DNA of 64,000 nucleotides from Gammaproteobacteria bacterium (GTDB lineage Bacteria > Pseudomonadota > Gammaproteobacteria > Thiohalomonadales > Thiohalomonadaceae), in the NCBI GenBank assembly GCA_026196575.1, contig JAPHSX010000001.1:62001-126000 (forward strand). Reading direction: 5' to 3'. Below are positions 1-64,000 of this stretch, piece after piece (position 1 is the stretch's first letter; every line of letters begins with the position of its first letter). Made by a program: the position numbers and the translations under genes. The notes below the pieces were generated by a model. The model worked only from the letters and a program-made list of their open reading frames with translations, had not been told where the DNA came from and did not search any database.

Positions 1-27
1 AGCGCATCGCGGCGGAGCCGCTCCTAC
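1..27. repeat. REP-like palindromic intergenic repeat (window edge)
   Basis: Read on the minus strand this begins GTAGGAGCGGC and continues CCGCCGCGATG. The core is the inverted repeat GCGGC (9-13) and GCCGC (17-21) around GGA. The GTAGGAGCGGC...GCCGCGA layout resembles REP-type repeats scattered between genes in many gammaproteobacteria. It may continue left of the window. No second copy was seen here. Confidence 0.5.
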
Positions 28-123
28 CAACCAATGGCCACCCAACCGGCCCGGTTTTGCATCACGGTTTTCATTACCCTGCGCTACCCCCTTGGATGAA
101 GGGCAGGCGCCGCCGCGATGGTG

Positions 124-129
124 TAGAAT
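124..129 (+). promoter_or_regulatory. Possible -10 hexamer for hslVU
   Basis: TAGAAT matches five of six bases of the sigma-70 -10 consensus and lies about 30 bases before the hslV start. No good -35 is visible at normal spacing. A heat-shock-like CCCCATCT at 135-142 is too close to the ribosome binding site to serve as a -10. Confidence 0.25.
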
Positions 130-159
130 CAGCGCCCCATCTGATTTGAGGAGCTTCCA

Positions 160-711
160 TTGGAACAGTATCGTGGAACCACCATTATTGCCGTGCGCCG
201 TGACGGTCAGGTTGTGATTGGCGGTGACGGCCAGGTCTCGCTGGGCAATACCATTATGAAGGGCAATGCGCGCAAGGTGCGCCGTCTCTATCACGAGCGG
301 GTGGTTGCCGGTTTTGCCGGCGGTACGGCCGATGCCTTTACCCTGTTCGAGCGCTTCGAGGCGAAGCTGGAGAAGCACCAGGGCCACCTTACCCGCGCCG
401 CGGTGGAGATGGCGAAGGATTGGCGCACCGATCGGGTGTTGCGCCGTCTGGAGGCGTTGCTGCTGGTGGCGGACGCCAGCGCGACCCTGATGATCAGCGG
501 CAACGGCGATGTGATCGAGCCGGAGAATAATCTGATTGCCATCGGTTCGGGCGGCTCCTTTGCCCAGGCGGCGGCGACGGCGCTCTATGAGAATACCGAA
601 CTGGGCGCGCGCGCGATTGTCGAAAAGAGTCTGAACATTGCCGCCTCTATCTGTATCTACACCAACACCAATCTGACCATTGAAGCGTTGGGCGAAACGA
701 GCGAGAACTAA
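160..711 (+). CDS. hslV: ATP-dependent protease peptidase subunit HslV
   Basis: HslV is the proteolytic chamber of the cytoplasmic HslUV (ClpQY) protease, a two-ring threonine peptidase fed by HslU. The 183-residue product begins MEQYRGTT. Removal of the first six residues would expose Thr7 as the catalytic nucleophile, as in other HslV proteins with a short propeptide. The [11 protein letters not shown] segment and the [11 protein letters not shown] segment are typical of the family. The start is TTG at 160, chosen because an AGGAG ribosome binding site lies just upstream and no ATG gives the correct N-terminus. hslU follows after six bases, so the two are co-transcribed. Length is normal and the call is secure. 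Confidence 0.97.
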
Positions 712-717
712 GTCACC

Positions 718-2058
718 ATGTCGAGCATGACCCCCAAAGAGATCGTCCAGGAGCTGGACAAGCACATCATCGGCCAGGCCAACGCCAAGCGGGCGGTGGC
801 CATCGCCCTGCGCAACCGCTGGCGTCGTAGCCAGGTGGATGCGGCGCTGCGCCACGAGATCACGCCGAAGAATATTCTGATGATCGGCCCCACCGGGGTG
901 GGCAAGACCGAGATCGCCCGCCGTCTGGCGAAGCTGGCCAACGCCCCCTTTATCAAGGTGGAGGCGACCAAGTTCACCGAGGTGGGGTATGTGGGGCGCG
1001 ATGTGGAGTCGATCATCCGCGATCTGATGGATATCGCCATCAAGCTGGTGCGCGAGGAGGAGACCAAGAAGGTGCGCCACCGTGCCTTTGAGGCGGCGGA
1101 GGAGCGCATCCTCGATATCCTGCTGCCGCCGGCGCGCTCGGGCGGCTTTGGCGAGGAGGAGCCACGGCGCAGCGAGGAGGCGTCGGGCACCCGGCAGAAG
1201 TTTCGCAAGAAGCTGCGCGAGGGGGATCTGGATGACAAGGAGATCGAGATCGAGGTGAGCGCCTCCCCCATCGGGGTGGAGATCATGGCGCCGCCGGGGA
1301 TGGAGGAGATGACCTCGCAGCTACAGGGGTTGTTCCAGAATATGGGCAGCCAGAAAAAGAAGCGCAGCAAGGTGCGCATCCGCGAGGCGATGAAGCAGCT
1401 CACCGAGGAGGAGGCGGCGCGGCTGGTGAATGAGGAGGAGATCAAGTCACGCGCCCTTAACGCGGTGGAGCAGAACGGCATTGTCTTTCTCGATGAGATG
1501 GACAAGATCACCAGCCGCTCCGAGGGCAAGGGGCCGGAGGTCTCGCGCGAGGGGGTGCAGCGCGACCTGCTGCCGCTGGTGGAGGGGAGCACGGTTTCGA
1601 CCAAGTACGGCATGGTGAAGACCGATCACATCCTGTTTATCGCCTCCGGCGCCTTTCACCTCTCCAAACCCTCGGACCTCATCCCGGAGCTGCAGGGGCG
1701 GCTGCCGATTCGCGTCGAGCTGGAGGCGCTGGGGGTGGAGGAGTTCCAGCGCATCCTCACCGAGCCAGACGCCTCGCTCACCGAGCAGTACCAGGCGCTG
1801 CTCGCCACCGAGGGAGTCGCCATCGACTTCACCCCGGAGGGGATCACCCGTCTGGCGGAGATCGCCTGTCAGGTCAACGAGAAGACCGAGAATATCGGCG
1901 CCCGGCGCCTGCACACGGTGATGGAGCGGCTGCTGGAGGGCCTCTCCTACGAGGCGACTGATATGGGTGGTCAGGCCATTAGCGTCGATGCCGCCTACGT
2001 CGAGGCACAGCTGGGCGAGCTGGCCGCCGATGAGGACTTGAGCCGCTACATCCTGTAA
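718..2058 (+). CDS. hslU: ATP-dependent protease ATPase subunit HslU
   Basis: HslU is the AAA+ unfoldase that caps HslV, unfolds substrates with ATP and threads them into the peptidase. The 446-residue protein has Walker A GPTGVGKT at 57-64, Walker B IVFLDE at 255-260, the helical I-domain insertion at about 110-240 (rich in charged residues), and a C-terminal AAA small domain with sensor-2 region NIGARRLHT. It ends in DLSRYIL, the tail that docks into HslV pockets and activates it. Length matches the family. It forms a two-gene operon with hslV. Confidence 0.98.
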
Positions 2059-2078
2059 CCGCCTGTCACCACCTGTCA

Positions 2079-2100
2079 GAGTGGGGTAATATCCCCACTC
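2079..2100. terminator. Perfect hairpin after hslU
   Basis: GAGTGGGG (2079-2086) and CCCCACTC (2093-2100) form a perfect 8-bp stem with loop TAATAT, 20 bases after the hslU stop. No T-run follows, so it is not a classical intrinsic terminator. It may stabilise the hslVU mRNA end, pause polymerase, or act as an operator for the next gene. Confidence 0.45.
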
Positions 2101-2177
2101 GGCGGCGGATTGAATCCACCCCGCGCAGACACCACTTGTTAGCTACCCCTGAGGGCTGACCTGTAACGAGGAACACC

Positions 2178-2540
2178 ATGAGCAACGAACGCATACCGAC
2201 CGAGATCACCCTGCACAAGCAGCAGCGCACCTTGGAGATCGCCTTTGACGACGGCGCCCGCTTCAACCTGCCGTGCGAGTACCTGCGTGTCTACTCCCCC
2301 TCCGCCGAGGTGCAGGGCCACGGCCCCGGCCAGGAGACGCTGCAGCTGGGCAAGGAGGAGGTAAACATCGAGAAGATCGAGCAGGTGGGCGCCTACGCCA
2401 TCCAGCCGAGCTTTGACGATGGCCACAATAGCGGCATCTACGCCTGGGATACGCTCTATGACCTGGGTGTAAACTACGAAAAATACTGGCAAAATTACCT
2501 CAATCGACTGGCGGCCGCAGGCCACCCGCGCAAGGCATAA
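2178..2540 (+). CDS. DUF971 family protein (GBBH-like N-terminal domain)
   Basis: This 120-residue soluble protein matches the DUF971 family, a small fold also found as the N-terminal domain of gamma-butyrobetaine hydroxylases. Visible family features are the opening TEITLHKQQRTLEIAFDDG, the LPCEYLRVYSPSAEVQGHG block at about 33-51, and the VGAYAIQPSFDDGHNSGIYA segment. The domain in other proteins can bind a metal, but stand-alone bacterial members have no firmly assigned reaction. It sits 119 bases after hslU and 15 bases before ubiE; the same placement between hslU and ubiE is common in gammaproteobacteria, so it probably leads the ubi transcript. Confidence 0.9.
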   Translation: MSNERIPTEITLHKQQRTLEIAFDDGARFNLPCEYLRVYSPSAEVQGHGPGQETLQLGKEEVNIEKIEQVGAYAIQPSFDDGHNSGIYAWDTLYDLGVNYEKYWQNYLNRLAAAGHPRKA

Positions 2541-2555
2541 GATACGGGAAGCGAT

Positions 2556-3320
2556 GTGAACGACCATCATCAGGAAGGGCAACAGACGACCCACTTCGGT
2601 TTTCAACAGGTACCTGCCGGGGAGAAGGCGGGCAAGGTGGCGGAGGTGTTCCACTCGGTCGCCGCCAAGTACGACCTGATGAATGACCTGATGTCGCTGG
2701 GCATCCACCGCCTGTGGAAACGCTTCACCATCGAGAAGAGCGGCGTGCGCCGCGGCTGGCGGGTGCTCGACATCGCCGGTGGCACCGGGGATCTCGCGGC
2801 CAAATTCTCCGGGATCGTCGGCCCCGAGGGCGAGGTGGTGCTGGCCGATATCAACGACTCGATGCTCAAGGTGGGGCGTTCACGCCTCACTGATCGCGGC
2901 ATTATCGGCAACGTGCGCTACGCCCAGGCCAACGCCGAGTGCCTCCCCTTCCCCGACAACCACTTCGACCTTATCACCATCGCCTTCGGCCTGCGCAACG
3001 TCACCGACAAGGAGAAGGCGCTCGCCTCGATGCTGCGCATCCTCAAGCCGGGCGGGCGGCTGCTGGTGCTGGAGTTCTCCAAGCCGGAGAGCGCGGGGTT
3101 GAGCGCCATCTACGACCAGTACTCCTTCAAGCTGCTGCCGCTGATGGGCAAACTGGTGGCCAACGACAGTGAGAGTTACCAGTACCTGGCCGAATCGATC
3201 CGTATGCACCCCGATCAGGAGACCCTGAAGGGGATGATGGAGGCGGCCGGTTTCGAGCGCTGCGACTACCACAACCTGACCGGCGGCATCGTCGCCCTGC
3301 ATCGCGGCTTCAAGTTCTAA
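2556..3320 (+). CDS. ubiE: Ubiquinone/menaquinone C-methyltransferase UbiE
   Basis: UbiE is the SAM-dependent C-methyltransferase of ubiquinone synthesis (and of menaquinone where that is made). The 254-residue protein shows the UbiE signature [18 protein letters not shown] near residue 40, the SAM-binding loop [11 protein letters not shown], the acidic motif LADIND, and the second UbiE pattern with [12 protein letters not shown] and [13 protein letters not shown]. The start is GTG at 2556. The stop is followed with no gap by ubiJ, and ubiB comes next, the classical gammaproteobacterial order. Confidence 0.97.
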
Positions 3321-3947
3321 ATGTCTGACGGTTTTATGATCGGCGTTGCCGCGCTCGCTGCACTGGAGCAGGCCCTTAACGCCGCCCTCGCCCTCGACCC
3401 CAACACCGGCGAGCGCCTCGCCCGGCTGCAGGGGCGCCTCATCGCCGTCGAGCTGCGCGGCACCCCCATCACCCTCACCCTGCAACCGACCGCGGCGGGC
3501 AGGCTGCGTCTGATGGGTGACTATGACAGTGAGGTCGACACCACCCTGCGCGGCGCCCCCTTCGCCCTGCTGCGGATGGGGGCCGGGCGTGCCGGTGAGG
3601 GGCTGTTCAGCGGCGAGGTGGTGATCGACGGCGATGTGGAGCTGGGGACGCAGTTCCAGCGGGTCTTCGAGCGGCTCGACATCGACTGGGAGGAGCATCT
3701 CTCGCACCTTGTCGGCGAGAGCATCGCCCGGCAGATTGGCCAAGGCGTGCGTGGCCTCTTTGGCTGGGGAGGGCGCGCCACCGACCATGCGGGGCGTGAT
3801 GTGGCCGACTGTCTGCAGGAGAGGCACGACGCCCTGCCGCTGGCGCACGAGGTGGAGGAATTTATCAATGGTGTCGATACCCTGCGCAGCGATGTCGATC
3901 GCCTTGAGGCGCGGGTAAAACGGCTGGCGAAACGGTTGGCGGAGTGA
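3321..3947 (+). CDS. ubiJ: Ubiquinone biosynthesis accessory factor UbiJ (SCP2 domain)
   Basis: UbiJ is a non-catalytic lipid-binding subunit of the soluble ubiquinone biosynthesis complex. The 208-residue protein has an SCP2-like domain at about 15-115 (sterol-carrier fold) and a C-terminal coiled-coil segment at about 170-205, predicted from the heptad-like VDTLRSDVDRLEARVKRLAKRL. The ATG directly abuts the ubiE stop, and ubiB follows after 85 bases. The position between ubiE and ubiB supports the name more than the fast-evolving sequence does. Confidence 0.9.
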   Translation: MSDGFMIGVAALAALEQALNAALALDPNTGERLARLQGRLIAVELRGTPITLTLQPTAAGRLRLMGDYDSEVDTTLRGAPFALLRMGAGRAGEGLFSGEVVIDGDVELGTQFQRVFERLDIDWEEHLSHLVGESIARQIGQGVRGLFGWGGRATDHAGRDVADCLQERHDALPLAHEVEEFINGVDTLRSDVDRLEARVKRLAKRLAE

Positions 3948-4032
3948 GGCCACGCGGCCTCCACCCTGCCAGCCGATACAACAGCCATGCACGCCACGAC
4001 AGCGAGAACAAGATGGTAAGGGGTATAACACT

Positions 4033-5694
4033 GTGATCCGTCCCGGCCAGGCCCTGCGCCTGCTCTTCATTAGCTGGACGCTGATGCGTCACGGTCTGGA
4101 TGACCTGATCCTCGCCACTCACCTGTTCCGCCCGCTGCGCTTCCTGCGCTGGTTTATGTGGTGGCGCCTGCTGCACAACAAGGAGGTGGGGCGCGGTGAG
4201 CGCATCCGCCGCACGCTGGAGGATCTGGGTCCGATCTTCGTCAAGTTCGGCCAGATCCTCTCCACCCGCCGCGACCTGCTCCCCGACGACCTGGCCGAGG
4301 AGCTGGCCAAACTGCAGGACAGGGTCCCCCCCTTCCCCGGCCGTGAGGCGGTGGCGATCATCGAAAAGGGCTATGGCCAGCCGCTGAGCGCGGTCTTTGC
4401 CGAGTTCGACGAGGTGCCGCTCGCCTCCGCCTCCATCGCCCAGGTGCACAGCGCGACGCTGCTCGACGGCACCAGGGTGGTGGTCAAGGTGGTGCGCCCC
4501 AACATCGAGCCGGTGATCCGCCGCGACCTCGGCCTGCTCTACATCATCGCCGACAAGCTGCAACGCTACTGGTCCGAGGGGCGGCGCCTGCGTCCGCTGG
4601 CGGTGGTGGCGGAGTTTGAAAAGACCCTGCTCGATGAGCTCGACCTGATGCGCGAGGCGGCCTCGGCGGCGCAGATTCGCCGCAACTTCAGCGGCTCGGA
4701 GCAGCTCTACGTGCCCGAGGTCTACTGGCCCCACTGCCGCAAGCGGGTGATGGTGATGGAGCGCATTCACGGCATTCCCATCGCCAACCTGCAGGCGGTG
4801 CGCGCCGCCGGGGTCGACATGCAGCAGCTGGCCGAGCGCGGCGTGGAGATCTTCTTCACCCAGGTGTTCCGCCACAACTTCTTTCACGCCGACATGCACC
4901 CGGGCAACATCTTCGTCGAACCAAGCGGGCGCTATATCGCGGTCGATTTCGGCATCGTCGGTTCGCTGAGCGGCGAGGATCAACGCTACCTTGCCGAGAA
5001 CCTGCTGGCCTTCTTCAAGCGCGACTACAACCGCGTGGCGGTGCTGCACGTCGAGTCTGGCTGGGTGCCGCGCACTACCCGCGTCGATGAGTTCGAGGCG
5101 GCCATTCGCACCGTCTGCGAGCCGATCTTCGAGCGCCCCTTTGCCGAGATCTCCTTCGGCCACCTGCTGCTGCGCCTGTTCCAGACCGCGCGCCGCTTCA
5201 ACATGGAGGTGCAGCCGCAACTGGTGCTGCTGCAAAAAACGCTGCTCAACATCGAGGGGCTGGGGCGGCAGATCGACCCGCAGCTCAACCTCTGGTCCAC
5301 CGCAAAACCCTTCCTTGAGCGCTGGATGAGTGAGCAGCTCGGCGGGCGCGCCTTCGTCAACCGCCTCAAGGCGCAGGTGCCGCAGTGGGGCGAGAAGCTG
5401 CCGGAGCTCCCCTCGCTCATCTTCGATGTACTGCACCAGGCCAAACACGGCACCCTGGAGCTCAAGGGGCAACGCGAGGGGCTGGCGCAGATCCAGCAGG
5501 AGATCCGCCGCGCCAACCAGCGCACCTTTTTTGCCATTCTCGGCAGCGCGTTGCTCATCAGCGCCGCCCTGCTGCTGGGGCTGGATGGCTACGCCCCGGC
5601 GCGCCTCGTCTACGGCCTGCCGCTGGAGAGCTGGGTGCTGGGGATTCTTGGCGGCGCCATCCTGCTTGGCAACTGGCCCGGCGGGCGCGACTAG
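4033..5694 (+). CDS. ubiB: Ubiquinone biosynthesis atypical kinase-like protein UbiB
   Basis: UbiB belongs to the ABC1/ADCK atypical kinase-like ATPases and supports ubiquinone synthesis, probably by helping membrane-bound intermediates reach the Ubi complex. The 553-residue product has the signature KFGQ at 71-74, the Ala-rich loop SASIAQVHSA in place of a glycine-rich loop, the HADMHPGNIF catalytic loop and VDFG metal motif, and two hydrophobic helices at about 505-550 that anchor it in the inner membrane. The start is GTG at 4033. It closes the ubiEJB operon. Confidence 0.97.
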   Translation: MIRPGQALRLLFISWTLMRHGLDDLILATHLFRPLRFLRWFMWWRLLHNKEVGRGERIRRTLEDLGPIFVKFGQILSTRRDLLPDDLAEELAKLQDRVPPFPGREAVAIIEKGYGQPLSAVFAEFDEVPLASASIAQVHSATLLDGTRVVVKVVRPNIEPVIRRDLGLLYIIADKLQRYWSEGRRLRPLAVVAEFEKTLLDELDLMREAASAAQIRRNFSGSEQLYVPEVYWPHCRKRVMVMERIHGIPIANLQAVRAAGVDMQQLAERGVEIFFTQVFRHNFFHADMHPGNIFVEPSGRYIAVDFGIVGSLSGEDQRYLAENLLAFFKRDYNRVAVLHVESGWVPRTTRVDEFEAAIRTVCEPIFERPFAEISFGHLLLRLFQTARRFNMEVQPQLVLLQKTLLNIEGLGRQIDPQLNLWSTAKPFLERWMSEQLGGRAFVNRLKAQVPQWGEKLPELPSLIFDVLHQAKHGTLELKGQREGLAQIQQEIRRANQRTFFAILGSALLISAALLLGLDGYAPARLVYGLPLESWVLGILGGAILLGNWPGGRD

Positions 5695-5745
5695 GCCACC
5701 ACCTCACCAGCCTATACTTGCACCAGCAGGATGAGGAGTCCCCAG

Positions 5746-7029
5746 ATGAAGCCCGCCATCAATCAGGTTGACGTTGCCATCATCGGCGGCGGTATTACCG
5801 GCACCGCCCTCTTCTACGAGCTGGCGCGGCGCGGCGACGCCGGGCGTGTGGTGCTGCTGGAGAAGTACCCGACGCTGGCCAGCGTCAACAGCGATGGCCA
5901 CAACAACAGCCAGACCCTGCACTGCGGCGACATCGAGACCAACTACACCCTGGAGAAGGCGCTGCAGGTCAGACAGGCGGCGCAACAGGTGATCGACTAT
6001 GCCGAGGCGTTGCCGGCAAACGAACGGGAGCGCCTCATCCTTACCTACCCAAAGATGGTGCTGGGGGTGGGGGAGCGCGAGTGCGAGCAGCTGGTGCAAC
6101 GCTTCGACACCTTCCGCTACCACTTTCCCGAGATGGAGCTGCTCGATGCCGAGGGCATCGCCGCCTTGGAGCCAAAGGTGGTGGCGGGGCGGCGCGAACG
6201 TATCGTGGCGCTGGCCACCCGCGACCACTACAGCGCGGTCGACTTCCAACGCCTCGCCCACTCCTTCGTCGCCCAGGCGCGACACCTGCAGCCGCGCTTC
6301 GAGCTGCGTTTGGCCAGCCCCGTAACGGCGATCAGGGAAGAGGAGAGAGGGTTTCAGCTCACCACTGCAGCCGAGCAGATCACGGCGCGCGCGGTGGTGG
6401 TCTGCGCCGGTGGCCACAGCCTGCTCTACGCCCAGCAGATGGGCTATGGCAAGGAGTACGCCTGCCTGCCGGTGGCGGGCAGCTTCTACTTCACCCCGCC
6501 GCTGCTCAACGGCAAGGTCTACACGGTGCAGAACGACAAGCTCCCCTTCGCCGCAGTGCACGGCGACCCCGACCTGCTGACGCCAGGCGTGACCCGTTTT
6601 GGCCCCACCGCCCTGGTGTTGCCGCTGCTGGAGCGTCGCCACTGGGGCACCCTGCTGGAGTTTCTGCAGGTGACCCGCCCGGAGCTTGCCGTACTGAAGG
6701 TGCTGGGCGGCCTGCTGAAGGAGCCCGAGGTGCGCGCCTACATGCTGCGCAACCTCCTCTACGAGGTGCCGGGAGTCGGCAAGCGGCTCTTTCTCCAGGA
6801 GGCGCGCAAGATCGTCCCCTCGCTGCAACTGGGGCAGCTGCAGTTTGCCCGGGGGATCGGCGGCATCCGCCCGGTGATGATCGACAAGGTCGAGCAACGG
6901 CTACGCCTGGGCGAGGCGCAGATCGACCCCGGCAACGGCATCCTCTTCAACATGACCCCCTCGCCCGGCGCCACCAGCTGCCTTGCCAATGCGCGGCGCG
7001 ATGCAGAGCGGATCGTCAGCTATCTGTAG
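5746..7029 (+). CDS. mqo: Malate:quinone oxidoreductase, Helicobacter-type Mqo
   Basis: Predicted membrane-associated FAD enzyme that oxidises malate to oxaloacetate and passes electrons to quinone. The 427-residue protein has an N-terminal dinucleotide-binding loop IIGGGITG, then NNSQTLHCGDIETNYT, LPVAGSFYF, GKVYTVQNDKLPFAAVHG and the C-terminal NMTPSPGATSCL. These match from memory the branch represented by Helicobacter pylori HP0086 far better than the E. coli Mqo type. The start at 5746 is preferred over 5731 because GAGGAG lies seven bases upstream. It is a single-gene unit between ubiB and fapA. Other FAD dehydrogenases of hydroxyacids (L-2-hydroxyglutarate type) are the main alternative. 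Confidence 0.85.
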   Translation: MKPAINQVDVAIIGGGITGTALFYELARRGDAGRVVLLEKYPTLASVNSDGHNNSQTLHCGDIETNYTLEKALQVRQAAQQVIDYAEALPANERERLILTYPKMVLGVGERECEQLVQRFDTFRYHFPEMELLDAEGIAALEPKVVAGRRERIVALATRDHYSAVDFQRLAHSFVAQARHLQPRFELRLASPVTAIREEERGFQLTTAAEQITARAVVVCAGGHSLLYAQQMGYGKEYACLPVAGSFYFTPPLLNGKVYTVQNDKLPFAAVHGDPDLLTPGVTRFGPTALVLPLLERRHWGTLLEFLQVTRPELAVLKVLGGLLKEPEVRAYMLRNLLYEVPGVGKRLFLQEARKIVPSLQLGQLQFARGIGGIRPVMIDKVEQRLRLGEAQIDPGNGILFNMTPSPGATSCLANARRDAERIVSYL

Positions 7030-7092
7030 GCAGCGCGGCGGCAATTACCTACACTCAAGGGCACGACTTGATTACGGCGGGACAGAGCGAGA

Positions 7093-9126
7093 GTGGAGAT
7101 AGCGGAAACACCTCAACAGATCGGACTCCTGGCGGTACGCCTCGGCATGGTGAGCGGTGATCGGCTGCAAGCGGCGCTCGCCGCCCTGGATGGTGCCGAC
7201 GATGCCTCGGCACTGGTGCGGGTAGGGCTGCTGACGCAAAGACAACTCAGGTTTCTGCTTGGCGCGCGCGAGATGAAGAACCTGCGCTATCACGAGGTGC
7301 GGTTTGGCCGGATTGTAGTGGAGAGCGGTTACGCCACCGAGCTGCAGATCGAGGAGGTATTGCAACGGCAGAAACAGCAGTTCCTCAGGCAGGGCGAGAA
7401 GACGATGATTGGCGACATGCTGGTCGCCGACGGCACTATCACCGAAGAGGAGAAGCAACACGTCATTGCCACGCAGCAACACCTTGCACAGTTGCAGGCC
7501 GCGGTAGGGGAGAGCGCCGCGGTGCCGCCGCAAGAGGGTCTTCTCTGCGCCGCCGATGGCATCGAGATCACCCTCTCCAAAGACAAGTTACGCGCCACCT
7601 TGCGGGTGTTGCATCCGCAACAGGGCAGCATCTCGCTGCAACAGGTACATGCCATGGCGCAGGAGTACGGGATTGTCTACGGACTGGCGGATGACGCGAC
7701 GATTGGCACCTACCTGCAGCAGGTAAATGACGCCTCCGAGCCGCTGCCCCTTGCCGCAGGCACCCCCTGCACCCCGGGCCATGGCGGCGAGATCCGCTAC
7801 CACTTCGACACCAATCCGCTGAAGGCGGGCCGGGTCGAGGAGGACGGGGTGATCGACTTCAAGGATCGCGGGGATATCCCCCAAGTGGCGGAGGGGGCGT
7901 TGCTTGCTGAACTCTCCGCGCCGACGCCGGGCCATGCCGGCACCGATATTCACGGCGCACCCCTGCCACCCCCCGAGGTACGCGCAAAGCAGCTGCTTTG
8001 CGGCCACGGCGTGGCATTGAGCGCAGATGGCCGGGCGGCGCGTGCCAGCTGCGCCGGTACCCCGTCACTGTCGAGACTGGGGCTGCTCGCGGTCTTTCCC
8101 GTCTACCGGATTAAGGGGGATCTCGGGTACAAGACCGGTCACGTCGATTTTGATGGCGACATTCAGGTTGACGGCGTGGTGGAGCGGGACTTTCACGTCA
8201 CTGGCGGCAGGCTTGCCGCAAGCGAGATCGAGGCCGCCACCGTCGATATCAAGGGGGACGTGGTAGTCCGCGGCGGCATTATCGGTGCCCGGATCAGGGC
8301 GGGGGGCAGCCTGGTGGCCGCCTACATCCACGACTCGCATATCGAGGTCGATGGCGATCTGCAGGTAAAGAGGGAGGTGATAGGTTGCGACATCATGGCG
8401 GGTGGCGGCTTTCACTCGCCGGGCTGTACCGTGCTCAATAGCCGTATCGCGACAAAGGGCGCCATTATTGCCGGTGAGGTGGGTTCCGAGAGCGCCAAAC
8501 CCTCGACCCTGCTGATCGGCAGCGATGCCCTGCTGGAGGCGCGGCTGGAGGCGCAACAAGCGCTGTTAAAGCAGCTGCATCAGGAACAGATGCGGCTGCG
8601 CGAGACGCTGGAGGAGGGCGAGGAGGAGAACCGCGTGATCACCGAGACCATCGCGCAGAAGGCGCAGGTGCAGGATCGTGCGCAGGTGGAGCAACGCGAA
8701 CTGACGAAGGAGCGCGAGGCGCTGCTGGGGGTCGGAATGCAGGCCGAGGCGGATGCCCTGGGCAACCAAATCAAGACCAGCATGAGCCGCGCCACTATCG
8801 CTGAGGAGGAGATCAACGTCCTGTTCGAGCGCCAGGATGCACTCCTCGCCGCCGAGCCACTGATGCGCCAGCAGATCGAGACGCTCCTCGAGCGCATCTA
8901 CCACATCGAGCAGGAGTGCGATCTCCTCAGCGCACAGATGGCGCAACAGCAGGACGATCTCTACCTCAGTGTGAACGGCACGCTCTATCCGATGACGACC
9001 ATCACCACCGCCCACACCACGGTGAAGAACCAGCAGGAGATGAGGGCGTTAATCCTGCGGGAGCGGCATCAACGGCTGCCGGGCGGCGGTGAAAAGTGGC
9101 AGATCGTGACCGAGCCGTTGAAGTAG
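7093..9126 (+). CDS. FapA/DUF342 family protein with MshEN-like N-terminal repeats
   Basis: Large cytoplasmic protein (677 residues) of the FapA/DUF342 group, proteins linked to flagella or polar assemblies and of poorly defined function. Three parts are visible. Residues about 10-130 hold repeated helical units, the clearest being RFGRIVVESG...LQRQ (70-93) and MIGDMLVADG...IATQ (105-128), close to the MshEN pattern known to bind c-di-GMP. Residues about 150-480 form the FapA core, with a glycine-rich beta-helix-like run (DIKGDVVVRGGIIG). Residues about 490-640 are a long coiled coil. The start is GTG at 7093 with a weak ribosome site. It stands alone between mqo and the convergent bioD. Confidence 0.82.
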   Translation: MEIAETPQQIGLLAVRLGMVSGDRLQAALAALDGADDASALVRVGLLTQRQLRFLLGAREMKNLRYHEVRFGRIVVESGYATELQIEEVLQRQKQQFLRQGEKTMIGDMLVADGTITEEEKQHVIATQQHLAQLQAAVGESAAVPPQEGLLCAADGIEITLSKDKLRATLRVLHPQQGSISLQQVHAMAQEYGIVYGLADDATIGTYLQQVNDASEPLPLAAGTPCTPGHGGEIRYHFDTNPLKAGRVEEDGVIDFKDRGDIPQVAEGALLAELSAPTPGHAGTDIHGAPLPPPEVRAKQLLCGHGVALSADGRAARASCAGTPSLSRLGLLAVFPVYRIKGDLGYKTGHVDFDGDIQVDGVVERDFHVTGGRLAASEIEAATVDIKGDVVVRGGIIGARIRAGGSLVAAYIHDSHIEVDGDLQVKREVIGCDIMAGGGFHSPGCTVLNSRIATKGAIIAGEVGSESAKPSTLLIGSDALLEARLEAQQALLKQLHQEQMRLRETLEEGEEENRVITETIAQKAQVQDRAQVEQRELTKEREALLGVGMQAEADALGNQIKTSMSRATIAEEEINVLFERQDALLAAEPLMRQQIETLLERIYHIEQECDLLSAQMAQQQDDLYLSVNGTLYPMTTITTAHTTVKNQQEMRALILRERHQRLPGGGEKWQIVTEPLK

Positions 9127-9135
9127 CCGGCGCGC

Positions 9136-10691
<1,556 letters not shown>

Positions 10692-10699
<8 letters not shown>

Positions 10700-11456
10700 C
10701 TAAAAAGGCCTCGACGGCAGCGATAAAGGGGTCGGGATGGGAGATAAAGGGGGCGTGGCCCGCCCCTTCGATGAGCCGCAACTGGCCATGCGGCAGTTGC
10801 GCCGCGCTATACTCGGCGGCGGCGAGGGGGGTGAGGGTGTCGCGACTGCCGTTTATCACCAGGGTCGGTTGTTGGATGGTGGGAAGCAGCGGACGCAGGT
10901 CGACACCGCGCAGGATCTCCAGCCCCCCGGCCAGTGCCGCCGCCTGCGGCTCACCGTGGGCGAAGAGTTCACTGCGCAGCTCCCGCAACTCCTCGCGTCC
11001 CCGTTCCGAGCCGCGCGACTGCACGGCGAGGAAGCGCTGCAGGGTCTGCCGATAATCACCCTGCAGCGCATCGGCGAACTGCTGCAGCTCCCCCTCCGGC
11101 ATGGCGTGGGGCCAATCGGGGCGCTGCACAAAGCAGGGGTTGGCGCCGACCAGGATCAGCTTGTTAATGGCCTCGCTATTGGCCGCGGCCTGGATGGCGA
11201 CACGCCCCCCCAGCGACCAGCCGAGCCAGTTCGCCCCGGCGGGCACCGCCGCCGCTACGGCGTCGGCAAGGTTGGTAAGTGCATACTCACTTTCCGACAT
11301 CGGGCTGCGGCCATGGCCCGGCAGGTCGACCCGATGCAGGGTGAAGTGGTGGGAGAGCGGCTCGACCAGCGGGCGGAAGAGGCCGCCATGCAACCCCCAG
11401 CCGTGGAGCAGCACCAGGTCGGGGCCGTGACCCGTGGTTTCAACATAGAGGCTCAT
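10692..11456 (-). CDS. bioH: Pimeloyl-ACP methyl ester carboxylesterase BioH
   Basis: BioH is an alpha/beta-hydrolase that cleaves the methyl ester of pimeloyl-ACP and so ends the BioC-primed chain elongation. In the 254-residue protein the nucleophile elbow GWSLGG places Ser81, the acid is Asp206 in NGSRDTLTP, and the base is His234 in [15 protein letters not shown] near 18-25 forms the oxyanion region. It overlaps bioF by four bases (ATGA) and bioC by eight. Clustering of bioH with bioC and bioF, unlike in E. coli, strengthens the assignment. Confidence 0.95.
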
Positions 11457-12604
11457 GCGCAGGCCGACTCCAGGGCCGCGAGCAGGCGATCGACCTGCCC
11501 CTCGCTGTGGGCGGCACTCAGGGTGATACGCAGGCGGGCCGTCCCCTCGGGCACCGTCGGCGGGCGGATGGCGCTGATCAGGATCCCCTGCCCCTCCAGC
11601 CGCTGGCTCATCGCCACGGCGTCGGCCGCCGTACCCACCAGTAGTGGCTGGATCGGGGTTTCCGAGGTCATCAGTGGCAGGCCTAGTTGCGCCGCCCCCT
11701 CACGAAAACGCCTGATTAAGGTTTGCAATTTTTCCCTGCGCCACTCATCGGTCTGGATGATCCTGAGGCTGGCGCGGGTCGCCTCGGCGATCGCCGGCGG
11801 GGTGGCGGTGGTGAAGATGTAGGGGCGGGCCGTCTGGATCAGCCACTCGATAAGCTCCTCCGAGCCGGCGACGAAGGCGCCGAAGGTGCCGACCCCCTTG
11901 CCGAGGGTCGCCATCAGCACCGGCACCGCCTCGCTGCCGAGAGCGAAGTGGGCGCAACTGCCCCGCCCCTGCGGCCCGAGTACGCCGAAGGCGTGAGCAT
12001 CGTCGACCATCAGCATGGCGTCGTGTCGTCTTGCCGCGGCGGCCAGTTCGGGCAGCGGGGCGATGTCGCCATCCATGCTGAAGAGGCCGTCGGTGACGAT
12101 CAGTTTTTGCGCCGCGCTGCTGTCACTCAATTTGTTTTGCACCGACGCGACGTCGCCGTGGTCGTAGCGGCTGAGGCGGGCGCGGGAGAGGAGCCCCGCG
12201 TCGAGCAGCGAGGCGTGGTTGAGGCGGTCCTCAAACAGCGCATCCCCCGCCCCGACCAGCGCCGCGACGGTGCCAAGGTTGGCCATGTAACCGGTGGAGA
12301 ATAAGAGGGCGCGCGGGCGCTGGGTGAACGCCGCCAGCTCCTCCTCCAGCGCCTGGTGGGCCCGCGAGTGGCCGTTGACCAGATGGGCGGCGCCGCTACC
12401 GACGCCGTAGCTGTCGACCCCATGCTTGAAGGCGGCGACGATCTCCGGGTGGTTGGCGAGGCCCAGGTAGTCGTTGCTGCAGAAGCTGAGGAACTCCCGG
12501 CCGTCGATCTGCTGCAGCGGCCCCTGCGGGCCGTCGCTGGTGCGACGGCGCCGGTAGAGGTGCCGCGCCTCGCGCTCGGCCAGTTTCTGCCTGAAATCGA
12601 TCAT
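11453..12604 (-). CDS. bioF: 8-amino-7-oxononanoate synthase BioF
   Basis: BioF is the PLP enzyme that condenses pimeloyl-ACP (or CoA) with alanine to give 8-amino-7-oxononanoate. The 383-residue protein carries [10 protein letters not shown] near 41-50, [12 protein letters not shown] near 69-80, the [10 protein letters not shown] aspartate-histidine strand, and the PLP lysine Lys236 in [12 protein letters not shown]. It starts at ATG 12604 and is separated from bioB by a 96-base gap that holds an imperfect palindromic repeat. Confidence 0.97.
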
Positions 12605-12614
12605 GATTTATCCT

Positions 12615-12690
12615 CACCACAAAGGCGCAGCGGGCGCGAAGACAACCCTGCAGACCATGACAACTTGGCGCACTTTGCGTCTCTGCGGTG
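12615..12690. repeat. Imperfect palindromic element between bioF and bioB
   Basis: Two arms of about 27 bases are inverted copies of each other with several mismatches: 12615-12641 begins CACCACAAAGGCGCAG, and 12664-12690 read on the minus strand begins CACCGCAGAGACGCAA. The spacer is 22 bases. The motif type (CACCGCAGAGACGCA...) is common between genes in environmental gammaproteobacteria. As RNA the arms could fold into a long hairpin between bioB and bioF. Confidence 0.6.
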
Positions 12691-12700
12691 AATATATTTT

Positions 12701-13708
12701 CTAAGCCGCCGGGGTCAGACCGAGGCGTTCGAACAGCGCCTTGTCGTGGTTGACGCTGGCGTTGTCGGTGGTGAGCAGGCGGTCGCCGAAGAAGAGGGAG
12801 TTGGCGCCGGCGAGAAAGCAGAGGGCCTGCGCCTCGTCGCTCATCCCCTCACGCCCGGCGGAGAGACGCACGAAGGAGCGGGGCATCAGCAGACGGGCGA
12901 CGGCGACGGTGCGGATGAACTCGAAGATGTCGAGGCCGCCGGCGTTGACACTGTCGCCGATGGGGGTGCCCGGCACCTTTACCAGCAGGTTGATAGGCAC
13001 GCTCTGCGGGTGCTCCGGCAGGTTGGAAAGCTCGATCAAAAGACCGGCGCGATCTGAGCGCGACTCCCCCATGCCGAGAATGCCACCGGCGCAGACATTG
13101 ATGCCGGCAGCGCGCACGTTGGCCAGGGTGTCGAGACGATCATCATAGCTGCGGGTGGTCACCACCTCCTTGTAGTACTCGCGGGAGGTGTCGAGGTTGT
13201 GGTTGTAGTAGTCGAGCCCCGCCTCCTTGAGGCGGGTCACCTGGGTGGCGCTGAGCATGCCGAGGGTGACGCAGGTCTCCAGCCCCAGCCCCTTCACCGC
13301 CGTGATCATCGCGATCACCTCGTCGAGCTGTTCATCGCGCGGCGAGCGCCAGGCGGCCCCCATGCAGAAGCGGGTGGCGCCCCCCGCCTTCGCCTTTTGC
13401 GCCGCGTCCACCACCGCATCGATCGCCACCATGGCGTCACGCTCCAGCTTCACCTTCTTCTCGTGGTGGGCGCTCTGCGAGCAGTAGCCGCAGTTCTCCG
13501 AACAACCGCCGGTCTTGATGTTGAGCAGGCTGGAGGCCTGGATCACGTTGGGGTCGAAGTGGGCGCGGTGCACCTGCTGGGCCTGCCACATCAGATCCAT
13601 GAAGGGGAGGGCAAAGAGTGCCTCCACCTCCGCACGCGTCCAGTCGTGGCGAAGTTTGCCATGATCGCTATGCTTGTTACGGGTCGCTGCCGCGTTGTTC
13701 GGTCTCAT
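12701..13708 (-). CDS. bioB: Biotin synthase BioB
   Basis: BioB is the radical SAM enzyme that inserts sulfur into dethiobiotin. The 335-residue product holds the 4Fe-4S motif with Cys69, Cys73 and Cys76 in CSENCGYC, the [11 protein letters not shown] strand, and the YYNHNLDTS motif; residues for the sacrificial 2Fe-2S cluster lie in the barrel. The ATG at 13708 is chosen because AGGA precedes it and the upstream reading frame is low-complexity noise. It is the first gene of the bio operon and is divergent from comF, with a shared 65-base control region. Confidence 0.97.
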
Positions 13709-13744
13709 CGGGTTTTCCTGGGTTGTTACGGCGGGTTGGCGGCG

Positions 13745-13773
13745 AGTATTCCTGCTCAGGGAGGGGCTGTCAA
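13745..13773 (-). promoter_or_regulatory. Sigma-70 promoter for the bio operon
   Basis: On the minus strand a perfect TTGACA (13773-13768) is followed after 17 bases by AATACT (13750-13745), giving a start about 30 bases before bioB. The -35 abuts the comF start codon. No classical two-half-site BirA operator was recognised here by eye. Confidence 0.6.
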
Positions 13774-14493
13774 ATGCCAGGGATGGACAAGGTAAACCAG
13801 TGGTTAAATTTTGTGCAACAACTGCTCTATCCGCCCCACTGTTTGCTCTGCGGGGGGGCGGCGGTGGAGCGCGACCTCTGCGCCGCCTGCCTGCTTGACC
13901 TCCCCCACAACCCCGTTGCCTGCCGCCTCTGCGCCCTGCCGCTAACGGCACAGGAGGAGGGTGTCTGCGGGTTCTGTCTTAAACAACCGGCGCCGCTCGA
14001 TGGCAGCATCATCCCCTTTCGCTATGCCGCGCCGCTGGATCACCTGCTGCTCGGCCTCAAGTTCAGCCAGCAGTTGCCCAATGCGCCGCTGCTTGGGGGG
14101 TTGCTGGCGGAGGCCATTGCTGCGCGGGAGGAGGCGCTGCCCGACTGCATCCTCCCCGTACCGCTGCACCCCGCGCGGCTGCGGGAGCGCGGCTACAACC
14201 AGGCATTGGAGCTGGCCCGTCCGGTGGCGCGGCACCTCGGGGTGCCGCTGCGCGCGGGGCTGGCGGTGCGGCTGAAGCATACCGCCGCCCAGTCAACGTT
14301 GGAGAAAAGGGGGCGGCGCGCCAATATCCGTGGGGCCTTTGCCCTCTCCGTGGAGGGTGGTGAGCTGCCGGCGCACATCGCCATCCTCGACGATGTGGTG
14401 ACTACCGGCTCCACAGTCAATGAGCTGGCGCGGGTGTTGCGCCGTGGCGGGGCGCAGCGGGTGGTGGTGTGGGCCTGTGCGCGGGTGCCCTGA
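13774..14493 (+). CDS. comF: ComF family protein (phosphoribosyltransferase-like)
   Basis: ComF proteins act in natural DNA uptake, where they are needed after single-stranded DNA enters the cytoplasm; the E. coli homologue is GntX/YhgH. The 239-residue protein has an N-terminal zinc-ribbon type region with Cys pairs in CLLCGG, CAAC, CRLC and CGFC, then a type I phosphoribosyltransferase domain with the PRPP loop [14 protein letters not shown]. The start at 13774 follows AGGGAGG. It is divergent from bioB, the usual neighbour in gammaproteobacteria. The presence of type IV pilus genes next door fits a role in uptake, but competence is not shown. Confidence 0.9.
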
Positions 14494-14501
14494 GAGGATA
14501 A

Positions 14502-15539
14502 TCAGCGCAGCGCCGAGAGGCGCTGCTCCACATATTGACGCGCCGCGCCACTGAGTGCGCCGCGTTGCCGCGCCTCCTGGTAGGCGCTTTTCGCCTCGCC
14601 CGGTCTGCCGGCACCCTCCAGCGAGATGGCGATCCCCATCCACCAGTGACCCTGTTGCGGTTGCCGTTGCAGGGCGCGCTGGTAGGCGCGAATACTGTTG
14701 TCGTAGTCGTGACGCTGCTGGTAGAGGGCAGCGGCGAGGGCGAGAAGGTCGGCCGGCGGTTCGCTGTTGCCCATAAGCGCCTGCTCCAGGGCGGCAAGGG
14801 CCGCCCCGCTGTCGCCCTGCTCGGCCAGCAGGCGGGCGTGCAGCATGGCGAATGGCGCATGGCCGGGGTGGTGGGTTGTCCCTTCCGCCAGCAGCTTGCC
14901 CCCCTCCACCTTTCGTCCCTGTGAGAGGTAGAGGGCGATCAACCCCTCGCGCGACGGCAGGTGGGCGGGGGCGGCGGCAAGGGCCTGTTGCCACAGCTGC
15001 TCCGCATCGGTGTGGTTGCGTTGCTGCAGGGCGCGATAGCCCTGCTGGTAGAGCCGGTCAGCCTGCTCGCTGGCACTGGGCGGATGGATCACCTTCTCCA
15101 TGCGGCTCTCGCCGCTGCCGGCAGGGGGTTCATCCACCAGGTGAGGGGTATCGGGCTCAGTGCGTTCAGCAACTCGCGCGGGGGCAATAGTGACTGGATG
15201 CACGTTATTGATGACGGGTTCTGCCCTGGGCGGCAACGCCAACTCTGGTTGTTGTGCCACTACCGTCTGGCGGGGGGTAACCACGGTGACTGGCGCGGCC
15301 GGGATGGTGACCGGTGCCACCGGAGAGGGTGAGAGATCCGCCGGCGTGGGCCGCTGCTGCCAGAGAAGATAGGCGAGGCCAAGGGACAGCAGGAGGAGCG
15401 ATGCGACGAGGAGCAGGGTCAGCGGGCGCGGGCCGCTGCCGCTGGCCACCGGGCGGTTGCCGGGTAGCACCCCGGCGGCCGCTGGCTCCGGGGTGCGCCG
15501 CGACTCCAGATCCTTAAGCATTTGATTGATTAGGCTCAT
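14502..15539 (-). CDS. mshN: MSHA pilus biogenesis protein MshN (TPR)
   Basis: MshN is an inner-membrane protein with a periplasmic TPR region in the MSHA type IV pilus system. The 345-residue product starts with MSLINQMLKDLESRR, typical of MshN, has one transmembrane helix at about 40-60, a Pro/Thr/Val-rich linker to about 160, and TPR units from about 165 to the end (AEQLWQQALAAAPAHLPSREG and similar). It lies 43 bases after mshM and is the last gene of the minus-strand msh block; comF converges on it eight bases away. Confidence 0.88.
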   Translation of the reverse strand: MSLINQMLKDLESRRTPEPAAAGVLPGNRPVASGSGPRPLTLLLVASLLLLSLGLAYLLWQQRPTPADLSPSPVAPVTIPAAPVTVVTPRQTVVAQQPELALPPRAEPVINNVHPVTIAPARVAERTEPDTPHLVDEPPAGSGESRMEKVIHPPSASEQADRLYQQGYRALQQRNHTDAEQLWQQALAAAPAHLPSREGLIALYLSQGRKVEGGKLLAEGTTHHPGHAPFAMLHARLLAEQGDSGAALAALEQALMGNSEPPADLLALAAALYQQRHDYDNSIRAYQRALQRQPQQGHWWMGIAISLEGAGRPGEAKSAYQEARQRGALSGAARQYVEQRLSALR

Positions 15540-15582
15540 CGGATAATTTCCAGTTGTCGGCTAATAACAGCCTGTCAGGTGC

Positions 15583-16908
15583 TTACGCATCGGGTGCGAC
15601 CACCTCAAAACTGACCGGCGCGCTGCGCTGGCCGTCATGCCGCACCAGTTGCAGCTGCCACAACTCATTGCGCGCCCCGGTGGTGAGGGTGATGCGCAGG
15701 GTGTTGCTGTCCAGCCACTCCACACGATCGGCGGGAAGCAGTTTTTCGCGCCCGTCCCAGCTGACGATAAGCCTGGCCTCGGCGGGCAGCGCGGTGCCAT
15801 GCACCAGCAGCTGCTGCGCCTCCCAGCTGCCGCTTACCCGGTTGGGGGTAACGGCACTGATTTGGGGTTCGGCCGGGGCCTGGGTGAGGGGCTCGGGCGG
15901 CGGCGCGAGCGGTGCTGCGGCCAGTACGGTGGTGGGTGGGGTTGACGCTACCGGGTCAACGTCACGCGTCAGCCCCGTTTCTTGCCGCTGTTCAACGTAG
16001 AAAAATTGATAACCGAACGCCAGCATCAGCACTGCCGCCAGTGCGGTGCCGAGTGCCTGCGGCCACCACCTTGCCGCCGCATCGTTATGCTGCGGCTTTA
16101 GCGCCCCCTCGGTATCGGCGATCGCCAGCTTTACCTGGGCGGCGCCAATCTGCTTTACCCCCTGGCCGTAACCGAGCATCAGTGCCTTGTGGGCAAGGAT
16201 ATTGATAAGACGCGGGAAGCCGCCGCTGCCGCGATAGAGCTGGCGCACCGCCTCACTGTCGAAGCCCACCTCACCGTTGCCGCCGGCCACCAGCAGGCGG
16301 TGTTGCAGGTAGGCGGCGATCCCCTCGCGGTCGATCGGCTGCAGGGTATAGGAGAAGGTGATGCGCTGGCGCAGCTGGCGTGCCGACTTTTGCGCCAACC
16401 GCTCGTCCAGCTCCGGCTGACCGAAGAGCACCACATGCAACAGTTTGCGCTTTTCGGTCTCCAGATTTGTGATGAGACGCAGCGTCTCCAGTGTCTGCTC
16501 GGGCATCGCCTGCGCCTCGTCGATACAGAGCACCACCCTCTTTCCCGCGTTGCCCAGCTCGATCAGCCGCTGGGTGATCTGCTTGAGGGTGCGGTGCGAC
16601 TCCTCTTTGGCAGGAATCTCGATGCCCAGCTCATCGGCCACCGCCAGCACCAGCGCCGAGGAGTTGAGGTAGGGGTTGGGGATATAGGCGGTGGTGTACT
16701 CCTCACCGAGGCTGTTGAGCAGCTTACGACAGAGCAGGGTCTTGCCGCTACCGACCTCGCCGGTGACCTTGATGAACCCCTCGCCGTTTTGCAGCGCCAC
16801 CGTCAGGGTGTTGTAGGCGTCACGATAGTGGCCATAACCGAAGAAGAAGCTGGTGTCGGGGGTAAGGGAGAAGGGGAACTCGCGCAGCCCGTAGTGTTGC
16901 AGATACAT
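15583..16908 (-). CDS. mshM: MSHA biogenesis ATPase MshM with periplasmic extension
   Basis: MshM is an ExeA/GspA-type AAA ATPase of the MSHA pilus system, thought to help place the secretin in the cell wall. The 441-residue protein has MYLQHYGLREFPFSLTPD at the start, Walker A GEVGSGKT at 50-57, Walker B VVLCIDEAQ at 125-133, and sensor region FGQPELDERL. After the ATPase a transmembrane helix at about 283-303 leads to a periplasmic tail of about 135 residues ending in a beta-rich domain (about 355-441). This ExeA-like extension is longer than the MshM proteins I recall. It lies between mshL and mshN. Confidence 0.88.
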   Translation of the reverse strand: MYLQHYGLREFPFSLTPDTSFFFGYGHYRDAYNTLTVALQNGEGFIKVTGEVGSGKTLLCRKLLNSLGEEYTTAYIPNPYLNSSALVLAVADELGIEIPAKEESHRTLKQITQRLIELGNAGKRVVLCIDEAQAMPEQTLETLRLITNLETEKRKLLHVVLFGQPELDERLAQKSARQLRQRITFSYTLQPIDREGIAAYLQHRLLVAGGNGEVGFDSEAVRQLYRGSGGFPRLINILAHKALMLGYGQGVKQIGAAQVKLAIADTEGALKPQHNDAAARWWPQALGTALAAVLMLAFGYQFFYVEQRQETGLTRDVDPVASTPPTTVLAAAPLAPPPEPLTQAPAEPQISAVTPNRVSGSWEAQQLLVHGTALPAEARLIVSWDGREKLLPADRVEWLDSNTLRITLTTGARNELWQLQLVRHDGQRSAPVSFEVVAPDA

Positions 16909-16929
16909 CGCCTGCCCCGTGCCCTTCGC

Positions 16930-18582
16930 CTACATGCCCTGGTTGAGGCGGTTGATATTGCCGGAGGAGTGTTGCAGCTGCTGTTGCCAGACCTGGCCGT
17001 CGGCATCGATCACCGTGGGCTTGAGCAGGATCACCAGCTCGCTTTTGCGGGTCACCTTTTTGGTGTGGCGGAAGAGGGCGCCGAGCAGCGGGATATCGCT
17101 CAGTACCGGCACCCCGGACTGCTCATCCTGGGAGACATTCTGCATCAGCCCGCCAATCACCACCACCTGGCCATTTTTGGCGCGGATCACCGTGTCCGAT
17201 TCGCGGATGTTGCTTGCCGCCAGCGGCATGGTGAGCGAGCCGAAGGTGGTCGAGATCGACTTCACCTGCTCGCTCACCTCGCTCACCGCCGGGTGAATGT
17301 GCAGCACGATATCCCCCTCCGCGCTAATCTGCGGAATGACATCGAGCGCCACGCCGGAGAAGAACGGCTCCAGCTCGACGGAGAGGGAGGTGGTGCCACC
17401 GGTCGTGGAGGTGTTGTCCTGGGTGTCAATATTGGTGACGTAAAACTCGTCATTGCCTACCTTGATCACCGCCTTCTGGTTGTTGACGGTGGAGACACGC
17501 GGGCTGGAGAGCACCTGCACATCACCCTGGCTTTTCAGCAGCTCGATAAAGGCGGCAAAGTCGGGGGTGCTGAGGCCAATGGTAAAGACCCCGCCCAGGG
17601 CAGTGGTGGCGGCGTTAATGGCATTGGTCGAGGTGGTCAGGTCAAGCAGGCCGCTGCTCCCCTGCAGCGAAGTGGCACCGTTGCCGCCAAAGATGGAGCC
17701 GCCACCGGTCTGACTGATGACACTGTCCTGCTGCAGGGAGCTCCAGTTGATGCCGGTCTGAAAGGCGTCGCTCAGTGTCACCTCAAGGATGCGCGCCTCA
17801 AGGATCACCTGACGGTGCAGGATGTTTTTGCTCTGTTCGAGAAACTCTTCGATGATGCGCATCTCGGCGGGCTCGGCATGCACCAGCACAATGCCGGTCT
17901 GGGCATTGACCGAGACCATGCGCCCCTCGGCGTTGCCGAGCAGTAGCGTCAGCGCCGCCTTCAGCTCCTCCCAGAAATCGGAGTTCGAGTCGGTCTGAAT
18001 GGTGCTGCTGTTGACGCTGCCGCCGCCATTCCCGTTATTGGTGGAGATCTGCCCGGTCTTGGAGGTGGTGACCGAGCCGCCCAGCCGCTTCGCCGCCAGA
18101 TAGTCGACCTTGAAGAGGCGGCTGTGCATGGTGTTGGGAAAGACCTGAATGGTATGGCCTGTGCGCTTGTAGTCATAGCCAAGTACGCTGCGCACCACCT
18201 CCATCACCTCGGGTACGGTGGTATTTTTCAGATCGAGCGAAACATAGCCCCCCAGCTTGGGGTGGATCACCATGTCGTAGGGGGTGCCCTCAATCAGGCT
18301 GAGAAAGAAGTCGCGCGCCCGAATGTGCCGCACCCGCACATCGAAACGGGTCTCGCCCGCGCCATCGGTGATGCCGGGTAGCTGAATCTGCAGCGGCGGC
18401 AGCAGCGCAGCACGCACCTCGGCCGGGGGTTGGGCGGTGGCATCCGCGGGCAGTTCGAAGGCCTCCTGCATCCGCGGCTTGGTCTCGGCGTCGCGTACCA
18501 TGGAGGTTGAACAGCCGGTCAGCAGCAGACAGAGCCCCAGGGCGGGCAGCGTGGTGATGGTCTTTATCGTCATGGCGTTCAT
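16930..18582 (-). CDS. mshL: MSHA outer-membrane secretin MshL
   Basis: MshL is the secretin that forms the outer-membrane pore through which the MSHA pilus emerges. The 550-residue lipoprotein has signal lipobox LLTGC with acylated Cys24. An STN/N0-like domain follows at about 90-170, then N-domains around a Gly/Ser/Asn-rich loop (about 185-205), then the C-terminal secretin domain with VLSSPRVSTVNNQKAVIKVG and the closing VVVIGGLMQNVSQDEQSGVPVL. The start at 18582 overlaps the mshK stop by four bases; the upstream frame extension is mshK antiframe sequence and was dropped. Confidence 0.93.
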   Translation of the reverse strand: MNAMTIKTITTLPALGLCLLLTGCSTSMVRDAETKPRMQEAFELPADATAQPPAEVRAALLPPLQIQLPGITDGAGETRFDVRVRHIRARDFFLSLIEGTPYDMVIHPKLGGYVSLDLKNTTVPEVMEVVRSVLGYDYKRTGHTIQVFPNTMHSRLFKVDYLAAKRLGGSVTTSKTGQISTNNGNGGGSVNSSTIQTDSNSDFWEELKAALTLLLGNAEGRMVSVNAQTGIVLVHAEPAEMRIIEEFLEQSKNILHRQVILEARILEVTLSDAFQTGINWSSLQQDSVISQTGGGSIFGGNGATSLQGSSGLLDLTTSTNAINAATTALGGVFTIGLSTPDFAAFIELLKSQGDVQVLSSPRVSTVNNQKAVIKVGNDEFYVTNIDTQDNTSTTGGTTSLSVELEPFFSGVALDVIPQISAEGDIVLHIHPAVSEVSEQVKSISTTFGSLTMPLAASNIRESDTVIRAKNGQVVVIGGLMQNVSQDEQSGVPVLSDIPLLGALFRHTKKVTRKSELVILLKPTVIDADGQVWQQQLQHSSGNINRLNQGM

Positions 18583-18974
18583 GGCCGGGGAGCCTCTACC
18601 GGTTTTTTTACACTGAGTGGGAGCAGGGAGATGGTAACGGTTTTTCCCCCCTGCAACAGGGTGACATGGCTGGCGTGAATGGCGCTCACCCTGGCGTTGC
18701 CCAGGCGCTCGCCGACGGCGACGGTGGTGCCGTTGATGGTGGCCGTGCGCCGCTCGGGGGTGATACGGATGGCGCTGAGCCGGTAACCACGCTCGCTGAC
18801 GCGCGCGCCGTCCCTGTCGCCCGGCGGTGGGGTGGCCGTAACGCTGGGCGGCCGCATCGGATCGGAGAGCGCCGACGGCGCGCTGGCCTCCGGCAACGAC
18901 TGGGCCGACAGCGGCGCGTTGCAGCACAACACGGTGCCAAGCAGCAACAGGGTGGGGTAGCCGCGCCTATACAC
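18579..18974 (-). CDS. mshK: MSHA biogenesis protein MshK
   Basis: MshK is a small periplasmic protein of the MSHA system, comparable to pilotin or GspC-like assembly factors such as PilP. The 131-residue product has a signal peptide (about 1-25), a Pro-rich segment with DPMRPP, and a small beta domain with LSAIRITPERRTATINGTTV typical of PilP/GspC-HR folds. It overlaps mshJ by eight bases and mshL by four, consistent with coupled translation. Sequence is poorly conserved in this family and the name rests largely on position. Confidence 0.85.
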   Translation of the reverse strand: MYRRGYPTLLLLGTVLCCNAPLSAQSLPEASAPSALSDPMRPPSVTATPPPGDRDGARVSERGYRLSAIRITPERRTATINGTTVAVGERLGNARVSAIHASHVTLLQGGKTVTISLLPLSVKKPVEAPRP

Positions 18975-19632
18975 CTAACCACCCCTCGTTCAGGCTGAGT
19001 GTGTTGACGGTGATCACCACCCGCGCCAGCGGATAGTCGAGCATGGTCAGCTCCACCGACTCCCAGTGGAACTTCCAGGGCAGGCGTTCCAGAGTCTGCA
19101 GGTAGTCGCGGCTGTGGTGAAAGCTCCCCTCCAGCTCGATGCGCAGGGTGTGTTTGTAGATACCGGCATCGCCAGGGCCGGTGGCAGCCGGGTCGCGGGG
19201 GATGAGTGGCGCGGCGCCGAGGTTTTCGATGCGCACAAAGCGCAGCTGTTGCTGCTGCCGGATCACACTTTCCAGGGCGCGCGCCATCTCCTGCGGGGCG
19301 ATAAGGCCGTCAACCGCCGTGGCGATGCGCGCCTCCAGCTCCTGCTGTTGTTCGCCCAGCCGTTCCAGCTCACGCCGCTCAGCGCTATTGGGGTCGCTGT
19401 TGTGCTGGTTGATGATCGCCAGCGACTGCTGCTCCAGGGCGGCGATCTCCAGGCGGATGGCGTTAATCTTGCCGAGCAGCTCTTTTTGCCCCTGCTCCTG
19501 CGGCACAATTAGTAGCGAATTCCAGGCGAAATAGAGCAACGCCACGGCAACGAAGAAGAGGATGCCGCGCTCCCGCAGCGAGAGTTCGTCAATGCGATTA
19601 CGCAGCGCGAGGAGCCGTTCCCCGAGATTCAC
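18967..19632 (-). CDS. mshJ: MSHA biogenesis protein MshJ
   Basis: MshJ is a bitopic inner-membrane protein analogous to PilO/GspM of the type IV pilus alignment complex. The 221-residue protein has a short cytoplasmic N-terminus, one transmembrane helix at about 24-42, a coiled coil at about 50-110 (QKELLGKINAIRLEIAALEQ) and a compact ferredoxin-like periplasmic domain to the end. It overlaps its neighbours by four bases upstream and eight downstream. Confidence 0.87.
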   Translation of the reverse strand: MNLGERLLALRNRIDELSLRERGILFFVAVALLYFAWNSLLIVPQEQGQKELLGKINAIRLEIAALEQQSLAIINQHNSDPNSAERRELERLGEQQQELEARIATAVDGLIAPQEMARALESVIRQQQQLRFVRIENLGAAPLIPRDPAATGPGDAGIYKHTLRIELEGSFHHSRDYLQTLERLPWKFHWESVELTMLDYPLARVVITVNTLSLNEGWLGV

Positions 19633-20237
19633 TGGCGTGTCTCCCTTTGCGGTAGCCGGGTGCCGAGGGTGAAGTCGACGCGGCCTGCCTCCTTCTCACT
19701 GCGGGCAATCACCACGCTGTGAAAGGCGGTGCCGCTGAAGGCCTCCTCACTGGCCAGTCGCTGCAGATAGCGTGGCACCGCATCCGCCTGGGAGGCACTG
19801 CCCTGCAACTCCACCTGTTGTCCATATTGCAAAAAGATGCGCCGCAGCCAGAGCTCAGGCAGATCCTGGCGCGCCAGTCCGGTAAGGTGACGGGAGAAGT
19901 GGACCTCCTCCTCCAGCCCCAGGGCGGTGACCGCCGCCAGCAGGGTGCGCTTCTGCTGCAGCGTGGCACGGGCCGCCTCGATGCGTGGGGCGAGGGAGCC
20001 ATCCTTCGCCCGGGGCGGGTATTGCGCCAGCAGTTCGGCGTTGCGCTTGAGGTGGTGGTCACGTTGCGCGCCGGCCTGCGTGAACTGCTCCTGTAGCCCC
20101 TGGGTCTGCAATACAGTGTAGAGATAGATGAGCGCCAGGCCTACCAGCACCAGCAGATTGCCCTGCAACAGGGTCTTGGCGGAGAAGATCTTCTCCTGTT
20201 TGCGCAGGATCGGCTGGTAGAGATTGACCTGCTGCAT
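19629..20237 (-). CDS. PilN-like MSHA biogenesis protein (MshI2)
   Basis: This 202-residue protein resembles PilN/GspL C-terminal regions and is often called MshI2 in MSHA clusters. It starts MQQVNLYQP, the short N-terminal motif through which PilN proteins bind PilM-type partners, followed by a transmembrane helix at about 26-43, a coiled coil to about 115 and a periplasmic alpha/beta domain. The ATG at 20237 shares its A with the mshI stop (TGATG), so translation is coupled to mshI, its probable partner. Confidence 0.85.
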   Translation of the reverse strand: MQQVNLYQPILRKQEKIFSAKTLLQGNLLVLVGLALIYLYTVLQTQGLQEQFTQAGAQRDHHLKRNAELLAQYPPRAKDGSLAPRIEAARATLQQKRTLLAAVTALGLEEEVHFSRHLTGLARQDLPELWLRRIFLQYGQQVELQGSASQADAVPRYLQRLASEEAFSGTAFHSVVIARSEKEAGRVDFTLGTRLPQRETRQ

Positions 20238-21238
20238 CAGAGCGCCCTCTTCTCTTCGCGCAGCGCCGCGCCGATGGCGAACAGACACTGCGCCTGAAGC
20301 TGATCACTCAGGTTCTCCTCGCACTCCAGCAGGGCGTTGAGGTCGAGCAGGCGTACCGGCACCCCGAGGTTACCGCCAAGATAGCCCATCATACCGGGGA
20401 TGCCCTCCTCCATCGGCGCCACCACCAGGCCACTCACCGGCGGCAGCGAGAAGTGACTCTCGTAGTAGTCGAGGGAGCGCTGAACCTCCAGCACGATATT
20501 GTCAAAGGCCTGCCGCAGCGCCGCGGGCATGGAGGGCTCCTCGCCGTCGAGGAGCAGCTCCTCCTCGTCGGTGGGGGCGTGGAGATGGCCCATCAGCTGC
20601 TCCAGCCCCAGGTCGATGCGCCGTGACAGGTAGAGCGTGCGGTCGCGGGTAATCACCAGCATCCCCTTTCGCCGGCCGATATAGAGGGTAGCGACACCGC
20701 TCTTGTCCTCCGGCAGCAGCGCGGCGATGTTGCGCAGTGCCAGTTCGGGGATGTCGATGGCGGTGAGGTTAAGACCGGCCCCCTCCAGCAGGTCGATCTG
20801 CTGTTGCACGGTGCTGGTGCGTGAGGCGACCACATACATCAGTTTGGGGCGGCCGCGCTCCTTCTGCCCGGGAATATCGAAGACGTCGATAATGGCGTCA
20901 TCGACATGAAAGTCGATCAGATCCTTGATGCGCCAGCGCACGGCGGCCTTCAGCTCCGCCGCCTCGACGACGGGCGACTCCACCAGCAACAGCGAGAAGC
21001 TGTCCTGCGGGGCGACGCTGACACAGGCGCTGGCCTCCAGCTGGTACTCCTTGCCAAGTTGCTGCAACAGTTGGGGATCGGTGGCGCCGGTGGCGTGGGG
21101 GGTAAAACGGCAGAGGGCAAGGTGCGGCGGCTGCCCCTCCGCGGCAGGTACGGTGCGGGCGAGGGCAATCCCCTCTTCGCGCAGGTCGACGCCGGTCTGT
21201 CCAGTGATACGAACCCGTTTTTTAAGAAAAGAAAACAG
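20237..21238 (-). CDS. mshI: MSHA biogenesis protein MshI (PilM-like), CTG start
   Basis: MshI is the PilM-like actin-fold protein on the cytoplasmic side of the MSHA assembly platform. The conserved N-terminus FSFLKKRVRITGQTGVDL is encoded upstream of every in-frame ATG, GTG or TTG: the first such codon (TTG 21067) would remove about 57 residues, and an in-frame stop lies at 21272-21274. The likely start is CTG at 21236-21238, seven bases after a GGAGG ribosome site, giving 333 residues. An ATG at 21252 is in another frame. A frameshift in the six-A run is the alternative. The body holds ALARTVPA, the DLIDFHVDDAIIDVFDIPG segment and the FDNIVLEVQRSLDYYES helix. It heads the msh operon. Confidence 0.82.
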   Translation of the reverse strand: MFSFLKKRVRITGQTGVDLREEGIALARTVPAAEGQPPHLALCRFTPHATGATDPQLLQQLGKEYQLEASACVSVAPQDSFSLLLVESPVVEAAELKAAVRWRIKDLIDFHVDDAIIDVFDIPGQKERGRPKLMYVVASRTSTVQQQIDLLEGAGLNLTAIDIPELALRNIAALLPEDKSGVATLYIGRRKGMLVITRDRTLYLSRRIDLGLEQLMGHLHAPTDEEELLLDGEEPSMPAALRQAFDNIVLEVQRSLDYYESHFSLPPVSGLVVAPMEEGIPGMMGYLGGNLGVPVRLLDLNALLECEENLSDQLQAQCLFAIGAALREEKRAL

Positions 21239-21260
21239 GGTAGAGCCTCCATGTTGTTTT

Positions 21261-21276
21261 TGTGACCCCGGTCACG
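21261..21276. promoter_or_regulatory. CRP-like box in the mshI leader
   Basis: TGTGACCCCGGTCACG matches the CRP consensus TGTGA-N6-TCACA at nine of ten informative bases. It lies between the predicted mshI promoter and the ribosome site, centred about 20 bases after the expected transcription start, which would suit repression or a second promoter. cyaA is 16 kb away in this window. Confidence 0.5.
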
Positions 21277-21297
21277 GTTTGTCGACGCAATGAAGTC

Positions 21298-21325
21298 ATT
21301 TTAACCGTATATAGCCAATAAGCAA
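21298..21325 (-). promoter_or_regulatory. Sigma-70 promoter for the msh operon
   Basis: On the minus strand TTGCTT (21325-21320) and TAAAAT (21303-21298) are 16 bases apart, in the AT-rich gap between the ubiA terminator and mshI. Transcription would start near 21291, about 50 bases before the CTG start. Confidence 0.5.
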
Positions 21326-21354
21326 CAGCCTTCAAATAAGCGGCTAACAAAATG

Positions 21355-21376
21355 AAAAAACAGGGTTTTCCCGCTG
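21355..21376 (-). terminator. Intrinsic terminator after ubiA
   Basis: On the minus strand CAGCGGG-AAAA-CCCTG forms a stem with one bulged base, followed directly by a run of six T. It lies 34 bases after the ubiA stop and would separate recG-ubiC-ubiA transcription from mshI. Confidence 0.6.
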
Positions 21377-21409
21377 CCGGTCGTTGCCGGGGAGAGAGAC
21401 CATAAGGAC

Positions 21410-22294
21410 TCACCAGAGAATCCCCAGGAGGATCGCCAGACCAAACAGAATGTTGCTGCGGTAGGCACGGGTGGCACCGCTCCCGGGGTGACGCGTCAGC
21501 AGCCACTGCTGATAGGGCAGCAGGGTGAGCGCCAGCAGCAGGCCAAGGTCGAAACCGACCCCCAGCCCGGCCTGGTTGCCGAGCAGCCACAGGGCGATCA
21601 CGGACAGCAGCTGAAGCAGCAGCACAACCACCCCGCCGCGATCCCCCAACAGGGTGAGCAGCGACCCTATCCCGACCCGCTCCTCGTAATCACGCCGCGG
21701 CATGGTGTAGAGCAGGATATTGGCGGTAGCCCACAACAGGGTGGCGACAAACAGCAGCCAGAGACTCCGGGCGGCGATACCGGGGACAAGCAACTGCGCC
21801 ATCGCCACCATCCAGGCAAAACAGAGTCCCAGGTAGGGCTGGGTGAGCAGGGTACGCCGCTTGAGGCGGGGGTAGCCGAACAGCAGCGCCAGCGCCACGC
21901 CCCCCCAGGGCAGTACGGCGGCATCAAGCAGCAACAGCAGCAGGGTGGCGATGGTCAACAGGGCGACGAACAGGCGCCAACCGTCACGGCGGCTGACCAG
22001 GCCACGCGCGATGAAGGACTCCGGTGCCTCGGGCAACAGCGTGGCATCGCGCAGGTCGTTATAGACCCAGGCGGCGCAACGCACCGCCGTGGCCGCCAGC
22101 AGCAGCGCCGCCAGCGCGCCATTATCGGGGGCACCGGGCGCGAGGGCCACGGTCCACAGCGCCGGCAGCAGCAGCAATATCAGGTCGACGGGGCGGTGCA
22201 GGTGGCAGATGTGCAGGTAGGGGCGCAGCGCATGGCGCCAGCGTGGCAGGTCATGCAACAGGGGTTGCAGCGCGGCTAGCGGGGAGCGGCGCAC
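21410..22294 (-). CDS. ubiA: UbiA-family prenyltransferase with eroded active-site motifs
   Basis: Position after ubiC points to 4-hydroxybenzoate polyprenyltransferase UbiA, an integral membrane enzyme. The 294-residue protein is strongly hydrophobic with about eight to nine helices and opens HICHLHRPVDLILLLLPALW, as UbiA does. The first Asp motif is partly kept (NDLRD), but the third Asp is Leu and the downstream RT.NRPL.SG segment is absent (ESFIARGLVS). The second motif, normally YD..YAMVDRDDD, reads NILLYTMPRRDYEE, so both expected metal-binding Asp residues are missing. GTG at 22294 after AGAGG is the best start and overlaps ubiC by 19 bases. It may have changed substrate or lost activity. 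Confidence 0.75.
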   Translation of the reverse strand: MRRSPLAALQPLLHDLPRWRHALRPYLHICHLHRPVDLILLLLPALWTVALAPGAPDNGALAALLLAATAVRCAAWVYNDLRDATLLPEAPESFIARGLVSRRDGWRLFVALLTIATLLLLLLDAAVLPWGGVALALLFGYPRLKRRTLLTQPYLGLCFAWMVAMAQLLVPGIAARSLWLLFVATLLWATANILLYTMPRRDYEERVGIGSLLTLLGDRGGVVVLLLQLLSVIALWLLGNQAGLGVGFDLGLLLALTLLPYQQWLLTRHPGSGATRAYRSNILFGLAILLGILW

Positions 22295-22875
22295 GGCGGC
22301 CTCTGTGTCAGGTCGGGAAGGAAAAACTCGCTGACCAGCAGGGGTTGGCCGCGCAGGGTGAAGACGGAACGCCGCCCCCAGATCTCCTGCGCCTTGCGGT
22401 GAGCGGCGGCATCGGTGCCGGCCAGCGCAAGGGCAAAGAGACGCTTGCCCCGACCGACTCGGGCCACCTCGACGGCAGAGCGGTGCATCGTCGGATCGGC
22501 AAACAGCACGCTGCCCAGCGGGCGATTGCCCAGCAGGGCCAGCTGGCGCAATCCGCCGCGCAGCGAGGGGAGCGGGATCACGGTGCGGGCAAAGACCCAC
22601 GGTTGCTCATCGCAGCGCAGGCGAACCTGGCGCACCAGCGCCAGCTCCTGCGGCGGACGATGCAGGGCGCGCGCCTCGCTGAGCAGCGGCGGCTCCATGC
22701 GCTGCGACACCACCTCGACACGAAAGCTGCCGGGGCAGGCACGTTGCAGACGCAGGGTGAGCGAGGAGCGATCCAGCAGCCAGTCACGCCACTGCCCGGG
22801 CAGCTGGCCGCGACTGAGGCGAAAGCCGTTGCGCCACACCGGTTCGCCCGCATGTTTACCAAAGTTCTCTTTCAT
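22276..22875 (-). CDS. ubiC: Chorismate lyase UbiC
   Basis: UbiC splits chorismate into pyruvate and 4-hydroxybenzoate, the ring precursor of ubiquinone. The 199-residue cytoplasmic protein has W-R-D-W-L-L-D-R-SSLT near residue 30, the active-site arginine region PWVFARTVIP, the LGNRPLGSVLF segment and the closing EIWGRRSVF...SEFFLP with its conserved glutamate. recG lies 55 bases upstream and ubiA overlaps its 3' end, so it is in the middle of recG-ubiC-ubiA. Confidence 0.93.
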   Translation of the reverse strand: MKENFGKHAGEPVWRNGFRLSRGQLPGQWRDWLLDRSSLTLRLQRACPGSFRVEVVSQRMEPPLLSEARALHRPPQELALVRQVRLRCDEQPWVFARTVIPLPSLRGGLRQLALLGNRPLGSVLFADPTMHRSAVEVARVGRGKRLFALALAGTDAAAHRKAQEIWGRRSVFTLRGQPLLVSEFFLPDLTQRPPCAAPR

Positions 22876-22929
22876 CGCCTGCTCAGTGTTACCGGCTCCT
22901 GATGGATGGGTTTCCCGAGTTATACATCG

Positions 22930-25056
22930 TTATACATCGCCGTAGCGCTGCCGCTCCCCCAACCAGCGCTCCAGCAGCAGGGTGACCTGCTGCGGATACT
23001 CCTGCAGCAACCGTTGCGCCGCCACCCCGACCGGCGCCAGCAGCGCCTGATCGCGCTGCAGGTCGGCGATGCGCAGCTGCAGCATGCCGGTCTGGCGGGT
23101 GCCCAGCACCTCGCCGGGGCCGCGCAGCTCCAGATCCTTGCGGGCGATGACAAAGCCGTCGTTGCTCTCGCGCAGCACCCCCAGCCGCTCCCGCGCCTGC
23201 TGTGAAATGGGTGGATGATACATCAGGACGCAACTGCTTTTCGTGCTGCCGCGCCCAACCCGCCCGCGCAGCTGATGCAGCTGTGCCAGCCCCAGCCGCT
23301 CGGCGTTCTCGATGATCATCAGGCTGGCGTTGGGTACATCCACCCCCACCTCGATCACCGTGGTGGCAACCAGCAGCTCCAGCTCACCCTGTTTGAAGGC
23401 GTTCATCGCCTGCTCCTTCTGCGCCCCCTTCATGCGCCCGTGAATCAGCCCGATGCGCAGCTGCGGCAGTTGCTGGCGCAGCTGCACCACGCTCTCCTCG
23501 GCGGCCTGGCACTGCAGCGACTCCGACTCCTCGATGAGGGTGCAGACCCAGTAGGCCTGACGCCCCTCGGCACAGGCGGCGGCGACCCGCTGCACCACCT
23601 CATCGCGGCGCTCGTCGCTGATTGCCACCGTCTCCACCGGGGTGCGCCCCGGTGGCAGCTCGTCGATGACGGAGAGGTCAAGGTCCGCATAGGCGGTCAT
23701 CGCCAGGGTGCGGGGGATGGGGGTGGCGGTCATGATCAGCTGGTGCGGGTGGCTGCCGTCGGCCTGCACCCCTTTCTCGCGCAGCGCCAGGCGCTGGTGT
23801 ACGCCAAAGCGGTGCTGCTCGTCGACGATCACCAGGCCGAGGGCGCGGAAGGTGGCCTCCTGCTGAAACAGGGCGTGGGTGCCGACGGCAACGACCGCCG
23901 TCCCGCTCTCGATGGCGGCGAGCATCTCGCGCCGCGCCTTCGCCGTGAGGCGACCGGTGAGCCAGGCGACCTTGAGCCCCAGCGGCTCCAGCCAGCCGCG
24001 CAGGCTCTGGTAGTGCTGCTCGGCCAGCAGCTCGGTGGGGGCCATCACCGCCGCCTGCAACCCGCTCTCCACCGCCTGCAGCGCGGCCAGGGCGGCGACA
24101 ATGGTCTTGCCACAGCCGACATCGCCCTGCACCAGCCGCTGCATCGGGGTTGGCTGTTGCAGGTCGGCGCGGATCTCGTCGAGCACCCGTTGTTGCGCGC
24201 CGGTGAGGGCGAAGGGGAGGCGGGCCTGCAACTGCGCCACGAGGGGGCCGGGCGCCCTCAGCGCCGGGGCCACGTGGAGACGCTGGCGCTGGCGCAGCAG
24301 GCGCAGGGAGAGCTGGTGGGCCAGCAGCTCCTCGAAGGCGAGGCGTTGCTGTGCCGGGTGGCCCCCCTCACTCAATTGCGACAGGGCGATATCGGGGGTG
24401 GGGCGGTGCAGACTGAGCAGTGACTCGCGCAACCGCCCCATGCCGGATGGGAGCAGCGCCGTGGGGATAAGGTCGGGCAGAGCCAGCGCCCCCTCCTGCA
24501 ACAGCGTCAGTGCCTGGTCGATGAGCTTGCGCAGCCCCGGCATCTGCAACCCCTCGGTGGTGGGATAGATCGGGGTGAGGTGCTCCTCCACCACCGCCTC
24601 ACTACCCGCCGCCCCCGGCGCCAGGCGACGAAACTCCGGGTGTACCATCTCCAAAGAGGTGACGCCGCTGCGCACCTCGCCAAAACAGCGCAGTCGGGTA
24701 CCGGGGGAGAGACTCTGCTGCTGCGCGCTGTTGAAGTGGAAGAAGCGCAGGGTGAGGCCGCCGCTGCCATCACTGATGTGGGTAAGCAGCATGCGCCGCC
24801 GCCCGAATTTGACCTCACTCCCCTGCACCTCGCCCTCCACCACCACCTCGTCGCCGGGACGCAGGGCGCCGATGGGGGTGATACGGGTGCGATCCTGATA
24901 ACGGGAGGGGAGGTGGAAGAGCAGATCCTGCACCGTCTGAATGCGCAGCCGTTGCAGCCGCTCGGCCATGCTCGGCCCCACCCCCTTGAGGGTGGTGACG
25001 TCGAGCCGGTGGGCCGGCGTGGCGGTGCTGGCGCTACTACCGTAGGCGGGGCTCAC
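22930..25056 (-). CDS. recG: ATP-dependent DNA helicase RecG
   Basis: RecG remodels stalled replication forks and branch-migrates Holliday junctions. The 708-residue protein has a helix-hairpin-like start (TTLKGVGPSMAERL), the wedge OB domain at about 60-160, Walker A GDVGCGKT at 311-318, DEQH box at 412-415, motif III MTATPIPRT and motif VI QLRGRVGR. The start is GTG at 25056; there are 15 bases between the stop of the M48 gene upstream and this start. Belonging to the gmk-rpoZ-spoT...recG block supports the call. Confidence 0.97.
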   Translation of the reverse strand: MSPAYGSSASTATPAHRLDVTTLKGVGPSMAERLQRLRIQTVQDLLFHLPSRYQDRTRITPIGALRPGDEVVVEGEVQGSEVKFGRRRMLLTHISDGSGGLTLRFFHFNSAQQQSLSPGTRLRCFGEVRSGVTSLEMVHPEFRRLAPGAAGSEAVVEEHLTPIYPTTEGLQMPGLRKLIDQALTLLQEGALALPDLIPTALLPSGMGRLRESLLSLHRPTPDIALSQLSEGGHPAQQRLAFEELLAHQLSLRLLRQRQRLHVAPALRAPGPLVAQLQARLPFALTGAQQRVLDEIRADLQQPTPMQRLVQGDVGCGKTIVAALAALQAVESGLQAAVMAPTELLAEQHYQSLRGWLEPLGLKVAWLTGRLTAKARREMLAAIESGTAVVAVGTHALFQQEATFRALGLVIVDEQHRFGVHQRLALREKGVQADGSHPHQLIMTATPIPRTLAMTAYADLDLSVIDELPPGRTPVETVAISDERRDEVVQRVAAACAEGRQAYWVCTLIEESESLQCQAAEESVVQLRQQLPQLRIGLIHGRMKGAQKEQAMNAFKQGELELLVATTVIEVGVDVPNASLMIIENAERLGLAQLHQLRGRVGRGSTKSSCVLMYHPPISQQARERLGVLRESNDGFVIARKDLELRGPGEVLGTRQTGMLQLRIADLQRDQALLAPVGVAAQRLLQEYPQQVTLLLERWLGERQRYGDV

Positions 25057-25071
25057 CAGCTGGCAACGGGG

Positions 25072-25920
25072 CTACTTGAGCCGCGCCAGCTGCTGCTGGA
25101 AGCGCTTGCTCAGCGGCGGCTGGGCGGCGTAGGGGTCGAGCTGGTCAAACAGCCGCTCCAACAGGCTCAGGCGCTGGCTGGCTGGGGGGTGGGTCTTGAA
25201 GAGAAAGGCGAGCGAGGCGTCATTGGGGTTCATCCCGGCCAGGGTCTGCAGCACCGCCGGCAGGCCGTAGGGGTCATAGCCGGCACGGGTGGCGATCACC
25301 ACCCCCATGCGATCGGCCTCAAACTCGTCGGCCTTGTCGAGGCCGCGGGCGTAGAGCTCCTTGAAGCCGGCGGAGAACTTCTCCATGCTCGCCCGATCGC
25401 CCTCACGCACCTGGGTAGCAATAAGACTGGAGGCGAGGTTGACGCGCGCCGCCTGTTGTACCGCCGCCAGGTGGTGGCGCTTGAGGACATGCACCGTCTC
25501 GTGGGCCAGCGCCCCGGCCAGTTCGGCCTCGCTCTGCATCCGCCTGAGCAGCCCCTTGGTGATGAAGATGTAGCCGCCGGGGGCAGCGAAGGCGTTGATA
25601 TCCTCCGAGTCGAGCACGCCGAAGCGCCACCTCAGCTCCTTGCGCTCGGTGTGCAGCGCCACCCAGCCGCCAACCTGATTGACGTAGCGTTGCAGCGGGT
25701 CGTTATCGAGCAGCGGCACCGCCCCCAGCAACACCGCCACCGCCTCGCGCCCGATCGCCTCCTCCTCCCCAGGACCAACCTCGCCGAAGGCCTGTTGCGC
25801 GCTCTTCAGCGTGTCGCCGAGATTCATGTTGCGGGTCAGCTTGTCGAGCACCTCCCCCTGCTGGCAGCCGACGAGCAGGATGGGCAACAGCAACAGGGCG
25901 GTAATACGTAGTCTATTCAT
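25072..25920 (-). CDS. M48 family lipoprotein metalloprotease
   Basis: A periplasmic, membrane-tethered zinc protease related to LoiP/YggG and BepA-type M48 enzymes, which act on damaged envelope proteins. The 282-residue protein has a lipobox LLVGC with Cys19, the zinc motif HETVH at 140-144, and the third ligand Glu201 in DEFEADRMG. The second ATG (25920) is preferred because AGGGAG lies at good distance; starting at 25926 would put the ribosome site against the codon. It follows the SH3 gene by 14 bases and precedes recG by 15. Confidence 0.9.
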   Translation of the reverse strand: MNRLRITALLLLPILLVGCQQGEVLDKLTRNMNLGDTLKSAQQAFGEVGPGEEEAIGREAVAVLLGAVPLLDNDPLQRYVNQVGGWVALHTERKELRWRFGVLDSEDINAFAAPGGYIFITKGLLRRMQSEAELAGALAHETVHVLKRHHLAAVQQAARVNLASSLIATQVREGDRASMEKFSAGFKELYARGLDKADEFEADRMGVVIATRAGYDPYGLPAVLQTLAGMNPNDASLAFLFKTHPPASQRLSLLERLFDQLDPYAAQPPLSKRFQQQLARLK

Positions 25921-25934
25921 GGTCATCTCCCTCT

Positions 25935-26441
25935 CTACTCTGCCTCAAAATAGCCAAGCGGCTGGCTCTTGAGCCGGGCACTGGCGGCAAACTGGCGCGC
26001 CTGCTCTGGCTGGGCCTGATAGCGATCGAGGCGTTGCAGCGCCCGGTGGTCGGGTTTGGCGTTAGCCATGTCGGCGGCGTCCAGGCCACGAATGCCGGTG
26101 GCCACCGTCACCCCGTCGGCACCCGAGCGGCCGGTACCCAGAAAGCGCAGGGTCTGCGCCACCCCGCTATCGCCCTTCGGTGCCGTGGCACCGTCACCTA
26201 GGCGCAGGTGGCTCATGCGCAGCCAGCCGCGCTGCTGGCCGCTACGCACCTGGTACCACCCCCCCTTGCGCTGCACCACGCGCACCTGCTGTTTTGCCTT
26301 GAGAGTGGCGAGGGGGGCGGCATCGGCAAAGGGCTCGGCGCGCAGCGTGGTCGGCTGCAACACGGTGGCGAGCGGTTCCGCCGCAAAGAGGGCAGGCGAC
26401 AAGAGGGAGCAGAGAAGCAGGGCGAACAGCGGACGCATCAT
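25935..26441 (-). CDS. Secreted bacterial SH3 domain protein
   Basis: A 168-residue exported protein of unassigned role. Residues 1-21 form a signal peptide ending ALFAAEP. Residues about 25-82 form an SH3b domain (TTLRAEPFADAAPLATLKAKQQV...GGWYQVRSGQQRGWL), a fold that usually binds peptidoglycan or peptides. The tail, about 85-168, has a GTGRSGADGVTVATGIRGL segment seen in similar proteins. It overlaps the cyclase gene by four bases and is followed closely by the M48 protease, so the pair may act together in envelope maintenance. Confidence 0.8.
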   Translation of the reverse strand: MMRPLFALLLCSLLSPALFAAEPLATVLQPTTLRAEPFADAAPLATLKAKQQVRVVQRKGGWYQVRSGQQRGWLRMSHLRLGDGATAPKGDSGVAQTLRFLGTGRSGADGVTVATGIRGLDAADMANAKPDHRALQRLDRYQAQPEQARQFAASARLKSQPLGYFEAE

Positions 26442-28297
26442 GAGAGTTTTCTCCTGGGTTCATAGAGGCGCACCTCCTGGGTGCGCCCCTTTACCTTATA
26501 AAAACCGTGGTCGGTAAAGTCAAATGCCTCGCCGCATTGGGCGCGTGTCTCACCGGAGACGAGGATGCGGGCGACCCCCTTGGTCTGTCCCTCGATGCGG
26601 CTGGCGAGGTTGACCGTATCGCCGATGGCGGTGTAATCGAGTCGGTTGTGCGAACCGATAAAACCGACCACCCCCGGCCCGCTGTGGATACCGATGCCGA
26701 CATCGAAATTCTCATCCGCCGCACCCAGCTCCGCCTTGAAGGCCTGCAGGGCATCGGCCATATCGAGCGCCGCCGCCACCGCGTGGCACGCCTGCAACTC
26801 GTCCGCCACCGGCGCCCCCCAGAAGGCCATGATGGCATCACCGATGAACTTGTCCATGGTGCCGCCGTGACGGAAGATCACCTCGACCTGGCGGCTGAAG
26901 TAGTTGTTGAGCAGCGCCACGATCTCCTCGGCGGTGTGCTTTTCCGAGAGGGTGGTAAAGCCGCGAATGTCGGAGAAGAGCACGGTGATCTGGCGGCTCT
27001 CGCTCTTCAGATCGAGGGCCGACTCCCCCTTGGCCACCAGCTCGTTGACCACCCGCGGGTCGAGAAAGCGGCTGAAGATCGCCACCGAGCGCTGCCGTTC
27101 GGCCCGTTCGCTTCGGTAGGCGCTGAGGGCGGCAAGGCCGTAATAGAGCCAGGCGAAGAGCAGTGGCGTGAAGAGCGGCAGCCAAACCCGGCTGCCCAGC
27201 AGCAGGTAGCTGAGCAGCACCACCAGCGGCGTGACGCCGAGCATGAGCAGGCCGATACGCAGCGGTGAGCGCCCCTGGAGGAAGGCGTGCCACAGGGCAA
27301 TGATGAGCAGCAGTGCCATGAACGCCGGCAGCCAGCGCGGGGCGTCGCGCAGCGGATTGCCAAGGCGCAGGTTGTCGAGGGTGGTGGCGAGGATCTCCAC
27401 CGCCGGGTGGAGGCTGGAGAGCGGTGTGGAGCGCAGGTCGTGCAAAGCAGGGGCGGTGGCGCCGATGATCACCACCTTGTCGCGAAACTCGTCCGGCGGA
27501 CGTTGCGGCTCGCGTCGCGAGAGATCGGCGTAAAGATCACTATAGGAGAAGCGCGGATAGGAGAGGGCCGGCCCCTGCCAGTTGAGGCGGATTTGCGCGG
27601 CCTCTGGCAGCGGGTAGCCGAGTGCCGTCGCCGCCTTCGCCGGCAGCGAGGGGAGCCGCCACCCCTCCACCGGGTGGTAGAGCGGGTAGTGGCGGGCGAT
27701 GCCGTCACTATCGGCGCTGAAGTTGATGCTGCCCAGCCGCCCCGCCATCTGCGCTGCGGTGTAGGGGAGCAGCAGGGGAACCCTCGCCGAGGCCTGGGGC
27801 GGCGCTGCGCCATCCTGGCTAAAACCGAGCGCCTCACCGACCAGCGCCAGCGGCACCCCCGCCTCGGGGTCGCTGCTCTGCAGGCGGATAAAGGGGAAGA
27901 AGAGGTTGTCGTGCGTCGCCGCCACCTCGGCCAGATAGGCGTCATCATCGGGGCGCAGCGGGTCGGGGTCGGTGAAGAGGATATCGAAGAGGATGGCCCG
28001 TGGCCGCTGGGCGGCGATCGCCTCCACCAGCTCGGCGTGAACCGAGCGGGGCCACGGATAGCGGCCATGTTCGACGGCCATCGCCTCCAGGCTGCGCTCG
28101 TCGATATCGACGATCACGGTCTGACCGTCGGGCAGCCGTTCCCGTGTGTGCAGGGCCAGCAGCTGGTCATGAAGGGCGTATTCCAGCCCGCGCAGCAAAC
28201 CGCTGCCGAAGAGCTCCAGCAGCGCCAGCAACAGCACCGCGACGGCGAGCAGGGTAAAGGGGTCGCGCCGCAGGGGCTCCCTGCCCGTGGCGGACAT
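26438..28297 (-). CDS. CHASE2-domain class III adenylate cyclase
   Basis: A membrane sensor that probably makes cAMP. The 619-residue protein has a first transmembrane helix at about 14-33, an extracytoplasmic CHASE2 domain at about 35-325 (VIVDIDERSLEAMAVEHGRYPWPR), three transmembrane helices at about 325-395, and a class III cyclase domain at about 425-610. Metal-binding aspartates are in LFSDIRGF and KFIGDAIMAFWG. Lys in KFIGD and Asp in LDYTAIGD favour ATP over GTP, and the late N..R pair NLASR is present. It follows ridA directly and overlaps the SH3 gene by four bases. The signal sensed is unknown. Confidence 0.92.
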   Translation of the reverse strand: MSATGREPLRRDPFTLLAVAVLLLALLELFGSGLLRGLEYALHDQLLALHTRERLPDGQTVIVDIDERSLEAMAVEHGRYPWPRSVHAELVEAIAAQRPRAILFDILFTDPDPLRPDDDAYLAEVAATHDNLFFPFIRLQSSDPEAGVPLALVGEALGFSQDGAAPPQASARVPLLLPYTAAQMAGRLGSINFSADSDGIARHYPLYHPVEGWRLPSLPAKAATALGYPLPEAAQIRLNWQGPALSYPRFSYSDLYADLSRREPQRPPDEFRDKVVIIGATAPALHDLRSTPLSSLHPAVEILATTLDNLRLGNPLRDAPRWLPAFMALLLIIALWHAFLQGRSPLRIGLLMLGVTPLVVLLSYLLLGSRVWLPLFTPLLFAWLYYGLAALSAYRSERAERQRSVAIFSRFLDPRVVNELVAKGESALDLKSESRQITVLFSDIRGFTTLSEKHTAEEIVALLNNYFSRQVEVIFRHGGTMDKFIGDAIMAFWGAPVADELQACHAVAAALDMADALQAFKAELGAADENFDVGIGIHSGPGVVGFIGSHNRLDYTAIGDTVNLASRIEGQTKGVARILVSGETRAQCGEAFDFTDHGFYKVKGRTQEVRLYEPRRKLS

Positions 28298-28684
28298 TTA
28301 ACCGTTCAGCTCCAGCACCCCATCCATCTCCACCGCCGCCCCCTTGGGCAGGGAGGCGACACCGATGGCGGCGCGTGCCGGGTAGGGTTGCTGGAAGTAG
28401 GAGGCCATCACCTGATTGACCAGCGGGAAGTGGCCAAGATCGGTGAGAAAGATGTTGAGCTTGGCCATGTCGGCGAGTGAGCCACCGGCGGCGGCGGCGA
28501 CGGCGGCGAGGTTGTCGAAGACGCGGCGGATCTGTGCCTCCATCTCCCCGACGACCAGCTCCATGGTCTCGGGGATCAGCGGGATCTGCCCGGAGAGGTA
28601 GACGGTGTTGCCCACCTTGACCGCCTGGGAGTATGTACCGATGGCCTGCGGTGCCTTGTCGGTATGGATAATTTCGCGACTCAT
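28298..28684 (-). CDS. ridA: RidA family enamine/imine deaminase
   Basis: RidA hydrolyses reactive enamine and imine intermediates released by PLP enzymes such as threonine dehydratase, protecting the cell. The 128-residue protein opens [19 protein letters not shown], has YLSGQIPL and the catalytic arginine Arg104 in [22 protein letters not shown] -10-like hexamer lies about 40 bases upstream at 28724-28729 on the minus strand. It sits between spoT and recG, a common gammaproteobacterial place, and is followed without gap by the cyclase gene. Confidence 0.95.
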
Positions 28685-28779
28685 GAATTGCCTCTTTACA
28701 CTCTGCTGTTGTGAATGGGAGCAAGTGTAGCGAAAAAAGGGGCGGCGTGGCGAAGGGAGAGATGTGCGTTGTGGCGTGG

Positions 28780-30912
28780 CTACTTGCGGCTGATCTTCAT
28801 CACCTGATCGATAGTGCGCAGGTGGCGCAGGATGCGCGCCAGATGCACGCGGCCGGTAACGGCGATGGTGAGGTTGATGGTGGTGTTGCGCCCGTCGCGC
28901 TCATCGAGGCTGATGTTGTCGATATTGGCGCGGGTCTCGGCGATGGCGGCAGCGACGGTGGCGAGCACGCCGCGCTGGTTGGTGACATCGACCCGCAGCT
29001 CGACCGGGAACTCCCCCTCGACCCCCTCCTCCCACTGCACATCGATCCACTTCTCCGGGTGTTTGCGAAACTCGGTGACGTTCTTGCAGTGCTGGGTGTG
29101 GATGACGATGCCGCGCCCGGAGGTGAGAAAGCCGAGGATCGGGTCGCCGGGGATGGGGCGGCAGCACTTGGCGTACTGTACCACCGTCCCCTCGGTCCCC
29201 TTGATGGAGAGGGGGCGACTGCCGCTCTCGCTGGCGCTGGTGGAGGGCACCTCACCCGCCTCCTTCGGCAGTAGGGCACGGGCGACAAGCGGGGCCATGC
29301 GGTTTCCCAGGCCGATCTGTTCCAGCAGGGCGTCGCGGTCGCCAAAGCCGAGTTCCTGCAGCAGCGCCTGCCAGCGCTCCTCCTGAATATCGTCGCACTT
29401 GAGTGTGAGTTCGCTCAGCGCCTTCTCCAGCAGGCGCCGCCCCAGGGTGATCGACTCGTCGTGCTGCAGGTTCTTGAGGAAGTTGCGGATGGTGGCGCGC
29501 GCCTTGCCGGTAAAGACAAAGTTGAGCCAGCTGGGGTTGGGCTGGGCGCCAGGCGAGGTGATGATCTCCACCGACTGGCCGTTGCGCAGCTCGGTGTGCA
29601 GCGGCGCCAGGCGGCGATTAATCTTGGCGGCGACGCAGCTGTTGCCCACATCGCTGTGTACCGCGTAGGCGAAATCGACGGCGGTGGCGCCGCGCGGCAG
29701 CTCCATGATCTCGCCGCGCGGGGTAAAGACGTAGACCTCGTCGGGAAAGAGGTCGACCTTGACGTTCTCCAGAAACTCCTGTGAGTCGCCGGCGTTCTGC
29801 TGCATCTCCAGCAGCCCCCGCAGCCACTCGCGGGCGCGCTCGTGGGAGATGCCGCCGGAGACATCGCCGCTCTTGTAGAGCCAGTGCGAGGCGATCCCCG
29901 ACTCCGCCACCTTGTCCATGTCGAGGGTGCGGATCTGCACCTCGATGGGGAAGCCGTAGGGGGTGAGCAGGGCGGTGTGCAGCGACTGGTAGCCATTGGC
30001 CTTGGGGATGGCAATGTAGTCCTTGAACTTGCCGGGGATCGGCTTGTAGAGATTGTGGATGGCACCGAGCACCCGGTAGCAGGTGTCGACCCTGTCGACC
30101 ACGATGCGAAAGGCAAAGACGTCGGTCACGTCGGCGAAGCCCAAATGCTTCTGCTGCATCTTGCGGTAGATGCTGTAGAGGTGTTTTTCGCGCCCGGAGA
30201 CCTCGCCCGCCAGCCCCTCCTGCCGCAGACGTCCGTCGATGGCCGCCTCGATCTTCTGCACGATCTCGCGCCGGTTGCCGCGCGCCTTTTTCAGCGCCTC
30301 CTCGATGACCCGGCTGCGCCGGGGATAGTAGGCAGCAAAACCGAGATCCTCCAACTCCAGGCGCAGCCGGTTGAGGCCGAGGCGCGTGGCAATGGGGACG
30401 TAGATCTCCAGGGTCTCGCGGGCGATGCGCCGCTTCTTCTCCGGGCGCATCACCCCCAGGGTACGCATGTTGTGCAGCCTGTCGGCCAGCTTGATGAGGA
30501 TGACGCGAATGTCCTTCACCATCGCCAGCATCATCTTGCGGAAGTTCTCCGCTTGCGCCTGCGCCTTGGTCTCGAACTCGATATGGCTGAGCTTGCTGAC
30601 GCCATCGACCAGCGCGGTGATCTCCTCGCCAAACTGCGCCGCCAGATGCTCGCGGGCGGTGTCGGTATCCTCGATGACGTCGTGCAGGATGGCAGCGGCG
30701 ATGGTCTTGTGGTCCAGCCGCATGCCGGCAAGGATCTTGGCGACCGCCAGGGGGTGGTAGATGTAGGGTTCGCCGCTCAGGCGGCGCTGTCCCTCGTGGG
30801 CCTCGGCGCCGAACAGATAGGCCTGATAGACCTCCTGCACCTGCTCCGGCTCCAGGTAGTCGTCGAGCATGGCGCAGAGGTCGCTGATGAGAAACATCCG
30901 GCTCTGATCCAT
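28780..30912 (-). CDS. spoT: Bifunctional (p)ppGpp synthase/hydrolase SpoT
   Basis: SpoT makes and degrades the stringent-response alarmone. In order the 710-residue protein has an HD hydrolase domain (about 45-200, with [10 protein letters not shown]), a synthetase domain (about 230-350, with [18 protein letters not shown] and the preceding KFKD), a TGS domain (about 395-455, [25 protein letters not shown]), a zinc-finger-like region ([12 protein letters not shown]) and a C-terminal ACT domain. The intact HD motif separates it from RelA. rpoZ lies 30 bases upstream. Confidence 0.96.
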
Positions 30913-30942
30913 AACGGCGCTACCCGGCTGCGCAACAGGTGG

Positions 30943-31203
30943 TTAGAGGATCTCCTCGCGAACCTCGTCATCACTGATATGCATGGCACTCTCGGGCGCG
31001 GCGGCCTTGGCGTCGAGAATCGTGCGGTCGATATGGCCCTCGGCAATTTCACGCAGTGCCACCACAGTGGGTTTGTCGTTCTCCCACGCCACCGTCGGCT
31101 CGGCGCCGTTGGCCAGTTGGCGCGCGCGCTTGGTGGCGACTTGTACCAGCTGGAAGCGGTTGTCGACGTTATCCAGACAATCTTCGACGGTTACACGGGC
31201 CAT
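30943..31203 (-). CDS. rpoZ: RNA polymerase omega subunit RpoZ
   Basis: Omega helps assemble RNA polymerase and forms part of a ppGpp site. The 86-residue protein begins [20 protein letters not shown] and contains [11 protein letters not shown] and the [15 protein letters not shown] segment, all standard. CAGGAGTAATGAACA provides a ribosome site before the ATG. It lies between gmk and spoT as in E. coli. Confidence 0.97.
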
Positions 31204-31270
31204 TGTTCATTACTCCTGGGTGGTGCGGTTGCGATTCAAGGAACCGGCTATCTTAGTCAAAGCGGGGCCG

Positions 31271-31918
<648 letters not shown>

Positions 31919-32785
31919 TTATTCAATGTTCTGTACCTGCTCGCGCATCTGCTCGATGAGCACCTTCAGTTCAACCGAGGCCATGGTGGTCTCGCTGTCG
32001 GCCGACTTGGCGCCGAGGGTGTTGGCCTCGCGGTTCAGCTCCTGCATCAGAAAGTCGAGCCGCCGCCCCACCGGCTGATCAGATTCCAGCACCCGGCGCA
32101 CCTCGACGAGGTGGGTCTCCAGCCGATCCATCTCCTCGTCCACATCGAGTTTTTGCGCGGCGATCACCATCTCCTGCTCCAGGCGCTGGGGATCCAATGC
32201 CGCCTGCAATTCGCCGAGGCGCTCACGCAGCCGCGCCCGAACACCGGCCAGCACCTCGGGGAGGCGCGACCGCACCGCCTGCACCACCTCCTCTGCACCA
32301 TCGCAACGCTGGAGGATGATCGCCTTCAGTTGCTCCCCCTCGCGTTCGCGATTGTGGTTCAGCTCACCGATCGCCTGTTCGAGCAGGGCGAGGGTTTCAC
32401 CCTGCAACCGCCCCTCGTCCAGCCGCGGGGGTTGCAGCACGCCGGGCCACTGCAGCACGGTGAACGAGTTGACCGGTGAGGCATTGTAGAGCAGGGCGTC
32501 GACCTCGCGGCTGGCGTGGGCCAGCTTTTTCACCAGCTCGAGGTTCAGGGCGAGCTCGCCGGGCTGATCGACCGGGGGCTGAAAACGCACATTGCAATCC
32601 ACCTTGCCGCGCCCCAGCCGCTGGTTGAGCCGCTCGCGGATCTTCGGCTCCAGCAGCCGCAACTCCTCGGGCAGGCGCAAATTGAGCTCCAGAAAGCGGT
32701 GGTTGACCGAGCGCAACTCCAGCTGCAGGCTACCCCACTCGCCTTGTGACTCGCGCCGGGCGAAGGCTGTCATACTGCGGATCAT
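31919..32785 (-). CDS. yicC: YicC family endoribonuclease
   Basis: YicC proteins are reported RNA-cleaving enzymes that help degrade small regulatory RNAs. The 288-residue product starts MIRSMTAFARRESQGEWG, the family hallmark, and ends with ELKVLIEQMREQVQNIE; DVDEEMDRLETHL and GRRLDFLMQELNREANT blocks are typical. The ATG at 32785 is chosen, with GGGAG upstream, rather than the longer frame beginning 39 bases earlier. It is the first gene of the minus-strand gmk-rpoZ-spoT block and is divergent from the kinase gene. Confidence 0.94.
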   Translation of the reverse strand: MIRSMTAFARRESQGEWGSLQLELRSVNHRFLELNLRLPEELRLLEPKIRERLNQRLGRGKVDCNVRFQPPVDQPGELALNLELVKKLAHASREVDALLYNASPVNSFTVLQWPGVLQPPRLDEGRLQGETLALLEQAIGELNHNREREGEQLKAIILQRCDGAEEVVQAVRSRLPEVLAGVRARLRERLGELQAALDPQRLEQEMVIAAQKLDVDEEMDRLETHLVEVRRVLESDQPVGRRLDFLMQELNREANTLGAKSADSETTMASVELKVLIEQMREQVQNIE

Positions 32786-32874
32786 GGATACTCCCGTGGG
32801 CGATTTGCTATAGTGGCGCCTCATAGTAACCGAATGGCGGCGGTGTCAAAAGAACAGGGGCCGTTCGGCAACAA

Positions 32875-32883
32875 ATTATAACA
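32875..32883 (-). promoter_or_regulatory. Extended -10 promoter for yicC-gmk
   Basis: TGTTATAAT on the minus strand is a perfect extended -10 (TGnTATAAT), about 90 bases before yicC in the 246-base divergent gap. No strong -35 is present, as is usual for this class. The rest of the gap holds a short dyad TTTAC-ATAGC-GTAAA around 32944-32958 and no gene. Confidence 0.5.
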
Positions 32884-33031
32884 GACGGTTGCCATTCGCT
32901 CGGGCGAAGGCTAGAGAAGGCAAAATCAGGCGCAAAAGTGCCGTTTACATAGCGTAAATGAACATTTTAGCCCGATTTTAACGCCCGATCGCGTCGCATG
33001 AGTAGCGTTTCAACAGCCTGATAAGGATGGC

Positions 33032-34000
33032 ATGAACGAGCAGATCATCAGCCTGGCACCGGGGACACAGCTGGAGGAGTACGTCATCGAGGAGAAGCTG
33101 GGTGGCGGCGGCTTCAGTATCGTCTATCTGGCGCGCAGCCCCGACCCGGAACACCCGCTGGTAGTACTCAAGGAGTACATGCCACGCAAGCTCGCCTATC
33201 GCGGCGAGGATGGCCACACCATCCATACCAATGACGAGAAGGCGGCGGAGCAGTTCGCCCACGGTCGGCGCCTCTTCTTTCAGGAGGCCAACACCCTGGC
33301 CGGGCTGAAACACCCCAACATCGTCAATGTCATCAACTTCTTTCGCGCCAACAGCACCATCTATATCGTGATGGAGTATCAGAAGGGGGTGAACCTGCAG
33401 GAGTACATCAAGCGCCATAAGGGGGGGCTGAGCGAGGCCTTCCTCTACCACGTCTTTCTGCCTCTGCTCGATGGGCTGAAGCTGATTCACGCCAAGGGGC
33501 TGCTGCACCTCGATATCAAGCCGGGCAACATTCACCTGCGCGCCGGGGGCAATCCGCTGCTACTCGATTTCGGCGCGGTACACGAGATGCAGCAGAGCCG
33601 TCAGTACCAGCCGGGACAGGTGCTGACCCTCGGCTTCTGCCCCACCGAACAGTCAATGGTTGGGGGGTATGTCGGGCCCTGGACCGACATCTACGCCATT
33701 GGTGCCACCATGCGCGCCTGCATTGAGGGGACGGCGCCGCCGCCCGCTGAAAAGCGGCGTATGAAGGACACCATGAAACCGGCGGTGGAGGCCTTCAAGA
33801 AGGGGTACTCGCAGAAGATCCTGGCCGCCATCGACTGGTCGATGGAGGTTGATCCGATGTACCGTCCGCAGAGCGTGGATGAGTTGCTGGAGGCACTGGG
33901 CGACGGCGGCAAACTGGGGCCAGGCTACAAGGAGGAGGCAAGTTCGGTGCTGGGGCGCCTCGCCAGCGGACTCTCCTGGTTCAAGGGAGGGGGGGCGTGA
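33032..34000 (+). CDS. Serine/threonine protein kinase (non-RD type)
   Basis: A soluble Hanks-type kinase of 322 residues, without transmembrane or sensor domains. It has the glycine loop LGGGGFSIVY (23-32), ATP lysine Lys47 in VVLKEYM, Glu85 in FFQEANTL, the catalytic loop HLDIKPGN (159-166) with Asp161 and Asn166, and the DFG at 179-181. The loop reads HLD instead of HRD, so activation-loop phosphorylation control is probably absent. A GFCPTEQ segment stands in the APE region. Its GTGA junction overlaps the phosphatase gene by four bases, forming a kinase-phosphatase pair. Substrates are unknown; no type VI secretion genes are nearby. Confidence 0.92.
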   Translation: MNEQIISLAPGTQLEEYVIEEKLGGGGFSIVYLARSPDPEHPLVVLKEYMPRKLAYRGEDGHTIHTNDEKAAEQFAHGRRLFFQEANTLAGLKHPNIVNVINFFRANSTIYIVMEYQKGVNLQEYIKRHKGGLSEAFLYHVFLPLLDGLKLIHAKGLLHLDIKPGNIHLRAGGNPLLLDFGAVHEMQQSRQYQPGQVLTLGFCPTEQSMVGGYVGPWTDIYAIGATMRACIEGTAPPPAEKRRMKDTMKPAVEAFKKGYSQKILAAIDWSMEVDPMYRPQSVDELLEALGDGGKLGPGYKEEASSVLGRLASGLSWFKGGGA

Positions 34001-34887
34001 TCTACGAACTGGGCCAAGCCAACCGTCTGGGCAACCGCAACAGCAACCAGGACCGCTTCCAGGCGATCGAGACCGAGGAGGGGGTATTGCTGGTGCTGGG
34101 CGACGGCATGGGCGGGCAGCTGTTCGGCGAGAAGGCGGCGCAGATCCTGGTCGAGACCGCGCGCCAGCACTATCTCCAGGCCGAGCGGCCGATTGCGGCG
34201 CCAAAACCCTTTCTGGAGCACATCCTGCGTAGCGCCCACCGGGCGATCGTCGATTTTGGCGAGCGTCAGCAGCCGGTCGCCAACCCCGGCACCACCGGGG
34301 TGCTCTGCCTGGTGCAGAACAATCAGGCGGTGTGGGCCCACGTTGGCGACAGCCGCCTCTATCTCTTTCAGAGCGGTCTGCCGATCTACCGCACCACCGA
34401 CCACTCCTTCGTCGAGATGCTCTACCAAAAGGGGGAGATCAGCCGCCGCGAACAGGAGAGCCACCCCAAGCGCAATCAGGTCACCCAGTGTCTGGGCGGC
34501 GGCCTGGTCGAGGAACCTGAGCCGGCCGTCAGCACCACGGTGGCGCTGCACGTCGAGGATGTGCTGCTGCTCTGCACCGATGGCCTCTGGGGGCCGATGG
34601 ATGATGCGGTGATGGGGCGCCTGCTCTGCCGTCCCGGCAATCTGGATGACATAATCAACACCATGGCCGAACAGGCCGAACAGCTGAGCTACCCCTACAG
34701 CGACAATATCAGCGTGCTGGCGCTGCGCCTGCTCTCCATCGCCGGTGGCAAGAGGGTGCAACCGCGACACCAGACCGCGCGTGGCGACCACACACTGGAT
34801 CCGCTGGACCCGCCAGACCCGCTGCAGAGCGCCATCGCCGAGATTGAGGCGGCAATCAAGGCCTATGAGGGGGAGCTGGACAAGTAG
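33997..34887 (+). CDS. PP2C-type serine/threonine phosphatase
   Basis: A 296-residue metal-dependent phosphatase, the expected partner that reverses the neighbouring kinase. Visible PP2C metal motifs are Asp19 in NSNQDRF, Asp36-Gly37 in LGDGMGG, CTDGLWGPMDD and the final SDNISVLAL. The region AHVGDSRLYLFQSG and TTDHSFVEMLYQKGEI is the family core. The last 45 residues after about 250 are a basic then acidic tail without clear domain. The start is GTG at 33997, overlapping the kinase stop. Confidence 0.92.
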   Translation: MIYELGQANRLGNRNSNQDRFQAIETEEGVLLVLGDGMGGQLFGEKAAQILVETARQHYLQAERPIAAPKPFLEHILRSAHRAIVDFGERQQPVANPGTTGVLCLVQNNQAVWAHVGDSRLYLFQSGLPIYRTTDHSFVEMLYQKGEISRREQESHPKRNQVTQCLGGGLVEEPEPAVSTTVALHVEDVLLLCTDGLWGPMDDAVMGRLLCRPGNLDDIINTMAEQAEQLSYPYSDNISVLALRLLSIAGGKRVQPRHQTARGDHTLDPLDPPDPLQSAIAEIEAAIKAYEGELDK

Positions 34888-34891
34888 CCGC

Positions 34892-34915
34892 GCTGCGTGT
34901 CCGCGGGCACGCGGC
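34892..34915. terminator. Hairpin after the PP2C gene
   Basis: An 8-bp stem (GCTGCGTG with CACGCGGC, one G-T pair) encloses an 8-base loop directly after the phosphatase stop. No T-run follows, so termination, if any, would need Rho. A TACAAT -10-like hexamer for rph lies further on at 34940-34945. Confidence 0.35.
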
Positions 34916-34982
34916 ATCGCGTCATCCGGCCGCCTTCGCTACAATCCCCCACTTCAATCCATAGACTCAAGGCAGGTTCCCC

Positions 34983-35717
34983 ATGCGTCCAAGCGGCCGG
35001 CGGCCCGATGAGCTGCGTCAAATCCGGCTTACCCGACACTACACCAAACACGCCGAGGGGTCGGTGCTGGTGGAGTTTGGCGATACGCGGGTGATCTGCA
35101 CCGCCACGGTGGAGGAGCGGGTGCCGCACTTTTTGCGCGGCAAGGGGCAGGGGTGGGTCACCGCCGAGTACGGCATGCTGCCGCGCGCCACCGGCAACCG
35201 CATGGGGCGCGAGGCGGCACAGGGCAAGCAGGGGGGGCGCACCATGGAGATCCAGCGCCTTATCGCCCGTTCGTTGCGGGCGGTGGTCGACTTGGCGGCG
35301 CTCGGCGAGCGCACCATTACCGTCGACTGCGACGTGATCCAGGCCGACGGCGGCACGCGCACCGCCTCGATCACCGGCGGCTATGTGGCGCTGGCCGACG
35401 CCATCACCCATATCCGCACCACCAAGGGGCTGAAACGGGAGCCGCTGCGCGGCCAGGTCGCCTCGGTCTCGGTGGGGATCTTCGATGGCACCCCGGTGCT
35501 GGACCTCGACTACCCGGAGGACTCCGGTGCCGAGACCGACATGAATGTGGTGATGAACGAGAGCGGCGCCTTTATCGAGGTGCAGGGCACCGCCGAGGGG
35601 CACCCCTTTGCCCGCGATGAGCTGGACGCGATGCTGGCGCTGGCGCAAAAGGGTATTGAGGAGCTGCTCGCCTTTCAGCGCGAGGCTCTCACCGATGACA
35701 GCTGGAGGGAGTTGTAG
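34983..35717 (+). CDS. rph: Ribonuclease PH
   Basis: RNase PH trims tRNA 3' ends phosphorolytically. The 244-residue protein starts [16 protein letters not shown] and contains [20 protein letters not shown], the phosphate-binding basic stretch [16 protein letters not shown], and the [18 protein letters not shown] block. Length is standard. The rdgB start overlaps its stop by one base, a frequent arrangement for these two genes. Confidence 0.97.
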
Positions 35718-36304
35718 TGAAAAAGTATGTTCTGGCAAGCGGCAACAGCGGCAAGGTGCGCGAATTCAACCAACTCTTTGCAGAGCTTGATATCGAGGTG
35801 GTGCCGCAGACCGAGTTCGGGGTGGTGGAGATCGAGGAGACCGGCCTCACCTTCGTCGAGAACGCCATCCTCAAGGCACGCAATGCCGCCGCCCACACCG
35901 GGCTGCCGGCGATTGCCGATGACTCCGGACTGGAGGTGGACGCGCTGCAGGGGGCGCCCGGCATCTACTCGGCGCGCTTCGCCGGAGAGGGGGCGACCGA
36001 TGCGGAGAATCTGCACAAGCTGCTGCAACAGCTCGATGGGGTGGTCGATGACGAGCGCAGCGCCCGCTTCCAGTGCCTGCTGGTGTTGATGGAGCACAGC
36101 CTCGACCCGACCCCCATCATCTGCCAGGGCACCTGGGAGGGGCGCATCACTACCACACCGCAGGGGGAGAACGGCTTTGGCTATGACCCGGTATTCTGGG
36201 TGCCGCCGCATGAGTGCACCGCCGCGCAGTTGAGCGCCGAGGAGAAGAACCGCCTGAGCCATCGCGGCCAGGCGCTGCAGAAACTGCTGCAGGCGCTGCG
36301 CTAA
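35717..36304 (+). CDS. rdgB: XTP/dITP pyrophosphatase RdgB
   Basis: RdgB (Ham1) removes non-canonical purine nucleotides such as dITP and XTP from the pool. The 195-residue enzyme shows [11 protein letters not shown] at 7-17, [20 protein letters not shown] and the substrate loop [11 protein letters not shown], then LSHRGQAL near the end. The start is GTG at 35717. It links rph to hemW in one plus-strand run. Confidence 0.96.
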
Positions 36305-36335
36305 GGGGCGGGCCGCACGGGACGCCTCACACTTT

Positions 36336-37511
36336 ATGCTCCATCTCACCGCCCCGCCGCCGCTGGCCCTCTACATCCACTACCCCTGGTGCGTGCGCAA
36401 GTGCCCCTACTGCGACTTCAACTCGCACCAGGCCAGTGGCGAGATGGCCGAGGCCGACTACCTCGCCGCCCTGCTGCGCGATCTGCAGCAGCACCTGCCG
36501 GCGGTGTGGGGGCGACCGGTACACGCCATCTTCATCGGTGGCGGCACCCCGAGCCTGCTCTCCCCCGATGGCGTGGCGTGGCTGCTGTCACAGCTGCGCG
36601 CCCTGCTACCCCTGCTCCCTGGCTGCGAGATCACCCTGGAAGCCAACCCCGGCACCGTGGAACAGGGACGCTTCACCGCCTTCCGCCAGGCCGGGGTAAA
36701 CCGCCTCTCCATCGGCGTGCAGAGCTTTGATGATGCGCTGCTGCAGCGGCTGGGGCGCATCCATACCGGGCGCGAGGCGATCCTTGCCGTCGAGGCGGCC
36801 CACTGCGCCGGTTTCGATAATCTCAATCTCGACCTGATGTTCGGCCTGCCGGGAGAGGATGAGGCGGGGGCCGCCGCCGACCTGCGCCAGGCGATCGCGC
36901 TCGCCCCCAGTCACCTCTCCTGGTACCAGCTCACCATCGAGCCCAACACCGCCTTCGCCCACGCCCCGCCGCCGCTCCCCGAGGAGGAGGCGCTGTGGGC
37001 CATGCAGTCCGCCGGGCAGGCCATTTTGGCGACGGCAGGCTATGGTCAGTACGAGGTCTCCGCCTACGCGCTCCACGATCGGGAGCAGGAGCGGCAGTGC
37101 CGCCACAATCTCAACTACTGGCGCTTTGGCGACTACCTTGGCATCGGCCCCGGTGCCCACGGCAAGCTCACCCATTGTGCTAGCGGAAAAATCGAGCGCA
37201 TCTGGAAAAAGCGCCAGCCGCGCGACTGGCTGACGGCAACAGATGGCGCGGCGATGATCGCCGGACGGGCCGAGATCGCACGCGACGAGCTGGTGCTGGA
37301 GTTCATGATGAACGCACTGCGTCTGGTGGAGGGGTTCGACACGGCACTCTTCACCGCCCACACCGGGCTGCCACTCAGTGCCGCCACGGCACCGTTACAA
37401 AGGGCCGAGGCGCTGGGGCTGTTGCAGTGGGATACGCGGCGCATTGCCCCCACCGCCCGGGGGCGCGACTACCTGAATGACCTGCTTGAGCTGTTTCTGC
37501 CGGAGGGGTGA
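36336..37511 (+). CDS. hemW: Radical SAM protein HemW
   Basis: HemW is a radical SAM protein that binds haem and is thought to insert it into respiratory enzymes; it is often misnamed as a coproporphyrinogen oxidase. The 391-residue product has the cluster motif CVRKCPYC (Cys19, Cys23, Cys26), GGGTPSLL, EANPGTVE, and the HemW C-terminal domain. It lies 31 bases after rdgB, as in many gammaproteobacteria. Confidence 0.94.
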   Translation: MLHLTAPPPLALYIHYPWCVRKCPYCDFNSHQASGEMAEADYLAALLRDLQQHLPAVWGRPVHAIFIGGGTPSLLSPDGVAWLLSQLRALLPLLPGCEITLEANPGTVEQGRFTAFRQAGVNRLSIGVQSFDDALLQRLGRIHTGREAILAVEAAHCAGFDNLNLDLMFGLPGEDEAGAAADLRQAIALAPSHLSWYQLTIEPNTAFAHAPPPLPEEEALWAMQSAGQAILATAGYGQYEVSAYALHDREQERQCRHNLNYWRFGDYLGIGPGAHGKLTHCASGKIERIWKKRQPRDWLTATDGAAMIAGRAEIARDELVLEFMMNALRLVEGFDTALFTAHTGLPLSAATAPLQRAEALGLLQWDTRRIAPTARGRDYLNDLLELFLPEG

Positions 37512-37513
37512 CC

Positions 37514-37762
37514 ATGCACGGCGATGACCCTTACACCCCCATCGACTGCGGTCTCTACTCGCAGTACGAGGTGGCGATCCTGCACCGCACCCCGCTGCAG
37601 CTACGCTGGCACGACGAGGCGGGGCGGGAGCAAAACGCGCGTATTCTGCCGCGGGATCTGCAGATCCGCGACCACGTCGAATACCTTCTCGTGGAGGACA
37701 GCAATGGCGCGACATTCGCCGTGCGCCTCGACCACATCCTGTGCCATCAGACGGAGTCTTGA
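37514..37762 (+). CDS. rof: Rof-like Rho-binding antiterminator
   Basis: Rof binds Rho factor and inhibits Rho-dependent termination. The 82-residue protein begins with YTPIDCGLYSQYEVAILH and continues with LQLRWHDEAG, ILPRDLQIRDHVEYLLVED and LRLDHI, matching the Rof pattern of a PI(D/N)C start and a small Sm-like beta barrel. The ATG at 37514 is preferred, six bases after GGAGG; a GTG at 37508 overlaps the hemW stop. It lies between hemW and cyaA. Confidence 0.82.
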   Translation: MHGDDPYTPIDCGLYSQYEVAILHRTPLQLRWHDEAGREQNARILPRDLQIRDHVEYLLVEDSNGATFAVRLDHILCHQTES

Positions 37763-37785
37763 TGAACAACGCCCATACGCCCGCC

Positions 37786-37791
37786 TATACT
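37786..37791 (+). promoter_or_regulatory. Possible -10 for cyaA
   Basis: TATACT lies about 95 bases before cyaA in the 122-base gap; TGAACA at 37763-37768 is a partial -35 at 17-base spacing. No CRP-like box was seen in this gap. Confidence 0.3.
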
Positions 37792-37884
37792 CGACACCGT
37801 GGCTAACATACAATCAGCCACTTCCCTCGACCGTTGCCTCACTGGCCGGCACCGGGGGCTGTCTGACCAGACCTGCGGAGTGCC

Positions 37885-40740
37885 ATGACGGAACTGGATC
37901 TATCCACGGAGATTGACGCGGAGATCGACTTCAAGGCATTGAAGCAACGCTTCGTCATGCTCAATCAGGCGCGCCTGCAACACGCTCGTTCCGCCCTGAA
38001 GGAGCGGCAGGAGGGGTTTCTCGACCTGTTGCCACTGCTGTTTCACGTCAACCACCCGTTGTTGCCTGGCTACTCCTCCAAGTTCACCCCCTGCGGGGTG
38101 TGGGGCTACGAGCCGGAACGCAAGGTGCTAAACCACGCCAAGAGGCTGGCCCGGAGTTTCTCCTACAGCAAACCGACCGGCAAACAGTCGCCCCTCCTCG
38201 CGCTCTACTTTATGGGCAGCTCAGGCACCATTGGCCACTCCGAGGAGAGTGACTTCGATATCTGGCTCTGTCACGAGCCGAAGCTGGGCCCCGATCAACT
38301 GCTCAAGCTGCAACAGAAGGCCGACGGCATCGAGGCGTGGGCCGCCACCCTGGGGCTGGAGATCCACTTCTTTTTCATCAATCCCGAGCGCTTTCGCCAA
38401 GAGCCGCAAGGGGCGCAGGGGGCGCTCAGCAGCGAGAGCAGCGGCAGTGCGCAGCACAGCCTGCTCCTTGACGAGTTCTACCGCACCGGGGTGTTGCTGG
38501 AGGGGCAATATCCGCTATGGTGGCTGGTGCCACCGGGCTACGAGGCCGCCTACGAGCTCTATGTGGAGCAGCTGCACCGCAAGCGTTTTCTCTATGCCCG
38601 CGACACCATCGACTTTGGCGGCCTGGCACACATCCCGGCCGAGGAGTTTTTCGGCGCCGCACTGTGGCAACTCTCCAAGGGGATCGACTCCCCCTACAAG
38701 TCGATTCTCAAGCTGCTGTTAATCGAGAGCTACGCCCGCGAATACCCGGCGGTACAGCTGCTGAGCAAGCAGTTCAAACAGGCGATTTATGACGGCATTG
38801 TCGATCCGGAGCAGCTCGACCCCTACATCCTGATGCTGCGCAAGGTGAGTGACTACCTGCAGCACAATAACGAGCGCCAGCGTCTGGAGTTGGCGCGCCG
38901 CTGCTTCTATTTTAAGGCCGCCATCCCCCTTGGCACCGGGCTGGCGGCGCAACGTGCCGACTGGCGGCACGAGCTGTTGCTCACGCTGACCAAATCATGG
39001 GGCTGGACGCGTGCCGATTTGATGCTAATGGATGCACACAGCCAGTGGCGGGTACACCGTGTCCTGGAGGAGCGGCAGATCCTGTTTCAGGCCCTCACCA
39101 GCAGTTACCGCCTGCTCTCCGGCTTTGCGCGCAAATACGCCGGCCTCTCACTGATCAGTCAGGAGGATCTCACCACCCTGGGGCGTAAACTCTACACCGC
39201 CTTTGAGCGCAAGGCGGGCAAGATCGATATCATTACCCGCGGCATCGACGCCGAACTCAGCGAGCCGCAGGTGACCGTGGTGGAGATGATCAGCAACGAT
39301 GGGGAGAGTGGCTGGCAAGTCTACAACGGGGTGGTGACCCAGGAGAATTTGCGTCTGGAGACACCGATGAAGCGCACCCGCAGCCTCACCGAGCTGCTCG
39401 CCTGGTGCCACCTTAACGGCGTGACCGGCCCCAATTCGACCTTCGTGGTGTACAGTGGAAACAGCTGTCACACCACGCGCGAGGTGGAGACGCTGAGCAC
39501 ACGCATCGCACAGCGTTTTCCGGTAGCGATGCTGCAGAGTCACGACATGCGCGACTATGCCAGTGCCGCCGTATTGTTGCGTAGTGAGTTCTATGTCAAT
39601 ACCGGGGTACGCCTTTCGGAAAACATGCTAATGACCAAGAATATCGCGGCCATTGGCCACACGGATCCCTTCCACTTCGGCCATCAGGGCGGGAGTCTGG
39701 TGCTGGCGGTGGATCAGCTCTCGCTCAACAGCTGGCGCGAGGCGATCGCCTACCGCTTCACCGGTGACAACGCGGTGCTGGATGCACTCTGCAACTACCT
39801 GAAGTGGTACCCGCTGACGGCGCCGGAACCGCCGCCACAGCCCGACTTTTACAGTGGTGCCACGGCCCTGGGCAGTGCCGTGGCAAAACGGGTCGAAAAG
39901 TTGTTCCAGACGGTAATTGAGCACTTTTACGGCGACCCGGCACACCATGAAGATTGCTTCCTCGTCACTATCGGCAACAGCCACTACAGCTTTTATTTCG
40001 ATAACGGCGCGCCGCGCTACGAGGTGTTTTGCGGGCTGGCGGCACTCCTTGCCCACCTTGGCAAGCCGCGTGAGGGGTTTCTCAGCGTTGTCGCCGACAA
40101 ACGCTCATTGCGTGCGAGCTTTTTGCCGCTGCTCTATGAGCGCAACAAGCCGGGAGTGGTGCAATTTTTCTTCCATCCCCTGGGTGGTGATGCGGAGATC
40201 TTCGTGCTCGACGAAAAGGGGACGCTGTTTCATCAGCACACCCCCTTTTATGACGAGTCGACACTGCTCAACCACTTCTCGCGTTTCTTCGAATCGGTTA
40301 GCAATCGCGTCAACTTCATGCTGCAGGAGGGGCAGGCCGGGGGCGGCATCAAGGGGGTGGAGTTCTATCGCATCAGCAGTGACGCCATTGGCCGGCGACG
40401 GGCGAAGATGGTGGCGCCGGAGTTTTATCAACAGAACAAAAGTTACTTTAGCCTGCAGGTAATTGTGGAGCAGAACGACAGCGGCCAGTCAATCTTTACC
40501 CTCTACTGCGACGGCAAGGAGTTCTCGACCCTGGAACACGGCACGGAGCTGTTCAATACCGTGGTCCAGCATGTACTGGTGTTGCGCAATAGCGGACAGC
40601 GTTATCCCATCTACATTACCGACATCAGCCTCGATCGTTTAGTGGTCGGCGAGGAGAATGTGAACAAGATGCAGAGCAGCCATTTTCTCAACTATAAACG
40701 GCGCATCGAGGAGCAGTTGAACCGCTCGATGAAGGGTTAG
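37885..40740 (+). CDS. cyaA: Class I adenylate cyclase CyaA
   Basis: CyaA makes cAMP from ATP in the cytoplasm, the signal for CRP. The 951-residue protein has the class I catalytic motif with GSSGTIGHSEESDFDIWLCH at about 111-130, where Asp123 and Asp125 are the metal ligands of the nucleotidyltransferase fold, followed by the long regulatory C-terminal half. GGAG precedes the ATG. It is about 100 residues longer than the E. coli enzyme. It ends three bases from the convergent DUF302 gene. A second, unrelated class III cyclase is encoded about 10 kb away. Confidence 0.95.
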   Translation: MTELDLSTEIDAEIDFKALKQRFVMLNQARLQHARSALKERQEGFLDLLPLLFHVNHPLLPGYSSKFTPCGVWGYEPERKVLNHAKRLARSFSYSKPTGKQSPLLALYFMGSSGTIGHSEESDFDIWLCHEPKLGPDQLLKLQQKADGIEAWAATLGLEIHFFFINPERFRQEPQGAQGALSSESSGSAQHSLLLDEFYRTGVLLEGQYPLWWLVPPGYEAAYELYVEQLHRKRFLYARDTIDFGGLAHIPAEEFFGAALWQLSKGIDSPYKSILKLLLIESYAREYPAVQLLSKQFKQAIYDGIVDPEQLDPYILMLRKVSDYLQHNNERQRLELARRCFYFKAAIPLGTGLAAQRADWRHELLLTLTKSWGWTRADLMLMDAHSQWRVHRVLEERQILFQALTSSYRLLSGFARKYAGLSLISQEDLTTLGRKLYTAFERKAGKIDIITRGIDAELSEPQVTVVEMISNDGESGWQVYNGVVTQENLRLETPMKRTRSLTELLAWCHLNGVTGPNSTFVVYSGNSCHTTREVETLSTRIAQRFPVAMLQSHDMRDYASAAVLLRSEFYVNTGVRLSENMLMTKNIAAIGHTDPFHFGHQGGSLVLAVDQLSLNSWREAIAYRFTGDNAVLDALCNYLKWYPLTAPEPPPQPDFYSGATALGSAVAKRVEKLFQTVIEHFYGDPAHHEDCFLVTIGNSHYSFYFDNGAPRYEVFCGLAALLAHLGKPREGFLSVVADKRSLRASFLPLLYERNKPGVVQFFFHPLGGDAEIFVLDEKGTLFHQHTPFYDESTLLNHFSRFFESVSNRVNFMLQEGQAGGGIKGVEFYRISSDAIGRRRAKMVAPEFYQQNKSYFSLQVIVEQNDSGQSIFTLYCDGKEFSTLEHGTELFNTVVQHVLVLRNSGQRYPIYITDISLDRLVVGEENVNKMQSSHFLNYKRRIEEQLNRSMKG

Positions 40741-40743
40741 GTA

Positions 40744-41199
40744 CTATTCACGCAGCGCATCAAAAATGGCAATGATGTCACGGCGCCACTGCATCGCCTG
40801 CTGGCGAAATGGCTCGTCCGGGGCGAGGGTGGTGAGCAGCTCCGGATCGAAGGTGGTGAGCAGGGTCTCCTCCTGCTCGGCGAACAGGGTGATCTTCAGC
40901 GGCAGGTAGGGGATGAGCTGCGGGTGACGTGCACTCAACCGACGTACCTCCTCCGGCTTGCCAAAGAAGACGATGCGATATTTATCGGTGGCAAAGCCGC
41001 TGCCGGTCAGTCCGATATCGACCCTCTGCACCCGCGAAACGGTGTAACCGTGCGCCACAATGGCCCCTTGCAGCGCCAGCATGGTCTCGGGAAAACCCTG
41101 CAGTGAACGCATCATCAGCAGCCGATCGTTACCGGCCTGCAACGGGGCGCTGCCGGCCAGCAGCAGCAACAGCGCCAGTGCCGTGCGCAACCACTTCAT
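40744..41199 (-). CDS. Secreted DUF302 protein
   Basis: A 151-residue periplasmic protein with signal peptide (about 1-22, LALLLLLAGSAPLQA) and a DUF302 domain over the rest. DUF302 is a small dimeric fold of unknown biochemical role, frequent near cytochromes and sulfur genes. No cysteine or haem motif is present in the mature part. The ATG at 41199 overlaps the stop of the upstream cytochrome-DUF302 gene by four bases, so the two are co-translated and may form a complex through their DUF302 units. Confidence 0.82.
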   Translation of the reverse strand: MKWLRTALALLLLLAGSAPLQAGNDRLLMMRSLQGFPETMLALQGAIVAHGYTVSRVQRVDIGLTGSGFATDKYRIVFFGKPEEVRRLSARHPQLIPYLPLKITLFAEQEETLLTTFDPELLTTLAPDEPFRQQAMQWRRDIIAIFDALRE

Positions 41200-42245
41200 A
41201 GTGACGCCTCCTCCATGATCTCCGCATAGATGTTGAACATTTGCGTGCAGGCCTGATCCAGTTCGGCATTGTTGTAGACGCGGCTCAGGTAGCGCGGGTT
41301 GATCGCCATCATGTGTACCCCGTCCGGCTCCTCCACCACGGTGATGCGACACGGCATGAACAGACCGATGCGCGGGTCGAGATTGAGCGCCTGGTTGATA
41401 AAGTTGAAGTTGCAGAAGTAGACCACCACCTGTTTTTTGTTCTGTTCGGCCTCGGGAAAGAACCCGTCCTCCAGGTTCTGCACGCGAATGATGCGGAAGT
41501 TTTTGCCGAGCGCCGCCCGCTTGATGTTCTCCACCGTCTCCTCCAGGGAGTAGTCAGAGTCGAGCATCATCACCGGCTCCTCCACCTCGGCGAAGTGCCA
41601 GCGGATTGGGGTCTGCTCGAAGCTGCGCACATAGGTGACGATGTCGTCGATATTCTGCTCGTTAAGCCCCAGAGTGAGGAAGGAGCGCATCGGTGTGCCG
41701 ACCCGCCCCTCCATCAGGGTGCGTTTGATCATCGCGTCACTGGCCGCCTTGAGAAAGCCGGCATTGTTCAGCGCCGGGGGCATGATCGGCAGTTCGCGCG
41801 GGCGCGAGAAGGTGACCCCGGTGCCGTGTCCCCCCTCACCATTCTCGCCGTGACAACTGGCGCAATAACCGCCATAGAGCAGCTTGCCGCGCGCCGCATC
41901 CCCCTCTACCGGCGCGTACGCCGGGCTTGGCGGTGGGGGAATATCGGCAACCCAGCCGCGCAGGTGGGTGATGATAGCCTGCACCTGCTCATCGCTCAGC
42001 GAGGGGTGTGCCGGCATGATGCGCCCGGGGCGCCCCTCGCGAATGGTGGTCGAGAGGAAGGCGTCATCCACCGCATGGAGAAAGGCCGGCAGCGCCAGCG
42101 GCACCCCCACCCCGCCGCTGCCGTTGATGCCGTGACAGGCCGAACAGTTGAGCTCGTAGAGGCGCGCCCCCTCGTCCGGCGCCGCCCAAAGGGTGCCACT
42201 ACCCAACAGAGTCAGGAAAAAACCTGCCGCTACCGCCTTGAACAT
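41196..42245 (-). CDS. Dihaem cytochrome c fused to a DUF302 domain
   Basis: A 349-residue periplasmic electron carrier. After a signal peptide (1-21) come two class I cytochrome c domains with haem motifs CSACH (34-38) and CASCH (128-132); methionine ligands are likely in RIMPAHPS and TPMRSF. The C-terminal part (about 220-345) is a DUF302 domain with FCNFNFINQALNLDPRIGLFMPC, where DUF302 domains carry their conserved core. It heads a two-gene operon behind a perfect FNR-type box, so expression is probably raised at low oxygen. The redox partner is unknown. Confidence 0.88.
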   Translation of the reverse strand: MFKAVAAGFFLTLLGSGTLWAAPDEGARLYELNCSACHGINGSGGVGVPLALPAFLHAVDDAFLSTTIREGRPGRIMPAHPSLSDEQVQAIITHLRGWVADIPPPPSPAYAPVEGDAARGKLLYGGYCASCHGENGEGGHGTGVTFSRPRELPIMPPALNNAGFLKAASDAMIKRTLMEGRVGTPMRSFLTLGLNEQNIDDIVTYVRSFEQTPIRWHFAEVEEPVMMLDSDYSLEETVENIKRAALGKNFRIIRVQNLEDGFFPEAEQNKKQVVVYFCNFNFINQALNLDPRIGLFMPCRITVVEEPDGVHMMAINPRYLSRVYNNAELDQACTQMFNIYAEIMEEASL

Positions 42246-42275
42246 ATCGCCAACCCGAAGAAGAGGAACACCGGA

Positions 42276-42281
42276 ATATTA
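42276..42281 (-). promoter_or_regulatory. -10 of the FNR-type promoter
   Basis: TAATAT on the minus strand lies 31 bases (centre to centre) from the FNR-type box, the spacing of a class II FNR-activated promoter with the box near -41.5. Confidence 0.45.
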
Positions 42282-42302
42282 GCAACATATAATAAACTAA
42301 CG

Positions 42303-42316
42303 TTGATGCAAATCAA
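42303..42316. promoter_or_regulatory. Perfect FNR-type box
   Basis: TTGATGCAAATCAA matches the FNR/Anr consensus TTGAT-N4-ATCAA at all ten defined bases. It lies 57 bases before the start codon of the dihaem cytochrome-DUF302 gene and about -41.5 from the start point predicted by the -10 at 42276-42281. Confidence 0.75.
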
Positions 42317-42445
42317 TAAGAAGTCGCCCTTGGGGCGAGGGCATTTTATCTCTCCGCACGTTGTGCCACACGTTACCACCCGCGCGCCATACCAACCACG
42401 GAACCATCACGGCTTTGGCGATAGTGGTTGATTTGCCCAGTCGAA

Positions 42446-42470
42446 CCCCCTCTCCCTGAAGGAGAAGGGG
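42446..42470 (-). terminator. Hairpin after the DsrC/TusE-like gene
   Basis: A 10-bp stem with one mismatch (CCCCCTCTCC with GGAGAAGGGG) and loop CTGAA lies 32 bases beyond the DsrC-like stop. It lacks a T-run. It may mark the transcript end or be a dispersed palindrome. Confidence 0.4.
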
Positions 42471-42502
42471 CAAGGCACAGGGACAAGGGTGCCGGCTGGC
42501 GG

Positions 42503-42796
42503 CTACACGCAGCCGGTCGGCTTGGGCAGGCCACCGTACTTGGTGATGGGCTTCATTGGGCCGGTCATCCAGAGCTGGAACACCGCCTTCTGCTCGGCCC
42601 CCAGATATTTGGTGAATTTGCGAATGGGCGGCACCACGCTGTGCTCGTCATAGTACTCACGGGCCTTGAGGATCTGCTCCCACCTCTCACCGCCCAGCTC
42701 GTACCCATCGGCCTCGGCCATGGCGCGGGCGATCGCCGGGGTCCAGTCATGCATATTGGTCAGATAACCATCACCGTCACGATTTGGAAGTTCCAT
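42503..42796 (-). CDS. DsrC/TusE-like sulfur carrier with a single cysteine
   Basis: A 97-residue cytoplasmic protein of the DsrC/TusE family, which carries sulfur as a persulfide on a penultimate cysteine for tRNA thiolation or dissimilatory sulfur metabolism. It has DGYLTNMHDW near the start and ends GGLPKPTGCV, keeping this cysteine. The second DsrC cysteine, 11 residues earlier, is replaced by Thr, so it cannot form the DsrC trisulfide and resembles TusE or regulatory one-cysteine homologues. The ATG at 42796 follows AAGGGG. It is transcribed alone from a strong promoter. Confidence 0.83.
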   Translation of the reverse strand: MELPNRDGDGYLTNMHDWTPAIARAMAEADGYELGGERWEQILKAREYYDEHSVVPPIRKFTKYLGAEQKAVFQLWMTGPMKPITKYGGLPKPTGCV

Positions 42797-42880
42797 TTTT
42801 ACTACCCCTTTAGCTGGCGGCCACGCTGGCGGATTGGCTCTCACCGCGCTGGCCACAATAACCTAGTGAACGCGTAAAGA

Positions 42881-42909
42881 ATTACACTATGACCAAGCAT
42901 TAATGTCAA
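42881..42909 (-). promoter_or_regulatory. Strong sigma-70 promoter for the DsrC/TusE-like gene
   Basis: On the minus strand TTGACA (42909-42904), a 17-base spacer and TGTAAT (42886-42881) give a near-consensus promoter. Transcription from about 42874 leaves a leader of about 78 bases before the ATG. Confidence 0.72.
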
Positions 42910-42996
42910 GTATTGGCCTGGGGTGATTTTTCCCGCCATTTCGCTGCTTATCTAAAAAGGGTGTTGCCGCCGAGCGGCGCGGGGCAAAATGGCGCC

Positions 42997-43215
42997 ATGT
43001 TTGAGAAACAAGACCTGCTGAAATTGGCCAACCAGCCGATGCCCTTTGGCAAATACCAGGGCAAGGTGCTGATCGACCTGCCGGAGGAGTACCTGCTCTG
43101 GTTCGCCCGCAAGGGCTTTCCAACGGGGGAGCTGGGGCGCCTGCTGCAGCTGGCGCTGGAGATCCGCATTAACGGGCTGGAGGGGGTGATCATGCCGCTG
43201 AAACGTCAACGGTAA
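42997..43215 (+). CDS. DUF3820 family protein
   Basis: A 72-residue small protein matching DUF3820, a family found in many proteobacteria with no proven function. The conserved core MPFGKYQGKVLIDLPEEYLL is visible at about 15-34, followed by WFARKGFP and LQLALEIRING. Some relatives are fused to or found beside exonuclease-like proteins. The ATG at 42997 gives the conserved start; the longer frame upstream is not conserved in character. It converges with the next minus-strand gene 17 bases away. Confidence 0.85.
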   Translation: MFEKQDLLKLANQPMPFGKYQGKVLIDLPEEYLLWFARKGFPTGELGRLLQLALEIRINGLEGVIMPLKRQR

Positions 43216-43232
43216 CGCATAAACTATCCCCT

Positions 43233-44030
43233 TTACCTCTGCGCGGCGAGACCTTGCCGCAACCTCTGTAGCCCGGCATTCTGCTCCGCCTCCTTTACTG
43301 CCCGCCGGTAGAAGCCGCGCAGGCTCCCCTTGAGGTGGGGCAGCACCTCGCGATCGGGGATCCCCTTGAGTGCACAGAAGATGGCCAGGGCGTAGGTCAT
43401 GTCGTGCTGTGAGAGAAAGCTCTGGCGGTCAACCGGGGCCGGGGCACAACTGCCGCAGCGCGGGATACGCACGTTAAAGGCGCTGTTGGCCATTAGCAGG
43501 CCGAAACCGAGAAAGGTGGCCACCACCTCGGTGACGTGGGGCCAGTTCTCCTCGCCGCCGGGCGGTGGCTCACCTGCCATGGTGCCCAGATAGTGGGCAA
43601 AGGTGTGGGCAAAGCTGGCGATCATCGCCTCGGGGTTGTTGATGAGCGCCGGGTCGTAGAGGATCGGCAGGCGCTCGGCCGCCGCCACCTGTTCCGCCAC
43701 CGCCGCCGTACCGCTGCGTAGCGGCCCCGCCAGCCGCAGCCGTGGCGCCTCCTCCAGCTGGCATTGGCGCCCGTCGAGCAGCCGTGTCGGCCAGTGGGCG
43801 ATGCCCGCGTAGCCCTTTACCCGCTCGCAGATGAGCGCCGCCATCCCCTCAACGCTATCGACACGGCCGGGAAAGAAGCGATCGTTGGGCTGCACCAGCA
43901 GCGTGTGGTCGCGAAACACGGCGGCATCGAAGTTACGCAGCGCCCAGCCGTAGGTGTCGATGAGCCACTGCACCGACTGCGCGTCGAGCAGCGGCTCCCG
44001 GCTGAAGAACCTGGCGAACAGGCCAGCCAT
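43233..44030 (-). CDS. Protein of unknown function, second gene of a two-gene operon
   Basis: A 265-residue protein I do not recognise. No signal peptide or transmembrane helix is obvious. It contains VQPNDRFFPGRVDSVEGMAA near 47-66, a histidine-bearing helix SFAHTFAHYLGTMAGEP near 140, a helix ATFLGFGLLMANSAFN, and a cysteine pair in IPRCGSCAP, which could bind metal together with the histidines. The ATG at 44030 is seven bases after the upstream partner's stop, so both genes are one unit. The longer frame beginning at 44246 lies inside the partner gene and is rejected. Confidence 0.75.
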   Translation of the reverse strand: MAGLFARFFSREPLLDAQSVQWLIDTYGWALRNFDAAVFRDHTLLVQPNDRFFPGRVDSVEGMAALICERVKGYAGIAHWPTRLLDGRQCQLEEAPRLRLAGPLRSGTAAVAEQVAAAERLPILYDPALINNPEAMIASFAHTFAHYLGTMAGEPPPGGEENWPHVTEVVATFLGFGLLMANSAFNVRIPRCGSCAPAPVDRQSFLSQHDMTYALAIFCALKGIPDREVLPHLKGSLRGFYRRAVKEAEQNAGLQRLRQGLAAQR

Positions 44031-44037
44031 CCGGCGT

Positions 44038-45201
44038 CTACTCCGCGCCCCAGTGCGCGGTGGCGATCCCCTCACCCAGGTCCGCCTCCACCAGGCGGCG
44101 GCGCACCTCCAGCAGTTTGTTGAGCAGCGCCGGTTCGCTCTGCTCGTAGGCAGCGGCATCGGGGGTGCGCTTGACCACCACCCCGAGCAGCTCGGTGATC
44201 GCATTACCGATAGAGTTCTGGCTGATGGTGACGATGAGCTTGCCATGGTCGTTGCGGTAGATCAGCTGCTTGAAGGCGGGCTGCCAGCGCAGGCCGTTGG
44301 CGTAGGCGGGGTCGACGATGCAGCGCTCGCGCACCATCTTCGCCGCCTTGAGAAAGTCGTTATTGAAGAGCAGCTTCTCCTCGACCAGCTCGGGAAAATA
44401 GCTCTCCCTCGGCAGCGGTGCATTGCGCGTGGAGACCTGGGTGAAGAAGGTGCGGTAGAAGTCGATAAAGCCCTGCAGGATGATGTCGTACTCCTTCCAG
44501 AAACGCACCTCCTTGAGTGACTCGGCGCCGCCGGTGATCTCCCAGGCGGGCAACCCCTGCGGATAGCCGGTGAGCTCGATGCGACAGGTACCGTCGTTGC
44601 AGGGGCGGAGGATCTGCAGGTCGAGGCGGTCGAAGAAGGCGCGGTAGACCTCGCGCATGTGCGCCTGAAACAGCGAGTGTTGGCCGCCGTCGGTCAGATT
44701 GGGGTTGTTGCTGTCGGCCAGCGGCGCGGCGCGCAGCTGCTGCTTGTCAAAGACGATAAAGTGGTTGTGCAACATGCGGATGCTGGGTACCCCCGGCGAG
44801 GTGAGGGGCCAGGTGGCATCGAGGCTCGCCTCGCCGGCCAGCACCAGCGCCTCGGCCGGGTCGGGGTACTGCTCCAGCATGTACTCGATAATGATCTGGT
44901 TCATGCGGTTCCAGACGTGCTTCACGTTGTCCGGCACCTGGGTGCGGCGCACCGGGCGGCCCAGCGGATTGAGGATGGTCTTGGAGGTGTTGTAGATGAT
45001 GGAGCAGTCGAACTCATTGGAGTGACCCAGCGCCTTGCGATAGAGCAGCAGGTCCTCCGGATTGCGCAACAGGCCGTTGTTATAGGTCAGGTCGTTGAGG
45101 TTTTCGGTGGAGTTGAAGAATTCGTTGGGTTTCATCCCCTCCGGTACATCGAGCGGAATGGGGCGAAAGGGGTTGATGATCTCGCGTGGCCCTGACTGCA
45201 T
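44038..45201 (-). CDS. Protein of unknown function, first gene of a two-gene operon
   Basis: A 387-residue soluble protein I do not recognise. It opens with GPREIINPFRPIPLDVPEGM, has NSTENLNDLTYNNGLLRNPE, a segment MLHNHFIVFDK near 144-154 that faintly recalls histidine motifs of HIT/GalT hydrolases, and ILRPCNDGTCRIEL with two close cysteines. Composition is that of a folded globular enzyme. The ribosome site GAGGA precedes ATG 45201, and a TATAAA -10-like element lies at 45220-45225 (minus). The stop is seven bases before the 265-residue partner gene. Confidence 0.75.
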   Translation of the reverse strand: MQSGPREIINPFRPIPLDVPEGMKPNEFFNSTENLNDLTYNNGLLRNPEDLLLYRKALGHSNEFDCSIIYNTSKTILNPLGRPVRRTQVPDNVKHVWNRMNQIIIEYMLEQYPDPAEALVLAGEASLDATWPLTSPGVPSIRMLHNHFIVFDKQQLRAAPLADSNNPNLTDGGQHSLFQAHMREVYRAFFDRLDLQILRPCNDGTCRIELTGYPQGLPAWEITGGAESLKEVRFWKEYDIILQGFIDFYRTFFTQVSTRNAPLPRESYFPELVEEKLLFNNDFLKAAKMVRERCIVDPAYANGLRWQPAFKQLIYRNDHGKLIVTISQNSIGNAITELLGVVVKRTPDAAAYEQSEPALLNKLLEVRRRLVEADLGEGIATAHWGAE

Positions 45202-45432
45202 GGTCTAATCCTCGGAAATTTTATATCCGTATAAGCTATTGAAATGACAGTGATAAACAGCAAGGCCGCCACCATATCACCTTCCTGGCCGAAGGGGTAA
45301 CAGACTCTGCGCCAACGGGAAGGGGGAGGGGAAGGCGTGGGCGAAAATGGCCTGCAAAGGCAAGCCAGTTGGCCACTTGCATTCTATACTTGGCAGATGT
45401 CACAGCCCGTTATCTCAGTCACCCCTGCAACC

Positions 45433-47388
45433 ATGAGCCGCCGCCTCGCCCCTCACATCCCACTCCTGGCACTGCTGCTGTGCCTCCTCATGCCCGCCCA
45501 GGCAGTGGCGGCGGACGAAGAGGCTGGCCACCAGCAGCGGGTACTGTTTCTGGAGACGAAAAAGGCGCTGGAGCGCGGCGACGACGCCCTGTTCCAGCGC
45601 AACCTGGCGCAACTGCGCGACTACCCCCTCTATCCCTACCTTCTCTACTGGCGGATGCGCCGCGACCTCGGGACGCAGTCCAGCGACACCATTGAGGCCT
45701 TTCTGACCGGCTACCCGTCGCTGCCGATCACCCCATTGCTGCGCACCGCCTGGTTACGCCACCTGGCCCAGGAGGGGCGCTGGGAGGAGTTTCTCCGCCT
45801 CTATCGCCACGGCGGCGCCGAGATGCAGTGCTACCTGCACACCGCGCAGCTGCACAGCGGCAAGCCCGAGCTGGCCTGGGCCGGCGCCAAACGGCTGTGG
45901 CTGGTCGGTCATTCGCAAGATGCCGCCTGTGACGAACTGTTCCAGGCGTGGAGGGAGGCGGGCGGCATCAGCCGCGAGCTCTACTGGCAGCGCATCGAGC
46001 TGGTGATGGCGCGCGGCAACAGCGGCCTGGCCCGCCACCTGGCGAGGCATCTCGACAAGGAGGATCAGGCGCGCATCACCCTGTGGCGGCGTGTCTACCA
46101 CGACCCCACCCTGATTGAGCGCCACGAGCAGCTCCAGCCGGACAGCGCCGAGAACCGCCGCATCATCCATCACGGCCTGACGCGCCTGGCACGCACCGAA
46201 CCGGAACAGGCGATCACCCTGTGGCGCAAGATCCAGCCGCGCTACCAATTCAGCGCTGAGCAGTCCGACGCCATCGGCGTGGCCATCGCCCGCCAGCTTG
46301 CCTATAACGGCGACCCGCGCGCCCTGCTCTGGTTCGCCCAGCTGCCACCGCCCGTCCTTGAACAGGAGGATCGCGCCTGGGCGGCGCGCGTGGCGCTGCG
46401 CAACAGTAACTGGAAGGCGGCGATCTCCTGGCTCGACGCCATGCCCGTCACCGAGCGGCTCTCGACACCGTGGCAATACTGGCGCGCGCGCATCAGCGCG
46501 GCACTGGGGGATGAGCAGCAGGCCGAACACCTCTACTTCAGCGTAAGCCGTGACCGTGGCTACTACGGCTTTCTTGCCGCCGACCAGATCAACGCCGGCT
46601 ACAACCTGGAACACACGCCGGTGGAGGTGGATGACACCGCGCTGCAGGCGCTGAAAGAGAGGCCGGAGATGGTGCGCGCCCATGAGCTCTACATGCTGCT
46701 GCTCACCACCGATGCACGCCGCGAGTGGGGGCGTGCCGTAGCCGGCATGGGACGAGAGCAACGGCTGGTCGCCGGCAAGCTGGCCGATGAGTGGAGATGG
46801 TACGACACCGCGCTGCTCACCCTGGCCAAGGCCAACTACTTCAGCGATCTCGATATCCGCTTCCCGCTGGCGCACAGCGAGTCGGTCACCCGCGAGGCGC
46901 AGAGCCGCCAGCTCAACCCCGCCTGGGTCTACGCGGTGGCGCGCCAGGAGAGTGCGATGTCCCCCGATGCCCGCTCCCCCGCCGGGGCGCTGGGGCTGAT
47001 GCAGCTGATGCCTACCACCGGCAAGGCGGTTGCCAAGGCGCTCAACTACCCCATCGGCGGCAACGAGCAGCTGCTGGAGCCCGACACCAACATCCACCTT
47101 GGCACCTACTATCTGCGCCAGGTGCTGGATCGCTTCGACAACAACGCGGTGCTGGCCACCGCCGCCTACAACGCCGGGCCGCATCGGGTCAGCGGCTGGT
47201 TTCCGGAGCAGGGGGTGATCGACGCCGATATCTGGGTCGAGAGCATGCCGTTTCACGAAACCCGCCTCTATGTGCGCCGCGTCATGGCCTACACCGTGTT
47301 CTACGAACAGCGGCTCGACAACACCATCACCCGCCTCAACCAGCGGATGGCGCCGATAGGGAGGCGCGCCACCGACAAGCCCCTATAG
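45433..47388 (+). CDS. slt: Soluble lytic murein transglycosylase Slt
   Basis: Slt cleaves the glycan strands of peptidoglycan to anhydromuropeptides in the periplasm. The 651-residue protein has a signal peptide (about 1-28, LLALLLCLLMPAQAVA), a long alpha-helical superhelical ring (about 30-480) and a C-terminal lysozyme-like domain with catalytic Glu near 506 in VARQESAMSPDARSPAGALG, then LMQLMPTT and TAAYNAGPHRV. The ATG at 45433 gives a clean signal peptide; ATGs at 45337 and 45397 would add a non-signal extension. Confidence 0.94.
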   Translation: MSRRLAPHIPLLALLLCLLMPAQAVAADEEAGHQQRVLFLETKKALERGDDALFQRNLAQLRDYPLYPYLLYWRMRRDLGTQSSDTIEAFLTGYPSLPITPLLRTAWLRHLAQEGRWEEFLRLYRHGGAEMQCYLHTAQLHSGKPELAWAGAKRLWLVGHSQDAACDELFQAWREAGGISRELYWQRIELVMARGNSGLARHLARHLDKEDQARITLWRRVYHDPTLIERHEQLQPDSAENRRIIHHGLTRLARTEPEQAITLWRKIQPRYQFSAEQSDAIGVAIARQLAYNGDPRALLWFAQLPPPVLEQEDRAWAARVALRNSNWKAAISWLDAMPVTERLSTPWQYWRARISAALGDEQQAEHLYFSVSRDRGYYGFLAADQINAGYNLEHTPVEVDDTALQALKERPEMVRAHELYMLLLTTDARREWGRAVAGMGREQRLVAGKLADEWRWYDTALLTLAKANYFSDLDIRFPLAHSESVTREAQSRQLNPAWVYAVARQESAMSPDARSPAGALGLMQLMPTTGKAVAKALNYPIGGNEQLLEPDTNIHLGTYYLRQVLDRFDNNAVLATAAYNAGPHRVSGWFPEQGVIDADIWVESMPFHETRLYVRRVMAYTVFYEQRLDNTITRLNQRMAPIGRRATDKPL

Positions 47389-47509
47389 TAGACGCGCGAC
47401 TTGCCATGCGGGCCAGACCCGAATGTAAACGCGGCTTCCGGCGCCAGGCGCGACAGAGCGGCGAGCGGCTGGGAATTGACCACGGCACCACTCACCATCG
47501 CTGGAGAGC

Positions 47510-48130
47510 ATGACCACACGCATTGGCCTTATCAGTGACCCGCACGCCAGCGCACCGCCGCTGGCGGAAGCGCTGGCGTTGTTTCGCCGCGAGGGGGTGA
47601 CACGGGTGCTCTGTGCCGGGGATATGGGTGGCTACGGCGCGCAGCTCGATGAGACGGTGGCGCTGTTGCAGACCCATAATGTGCTGGCGGTGCGCGGCAA
47701 CCATGAGCAGTGGGCGCTGCAACAGGAGCAGTTTGCGGGGAGCGCGGCCAGCCGCGCCTACTTCGCCGCGCTGCCCGATTTTCTGATGCTGACGATTGAG
47801 GGGATCTCACTCTACATGGTGCATGCCGAGCCGCCGAACCGGGTAACCAGGGGGTTGCGGCTGTTCGACCGCCATGGTGAGCGGCTGCCCGAGGTGGTGG
47901 ACGAGTGGCACGAGCGCCTGCGTGGCTTCGGCCATGAGGTGTTGATCCTGGGCCACACCCACCAGGCCTATGCCGAGTGGCTGGGCGCAACCCTGGTGAT
48001 CAACCCCGGCAGCTGCTGCTTTAACCACAGCTGCGCCATCCTCACCCTGCCGCAAAAGCAGGTGGAGTGGTTTGCCCTCGGCGGCCAGCCCATCAGCCGG
48101 GTGTGGAACTGGGGGGAGAACCAGCTCTAG
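47510..48130 (+). CDS. Metallophosphoesterase, YfcE/MJ0936-like
   Basis: A 206-residue calcineurin-like phosphoesterase with two-metal motifs GLISDPHAS, CAGDMGGYG, RGNHEQW and GHTHQAY. The family includes small phosphodiesterases acting on model diesters and some nucleotides; the natural substrate here is unknown. The 121 bases upstream hold no recognisable gene. The stop codon forms part of a dyad before the next gene. Confidence 0.9.
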   Translation: MTTRIGLISDPHASAPPLAEALALFRREGVTRVLCAGDMGGYGAQLDETVALLQTHNVLAVRGNHEQWALQQEQFAGSAASRAYFAALPDFLMLTIEGISLYMVHAEPPNRVTRGLRLFDRHGERLPEVVDEWHERLRGFGHEVLILGHTHQAYAEWLGATLVINPGSCCFNHSCAILTLPQKQVEWFALGGQPISRVWNWGENQL

Positions 48131-48153
48131 CACCATCATGCGGGTGCTATACA
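48128..48153 (+). promoter_or_regulatory. Dyad overlapping an extended -10 promoter
   Basis: TAGCACC (48128-48134) and GGTGCTA (48143-48149) form a perfect 7-bp dyad with 8-base spacer that begins with the phosphoesterase stop. TGCTATACA (48145-48153), an extended -10, overlaps its right arm about 40 bases before the RluA-type gene. It could be an operator or an attenuating hairpin. Confidence 0.4.
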
Positions 48154-48193
48154 CTGTCACAACGCGCCTAAACGAGAACGGCTAGAGAGAACC

Positions 48194-49060
48194 ATGCACA
48201 ACCCGCCCGACCTCCCCACGATCATAGAGCTGCACCTGCCGGTAACGGAGGCGGGGAGGGGCGCGGCCGAGCTGCTGTCCACCGCCAGCGGTCTCTCCAG
48301 AGCGCAGATCAAACAGGCGATGCAGAGGGGGGCGGTGTGGCTGGGCCGTGGCCGGCAGACCCGCCACCTGCGCCGCGCCACCACCACGCTTGCTCCGGGC
48401 GATACCCTGCACCTCTACTACAACCGCGCGGTGCTGGCGGAGGTGCCGCCACCGCCGGTGCTGGTCGCCGATGAGGGGGACTACTCCATCTGGTACAAGC
48501 CCTACGGCCTGCGCTCGCAGGGGACGAAGTGGGCCGACCACTGCGCCATCAACCGCTGGCTGGAGCAGCACCTCACGCCACAGCGCCCCGCCTTTATCGT
48601 CCACCGCCTCGACCGGGCGGCGAGCGGACTCATCATTGTGGCCCACAGCAAGCGCATGGCTGCCGCCTTCTCCAAACTGTTTCGCGAGCGGGCCATCACC
48701 AAGCGCTACCGGGTGGTGGTGCATGGCGAATTCTCACCCGCGCCGACCCCCACCCGCCTCGATGCCCCGCTGGATGAAAAGCCATCCCTCAGCTACGCCA
48801 GGCGCCTCGCCTATGATAGCAAGAGTGTGCGCTCACTTCTGGAGGTGGAGATCGAGACCGGGCGCAAGCACCAGATCCGTCGCCACCTCGCCGATGCCGG
48901 TTTTCCGGTGGTGGGCGACCGCCTCTATGGCCGCGCGGGTGATGGCGAAGACCTGCAGCTGAGCGCGGTGGAGCTCGTGTTTACCTGCCCCATTGATGGC
49001 GCGGACACCCAATACCGGCTGGAGCCGGGGCGCCCGGAGTGCCCCATCGCCGGGCTGTAA
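48194..49060 (+). CDS. RluA family pseudouridine synthase
   Basis: A 288-residue RNA pseudouridine synthase. Residues about 15-90 form an S4-like RNA-binding region (GLSRAQIKQAMQRGAVWL), and the catalytic domain follows with the RluA motif HRLDRAASGL holding the catalytic Asp, then ALL-type strands RYRVVVHGEF and the closing GRKHQIRRHLADAGFPVVGD. The exact target uridine (23S rRNA or tRNA) cannot be told from sequence alone. Confidence 0.92.
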   Translation: MHNPPDLPTIIELHLPVTEAGRGAAELLSTASGLSRAQIKQAMQRGAVWLGRGRQTRHLRRATTTLAPGDTLHLYYNRAVLAEVPPPPVLVADEGDYSIWYKPYGLRSQGTKWADHCAINRWLEQHLTPQRPAFIVHRLDRAASGLIIVAHSKRMAAAFSKLFRERAITKRYRVVVHGEFSPAPTPTRLDAPLDEKPSLSYARRLAYDSKSVRSLLEVEIETGRKHQIRRHLADAGFPVVGDRLYGRAGDGEDLQLSAVELVFTCPIDGADTQYRLEPGRPECPIAGL

Positions 49061-49159
49061 TGCCCATCCCGCGTCAGGCCCCTGGGCGGCGGCTTGGGAT
49101 GTTTGCGCCGTGCCCCTACTTCAGTAATCTACCCTCTGCCCCCAAAACCCGTGACCGAC

Positions 49160-49951
49160 ATGCTACTTGTTATCTCCCCCGCCAAGACCCTCGATTACGA
49201 CACGCCGCTGAAGACAAAAACCTATACCCAGCCCGACTATCTGGAGGCGTCGCAGCGGCTCATCGAGCGCGCCCGCCACTGGTCGGCACTCGACATCGCC
49301 GAGCGAATGGCGGTAAGCATGAAGATAGCCGAGCTCAACGTTGAGCGCTTCGCAGCGTGGCATACCCCCTTCACCCCGCACAACGCCAGACAGGCCGTAC
49401 TGGCCTTTAAGGGTGAGGTCTACAGCGGGCTTGATGCCGGGAGCCTCGAGACCGCCGACTTTGCCTTCGCGCAACAGCACCTGCGCATCCTCTCCGGACT
49501 TTACGGCCTGCTGCGCCCACTCGATTTGATGCAGCCCTACCGCCTGGAGATGGGACGCAAGGTCGATACCGAACGCGGCAAAAATCTCTACGACTTCTGG
49601 GGTAGCCGGATCACCGAGGGGCTGAACCGCCAGCTGCACCGGCTGAAGTCGCCCTGGCTCATCAACCTCGCCTCGCAGGAGTACTTCAAGGCGGTGCAGC
49701 CGCAGCGGCTCGACGGCGAGATCATCACACCCGAGTTCAAGGAGTGGAAGGGCGGTCAGTACAAGATGATGGGGGTCTACGCGAAGAGGGCGCGCGGCCA
49801 GTTGAGCCGCTTCGTGCTCCAGAACCGGCTCACCGACCCCGAGGCGATGAAGGCGTTCAACGCCGATGGTTACGCCTTCAACGAGGAGATGAGCAGTGCC
49901 AGCAAGTGGGTCTTTACCCGTGGACGTCAACCCATATGTGCGCCGCAATAA
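49160..49951 (+). CDS. yaaA: Peroxide stress protein YaaA
   Basis: YaaA lowers free intracellular iron during hydrogen peroxide stress and so limits DNA damage; it binds DNA in its E. coli form. The 263-residue protein begins MLLVISPAKTLDYDTPL and has LSGLYGLLRPLDLMQPYRLE and NLASQEYFKAV, all diagnostic. The ATG at 49160 gives the family start. Its end overlaps the amidase gene by 16 bases. Confidence 0.95.
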   Translation: MLLVISPAKTLDYDTPLKTKTYTQPDYLEASQRLIERARHWSALDIAERMAVSMKIAELNVERFAAWHTPFTPHNARQAVLAFKGEVYSGLDAGSLETADFAFAQQHLRILSGLYGLLRPLDLMQPYRLEMGRKVDTERGKNLYDFWGSRITEGLNRQLHRLKSPWLINLASQEYFKAVQPQRLDGEIITPEFKEWKGGQYKMMGVYAKRARGQLSRFVLQNRLTDPEAMKAFNADGYAFNEEMSSASKWVFTRGRQPICAPQ

Positions 49952-50547
49952 GTGCTAACCCCGTGGCACCGTCACAGAAAACTTCCGCCTACCGCTACAC
50001 CCCTCTCTTTTGCGAGGAGAATATCTGGCACCTGGCACAGGCGCTGGTAGCCAAGGGGGTCAACCCCGAGACGCTGCAGGTGATCGTCATCTCCAATCCA
50101 CAGCGGCAGGTGGTGCTGTTCAACCAGCGTAATGGGGCGGAGCTGGGCCATGTGGTGTGGGACTATCATGTGATACTGCGACGCCATGATGATGAGACGG
50201 GTGATCGCATCTACGACTTCGACTCCCGGCTCCCCTTCCCCTGCAACAGCCGTGACTATCTCACCGCCACCTTTGGCCTGCAGGGTGAACTGGACGAGTC
50301 ACTGCGGGCCTGCCTGCGCTCTATACCGGCGGCCAAGTATCTACACCGCTTCTATTCCGATCGCAGCCACATGGTTGGTGTCGTGGAGAAGAAGGCATTT
50401 CCACCTTGGCCAGCCATTACCCCCGACCATGCCAAAGTGATCACGTTGGCGGAGTATTGGGATCTGCAGCAGCCGCTGCACGATGGCAGCCGGGTGCTCA
50501 CGGTTAACGAGTTTCTCGGAACTTTAAGCGGGGCCGTGTCATCATAA
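49936..50547 (+). CDS. Protein N-terminal glutamine amidohydrolase (NTAQ1-like)
   Basis: A 203-residue relative of eukaryotic NTAQ1, which deamidates N-terminal glutamine to glutamate and feeds the N-degron pathway. The match is close: YTPLFCEENIWHLAQAL (nucleophile Cys26), VVWDYHVIL (His78), IYDFDSRLPFPC (Asp94) and DRSHM all align with NTAQ1, and the catalytic triad spacing is preserved. The ATG at 49936 overlaps yaaA by 16 bases, suggesting coupled translation; GTG 49963 is an alternative. In bacteria, a Bpt-type leucyl transferase could use the resulting Glu; none is in the window. Confidence 0.88.
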   Translation: MCAAISANPVAPSQKTSAYRYTPLFCEENIWHLAQALVAKGVNPETLQVIVISNPQRQVVLFNQRNGAELGHVVWDYHVILRRHDDETGDRIYDFDSRLPFPCNSRDYLTATFGLQGELDESLRACLRSIPAAKYLHRFYSDRSHMVGVVEKKAFPPWPAITPDHAKVITLAEYWDLQQPLHDGSRVLTVNEFLGTLSGAVSS

Positions 50548-50574
50548 TGAACCTGAGGCGGAAGAGGGTGGCGA

Positions 50575-51096
50575 GTGGCGGTACTGGATAAATTGGCGGC
50601 GATGGGGCGCAGTGGCGGCTACTGGCTGGCGCTACTGCTGCTGGGTCTGGCGATGGAGGGAATGGCGCTCTTCTATCAGTACCGGCTGGATTACCCCCCT
50701 TGCGTACTCTGCATCCATGTGCGCATTTGGCTGCTGGGGTTGATGGGGGTGGCAGCGCTGGCCTTGTGGCTGCGGCACTATCCGCTCTGGATGGCTGGGC
50801 TGCATGGCCTTGTCGCACTGCTGATGGGCGGCATGCTGGAGCGCTCCTGGCAGCTGCTGGGCACCGAGCGCGGCTGGATCTTTGGCAGCTGCAACATGGA
50901 TGCGGGGCTGCCCGACTGGTTCGCCCTGGATCGCTGGTTTCCCGCCCTGTTCGAGGTAAAGGAGGCGTGCGGCTACACCCCGGAGCTGCTGTTTGGCGTC
51001 ACCATGGCCGAGGGGCTGCTGCTCTTCTCGACGCTGCTGGCACTGCTGGCCACAGGGTTGTTGCTGGCCACGCTGTTGACGGGTAACCGGCGTTAA
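50575..51096 (+). CDS. dsbB: Disulfide bond formation protein DsbB
   Basis: DsbB reoxidises DsbA and passes electrons to quinone in the inner membrane. The 173-residue protein has four transmembrane helices, the first periplasmic pair CVLC (Cys43, Cys46) and the second pair Cys106 and Cys132 on either side of a periplasmic loop. An arginine (R50) after the first pair fits the quinone-site arginine of the family. The start is GTG at 50575 after AGAGGGTGG. Its last four bases overlap the convergent ATPase gene. Confidence 0.93.
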   Translation: MAVLDKLAAMGRSGGYWLALLLLGLAMEGMALFYQYRLDYPPCVLCIHVRIWLLGLMGVAALALWLRHYPLWMAGLHGLVALLMGGMLERSWQLLGTERGWIFGSCNMDAGLPDWFALDRWFPALFEVKEACGYTPELLFGVTMAEGLLLFSTLLALLATGLLLATLLTGNRR

Positions 51097-52412
51097 TCAT
51101 CCAGTTTCAGGGTGCGCAGCACATTATACCCCCCGATCACACGCAGCTCGCCAAGGGTGGTGAGACCCTCTTGTACCTTGGCCAGGCCGTCATCGAGCAG
51201 GAAGCGGTGGCCCCGCCCCGCCAGGTGACGGTAGAGGGTACGACGATCACCCTCCTGCAGGATCAGCTGGTACTCCTCGGCATCGATACGCCACACCTCA
51301 AACAGGCCAATACGCCCCCGGTAACCGACGCCGTGGCAGCGCTCGCAGCCGCGGGCGTGCCACACCCGTTTTGGCACCGGGCGCCCCAGCTGATGCAGCC
51401 AGTGCTTCTCCTCGTTATTGGGGCCGGCCTCGACCCGGCAGTGGGGACACAACCGCCGTACCAACCGCTGTGACACCACCAGCATAAGGTTGGTCGCAAT
51501 GTCGTGGCCGCTGAGACCATAATTGCGCAGGGTTTCGATCACCGCCACCGCATCGCGGCTATGCAGGGTGCTCATCAAGGCACGGCCGCTGGAGGCAGCG
51601 GTGAGGGCGGCGTGGGCCGAATCACTGTCACGGATCTCACCCAGCATCAAAAAATCGGGGTCGAGACGCAGCATCGCCTTCACCCCCTCCACAAACGTCA
51701 TGCCATGAAATTTGTCGATTTGAATGTGGTTGATGCCATCGACCTGATATTCCACCGGGTCTTCCACGGTGATCACGCTGCGCTCATGCAGCTTGAGCCG
51801 ATGCAGCAGGGCGTAGAGGGTGGTGGTTTTGCCACTGCCGGAGGGGCCGGCAACCAGCAACATGCCGCTGACACTGCCAAGCCACTCCTGAAGCTCCTCC
51901 AGCCCCTGCGCGTGGAGGCCGAGCTCCTGCAGCTGATGCGGCATAATCGGGCGGTCGAAGAGACGGATGCTGAGTTTGTCGCCATGCAGACAGGGCGCGC
52001 GGGTAAGACGCAAATCAAGCATTTCACCGTCAAGTTCGTAGCCTAAGCGCGCATCTTCCGCCACAAAGCGGATTACCGGGTCGAGGCGTGCCAGCGCCTT
52101 GAGCTGGTTGACCAGCAGCTTGCCCGGCTCGTGGTCGAGCAGCGCGGCATCGTGCAGCACGCCGTCGATGCGCAGACGCACCAGAATGCCGCGGCTCTGC
52201 GCATCAAGATGCAGATCCGTGGCGCGCTCGCGCGCGGCGTCGCGCAGCAGGGCGTCAGCCAGACGTGGCGCGGGTGAGTCGCCCTCCATGGCCGACAACT
52301 GCGCGTGCAACGCGGCTGCCAGATGACCGAGCAGCGGGCGGGTGTCGCCCGCCTCGCCGTCACCCACCCGCCCACTGACAGATAATGGTGTTTGTTCTTT
52401 CACTCTCATCAC
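51093..52412 (-). CDS. GspE/PilB-type secretion ATPase without MshEN domain
   Basis: A 439-residue type II/IV system assembly ATPase. It has the N2 domain LADALLRDAARERATDLHLD (51-70), Walker A GPSGSGKT (189-196), an Asp box VEDPVEY, Walker B LMLGEIRDSDSA, a His box TLHSRD and a zinc tetracysteine (Cys322, 325, 356, 359). The N-terminal MshEN/N1 domain that binds c-di-GMP in MshE is absent; only about 45 low-complexity residues precede N2. It is not near other pilus genes, so it could drive MSHA, another pilus or a secretion system. Confidence 0.88.
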   Translation of the reverse strand: MMRVKEQTPLSVSGRVGDGEAGDTRPLLGHLAAALHAQLSAMEGDSPAPRLADALLRDAARERATDLHLDAQSRGILVRLRIDGVLHDAALLDHEPGKLLVNQLKALARLDPVIRFVAEDARLGYELDGEMLDLRLTRAPCLHGDKLSIRLFDRPIMPHQLQELGLHAQGLEELQEWLGSVSGMLLVAGPSGSGKTTTLYALLHRLKLHERSVITVEDPVEYQVDGINHIQIDKFHGMTFVEGVKAMLRLDPDFLMLGEIRDSDSAHAALTAASSGRALMSTLHSRDAVAVIETLRNYGLSGHDIATNLMLVVSQRLVRRLCPHCRVEAGPNNEEKHWLHQLGRPVPKRVWHARGCERCHGVGYRGRIGLFEVWRIDAEEYQLILQEGDRRTLYRHLAGRGHRFLLDDGLAKVQEGLTTLGELRVIGGYNVLRTLKLDD

Positions 52413-52583
52413 TCCTTGTCATGTAGTCTGTCCCAAGTCTAGCAGCCTGTCGGATCGGTGGCAGATTTACCCCCGGCACCGTGATATAGTCACTGCCGAT
52501 AAACGGAGCCGATCCAGAGAAGATCGCCACGACGACACCGCGGCTTTGCCGTGACCACTTAATAAAACATCGGAGTCTCTCAA

Positions 52584-53345
52584 GTGAATAGATCAACCAG
52601 CGTATTAGGCTCACTGTTACTGAGCGTCGTCTTTATCAGCGCCTGTCAGCAGGAGGCAGAACAAGCCCCCGCCACCCCCGCGCCGCAGGCCTCGGCGCCG
52701 CAACCACAAATGGTAGACCTTGCCCCGTTGGCAACGACGGATGCACCAGCCGGCGGCATGGTGAATGGTACGGTGGCCGAAACCATCGACGCTGCAGGCT
52801 ACACCTATGTCAGGGTCGAAGTGGACGGGCAATCGCTGTGGGCGGCAGGCCCCGCCACGGCGATGGCGACGGGTGACACCATTAGCTTCAGCACCCTGAT
52901 TCCGATGCGGAATTTTCACAGCACGGCGATGAACCGTGACTTTGCGGTGCTCTACTTCGTTGATGGCTTTACCAACCTGAGCACCTCAGGCACATCGGCT
53001 GCCGCCAGCGCGTCTGCCACCGCCCCGGTCGCATCGACCGCGGCCATTGAGAAGGTCGATGGGGGCTACACCATCGCCGAGGCACTCGCACAAAAGGCCG
53101 AGCTGGCAGGCAAACCAATCAAGGTGCGCGGCAAGGTGACCAAGTTCACCTCCGGCATCATGGGTAAGAACTGGATACACATCGAGGATGGCAGCGGCGC
53201 TGAGGATCTCATCGTCACCACCAGCGGCAGTGCCGCCATGGGGTCGGTGATCGTGGCCGAAGGTGCGTTGTCACTGGATCGCGACTTTGGCTACGGCTAT
53301 CACTATGCGGTGCTGATGGAGGATGCCAGGGTAACGACGGAGTAA
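52584..53345 (+). CDS. Periplasmic lipoprotein with two OB-fold-like repeats
   Basis: A 253-residue lipoprotein with lipobox FISAC (Cys21), an Ala/Pro/Gln linker to about 45, and two related beta domains (about 55-130 and 160-250) joined by an Ala/Ser/Thr-rich linker. Both domains have the pattern GTV...Y.YV.V or GKVTKFTSGIMGKNWIHIEDG of small OB folds seen in NrfJ-like proteins. Function is unknown; such proteins often sit in redox contexts. The start is GTG at 52584. A palindrome GTGATATAGTCAC (52481-52493) lies in the 170-base divergent gap upstream. Confidence 0.8.
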   Translation: MNRSTSVLGSLLLSVVFISACQQEAEQAPATPAPQASAPQPQMVDLAPLATTDAPAGGMVNGTVAETIDAAGYTYVRVEVDGQSLWAAGPATAMATGDTISFSTLIPMRNFHSTAMNRDFAVLYFVDGFTNLSTSGTSAAASASATAPVASTAAIEKVDGGYTIAEALAQKAELAGKPIKVRGKVTKFTSGIMGKNWIHIEDGSGAEDLIVTTSGSAAMGSVIVAEGALSLDRDFGYGYHYAVLMEDARVTTE

Positions 53346-53365
53346 CTTTCCGCCACGCATGAACC

Positions 53366-53389
53366 AAACGGCCCGCACGGGCCGTTTTT
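53366..53389. terminator. Strong bidirectional intrinsic terminator
   Basis: AAACGGCCCG and CGGGCCGTTT pair perfectly over 10 bp with a short CA centre, followed by five T in all. It lies 20 bases after the lipoprotein stop and touches the stop of the convergent HAD-like gene. Confidence 0.9.
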
Positions 53390-54356
53390 ACAGATAGCCC
53401 CTCTCCTGCGCAATGGCAGAGAGCAGCGCCCGCCCGCTGTCGAGGTTATTGAACATGCCGTGGCGATGGTCGATCCACCACTTGGCGTCGGTCTGCTCCT
53501 CCAGATATCCTATCGACCGTGTGATCCCCTGCTGCACGCTCTGCCAGTAGTCGGGGTCCTCGCGCTGCGCCTCCTCATTGACCCGCGCCACCCACTGCAG
53601 CACCTTGTCGATGGCACCAAAGGCACCCAGACGCACCGTCTCCGCCCAGGCCACCTGCCGCTCCGAGCCCTCCAGCGGCGGCAGCCCGCGCTCCCTGGCA
53701 TAGTGACGCGCCTGGAGCGACCGCTTGTGCTGCTCCTCGCGCTGTTCGGCGGCGCCACAGAGGCGGCAGATCCCCAGACCGAGCTGCTGCGCACGTTCAC
53801 CCCAGGCAAAATCATCGTCACCGTAAAAAGGGTAGAGCACGGTATGTTCGCAGGCGTGGCGCACCACCTTGAGTTCGAACTGCTCGCGGCTCTCGCCATT
53901 GCCCTGATTGTGACCGATGAGGGTGCAGGGGATGGTCTGTGCAGTGGCCCAGGTGGCCACATCAAGGTGGCTATCCGACTCGTAGAGGCGACGGATCGTT
54001 GCACCCGGATAGTGCTGCGCGATCACCCCGGCCTTGAACTCGGCGGAGGGGGTAAAGTTGCCGGGGGGTCGCAGGAAGAGGGCATCGTAGCCAATCTGCC
54101 AGCGCGCCAGCCACTGGCGGGTCTGCCCGGCAACGGCCTGGCTGCGTCCGCTGAGCAGCAGCACCGCCACACCCTCGGCACGCGCCCGGTTGAGCCGCTC
54201 GATCAGCGGCAGGTTGGGCATGTCATCGTCACACGCCGCGTGGAACTGCTCCCAGTGACGCACCCCCTCCTCATTGTAGAGGTGGTGCAGGCGGTGCTCG
54301 ATCAGGGCCAACACCCCGTCGAGGCCACAAATCACAATTTCCTGGTCAGTCGGCAT
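53388..54356 (-). CDS. HAD-like protein with a missing nucleophile
   Basis: A 322-residue protein whose N-terminal 135 residues resemble the HAD phosphatase domain of polynucleotide kinase 3'-phosphatase: LLLSGRS, GYDALFLRPPGNFTPSAEFK and the YESDSHLD acid motif are present. Motif I, normally DxDGT, reads GLDGV, so the first Asp (the nucleophile) is Gly. The C-terminal half (about 150-322) is an unassigned domain with CRLCGAAEQREEQ and a tryptophan-rich end. The ATG at 54356 gives the conserved start. It is probably a binding protein or uses a different chemistry. Confidence 0.72.
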   Translation of the reverse strand: MPTDQEIVICGLDGVLALIEHRLHHLYNEEGVRHWEQFHAACDDDMPNLPLIERLNRARAEGVAVLLLSGRSQAVAGQTRQWLARWQIGYDALFLRPPGNFTPSAEFKAGVIAQHYPGATIRRLYESDSHLDVATWATAQTIPCTLIGHNQGNGESREQFELKVVRHACEHTVLYPFYGDDDFAWGERAQQLGLGICRLCGAAEQREEQHKRSLQARHYARERGLPPLEGSERQVAWAETVRLGAFGAIDKVLQWVARVNEEAQREDPDYWQSVQQGITRSIGYLEEQTDAKWWIDHRHGMFNNLDSGRALLSAIAQERGYL

Positions 54357-54424
54357 GGCACTATGATGAGGTATGCGGGAAATGTTGCAAGGGGTTTGCC
54401 ACCGCACGGCACGGGGCAAACGGG

Positions 54425-54430
54425 TATAAT
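54425..54430 (+). promoter_or_regulatory. -10 hexamer for the 134-residue gene
   Basis: A perfect TATAAT lies 63 bases before the start at 54493. A 7-bp dyad GTTTGCC (54394-54400) and GGCAAAC (54415-54421) sits just upstream, where a regulator could bind. No standard -35 is visible. Confidence 0.4.
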
Positions 54431-54492
54431 CGATACACTTGGCGCGTCACGTTGCCGCCATATATTTCATGCCACATATAGCGGGGTAGTCG

Positions 54493-54897
54493 ATGAAAAA
54501 TCAGCTAACGGCCAGCGTGATCTTCTATTTCAAGGGTGAGCGTCACGCCCCCGTGCTGCGCCTCGATCTGGACGAACTGATGCGACGCGGTGGCAATCTG
54601 GAGAACCTGCACCACACCATCGCCGTGGCCAACGGCATCGATCCCTACTCCTACGAATATGAGATGCTGCTCGGCGAAGAGATCAGCTTCGACCAGCCCA
54701 CAGGAGTGGCCAGCGAATTTGTACAAGATGGGCGATTTGACCTCGACGGCTTTACCGTACAATGGCAGGAACAACGGGTACTGGCGGCGGTGCGACCCAT
54801 CGCCGAACGCTGCATTGGCGTGACGGATCTGGATGCCAAACCGAAACTGAAGGCGGCCCTGGTGGCCGCCTATCTGGCGGGCAAGGCGTCGACCTGA
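54493..54897 (+). CDS. Small conserved hypothetical protein
   Basis: A 134-residue soluble acidic protein I do not recognise as a named family. It starts MKNQLTASVIFYFKGERHAP, has DLDELMRRGGNLENLHHTIA and IDPYSYEYEMLLGEEISF, and ends in an alanine-rich helix. It has no signal peptide, membrane helix or cysteine pair. Codon use resembles its neighbours, so it is real. It is divergent from the HAD-like gene and convergent with the sensor-domain gene. Confidence 0.7.
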   Translation: MKNQLTASVIFYFKGERHAPVLRLDLDELMRRGGNLENLHHTIAVANGIDPYSYEYEMLLGEEISFDQPTGVASEFVQDGRFDLDGFTVQWQEQRVLAAVRPIAERCIGVTDLDAKPKLKAALVAAYLAGKAST

Positions 54898-54922
54898 TTA
54901 CAGGGTCATCCCTCCACAATCC

Positions 54923-55711
54923 CTACAGTGCTTCGTACACCGAGGTGATCTCATCCATTTTTTTCAGAATGTTCTCCATGGTGACACTCACGATAAAGGG
55001 CTTCATGGTAGCGGTATCCTGAAAGTTCTCCAGGCCGCGCTTGGCGTACTCCCACTGCATGGAGACCTTTTTCAGCTTTTCAGTGAGGTCGGCACTGTTA
55101 CCGCTATAACCTAGCAGAACACGATGATTTGCATCATAGCGATCACGGCTTTTTATGAACTCGTCGGCGATGGCCGGATCACGAATACCGTAGTAGTAAG
55201 CGACGTAATATTTCACCAGCCGCTGTGAGAGCATGCGTTGCATCCCCGACGTCGCAATGATCTTTGATGCATTACCACCCAATTGCGCAAGCTCATCGAC
55301 CACGGCCTGAGAGCGGCTCAACAGCTCATCGGTTTGGGCAATAAAGCGCTTTGCCTTCTCCTCACTCACCTTTGAAACCGCTGTTATTTTCACCTCGTCC
55401 CACAGCGTGGAAACCGCCTGCACCTTCTCCTTGATGGTGCTGTTTGACGCGAACTCCAGCAACAGCTGCTGATTCTGCTCGAACAAACCGATGCTCTCAT
55501 CCAGTTGTTTATTGGCCTCCTGCACATTCACATCGGCGGCGGCCATCAAATAGGCCTTGGCGATCCGTTGCGAGAGCATGCGCTGCTGGCCCGCCTTGTT
55601 GACCGCTGTTGCTAGCGGTACCGCGGCATGGGCGGTAGCGGCAAAAATCGCCGCCACACAAACCATTAGCGTACTCCGCCACACCATGTTGCTGACGCAT
55701 GAAATACTCAT
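54923..55711 (-). CDS. Stand-alone periplasmic PilJ/NarX-type sensor protein
   Basis: A 262-residue exported protein with a signal peptide (about 12-29, ending ATAHA) and two copies of the PilJ/NarX-type four-helix sensor unit. The P-box-like motif GQQRMLSQRI occurs at 41-50 and again as GMQRMLSQRL at 156-165. In NarX this box binds nitrate or nitrite. Here no transmembrane, HAMP, kinase or chemotaxis domain follows, so it may be a soluble ligand-binding partner of another receptor. AGGAGGAG before the ATG predicts strong translation. Confidence 0.85.
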   Translation of the reverse strand: MSISCVSNMVWRSTLMVCVAAIFAATAHAAVPLATAVNKAGQQRMLSQRIAKAYLMAAADVNVQEANKQLDESIGLFEQNQQLLLEFASNSTIKEKVQAVSTLWDEVKITAVSKVSEEKAKRFIAQTDELLSRSQAVVDELAQLGGNASKIIATSGMQRMLSQRLVKYYVAYYYGIRDPAIADEFIKSRDRYDANHRVLLGYSGNSADLTEKLKKVSMQWEYAKRGLENFQDTATMKPFIVSVTMENILKKMDEITSVYEAL

Positions 55712-55785
55712 TTCTCTCCTCCTTGGGACATGTGGTCTTCAATTCCTGTTTGTGCATAACCTTTACGCACCAGAGTCCCTCGTGG

Positions 55786-55872
55786 CTAACGCAAGTGGTC
55801 GGCAATAAGTGCTATGGGCTGGGTTTGGCATCTGCTGCGCGGTGACGGGCTCCTCGGGCCTTCGCTGACCAT
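55786..55872 (-). CDS. Possible 28-residue leader ORF
   Basis: ATG at 55872 has an AAGGAG ribosome site seven bases upstream and opens a 28-codon frame ending TAG at 55786, inside the 223-base gap before the sensor gene. No similarity is recognised; it may be a leader peptide, a small protein or chance. Confidence 0.25.
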   Translation of the reverse strand: MVSEGPRSPSPRSRCQTQPIALIADHLR

Positions 55873-55905
55873 GGCGTGCTCCTTGTGACATCCGTTTTTT
55901 TGCAA

Positions 55906-55914
55906 TCTATAACA
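55906..55914 (-). promoter_or_regulatory. Extended -10 promoter for the sensor-domain gene
   Basis: TGTTATAGA on the minus strand fits an extended -10, about 195 bases before the sensor gene and 34 before the possible small ORF. Confidence 0.35.
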
Positions 55915-55934
55915 GTTGCCGATGAAGATCCAGA

Positions 55935-56516
55935 TTAGTTCAATCTCTTGACAAACTTGGTGAGGATCACGATCTGCTGCCCTTCCACGCGCCCTTCGAT
56001 CTGTTCGGCATTATCGCGCACCAGAGAGATATTGCGCACGGCGGTGCCGCGTTTAGCGACCAGACTACTGCCTTTGACGTTGAGGTCCTTGATGATGGTG
56101 ACGGTGTCGCCGGCCTGCAGCTCGACGCCGTTGCAGTCACGATGCTGAAGGGTCTCTTCGCTGCCCGTGCCATCGCCCTGCGCCTCTGCCCAGGCGAGGG
56201 TCTCTTCGTCCAGGTAGAGCATGTCGAGCAGATCCTGCGGCCACCCCTCGGCGCGCAAAAGGTTAAGCATGCGCCACGCCATCACCTGCACCGCAGGGAC
56301 CGTGCTCCACATGCTCTCATTCAGGCAGCGCCAGTGGTTGGCGTCGACCTTCTCCGGCGCCTCAATTTGCGTGCGGCAGGTGGCGCAGAGCAGCAGTGCA
56401 TGCTCCGCGTTGTCGTCGGTATAGGGCGGTACCTGATAAACCGACAACCCCTCCTTGCCGCCACATAATTCACAACTGGTGTTGCTGCGCTGGTGCAGGG
56501 TTTGTTCGATGGTCAT
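55935..56516 (-). CDS. phnA: PhnA family zinc-ribbon protein
   Basis: A 193-residue protein of the PhnA family, historically tied to alkylphosphonate use by name only; its function is not established. The N-terminal zinc ribbon uses CELC (Cys15, Cys18) and CATC (Cys44, Cys47), and the C-terminal PhnA domain reads DCNGVELQAGDTVTIIKDLN followed by VKGSSLVAKRGTAVRNI. No C-P lyase genes are nearby. The ATG at 56516 follows AGGAGAG. It is 43 bases after the helicase stop region on the same strand orientation pattern. Confidence 0.92.
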   Translation of the reverse strand: MTIEQTLHQRSNTSCELCGGKEGLSVYQVPPYTDDNAEHALLLCATCRTQIEAPEKVDANHWRCLNESMWSTVPAVQVMAWRMLNLLRAEGWPQDLLDMLYLDEETLAWAEAQGDGTGSEETLQHRDCNGVELQAGDTVTIIKDLNVKGSSLVAKRGTAVRNISLVRDNAEQIEGRVEGQQIVILTKFVKRLN

Positions 56517-56559
56517 GCTGTACTTCTCTCCTAATCAATGATTGATCTGCGTCTGGCAT

Positions 56560-59500
56560 TTAGTCCGCAGAGAAGAGGACGCTGAGGGTATCGGCATCGA
56601 ACCGCAGCCCCTCTTCGCCCTCTCCCTTGCCGTAAACGCTATTGGCCAGCTGTTGCTTCTTCGCCTGCATGGCGAGGATCTTCTCCTCGACCGTCCCCTC
56701 GGTGATCAGTTTGTAGACAAAGACCGGTTTCTCCTGACCGATGCGGTGGGCACGATCGGTGGCCTGGGTCTCTACCGCCGGATTCCACCAGGGGTCATAG
56801 TGGATCACGGTGTCGGCCTCGGTAAGGTTGAGGCCGACACCACCCGCCTTGAGGCTGATAAGAAAGAGGTTCACCTCGCCGCGGCGAAAGGCGTCGATCA
56901 CCTGGTCGCGTTTGCGGGTCTGACCGGTGAGTTTGACATAGTCAATCCCGGCGCCCTCCAGCTCCTGTTCGATGAGCCCCAGCATGGAGGTGAACTGGGA
57001 GAAGAGCAGGATGCGCCGCCCCTCATCGAGCAGCTCGGGCAGCAGCTCCATCAGCATCGCCAGTTTGGCCGAGTGGGCGCCTTTGGCCACCGTGTTACCG
57101 CCCGTGGTGGTTGGCAGCAGTCGCGGATCGCAGCAGACCTGACGCAGTTTGAGCAGGGCATCGAGGATGGTGATGTGGCTGCGGGCGAGCCCTTTTTTGG
57201 CGATGGCGTCGCGCACCTTTTTCTCCATCGTCAGGCGGATGCTCTCGTAGAGCACCGCCTGTTTGCCCTCAATAGGCACGGTGCGCAACAACTCGCTCTT
57301 TGGCGGCAGTTCGCTGGCCACAACCTCCTTGGTGCGACGCAGCATGAAGGGGGCGGTGCGCTGCGTGAGCCGCTGTAGCTTGTCGCGATCACCCTGCTTT
57401 TCGATTGGGGTGCGATAGTGGCGCACGAAGCCCTGCTGATCACCAAGAAAACCGGGCAGCAAAAAGTCGAACTGCGCCCACAGCTCGCCCAGATGGTTCT
57501 CCATCGGCGTGCCGGTGAGACAGAGACGATGGTTGGCCTTGATCGCACGCACCAGTTGCGCCGCCTGGGAGCGCGGATTTTTGATCTGCTGCGCCTCGTC
57601 GAGGATGAGGTAGTGACAGGGCTGCTCGAGCAGGATGGCGTGGTCGCGCGGCAACAGCGGGTAGGTGGTGAGGATGAGGTCGTAGTCGTCCAGGGTGTCA
57701 AAATGCGTGGCCCGCTCCGGCCCGTGCAGCACCAGTACGGAGAGTCCGGGTGTGAACTGCGCCGCCTCGCGCCGCCAGTTACCCATCAGGCTGGTGGGGG
57801 CGATGATCAGGCTGGGGTGTTTCATCCGTCCGGCCCGTTTTTCAACCGCCAGGTGGGCCAGGGTCTGCACCGTCTTGCCGAGCCCCATGTCGTCGGCGAG
57901 GATGCCGGCCAGCCCGTATTCGCGCAGGAATTGCAGCCAGTTCAGCCCCTGTTGCTGATAGCCGCGCAGCTCGCCCTTGAAGGTGGTTGGCGGCGTGACC
58001 GGCTTGATGCCACTAAAATCCTTGAGTTTTTTCGCCAGTCGTCGCAGGGCGTTGGCGCCATGGATCTTGATCTCGCCCAACTCCAGCAGACGCGGTGCGT
58101 CGAGGCGCGAGAGCCGCAGCGCATCGCTGCGTCCCATGCGATCGAAGATCTCGATAATATTTTGCAGCACCGGCTCAATCTTCTCGCTCGCCACCTCGAC
58201 ATAATGCCCCGCCGTGTAGGGCAGATAGAGAACTGGCGGCAGGGTGCCGGGGCGATAGTCGCCGATGAGCTCGGTGACCAGCGGCAGCAGCGGATATTTC
58301 TTGCCATCGATCTCGATATCGAAGCGCAATTCGAACCACTCATTTTGTGCTTCATTCACCTCGGCGCTGATGTCATCGGCGCGACTGAAACTGAGATTCG
58401 ACTCCGCCGCCTGCTCCACCTCCCAGCCCTCATCCCGCAGCCGCGGCAGCGTCTCGCCAAGAAACCGGAACCAGGCGCCGAGCGCGGCCTGATGATCACC
58501 CTCGAAGCATTGCGGGGTGAAGTGGCCAAGCAGTGTCGGGCTGCGTTCCAGTGACTCGCCGAGCAGGCGCTCCGCTGCCACTCCCTCGGCGTCGCTGTCA
58601 CGCTGGAGGCGCAGCAGCTTGCCGCCCTGTTCGATGGTGGTGATCACTGTCTCGCTGGCGGCATCAACTACAATCTCGCCGTAACGAAAGGTGAGCGCCA
58701 GCGAGGAGGCGAGCGGCGCCTCACCATTAAGGTGCAGCAACAGGTGTGGGGTTGGCGGGATGGCATCAAGGTCGATGATCTCGACCGGCTCTGGGGTAGG
58801 CAACTCCGGGTGTTGCAGTGCCAGCAGTCGGCTGATGCGGCACGCCTCCTTGCGCGGCACGGGCGGGGCGGCGGCGATCTCAAACAGCTGCCCGGCATCG
58901 AGCCCGCCGGGCAAGGTAACGCTGCCTGCCTCGTGGCGCAGCGGATCGATATAGAGGGGCGGGGTGACCGGCACGATCACGGCCGTATCCAGCAGGCCAA
59001 TCTCCAGGCGCAGCCACTCCCCCTCGCCACCCCAGCGCAGTGCCGCATCGCGGCCATCGCGCCGCTGCAGCGGCTGCTCGCCCGGTGCCTCCCAAAAGGC
59101 GCGCCCGCTATCGAGCATCAACACCAGCGCAGCATGGCCGGCAACGCCGCGCAGCGTCGCGGCTCCCCATTTATGGGGGTTGATAGCAGCCAGTAGCTCG
59201 ATAATATCCTCATCAATCGGCTGCATATAGGACGGTGTTTCATAGTGGTTGCTGAGGGTCGAAAGGGTGGCCCTGCGCCCCTTGCCAAACTGGCCGTTGA
59301 GCTTGCGCCGGTTGATGCTGAAGCTGATCTGCAGCACCCCTCCACGGTCCACCGAGAGACTATAGAGGAGGTGATCTTTTTTATCCTGCAAGGATGCGCC
59401 CTGTGACAGCGGCCGCACGGAGGCGTGCAACTGTTTGAGCCACTCCTCAAAATCTGGCGCCGCCGCCGCACGGCGACTGTCAACATGCGCCCGATAGGCC

Positions 59501-59799
59501 AGACAAGCGGCCGCTACATGCTTGCAGTTATAACCCACTGGGCAGTCGCAAAACCCCTCGATCATGATGCCGTATGGCGTACCGACGATATCGATATCCT
59601 GTTCATACACGCGCCGCCCACTGCCGCGTGTTTTCGTCAGCAATTGGATGTTGGACGCATCACGCCTTATCACCTTAATAGTGGTCACGCGCCCCTGGTG
59701 AAAATAATCATTGCCACGGGCAAAGGTGCCATGACCCAGCTCCTCGCGCAGGAGTGTAATGGTGATCTCTTCAGCTTTTATGGTTAGCGGGTCATTCAT
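56560..59799 (-). CDS. SWIM zinc-finger SNF2-family helicase
   Basis: A 1079-residue Swi2/Snf2 ATPase related to RapA/HepA-like remodellers. It has an N-terminal SWIM zinc finger (Cys84, Cys86, Cys92, His94 in CDCPVGYNCKH), a long middle region of bacterial SNF2 type, then the ATPase: DDMGLGKTVQTLAHL near 635, DEAQ box LILDEAQQIKNP, TGTPMENHLGELW, and motif VI RAHRIGQEKPVFVYKL. It probably moves proteins on DNA or RNA polymerase complexes. The RAYT element lies 85 bases upstream of its start, in its promoter region. Confidence 0.93.
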   Translation of the reverse strand: MNDPLTIKAEEITITLLREELGHGTFARGNDYFHQGRVTTIKVIRRDASNIQLLTKTRGSGRRVYEQDIDIVGTPYGIMIEGFCDCPVGYNCKHVAAACLAYRAHVDSRRAAAAPDFEEWLKQLHASVRPLSQGASLQDKKDHLLYSLSVDRGGVLQISFSINRRKLNGQFGKGRRATLSTLSNHYETPSYMQPIDEDIIELLAAINPHKWGAATLRGVAGHAALVLMLDSGRAFWEAPGEQPLQRRDGRDAALRWGGEGEWLRLEIGLLDTAVIVPVTPPLYIDPLRHEAGSVTLPGGLDAGQLFEIAAAPPVPRKEACRISRLLALQHPELPTPEPVEIIDLDAIPPTPHLLLHLNGEAPLASSLALTFRYGEIVVDAASETVITTIEQGGKLLRLQRDSDAEGVAAERLLGESLERSPTLLGHFTPQCFEGDHQAALGAWFRFLGETLPRLRDEGWEVEQAAESNLSFSRADDISAEVNEAQNEWFELRFDIEIDGKKYPLLPLVTELIGDYRPGTLPPVLYLPYTAGHYVEVASEKIEPVLQNIIEIFDRMGRSDALRLSRLDAPRLLELGEIKIHGANALRRLAKKLKDFSGIKPVTPPTTFKGELRGYQQQGLNWLQFLREYGLAGILADDMGLGKTVQTLAHLAVEKRAGRMKHPSLIIAPTSLMGNWRREAAQFTPGLSVLVLHGPERATHFDTLDDYDLILTTYPLLPRDHAILLEQPCHYLILDEAQQIKNPRSQAAQLVRAIKANHRLCLTGTPMENHLGELWAQFDFLLPGFLGDQQGFVRHYRTPIEKQGDRDKLQRLTQRTAPFMLRRTKEVVASELPPKSELLRTVPIEGKQAVLYESIRLTMEKKVRDAIAKKGLARSHITILDALLKLRQVCCDPRLLPTTTGGNTVAKGAHSAKLAMLMELLPELLDEGRRILLFSQFTSMLGLIEQELEGAGIDYVKLTGQTRKRDQVIDAFRRGEVNLFLISLKAGGVGLNLTEADTVIHYDPWWNPAVETQATDRAHRIGQEKPVFVYKLITEGTVEEKILAMQAKKQQLANSVYGKGEGEEGLRFDADTLSVLFSAD

Positions 59800-59883
59800 A
59801 TGCGGGTACCGTCAGTTGCGGTGCTGGCGTTGATAACAAGAGCGCGATAATACCCCGAAAATAACCCCTCCCGCACCTTCCAT

Positions 59884-59902
59884 GGGGTCAGGTCTTGACA
59901 TT
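59884..59902 (+). repeat. Left 19-bp inverted repeat of the RAYT element
   Basis: GGGGTCAGGTCTTGACATT, 26 bases before the transposase start codon; pairs without mismatch with 60787-60805. Confidence 0.9.
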
Positions 59903-59928
59903 GTGCTTTTCGCCAGTAAACTCTCTCC

Positions 59929-60780
59929 ATGGCCAGACCACTTCGCATTGAATTTCCCGGCGCCCTCTACCACATTACCTGTCGCGGTAACGCTCGGGAG
60001 CCGGTTTTTCTCGCCGACGGTGACCGCCGGCTTTTTCTCGATCTCATGGCGGAGGTGACGAGCCGCTTTGGCTGGCTGTGTCACGCCTATTGCCTGATGG
60101 ATAACCACTACCATCTGCTAATAGAAACCCCCGAGCCCAATCTCTCCATCGGCATGCGTCATCTCAACGGCGTCTACACCCAGCGCTTCAACCGGCAGCA
60201 CAACCGCGTCGGTCATCTGTTTCAGGGGCGGTTCAAGGCCATTTTGGTGGAGAGAGAGTCCCATCTGCTGGAGCTGGCGCGTTATGTGGTGCTCAACCCG
60301 GTGCGCGCCGGCATGGTGAAACGGGTTGCGCAGTACCGGTGGAGCAGTTACCGGGCAACGCTGGGGAATGAGCCCGCGCCCGCCTGGCTTACAAGCGGCT
60401 GGCTCCTCGGGCAATTTGCCAAGACCCCCAAGGTCGCACGGCGCCGCTACGGCGAGTTTGTGGCACAGGGGCTGACCAGCGAATCGCCATGGGACTCCCT
60501 TAAGGGGCAAATTCTGCTTGGGGGCGCAGAGTTTGTGCAAAAGATCCAGCCGCTGCTTGTGGCTGCCGCAGGCGCGAAGGAGATCTCGCGCGCCCAGCGC
60601 CTGGCCCACAGACCGAGCCTGAAAGCACTCTTCACCAGCAAGGTGCTGGAAACCAAACCGAAACGTGATGATGCCATACGTTGCGCCCATACCGACTACG
60701 GTTATACGATGGCCGCTATCGCCCACGAGACCGGGTTGCACCATTCGACCGTGAGCAAGATCATTAAAGGCTGTAGGTAA
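59929..60780 (+). CDS. REP-associated tyrosine transposase (Y1, HUH)
   Basis: A 283-residue single-strand transposase of the IS200/IS605-related RAYT group, which acts on REP-type palindromes. It has ALYHITCRGNAREPVF at the start, the HUH metal motif in MDNHYHLLI (His60, His62), the YTQRFNRQHNRVGHLFQGRF block, and the catalytic tyrosine Tyr119 in ARYVVLNPVRAGM. The C-terminus (about 240-280) carries a helix-turn-helix with GYTMAAIAHETGLHHSTV. The gene is intact, so the element could still be active. Confidence 0.95.
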   Translation: MARPLRIEFPGALYHITCRGNAREPVFLADGDRRLFLDLMAEVTSRFGWLCHAYCLMDNHYHLLIETPEPNLSIGMRHLNGVYTQRFNRQHNRVGHLFQGRFKAILVERESHLLELARYVVLNPVRAGMVKRVAQYRWSSYRATLGNEPAPAWLTSGWLLGQFAKTPKVARRRYGEFVAQGLTSESPWDSLKGQILLGGAEFVQKIQPLLVAAAGAKEISRAQRLAHRPSLKALFTSKVLETKPKRDDAIRCAHTDYGYTMAAIAHETGLHHSTVSKIIKGCR

Positions 60781-60786
60781 AACCGT

Positions 60787-60805
60787 AATGTCAAGACCTG
60801 ACCCC
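60787..60805 (-). repeat. Right 19-bp inverted repeat of the RAYT element
   Basis: AATGTCAAGACCTGACCCC, beginning six bases after the transposase stop. Its second base starts the ATG used by mshQ, so this repeat encodes the first residues MSRPDP. Confidence 0.9.
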
Positions 60806-63800
60806 TTTTTATCCGGTTTTTTGCTGTTGGTGCTGCTTTTTTTCTCCTCGGTAGATTATGCGCACGCCGCTTGTTCTCAATACAAGGGACTGGCCTCCTT
60901 GAACGAATTCTTCAAGGACCGGACTACCATGGCAAATGATCCTGACGATTTTCTTGAGGTAAAGATCCTCGATAGCTCAATTCCCGCAACGATCTTTGGC
61001 AACTGGACGGTCGAGGTCTGCGAAGACACCGGTAACAAGGGAGGAGGTGATGGTTGCACCCCTTCGCCGATCCCGCTCAGCACCTTCACTGATACGCAGA
61101 CACCGTGGCTTGTACTGAAGGATGGCACCATTGGAAACTATATAAATTTCTTCGAGGGTTTCGATGCCATCCTGCGCGACGCCGCGGGCAATGTTATCGA
61201 CTATGTCTCTGTCTCCGGACATACAGAACTGCAGGACACTAGCTGTGCCGCTCTTCCCTACGACAATGACTTTGCCGCACCCGGGGCCAGCGATAAATTT
61301 ATCTTTCGCGACCCCGACGGCACGGGTAATTGGGACAGCGCACAGTCTGCTGCCGCAAACGGAACCGAGGATTCCAGCAACAATGGCGCTGACCTGCCGA
61401 CACTCTCTTTTGCCGACGTTACTATGATCCAGGGCTCCACCACGGCCACGGTCAACCTTACCTTGAGTGGCACCCTGAGTAACGACTTAATCATCACCTT
61501 TTACACCATTGACGGCGAGCTGACGGCGGGTGATGACTACACCGCCATCTCTGCAGGAACCCAGACCATCACTATCAGCGCGGGGACGACCAGTGGCAGT
61601 TTCGACATCACCCTCGCCGCCGACTCTGACATAGGTGATTTCTATTTCTTTATCGCCATAGCCGCCACCAGTCCGGGCAGTGCCACGCTCCAGAATCATG
61701 TCGGAACGGTCTCCGTTATCGGACAACCCCTTGCCGGTTTTTCCATTGTGCCAACCACACTGACGGCGAGCACCTGCACGCCCCTGTCGGTAACCATTAC
61801 CGCCCTGGATGAGAACGGCAATACGTTAAGCGGTTACGACGGAGCGATCACCATCACCACCAGCACTGGCCACGGCAATTGGGCTGCGAGCAGCACCATA
61901 AATTCTCTTGCACCCAGCCCCGATAGTGATGATAACGGTGCGGTCAGCTACACCTTCGACGGCACGCCAATAACGGGGGATGGCGGCAGCATCGTGCTCG
62001 ACCTTGCCAATGTCCATGCCGATACGGCGCTGCTGATCACCGTTACCGAGAGCGCTAACGGCCTCACTGGTCAGAGTGCGGCCATCAATTTCAGCGACAA
62101 CGTCTTTGTCATTACACCGACCACGGCCACCGCCGGGATTGCCCCCAGCAACACGATGATCGCCGGTCGGCCACATGACTTTGACCTTGCCCTCTGGACG
62201 CGCGATCTCACAACGGGTTTGTGTGCGCTACAGACCGGCTATAACAGCGCCAGTCAGGGGCTGAAGTTTTACCTCGATCGCCAGGGCGAATTGACCACCG
62301 CGCTCGATCCGCTCATCGGCGCAACCGCCATTACGGAGACGGTACCCGCGGCAGACAACATCCAACTCGATTTTTCTGCCGGCGGTGTCGCCAGTTTCAC
62401 ACTGGGTAGCAGCGATGTCGGCAAATACACCCTGCATGTACGCGACGAGGGCAACAGCTTTGCCAGCGGCACCACTGTCAGCGGCAGTATCGATCTGCTT
62501 GCGATCCCCTTCGCCTTCGCCATCGATTACGTCGCCCAACGCAAGGACGACCTTCTCGATGGGACACTCGGCGACGTGGCGGATACCTCCTACGCCGCGG
62601 ATGCCAGTGGCACAGCCTTTATTGCCGCAGGCAGTGATTTTGATCTGAGCGTTACCGCCGTGCTCTGGTCGACAGCCGATGATACGGATAATGACGGGGT
62701 GATCGATGCCAACGCAAACCCCTACGACAACGCCACCACCCCGGCCTTTGGCGGTGAGACTACCGCGACAAATCTTGCCGTCTCCTCCACACTGGTAGCG
62801 CCTGCCGCCGGCGATCCCGGGACGCTTACTGCCACGCCACTCTCCACTGCCGACTTCACCTCGGCAGTTGCCAGTGCCACCCTCAGCTGGGATGAGGTCG
62901 GGATTCTCGATATCACCATCGACTTGAATAATTATCTTGGCGGAACCGTTCCCGTCAGCGGCACCATGCCAAATGTAGGCCGTTTCTTCCCCGCCGCCTT
63001 CACCCTCGACATTACCGATCACGGCACCTTTGCCGCCGGTTGCCCCACCTGTACCACCCCCTTTACCTACCTGGGTGACAGCTTCGGTTACGAAGGCGGT
63101 GACCTGCCAACCGCGACCCTCAGCGCCATTAACGGCGATGGCAACATCACCACCAACTATCAGGGAGACTTTGCCAAACTGGCAACCAATCCCGGCGCCA
63201 CGCTGGCGCTCACCTATCCGCTAACCGACAACACCACCAACAACGCCGACGCCAGCGCCAAGCTGGGCGTCAGCAGCACACCCGGCGCGCCCTCCCTCAA
63301 CGCCAATGGCGACGGCACCCTGACACTGCAACTGGGCGCCAGCACCATGGATAGCTTCACCTATGACCGTGAGCGGGTGCCACCCTTTACCGCGGCCCTC
63401 TCCATCGCGCTGAATGCGGTTGACGATGGCGATATCACCACCAGTTTCACAACCGCCAATCTCTTCACGCCACAGAGCGCCTTTGAGCAGCGCTACGGTC
63501 GCGCCGTGTTGGGCAACACCTTTGGCAGCAGCGTGGTCGGCACCCCCATTACCATTCCCCTGACCCTGCAGTACCTCGATGCAACCGGCGCCTTTGCCAC
63601 CAACAGCGACGACACCGTCACCACCATCGATGCGGCGCATCTCGACTGCATCGACCCCAATAGCAGCGACTCACTGGCCTGTCTGACGGTGAGCGGCACC
63701 CCCGGCAACGGTGGCGTCTACACCCTCACTGCCGATGGCAATCGCGGCACCCTCTACTATCCGCTCGACCTCGCCGCCGCCACGGGTGCCGATCTGGAGT

Positions 63801-63922
63801 TTTTGCGGTTCGACTGGGACGAGGACGGTACCGAGGATAATCCGCAGGCGACCGTCGTCCTCGGCATCTATCCCAACTATCATGATGATGGACGTTTTCG
63901 CAACTGGATGGAGGATAAGTAA
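60788..63922 (+). CDS. mshQ: MSHA-associated adhesin-like protein MshQ
   Basis: A 1044-residue exported protein of the MshQ (DUF6701) type, thought to be a tip or surface component of MSHA-like pili. Order: signal peptide (about 1-28, LLLVLLFFSSVDYAHA), a lamin-tail-like domain (about 33-185), a Calx-beta domain (about 203-305, LPTLSFADVTMIQGSTTATV), an Ig-like segment to about 430, and the DUF6701 region to the C-terminus ending FLRFDWDEDGTEDNPQA...GRFRNW. The start ATG and first codons lie in the RAYT right repeat, so the native N-terminus may have been replaced. The first third is visibly less GC-rich than neighbours. A prepilin gene follows after two bases. Confidence 0.85.
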   Translation: MSRPDPFLSGFLLLVLLFFSSVDYAHAACSQYKGLASLNEFFKDRTTMANDPDDFLEVKILDSSIPATIFGNWTVEVCEDTGNKGGGDGCTPSPIPLSTFTDTQTPWLVLKDGTIGNYINFFEGFDAILRDAAGNVIDYVSVSGHTELQDTSCAALPYDNDFAAPGASDKFIFRDPDGTGNWDSAQSAAANGTEDSSNNGADLPTLSFADVTMIQGSTTATVNLTLSGTLSNDLIITFYTIDGELTAGDDYTAISAGTQTITISAGTTSGSFDITLAADSDIGDFYFFIAIAATSPGSATLQNHVGTVSVIGQPLAGFSIVPTTLTASTCTPLSVTITALDENGNTLSGYDGAITITTSTGHGNWAASSTINSLAPSPDSDDNGAVSYTFDGTPITGDGGSIVLDLANVHADTALLITVTESANGLTGQSAAINFSDNVFVITPTTATAGIAPSNTMIAGRPHDFDLALWTRDLTTGLCALQTGYNSASQGLKFYLDRQGELTTALDPLIGATAITETVPAADNIQLDFSAGGVASFTLGSSDVGKYTLHVRDEGNSFASGTTVSGSIDLLAIPFAFAIDYVAQRKDDLLDGTLGDVADTSYAADASGTAFIAAGSDFDLSVTAVLWSTADDTDNDGVIDANANPYDNATTPAFGGETTATNLAVSSTLVAPAAGDPGTLTATPLSTADFTSAVASATLSWDEVGILDITIDLNNYLGGTVPVSGTMPNVGRFFPAAFTLDITDHGTFAAGCPTCTTPFTYLGDSFGYEGGDLPTATLSAINGDGNITTNYQGDFAKLATNPGATLALTYPLTDNTTNNADASAKLGVSSTPGAPSLNANGDGTLTLQLGASTMDSFTYDRERVPPFTAALSIALNAVDDGDITTSFTTANLFTPQSAFEQRYGRAVLGNTFGSSVVGTPITIPLTLQYLDATGAFATNSDDTVTTIDAAHLDCIDPNSSDSLACLTVSGTPGNGGVYTLTADGNRGTLYYPLDLAAATGADLEFLRFDWDEDGTEDNPQATVVLGIYPNYHDDGRFRNWMEDK

Positions 63923-63924
63923 CG

Positions 63925-64000
63925 GTGCGAGGGGAGGGCGGTTTTACCCTGGTGGAGCTGGTGATGGTGATCGTGCTGCTTGGCATCCTTGCCGTCGTGG
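63925..64000 (+). CDS. Type IV prepilin-like protein (partial)
   Basis: The reading frame starts GTG two bases after the mshQ stop and runs off the window. It encodes MRGEGGFTLVELVMVIVLLG and then ILAVV. This is a type III prepilin signal: cleavage by prepilin peptidase after Gly7 would leave Phe1 and the conserved Glu5 at the start of the hydrophobic helix. In MSHA loci such genes next to mshQ are minor pilins or MshA-like subunits. The rest is outside the window. Confidence 0.9.
   Translation, partial: MRGEGGFTLVELVMVIVLLGILAVV

Follow-up and report, generated by a model that had tools for sequence, protein, structure and literature searches.

We analyzed the gene for a UbiA homologue, here called UbiA2, and its surroundings in a 64,000-nucleotide stretch (the window) of the genome of a gammaproteobacterium belonging to a family of sulfur bacteria that contains Thiohalomonas. 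The locus comprises the following genes:

20237 to 21067, minus strand: PilM_2/MshI-like gene, the downstream neighbor, also bordering the ubiC-ubiA slot in this family and in some further members of the class
21410 to 22294, minus strand: UbiA2, a UbiA-fold paralogue with an incomplete metal site (294 aa, GTG start; PF01040, TIGR01474, AlphaFold2)
22276 to 22875, minus strand: ubiC, encoding chorismate lyase, the sole copy in the genome (PF04345, 107 bits; active-site Arg and Glu conserved)
22930 to 25056, minus strand: recG, the upstream neighbor of ubiC-UbiA2 in every family member with UbiA2

Translation of UbiA2 starts at the GTG at 22294, upstream of which stands AGAGG, and the start overlaps the ubiC stop by 19 nt. 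The first-pass annotation placed a UbiA homologue at 21410-22294, and the open reading frame, the coordinates and the motif that it described are all as reported there. UbiA2 is homologous to UbiA over its full length and, with 108.2 bits against PF01040 (gathering score, 34.2), is a member of the UbiA superfamily; against TIGR01474, it scores 137.9 bits, which is half of the equivalog cut-off of 275.45 and places it outside that family. The AlphaFold2 model (pLDDT 90.3, pTM 0.85) has ten helices and an intact UbiA membrane fold. The nearest solved fold is that of the Aeropyrum UbiA homologue (4od4_A; TM 0.73/0.78, probability 1.00), and the fold matches also include HMGCR-bound UBIAD1 (8djk).

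The gene order recG-ubiC-UbiA2 is found in all carriers, often followed by the mshI-like gene. In other families of the class, 64 of 76 sampled loci have, next to UbiC, a UbiA with a canonical score, and the complete recG-ubiC-ubiA-mshI order is present in G143, G196, G150 and G038. Because canonical UbiA lies beside UbiC in these other families, UbiA2 holds the ancestral ubiA slot, in agreement with the original observation that the gene stands where ubiA should be; canonical ubiA fills the same position after ubiC in other gammaproteobacteria. There is one UbiC per genome, which rules out a second ubiC paired with a true ubiA, and the intact active-site Arg and Glu rule out a degenerate UbiC. 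In other genomes of the class, two ubiC matches carry one in-frame stop each (G102:C48:10697-11188, TAA; G172:C196:28444-28941, TGA).

To compare the catalytic motifs, we aligned UbiA2 to E. coli UbiA and, in addition, used approximately 150 fetched canonical UbiA sequences. Residue numbering rests on reference sequences of UbiA and UbiC from E. coli that we take to be correct; for UbiC, it presumably runs one higher than the numbering customary in the literature. The relevant features in UbiA2 are as follows:

21680 to 21721, minus strand: former motif 2, NILLYTMPRRDYEE (residues 192-205), with I193, R200 and E204 in place of E. coli D184, D191 and D195
21857 to 21862, minus strand: K145 and R146 (E. 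coli K136 and R137), kept here and variable among relatives
22013 to 22045, minus strand: shortened loop past motif 1, ATLLPEAPESF (residues 84-94), in which E. coli D75 is deleted and R80 and R84 are replaced
22046 to 22060, minus strand: motif 1 remnant NDLRD (residues 79-83; E. coli N67-D71)

In the window UbiA2, the motif 1 pattern NDxxDxxxD is incomplete: N67, D68 and D71 of E. coli UbiA are kept as N79, D80 and D83, but the last Asp, D75, falls within a three-residue deletion, and nothing remains of the R..R signature, R80 and R84 corresponding to E89 and S93. The DxxxD of motif 2 (D191 and D195) is absent, its positions being occupied by R200 and E204. Thus, the loss of the motif 2 Asp pair that had been noticed in the sequence stands, as does the loss of the third Asp and the basic signature of motif 1, of which NDxxD survives.

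These losses are a property of UbiA2 in the family rather than of one genome. In an alignment of 208 rows, which counts some loci more than once, 181 rows have exactly N-D-D-D-R-R-K-R-D-D-D at the 11 positions compared, and every full-length departure from this pattern is a UbiA2 copy from the same family. None of the 13 UbiA2 copies has a complete metal site. Both motif 2 Asp residues are lost in all copies except one, which aligns a single Asp; the positions read R/E, H/H or G/D, and the motif reads HLQQH in G008, G014, G017, G018 and G019. Motif 1 reads ND, CD, AD, HD or LG or is deleted (G004), its loop segment has 25-26 residues in 12 copies and 18 in one, compared with 29 in the canonical proteins shown, and the equivalents of R80 and R84 are missing from nearly all copies. 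Filling of the site by other Asp residues is ruled out: the alignment of UbiA1 and UbiA2 copies from relatives, which had been proposed as a check, places no consistent replacement there. In a quick tree, UbiA2 forms one clade and the canonical UbiA of the family (UbiA1) another, with an SH-aLRT of 99 each, the exact placement being unsure because of long branches. Most likely, the motifs were lost once, before the family diversified.

The genome in question (2.74 Mb, 100% complete) encodes three proteins of the UbiA superfamily. A canonical UbiA1 with both motifs complete is encoded on contig C62 and scores 337.9 bits against TIGR01474 (cut-off, 275.45), so that the second true ubiA envisaged in the first-pass annotation does exist. 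The neighborhood of UbiA1 is not conserved throughout the family and gives no functional hint. The third protein, encoded on contig C32, resembles decaprenyl-phosphate phosphoribosyltransferase. It shares the superfamily and the genome with UbiA2 but, unlike UbiA2, belongs to another subfamily, lies away from ubiC and is not degenerate. Its gene (L003 1396-2280) is gammaproteobacterial and is followed by an overlapping open reading frame for a small membrane protein (977-1441). UbiD and UbiG are also present; with the single UbiC and the canonical UbiA, these steps of the pathway are covered without UbiA2. Given the canonical UbiA, ubiquinone synthesis is independent of UbiA2, and metal-dependent prenyl transfer by UbiA2, which had been predicted to fail, is neither expected nor needed. 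It is very improbable that UbiA2, as a weakly active reserve for UbiA1, still prenylates 4-hydroxybenzoate via alternative ligands. The window UbiA2 has D202 and E204 near the motif 2 position and keeps NDxxD; however, relatives with HLQQH or with motif 1 deleted are without even these, the equivalents of R80 and R84 are lost in nearly all copies, and canonical UbiA1 is present in all carriers.

Of the 20 genomes of the family, 13 have a clear UbiA2 orthologue, and each of these carriers encodes a canonical UbiA at another locus as well; among them, no relative was found whose sole UbiA has this motif, a case that would have spoken against a loss of function. Genome G002 has one further, much decayed copy (L046 6722-7696), which scores 20.5 bits against the Pfam UbiA model, below the cut-off, still lies directly after ubiC and is possibly at the last stage before loss. 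Four family genomes (G005, G006, G012 and G013) have ubiC and no UbiA2, G009 lacks a UbiC match, and the genome of G003 is incomplete. The absence of UbiA2 from the four UbiC-bearing genomes and the almost unrecognizable copy in G002 indicate that UbiA2 is not essential to the pathway. In G012 (L068), recG-ubiC-mshI is kept and UbiA2 alone is missing; in G005 (L066), G013 (L067) and G006 (L069), recG was not found beside ubiC.

Full-length UbiA2 frames are open in all 13 genomes. Using alignments trimmed to the gene, with the upstream ubiC part removed, we obtained dN/dS values (Nei-Gojobori) of 0.067-0.479 in nine pairs, with bootstrap upper limits of ≤0.66; several pairs have a dS near or above 1, and their values are therefore rough. 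For the Thiohalomonas pair G011/G016, UbiA2 has 94% identity and a dN/dS of 0.067, compared with 91% and 0.072 for UbiA1. UbiA2 is, thus, maintained by purifying selection, and the 12 other intact orthologues together with the dN/dS values rule out a sequencing error or pseudogene in one genome. At the same time, UbiA2 evolves approximately 3-fold faster than UbiA1 (mean distance, 1.89 vs 0.60). The co-evolution signal is weak, a purely descriptive mirror-tree analysis giving UbiA2 a partial r of 0.37 with UbiC and 0.56 with UbiA1. UbiA2 also has residues of its own:

21467 to 21469, minus strand: R276, invariant in UbiA2 and variable in UbiA1 of the same genomes
21509 to 21511, minus strand: Q262, invariant in UbiA2 and variable in UbiA1
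22067 to 22069, minus strand: W76, present in 12 of 13 UbiA2 copies; canonical UbiA has Cys (99-100%)
22184 to 22198, minus strand: HRPxD (residues 33-37), a new family signature, with D37 in 13 of 13 UbiA2 copies

At the position of D37, canonical UbiA has Gly (19 of 19 family UbiA1 and ~100% of 135 others). The invariant polar residues of UbiA2 are D37, R72, R206, Q228, Q262 and R276. The N-terminal helix, the old lid loop (ratio, 0.34) and a short C-terminal loop show the least conservation when measured against UbiA1, and the C-terminal helices show more; this pattern is one of changed constraint and not of free drift. In summary, UbiA2 resembles the 4-hydroxybenzoate polyprenyltransferase UbiA (TIGR01474, PF01040) in its full-length homology, its fold and its ancestral slot after ubiC, but it is without the motif 2 Asp residues, the third Asp of motif 1, and R80 and R84, and it has gained D37 and W76.

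Its fast evolution, its loss from several genomes, the near-unrecognizable copy in G002 and the differences between genera in what replaced the old metal site would all fit a decaying relic, i.e., a ubiA that became redundant after a second copy arose and has since drifted, its frames staying open by chance or because shortening them would affect ubiC. This explanation, which may apply above all to lineages such as G002, is unlikely for UbiA2 in general: all 13 frames are open over their full length, dN/dS is well under 1 in all nine pairs, Thiohalomonas UbiA2 is constrained as much as UbiA1, an intact fold is predicted with confidence, and there are new invariant residues where canonical UbiA carries others. 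The conservation beside ubiC across the family, the purifying selection and the new invariant residues speak for a structural or regulatory role rather than for decay. The first-pass annotation had considered either a changed chemistry or a structural role next to UbiC, and only the second of these is favored here. An enzyme that performs another, or a metal-free, reaction in the same cavity would be consistent with the retained UbiA fold, with NDxxD and K-R in the window UbiA2 and with the six invariant polar residues. Such an activity is improbable, because the former metal site differs from genus to genus; moreover, no one consistent new site replaces the old active site across the copies, and the lid loop is one of the regions with the least conservation compared with UbiA1. 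The existence of a second ubiA and a new role beside UbiC, which had been posed as alternatives, do not exclude each other.

Altogether, our findings support well that UbiA2 is a conserved pseudoenzyme. With a probability of roughly 0.6, we suggest that it died once as a prenyltransferase, in the ancestor of the family, and has persisted since then as a membrane pseudoenzyme whose role is most likely that of a non-catalytic partner in the hand-off from UbiC to UbiA, as suggested by its gene position and its new invariant residues. According to this model, UbiA2 would derive from the ubiA of an ancestral recG-ubiC-ubiA locus; a second ubiA at another locus would have taken over 4-hydroxybenzoate prenylation in the family ancestor; and the metal-binding Asp residues would then have been lost, while the fold was retained. 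Through overlapping translation, UbiA2 may be made in step with UbiC. It might anchor UbiC at the membrane and accept its 4-hydroxybenzoate; because E. coli UbiC is product-inhibited (PMC8042324), a membrane partner taking up this product would make sense. Alternatively, UbiA2 might be a regulatory subunit paired with the catalytic UbiA, comparable to the Asp-motif-poor HexA in its pairing with HexB. We only tentatively entertain the more specific idea of a membrane subunit dedicated to hand-off or regulation between UbiC and the catalytic UbiA, and the adjacency to ubiC could be mere inheritance from the ancestral operon.

There are partial precedents for such a partnership. In the hexaprenyl diphosphate synthase HexA/HexB of Micrococcus luteus, a catalytic prenyltransferase is assisted by a subunit other than that with the Asp motifs of catalysis (PMC7839719). 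HexA/HexB is a soluble prenyl chain synthase, whereas UbiA2 has a predicted membrane UbiA fold and its partnership is only proposed. UBIAD1 retains its catalytic motifs, is eukaryotic and has a position in its pathway unrelated to that of UbiA2. Its complex with HMG-CoA reductase is an example of a UbiA-fold membrane protein that binds another enzyme (PMC9314443). Literature searches, which mostly covered journals outside subscription, returned no UbiA pseudoenzyme.

Two Asp-rich motifs define the UbiA enzymes, and UbiA2 is a natural experiment on non-catalytic uses of the UbiA fold. In genomes with UbiA2, automatic annotation that relies on gene position or on the Pfam score would name the wrong gene ubiA. 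If the partner role holds true, UbiA2 would offer a testable way to learn how 4-hydroxybenzoate gets from the soluble UbiC to the membrane; and if it is a hand-off or regulatory subunit, ubiquinone synthesis would gain a non-catalytic subunit at its first committed steps.
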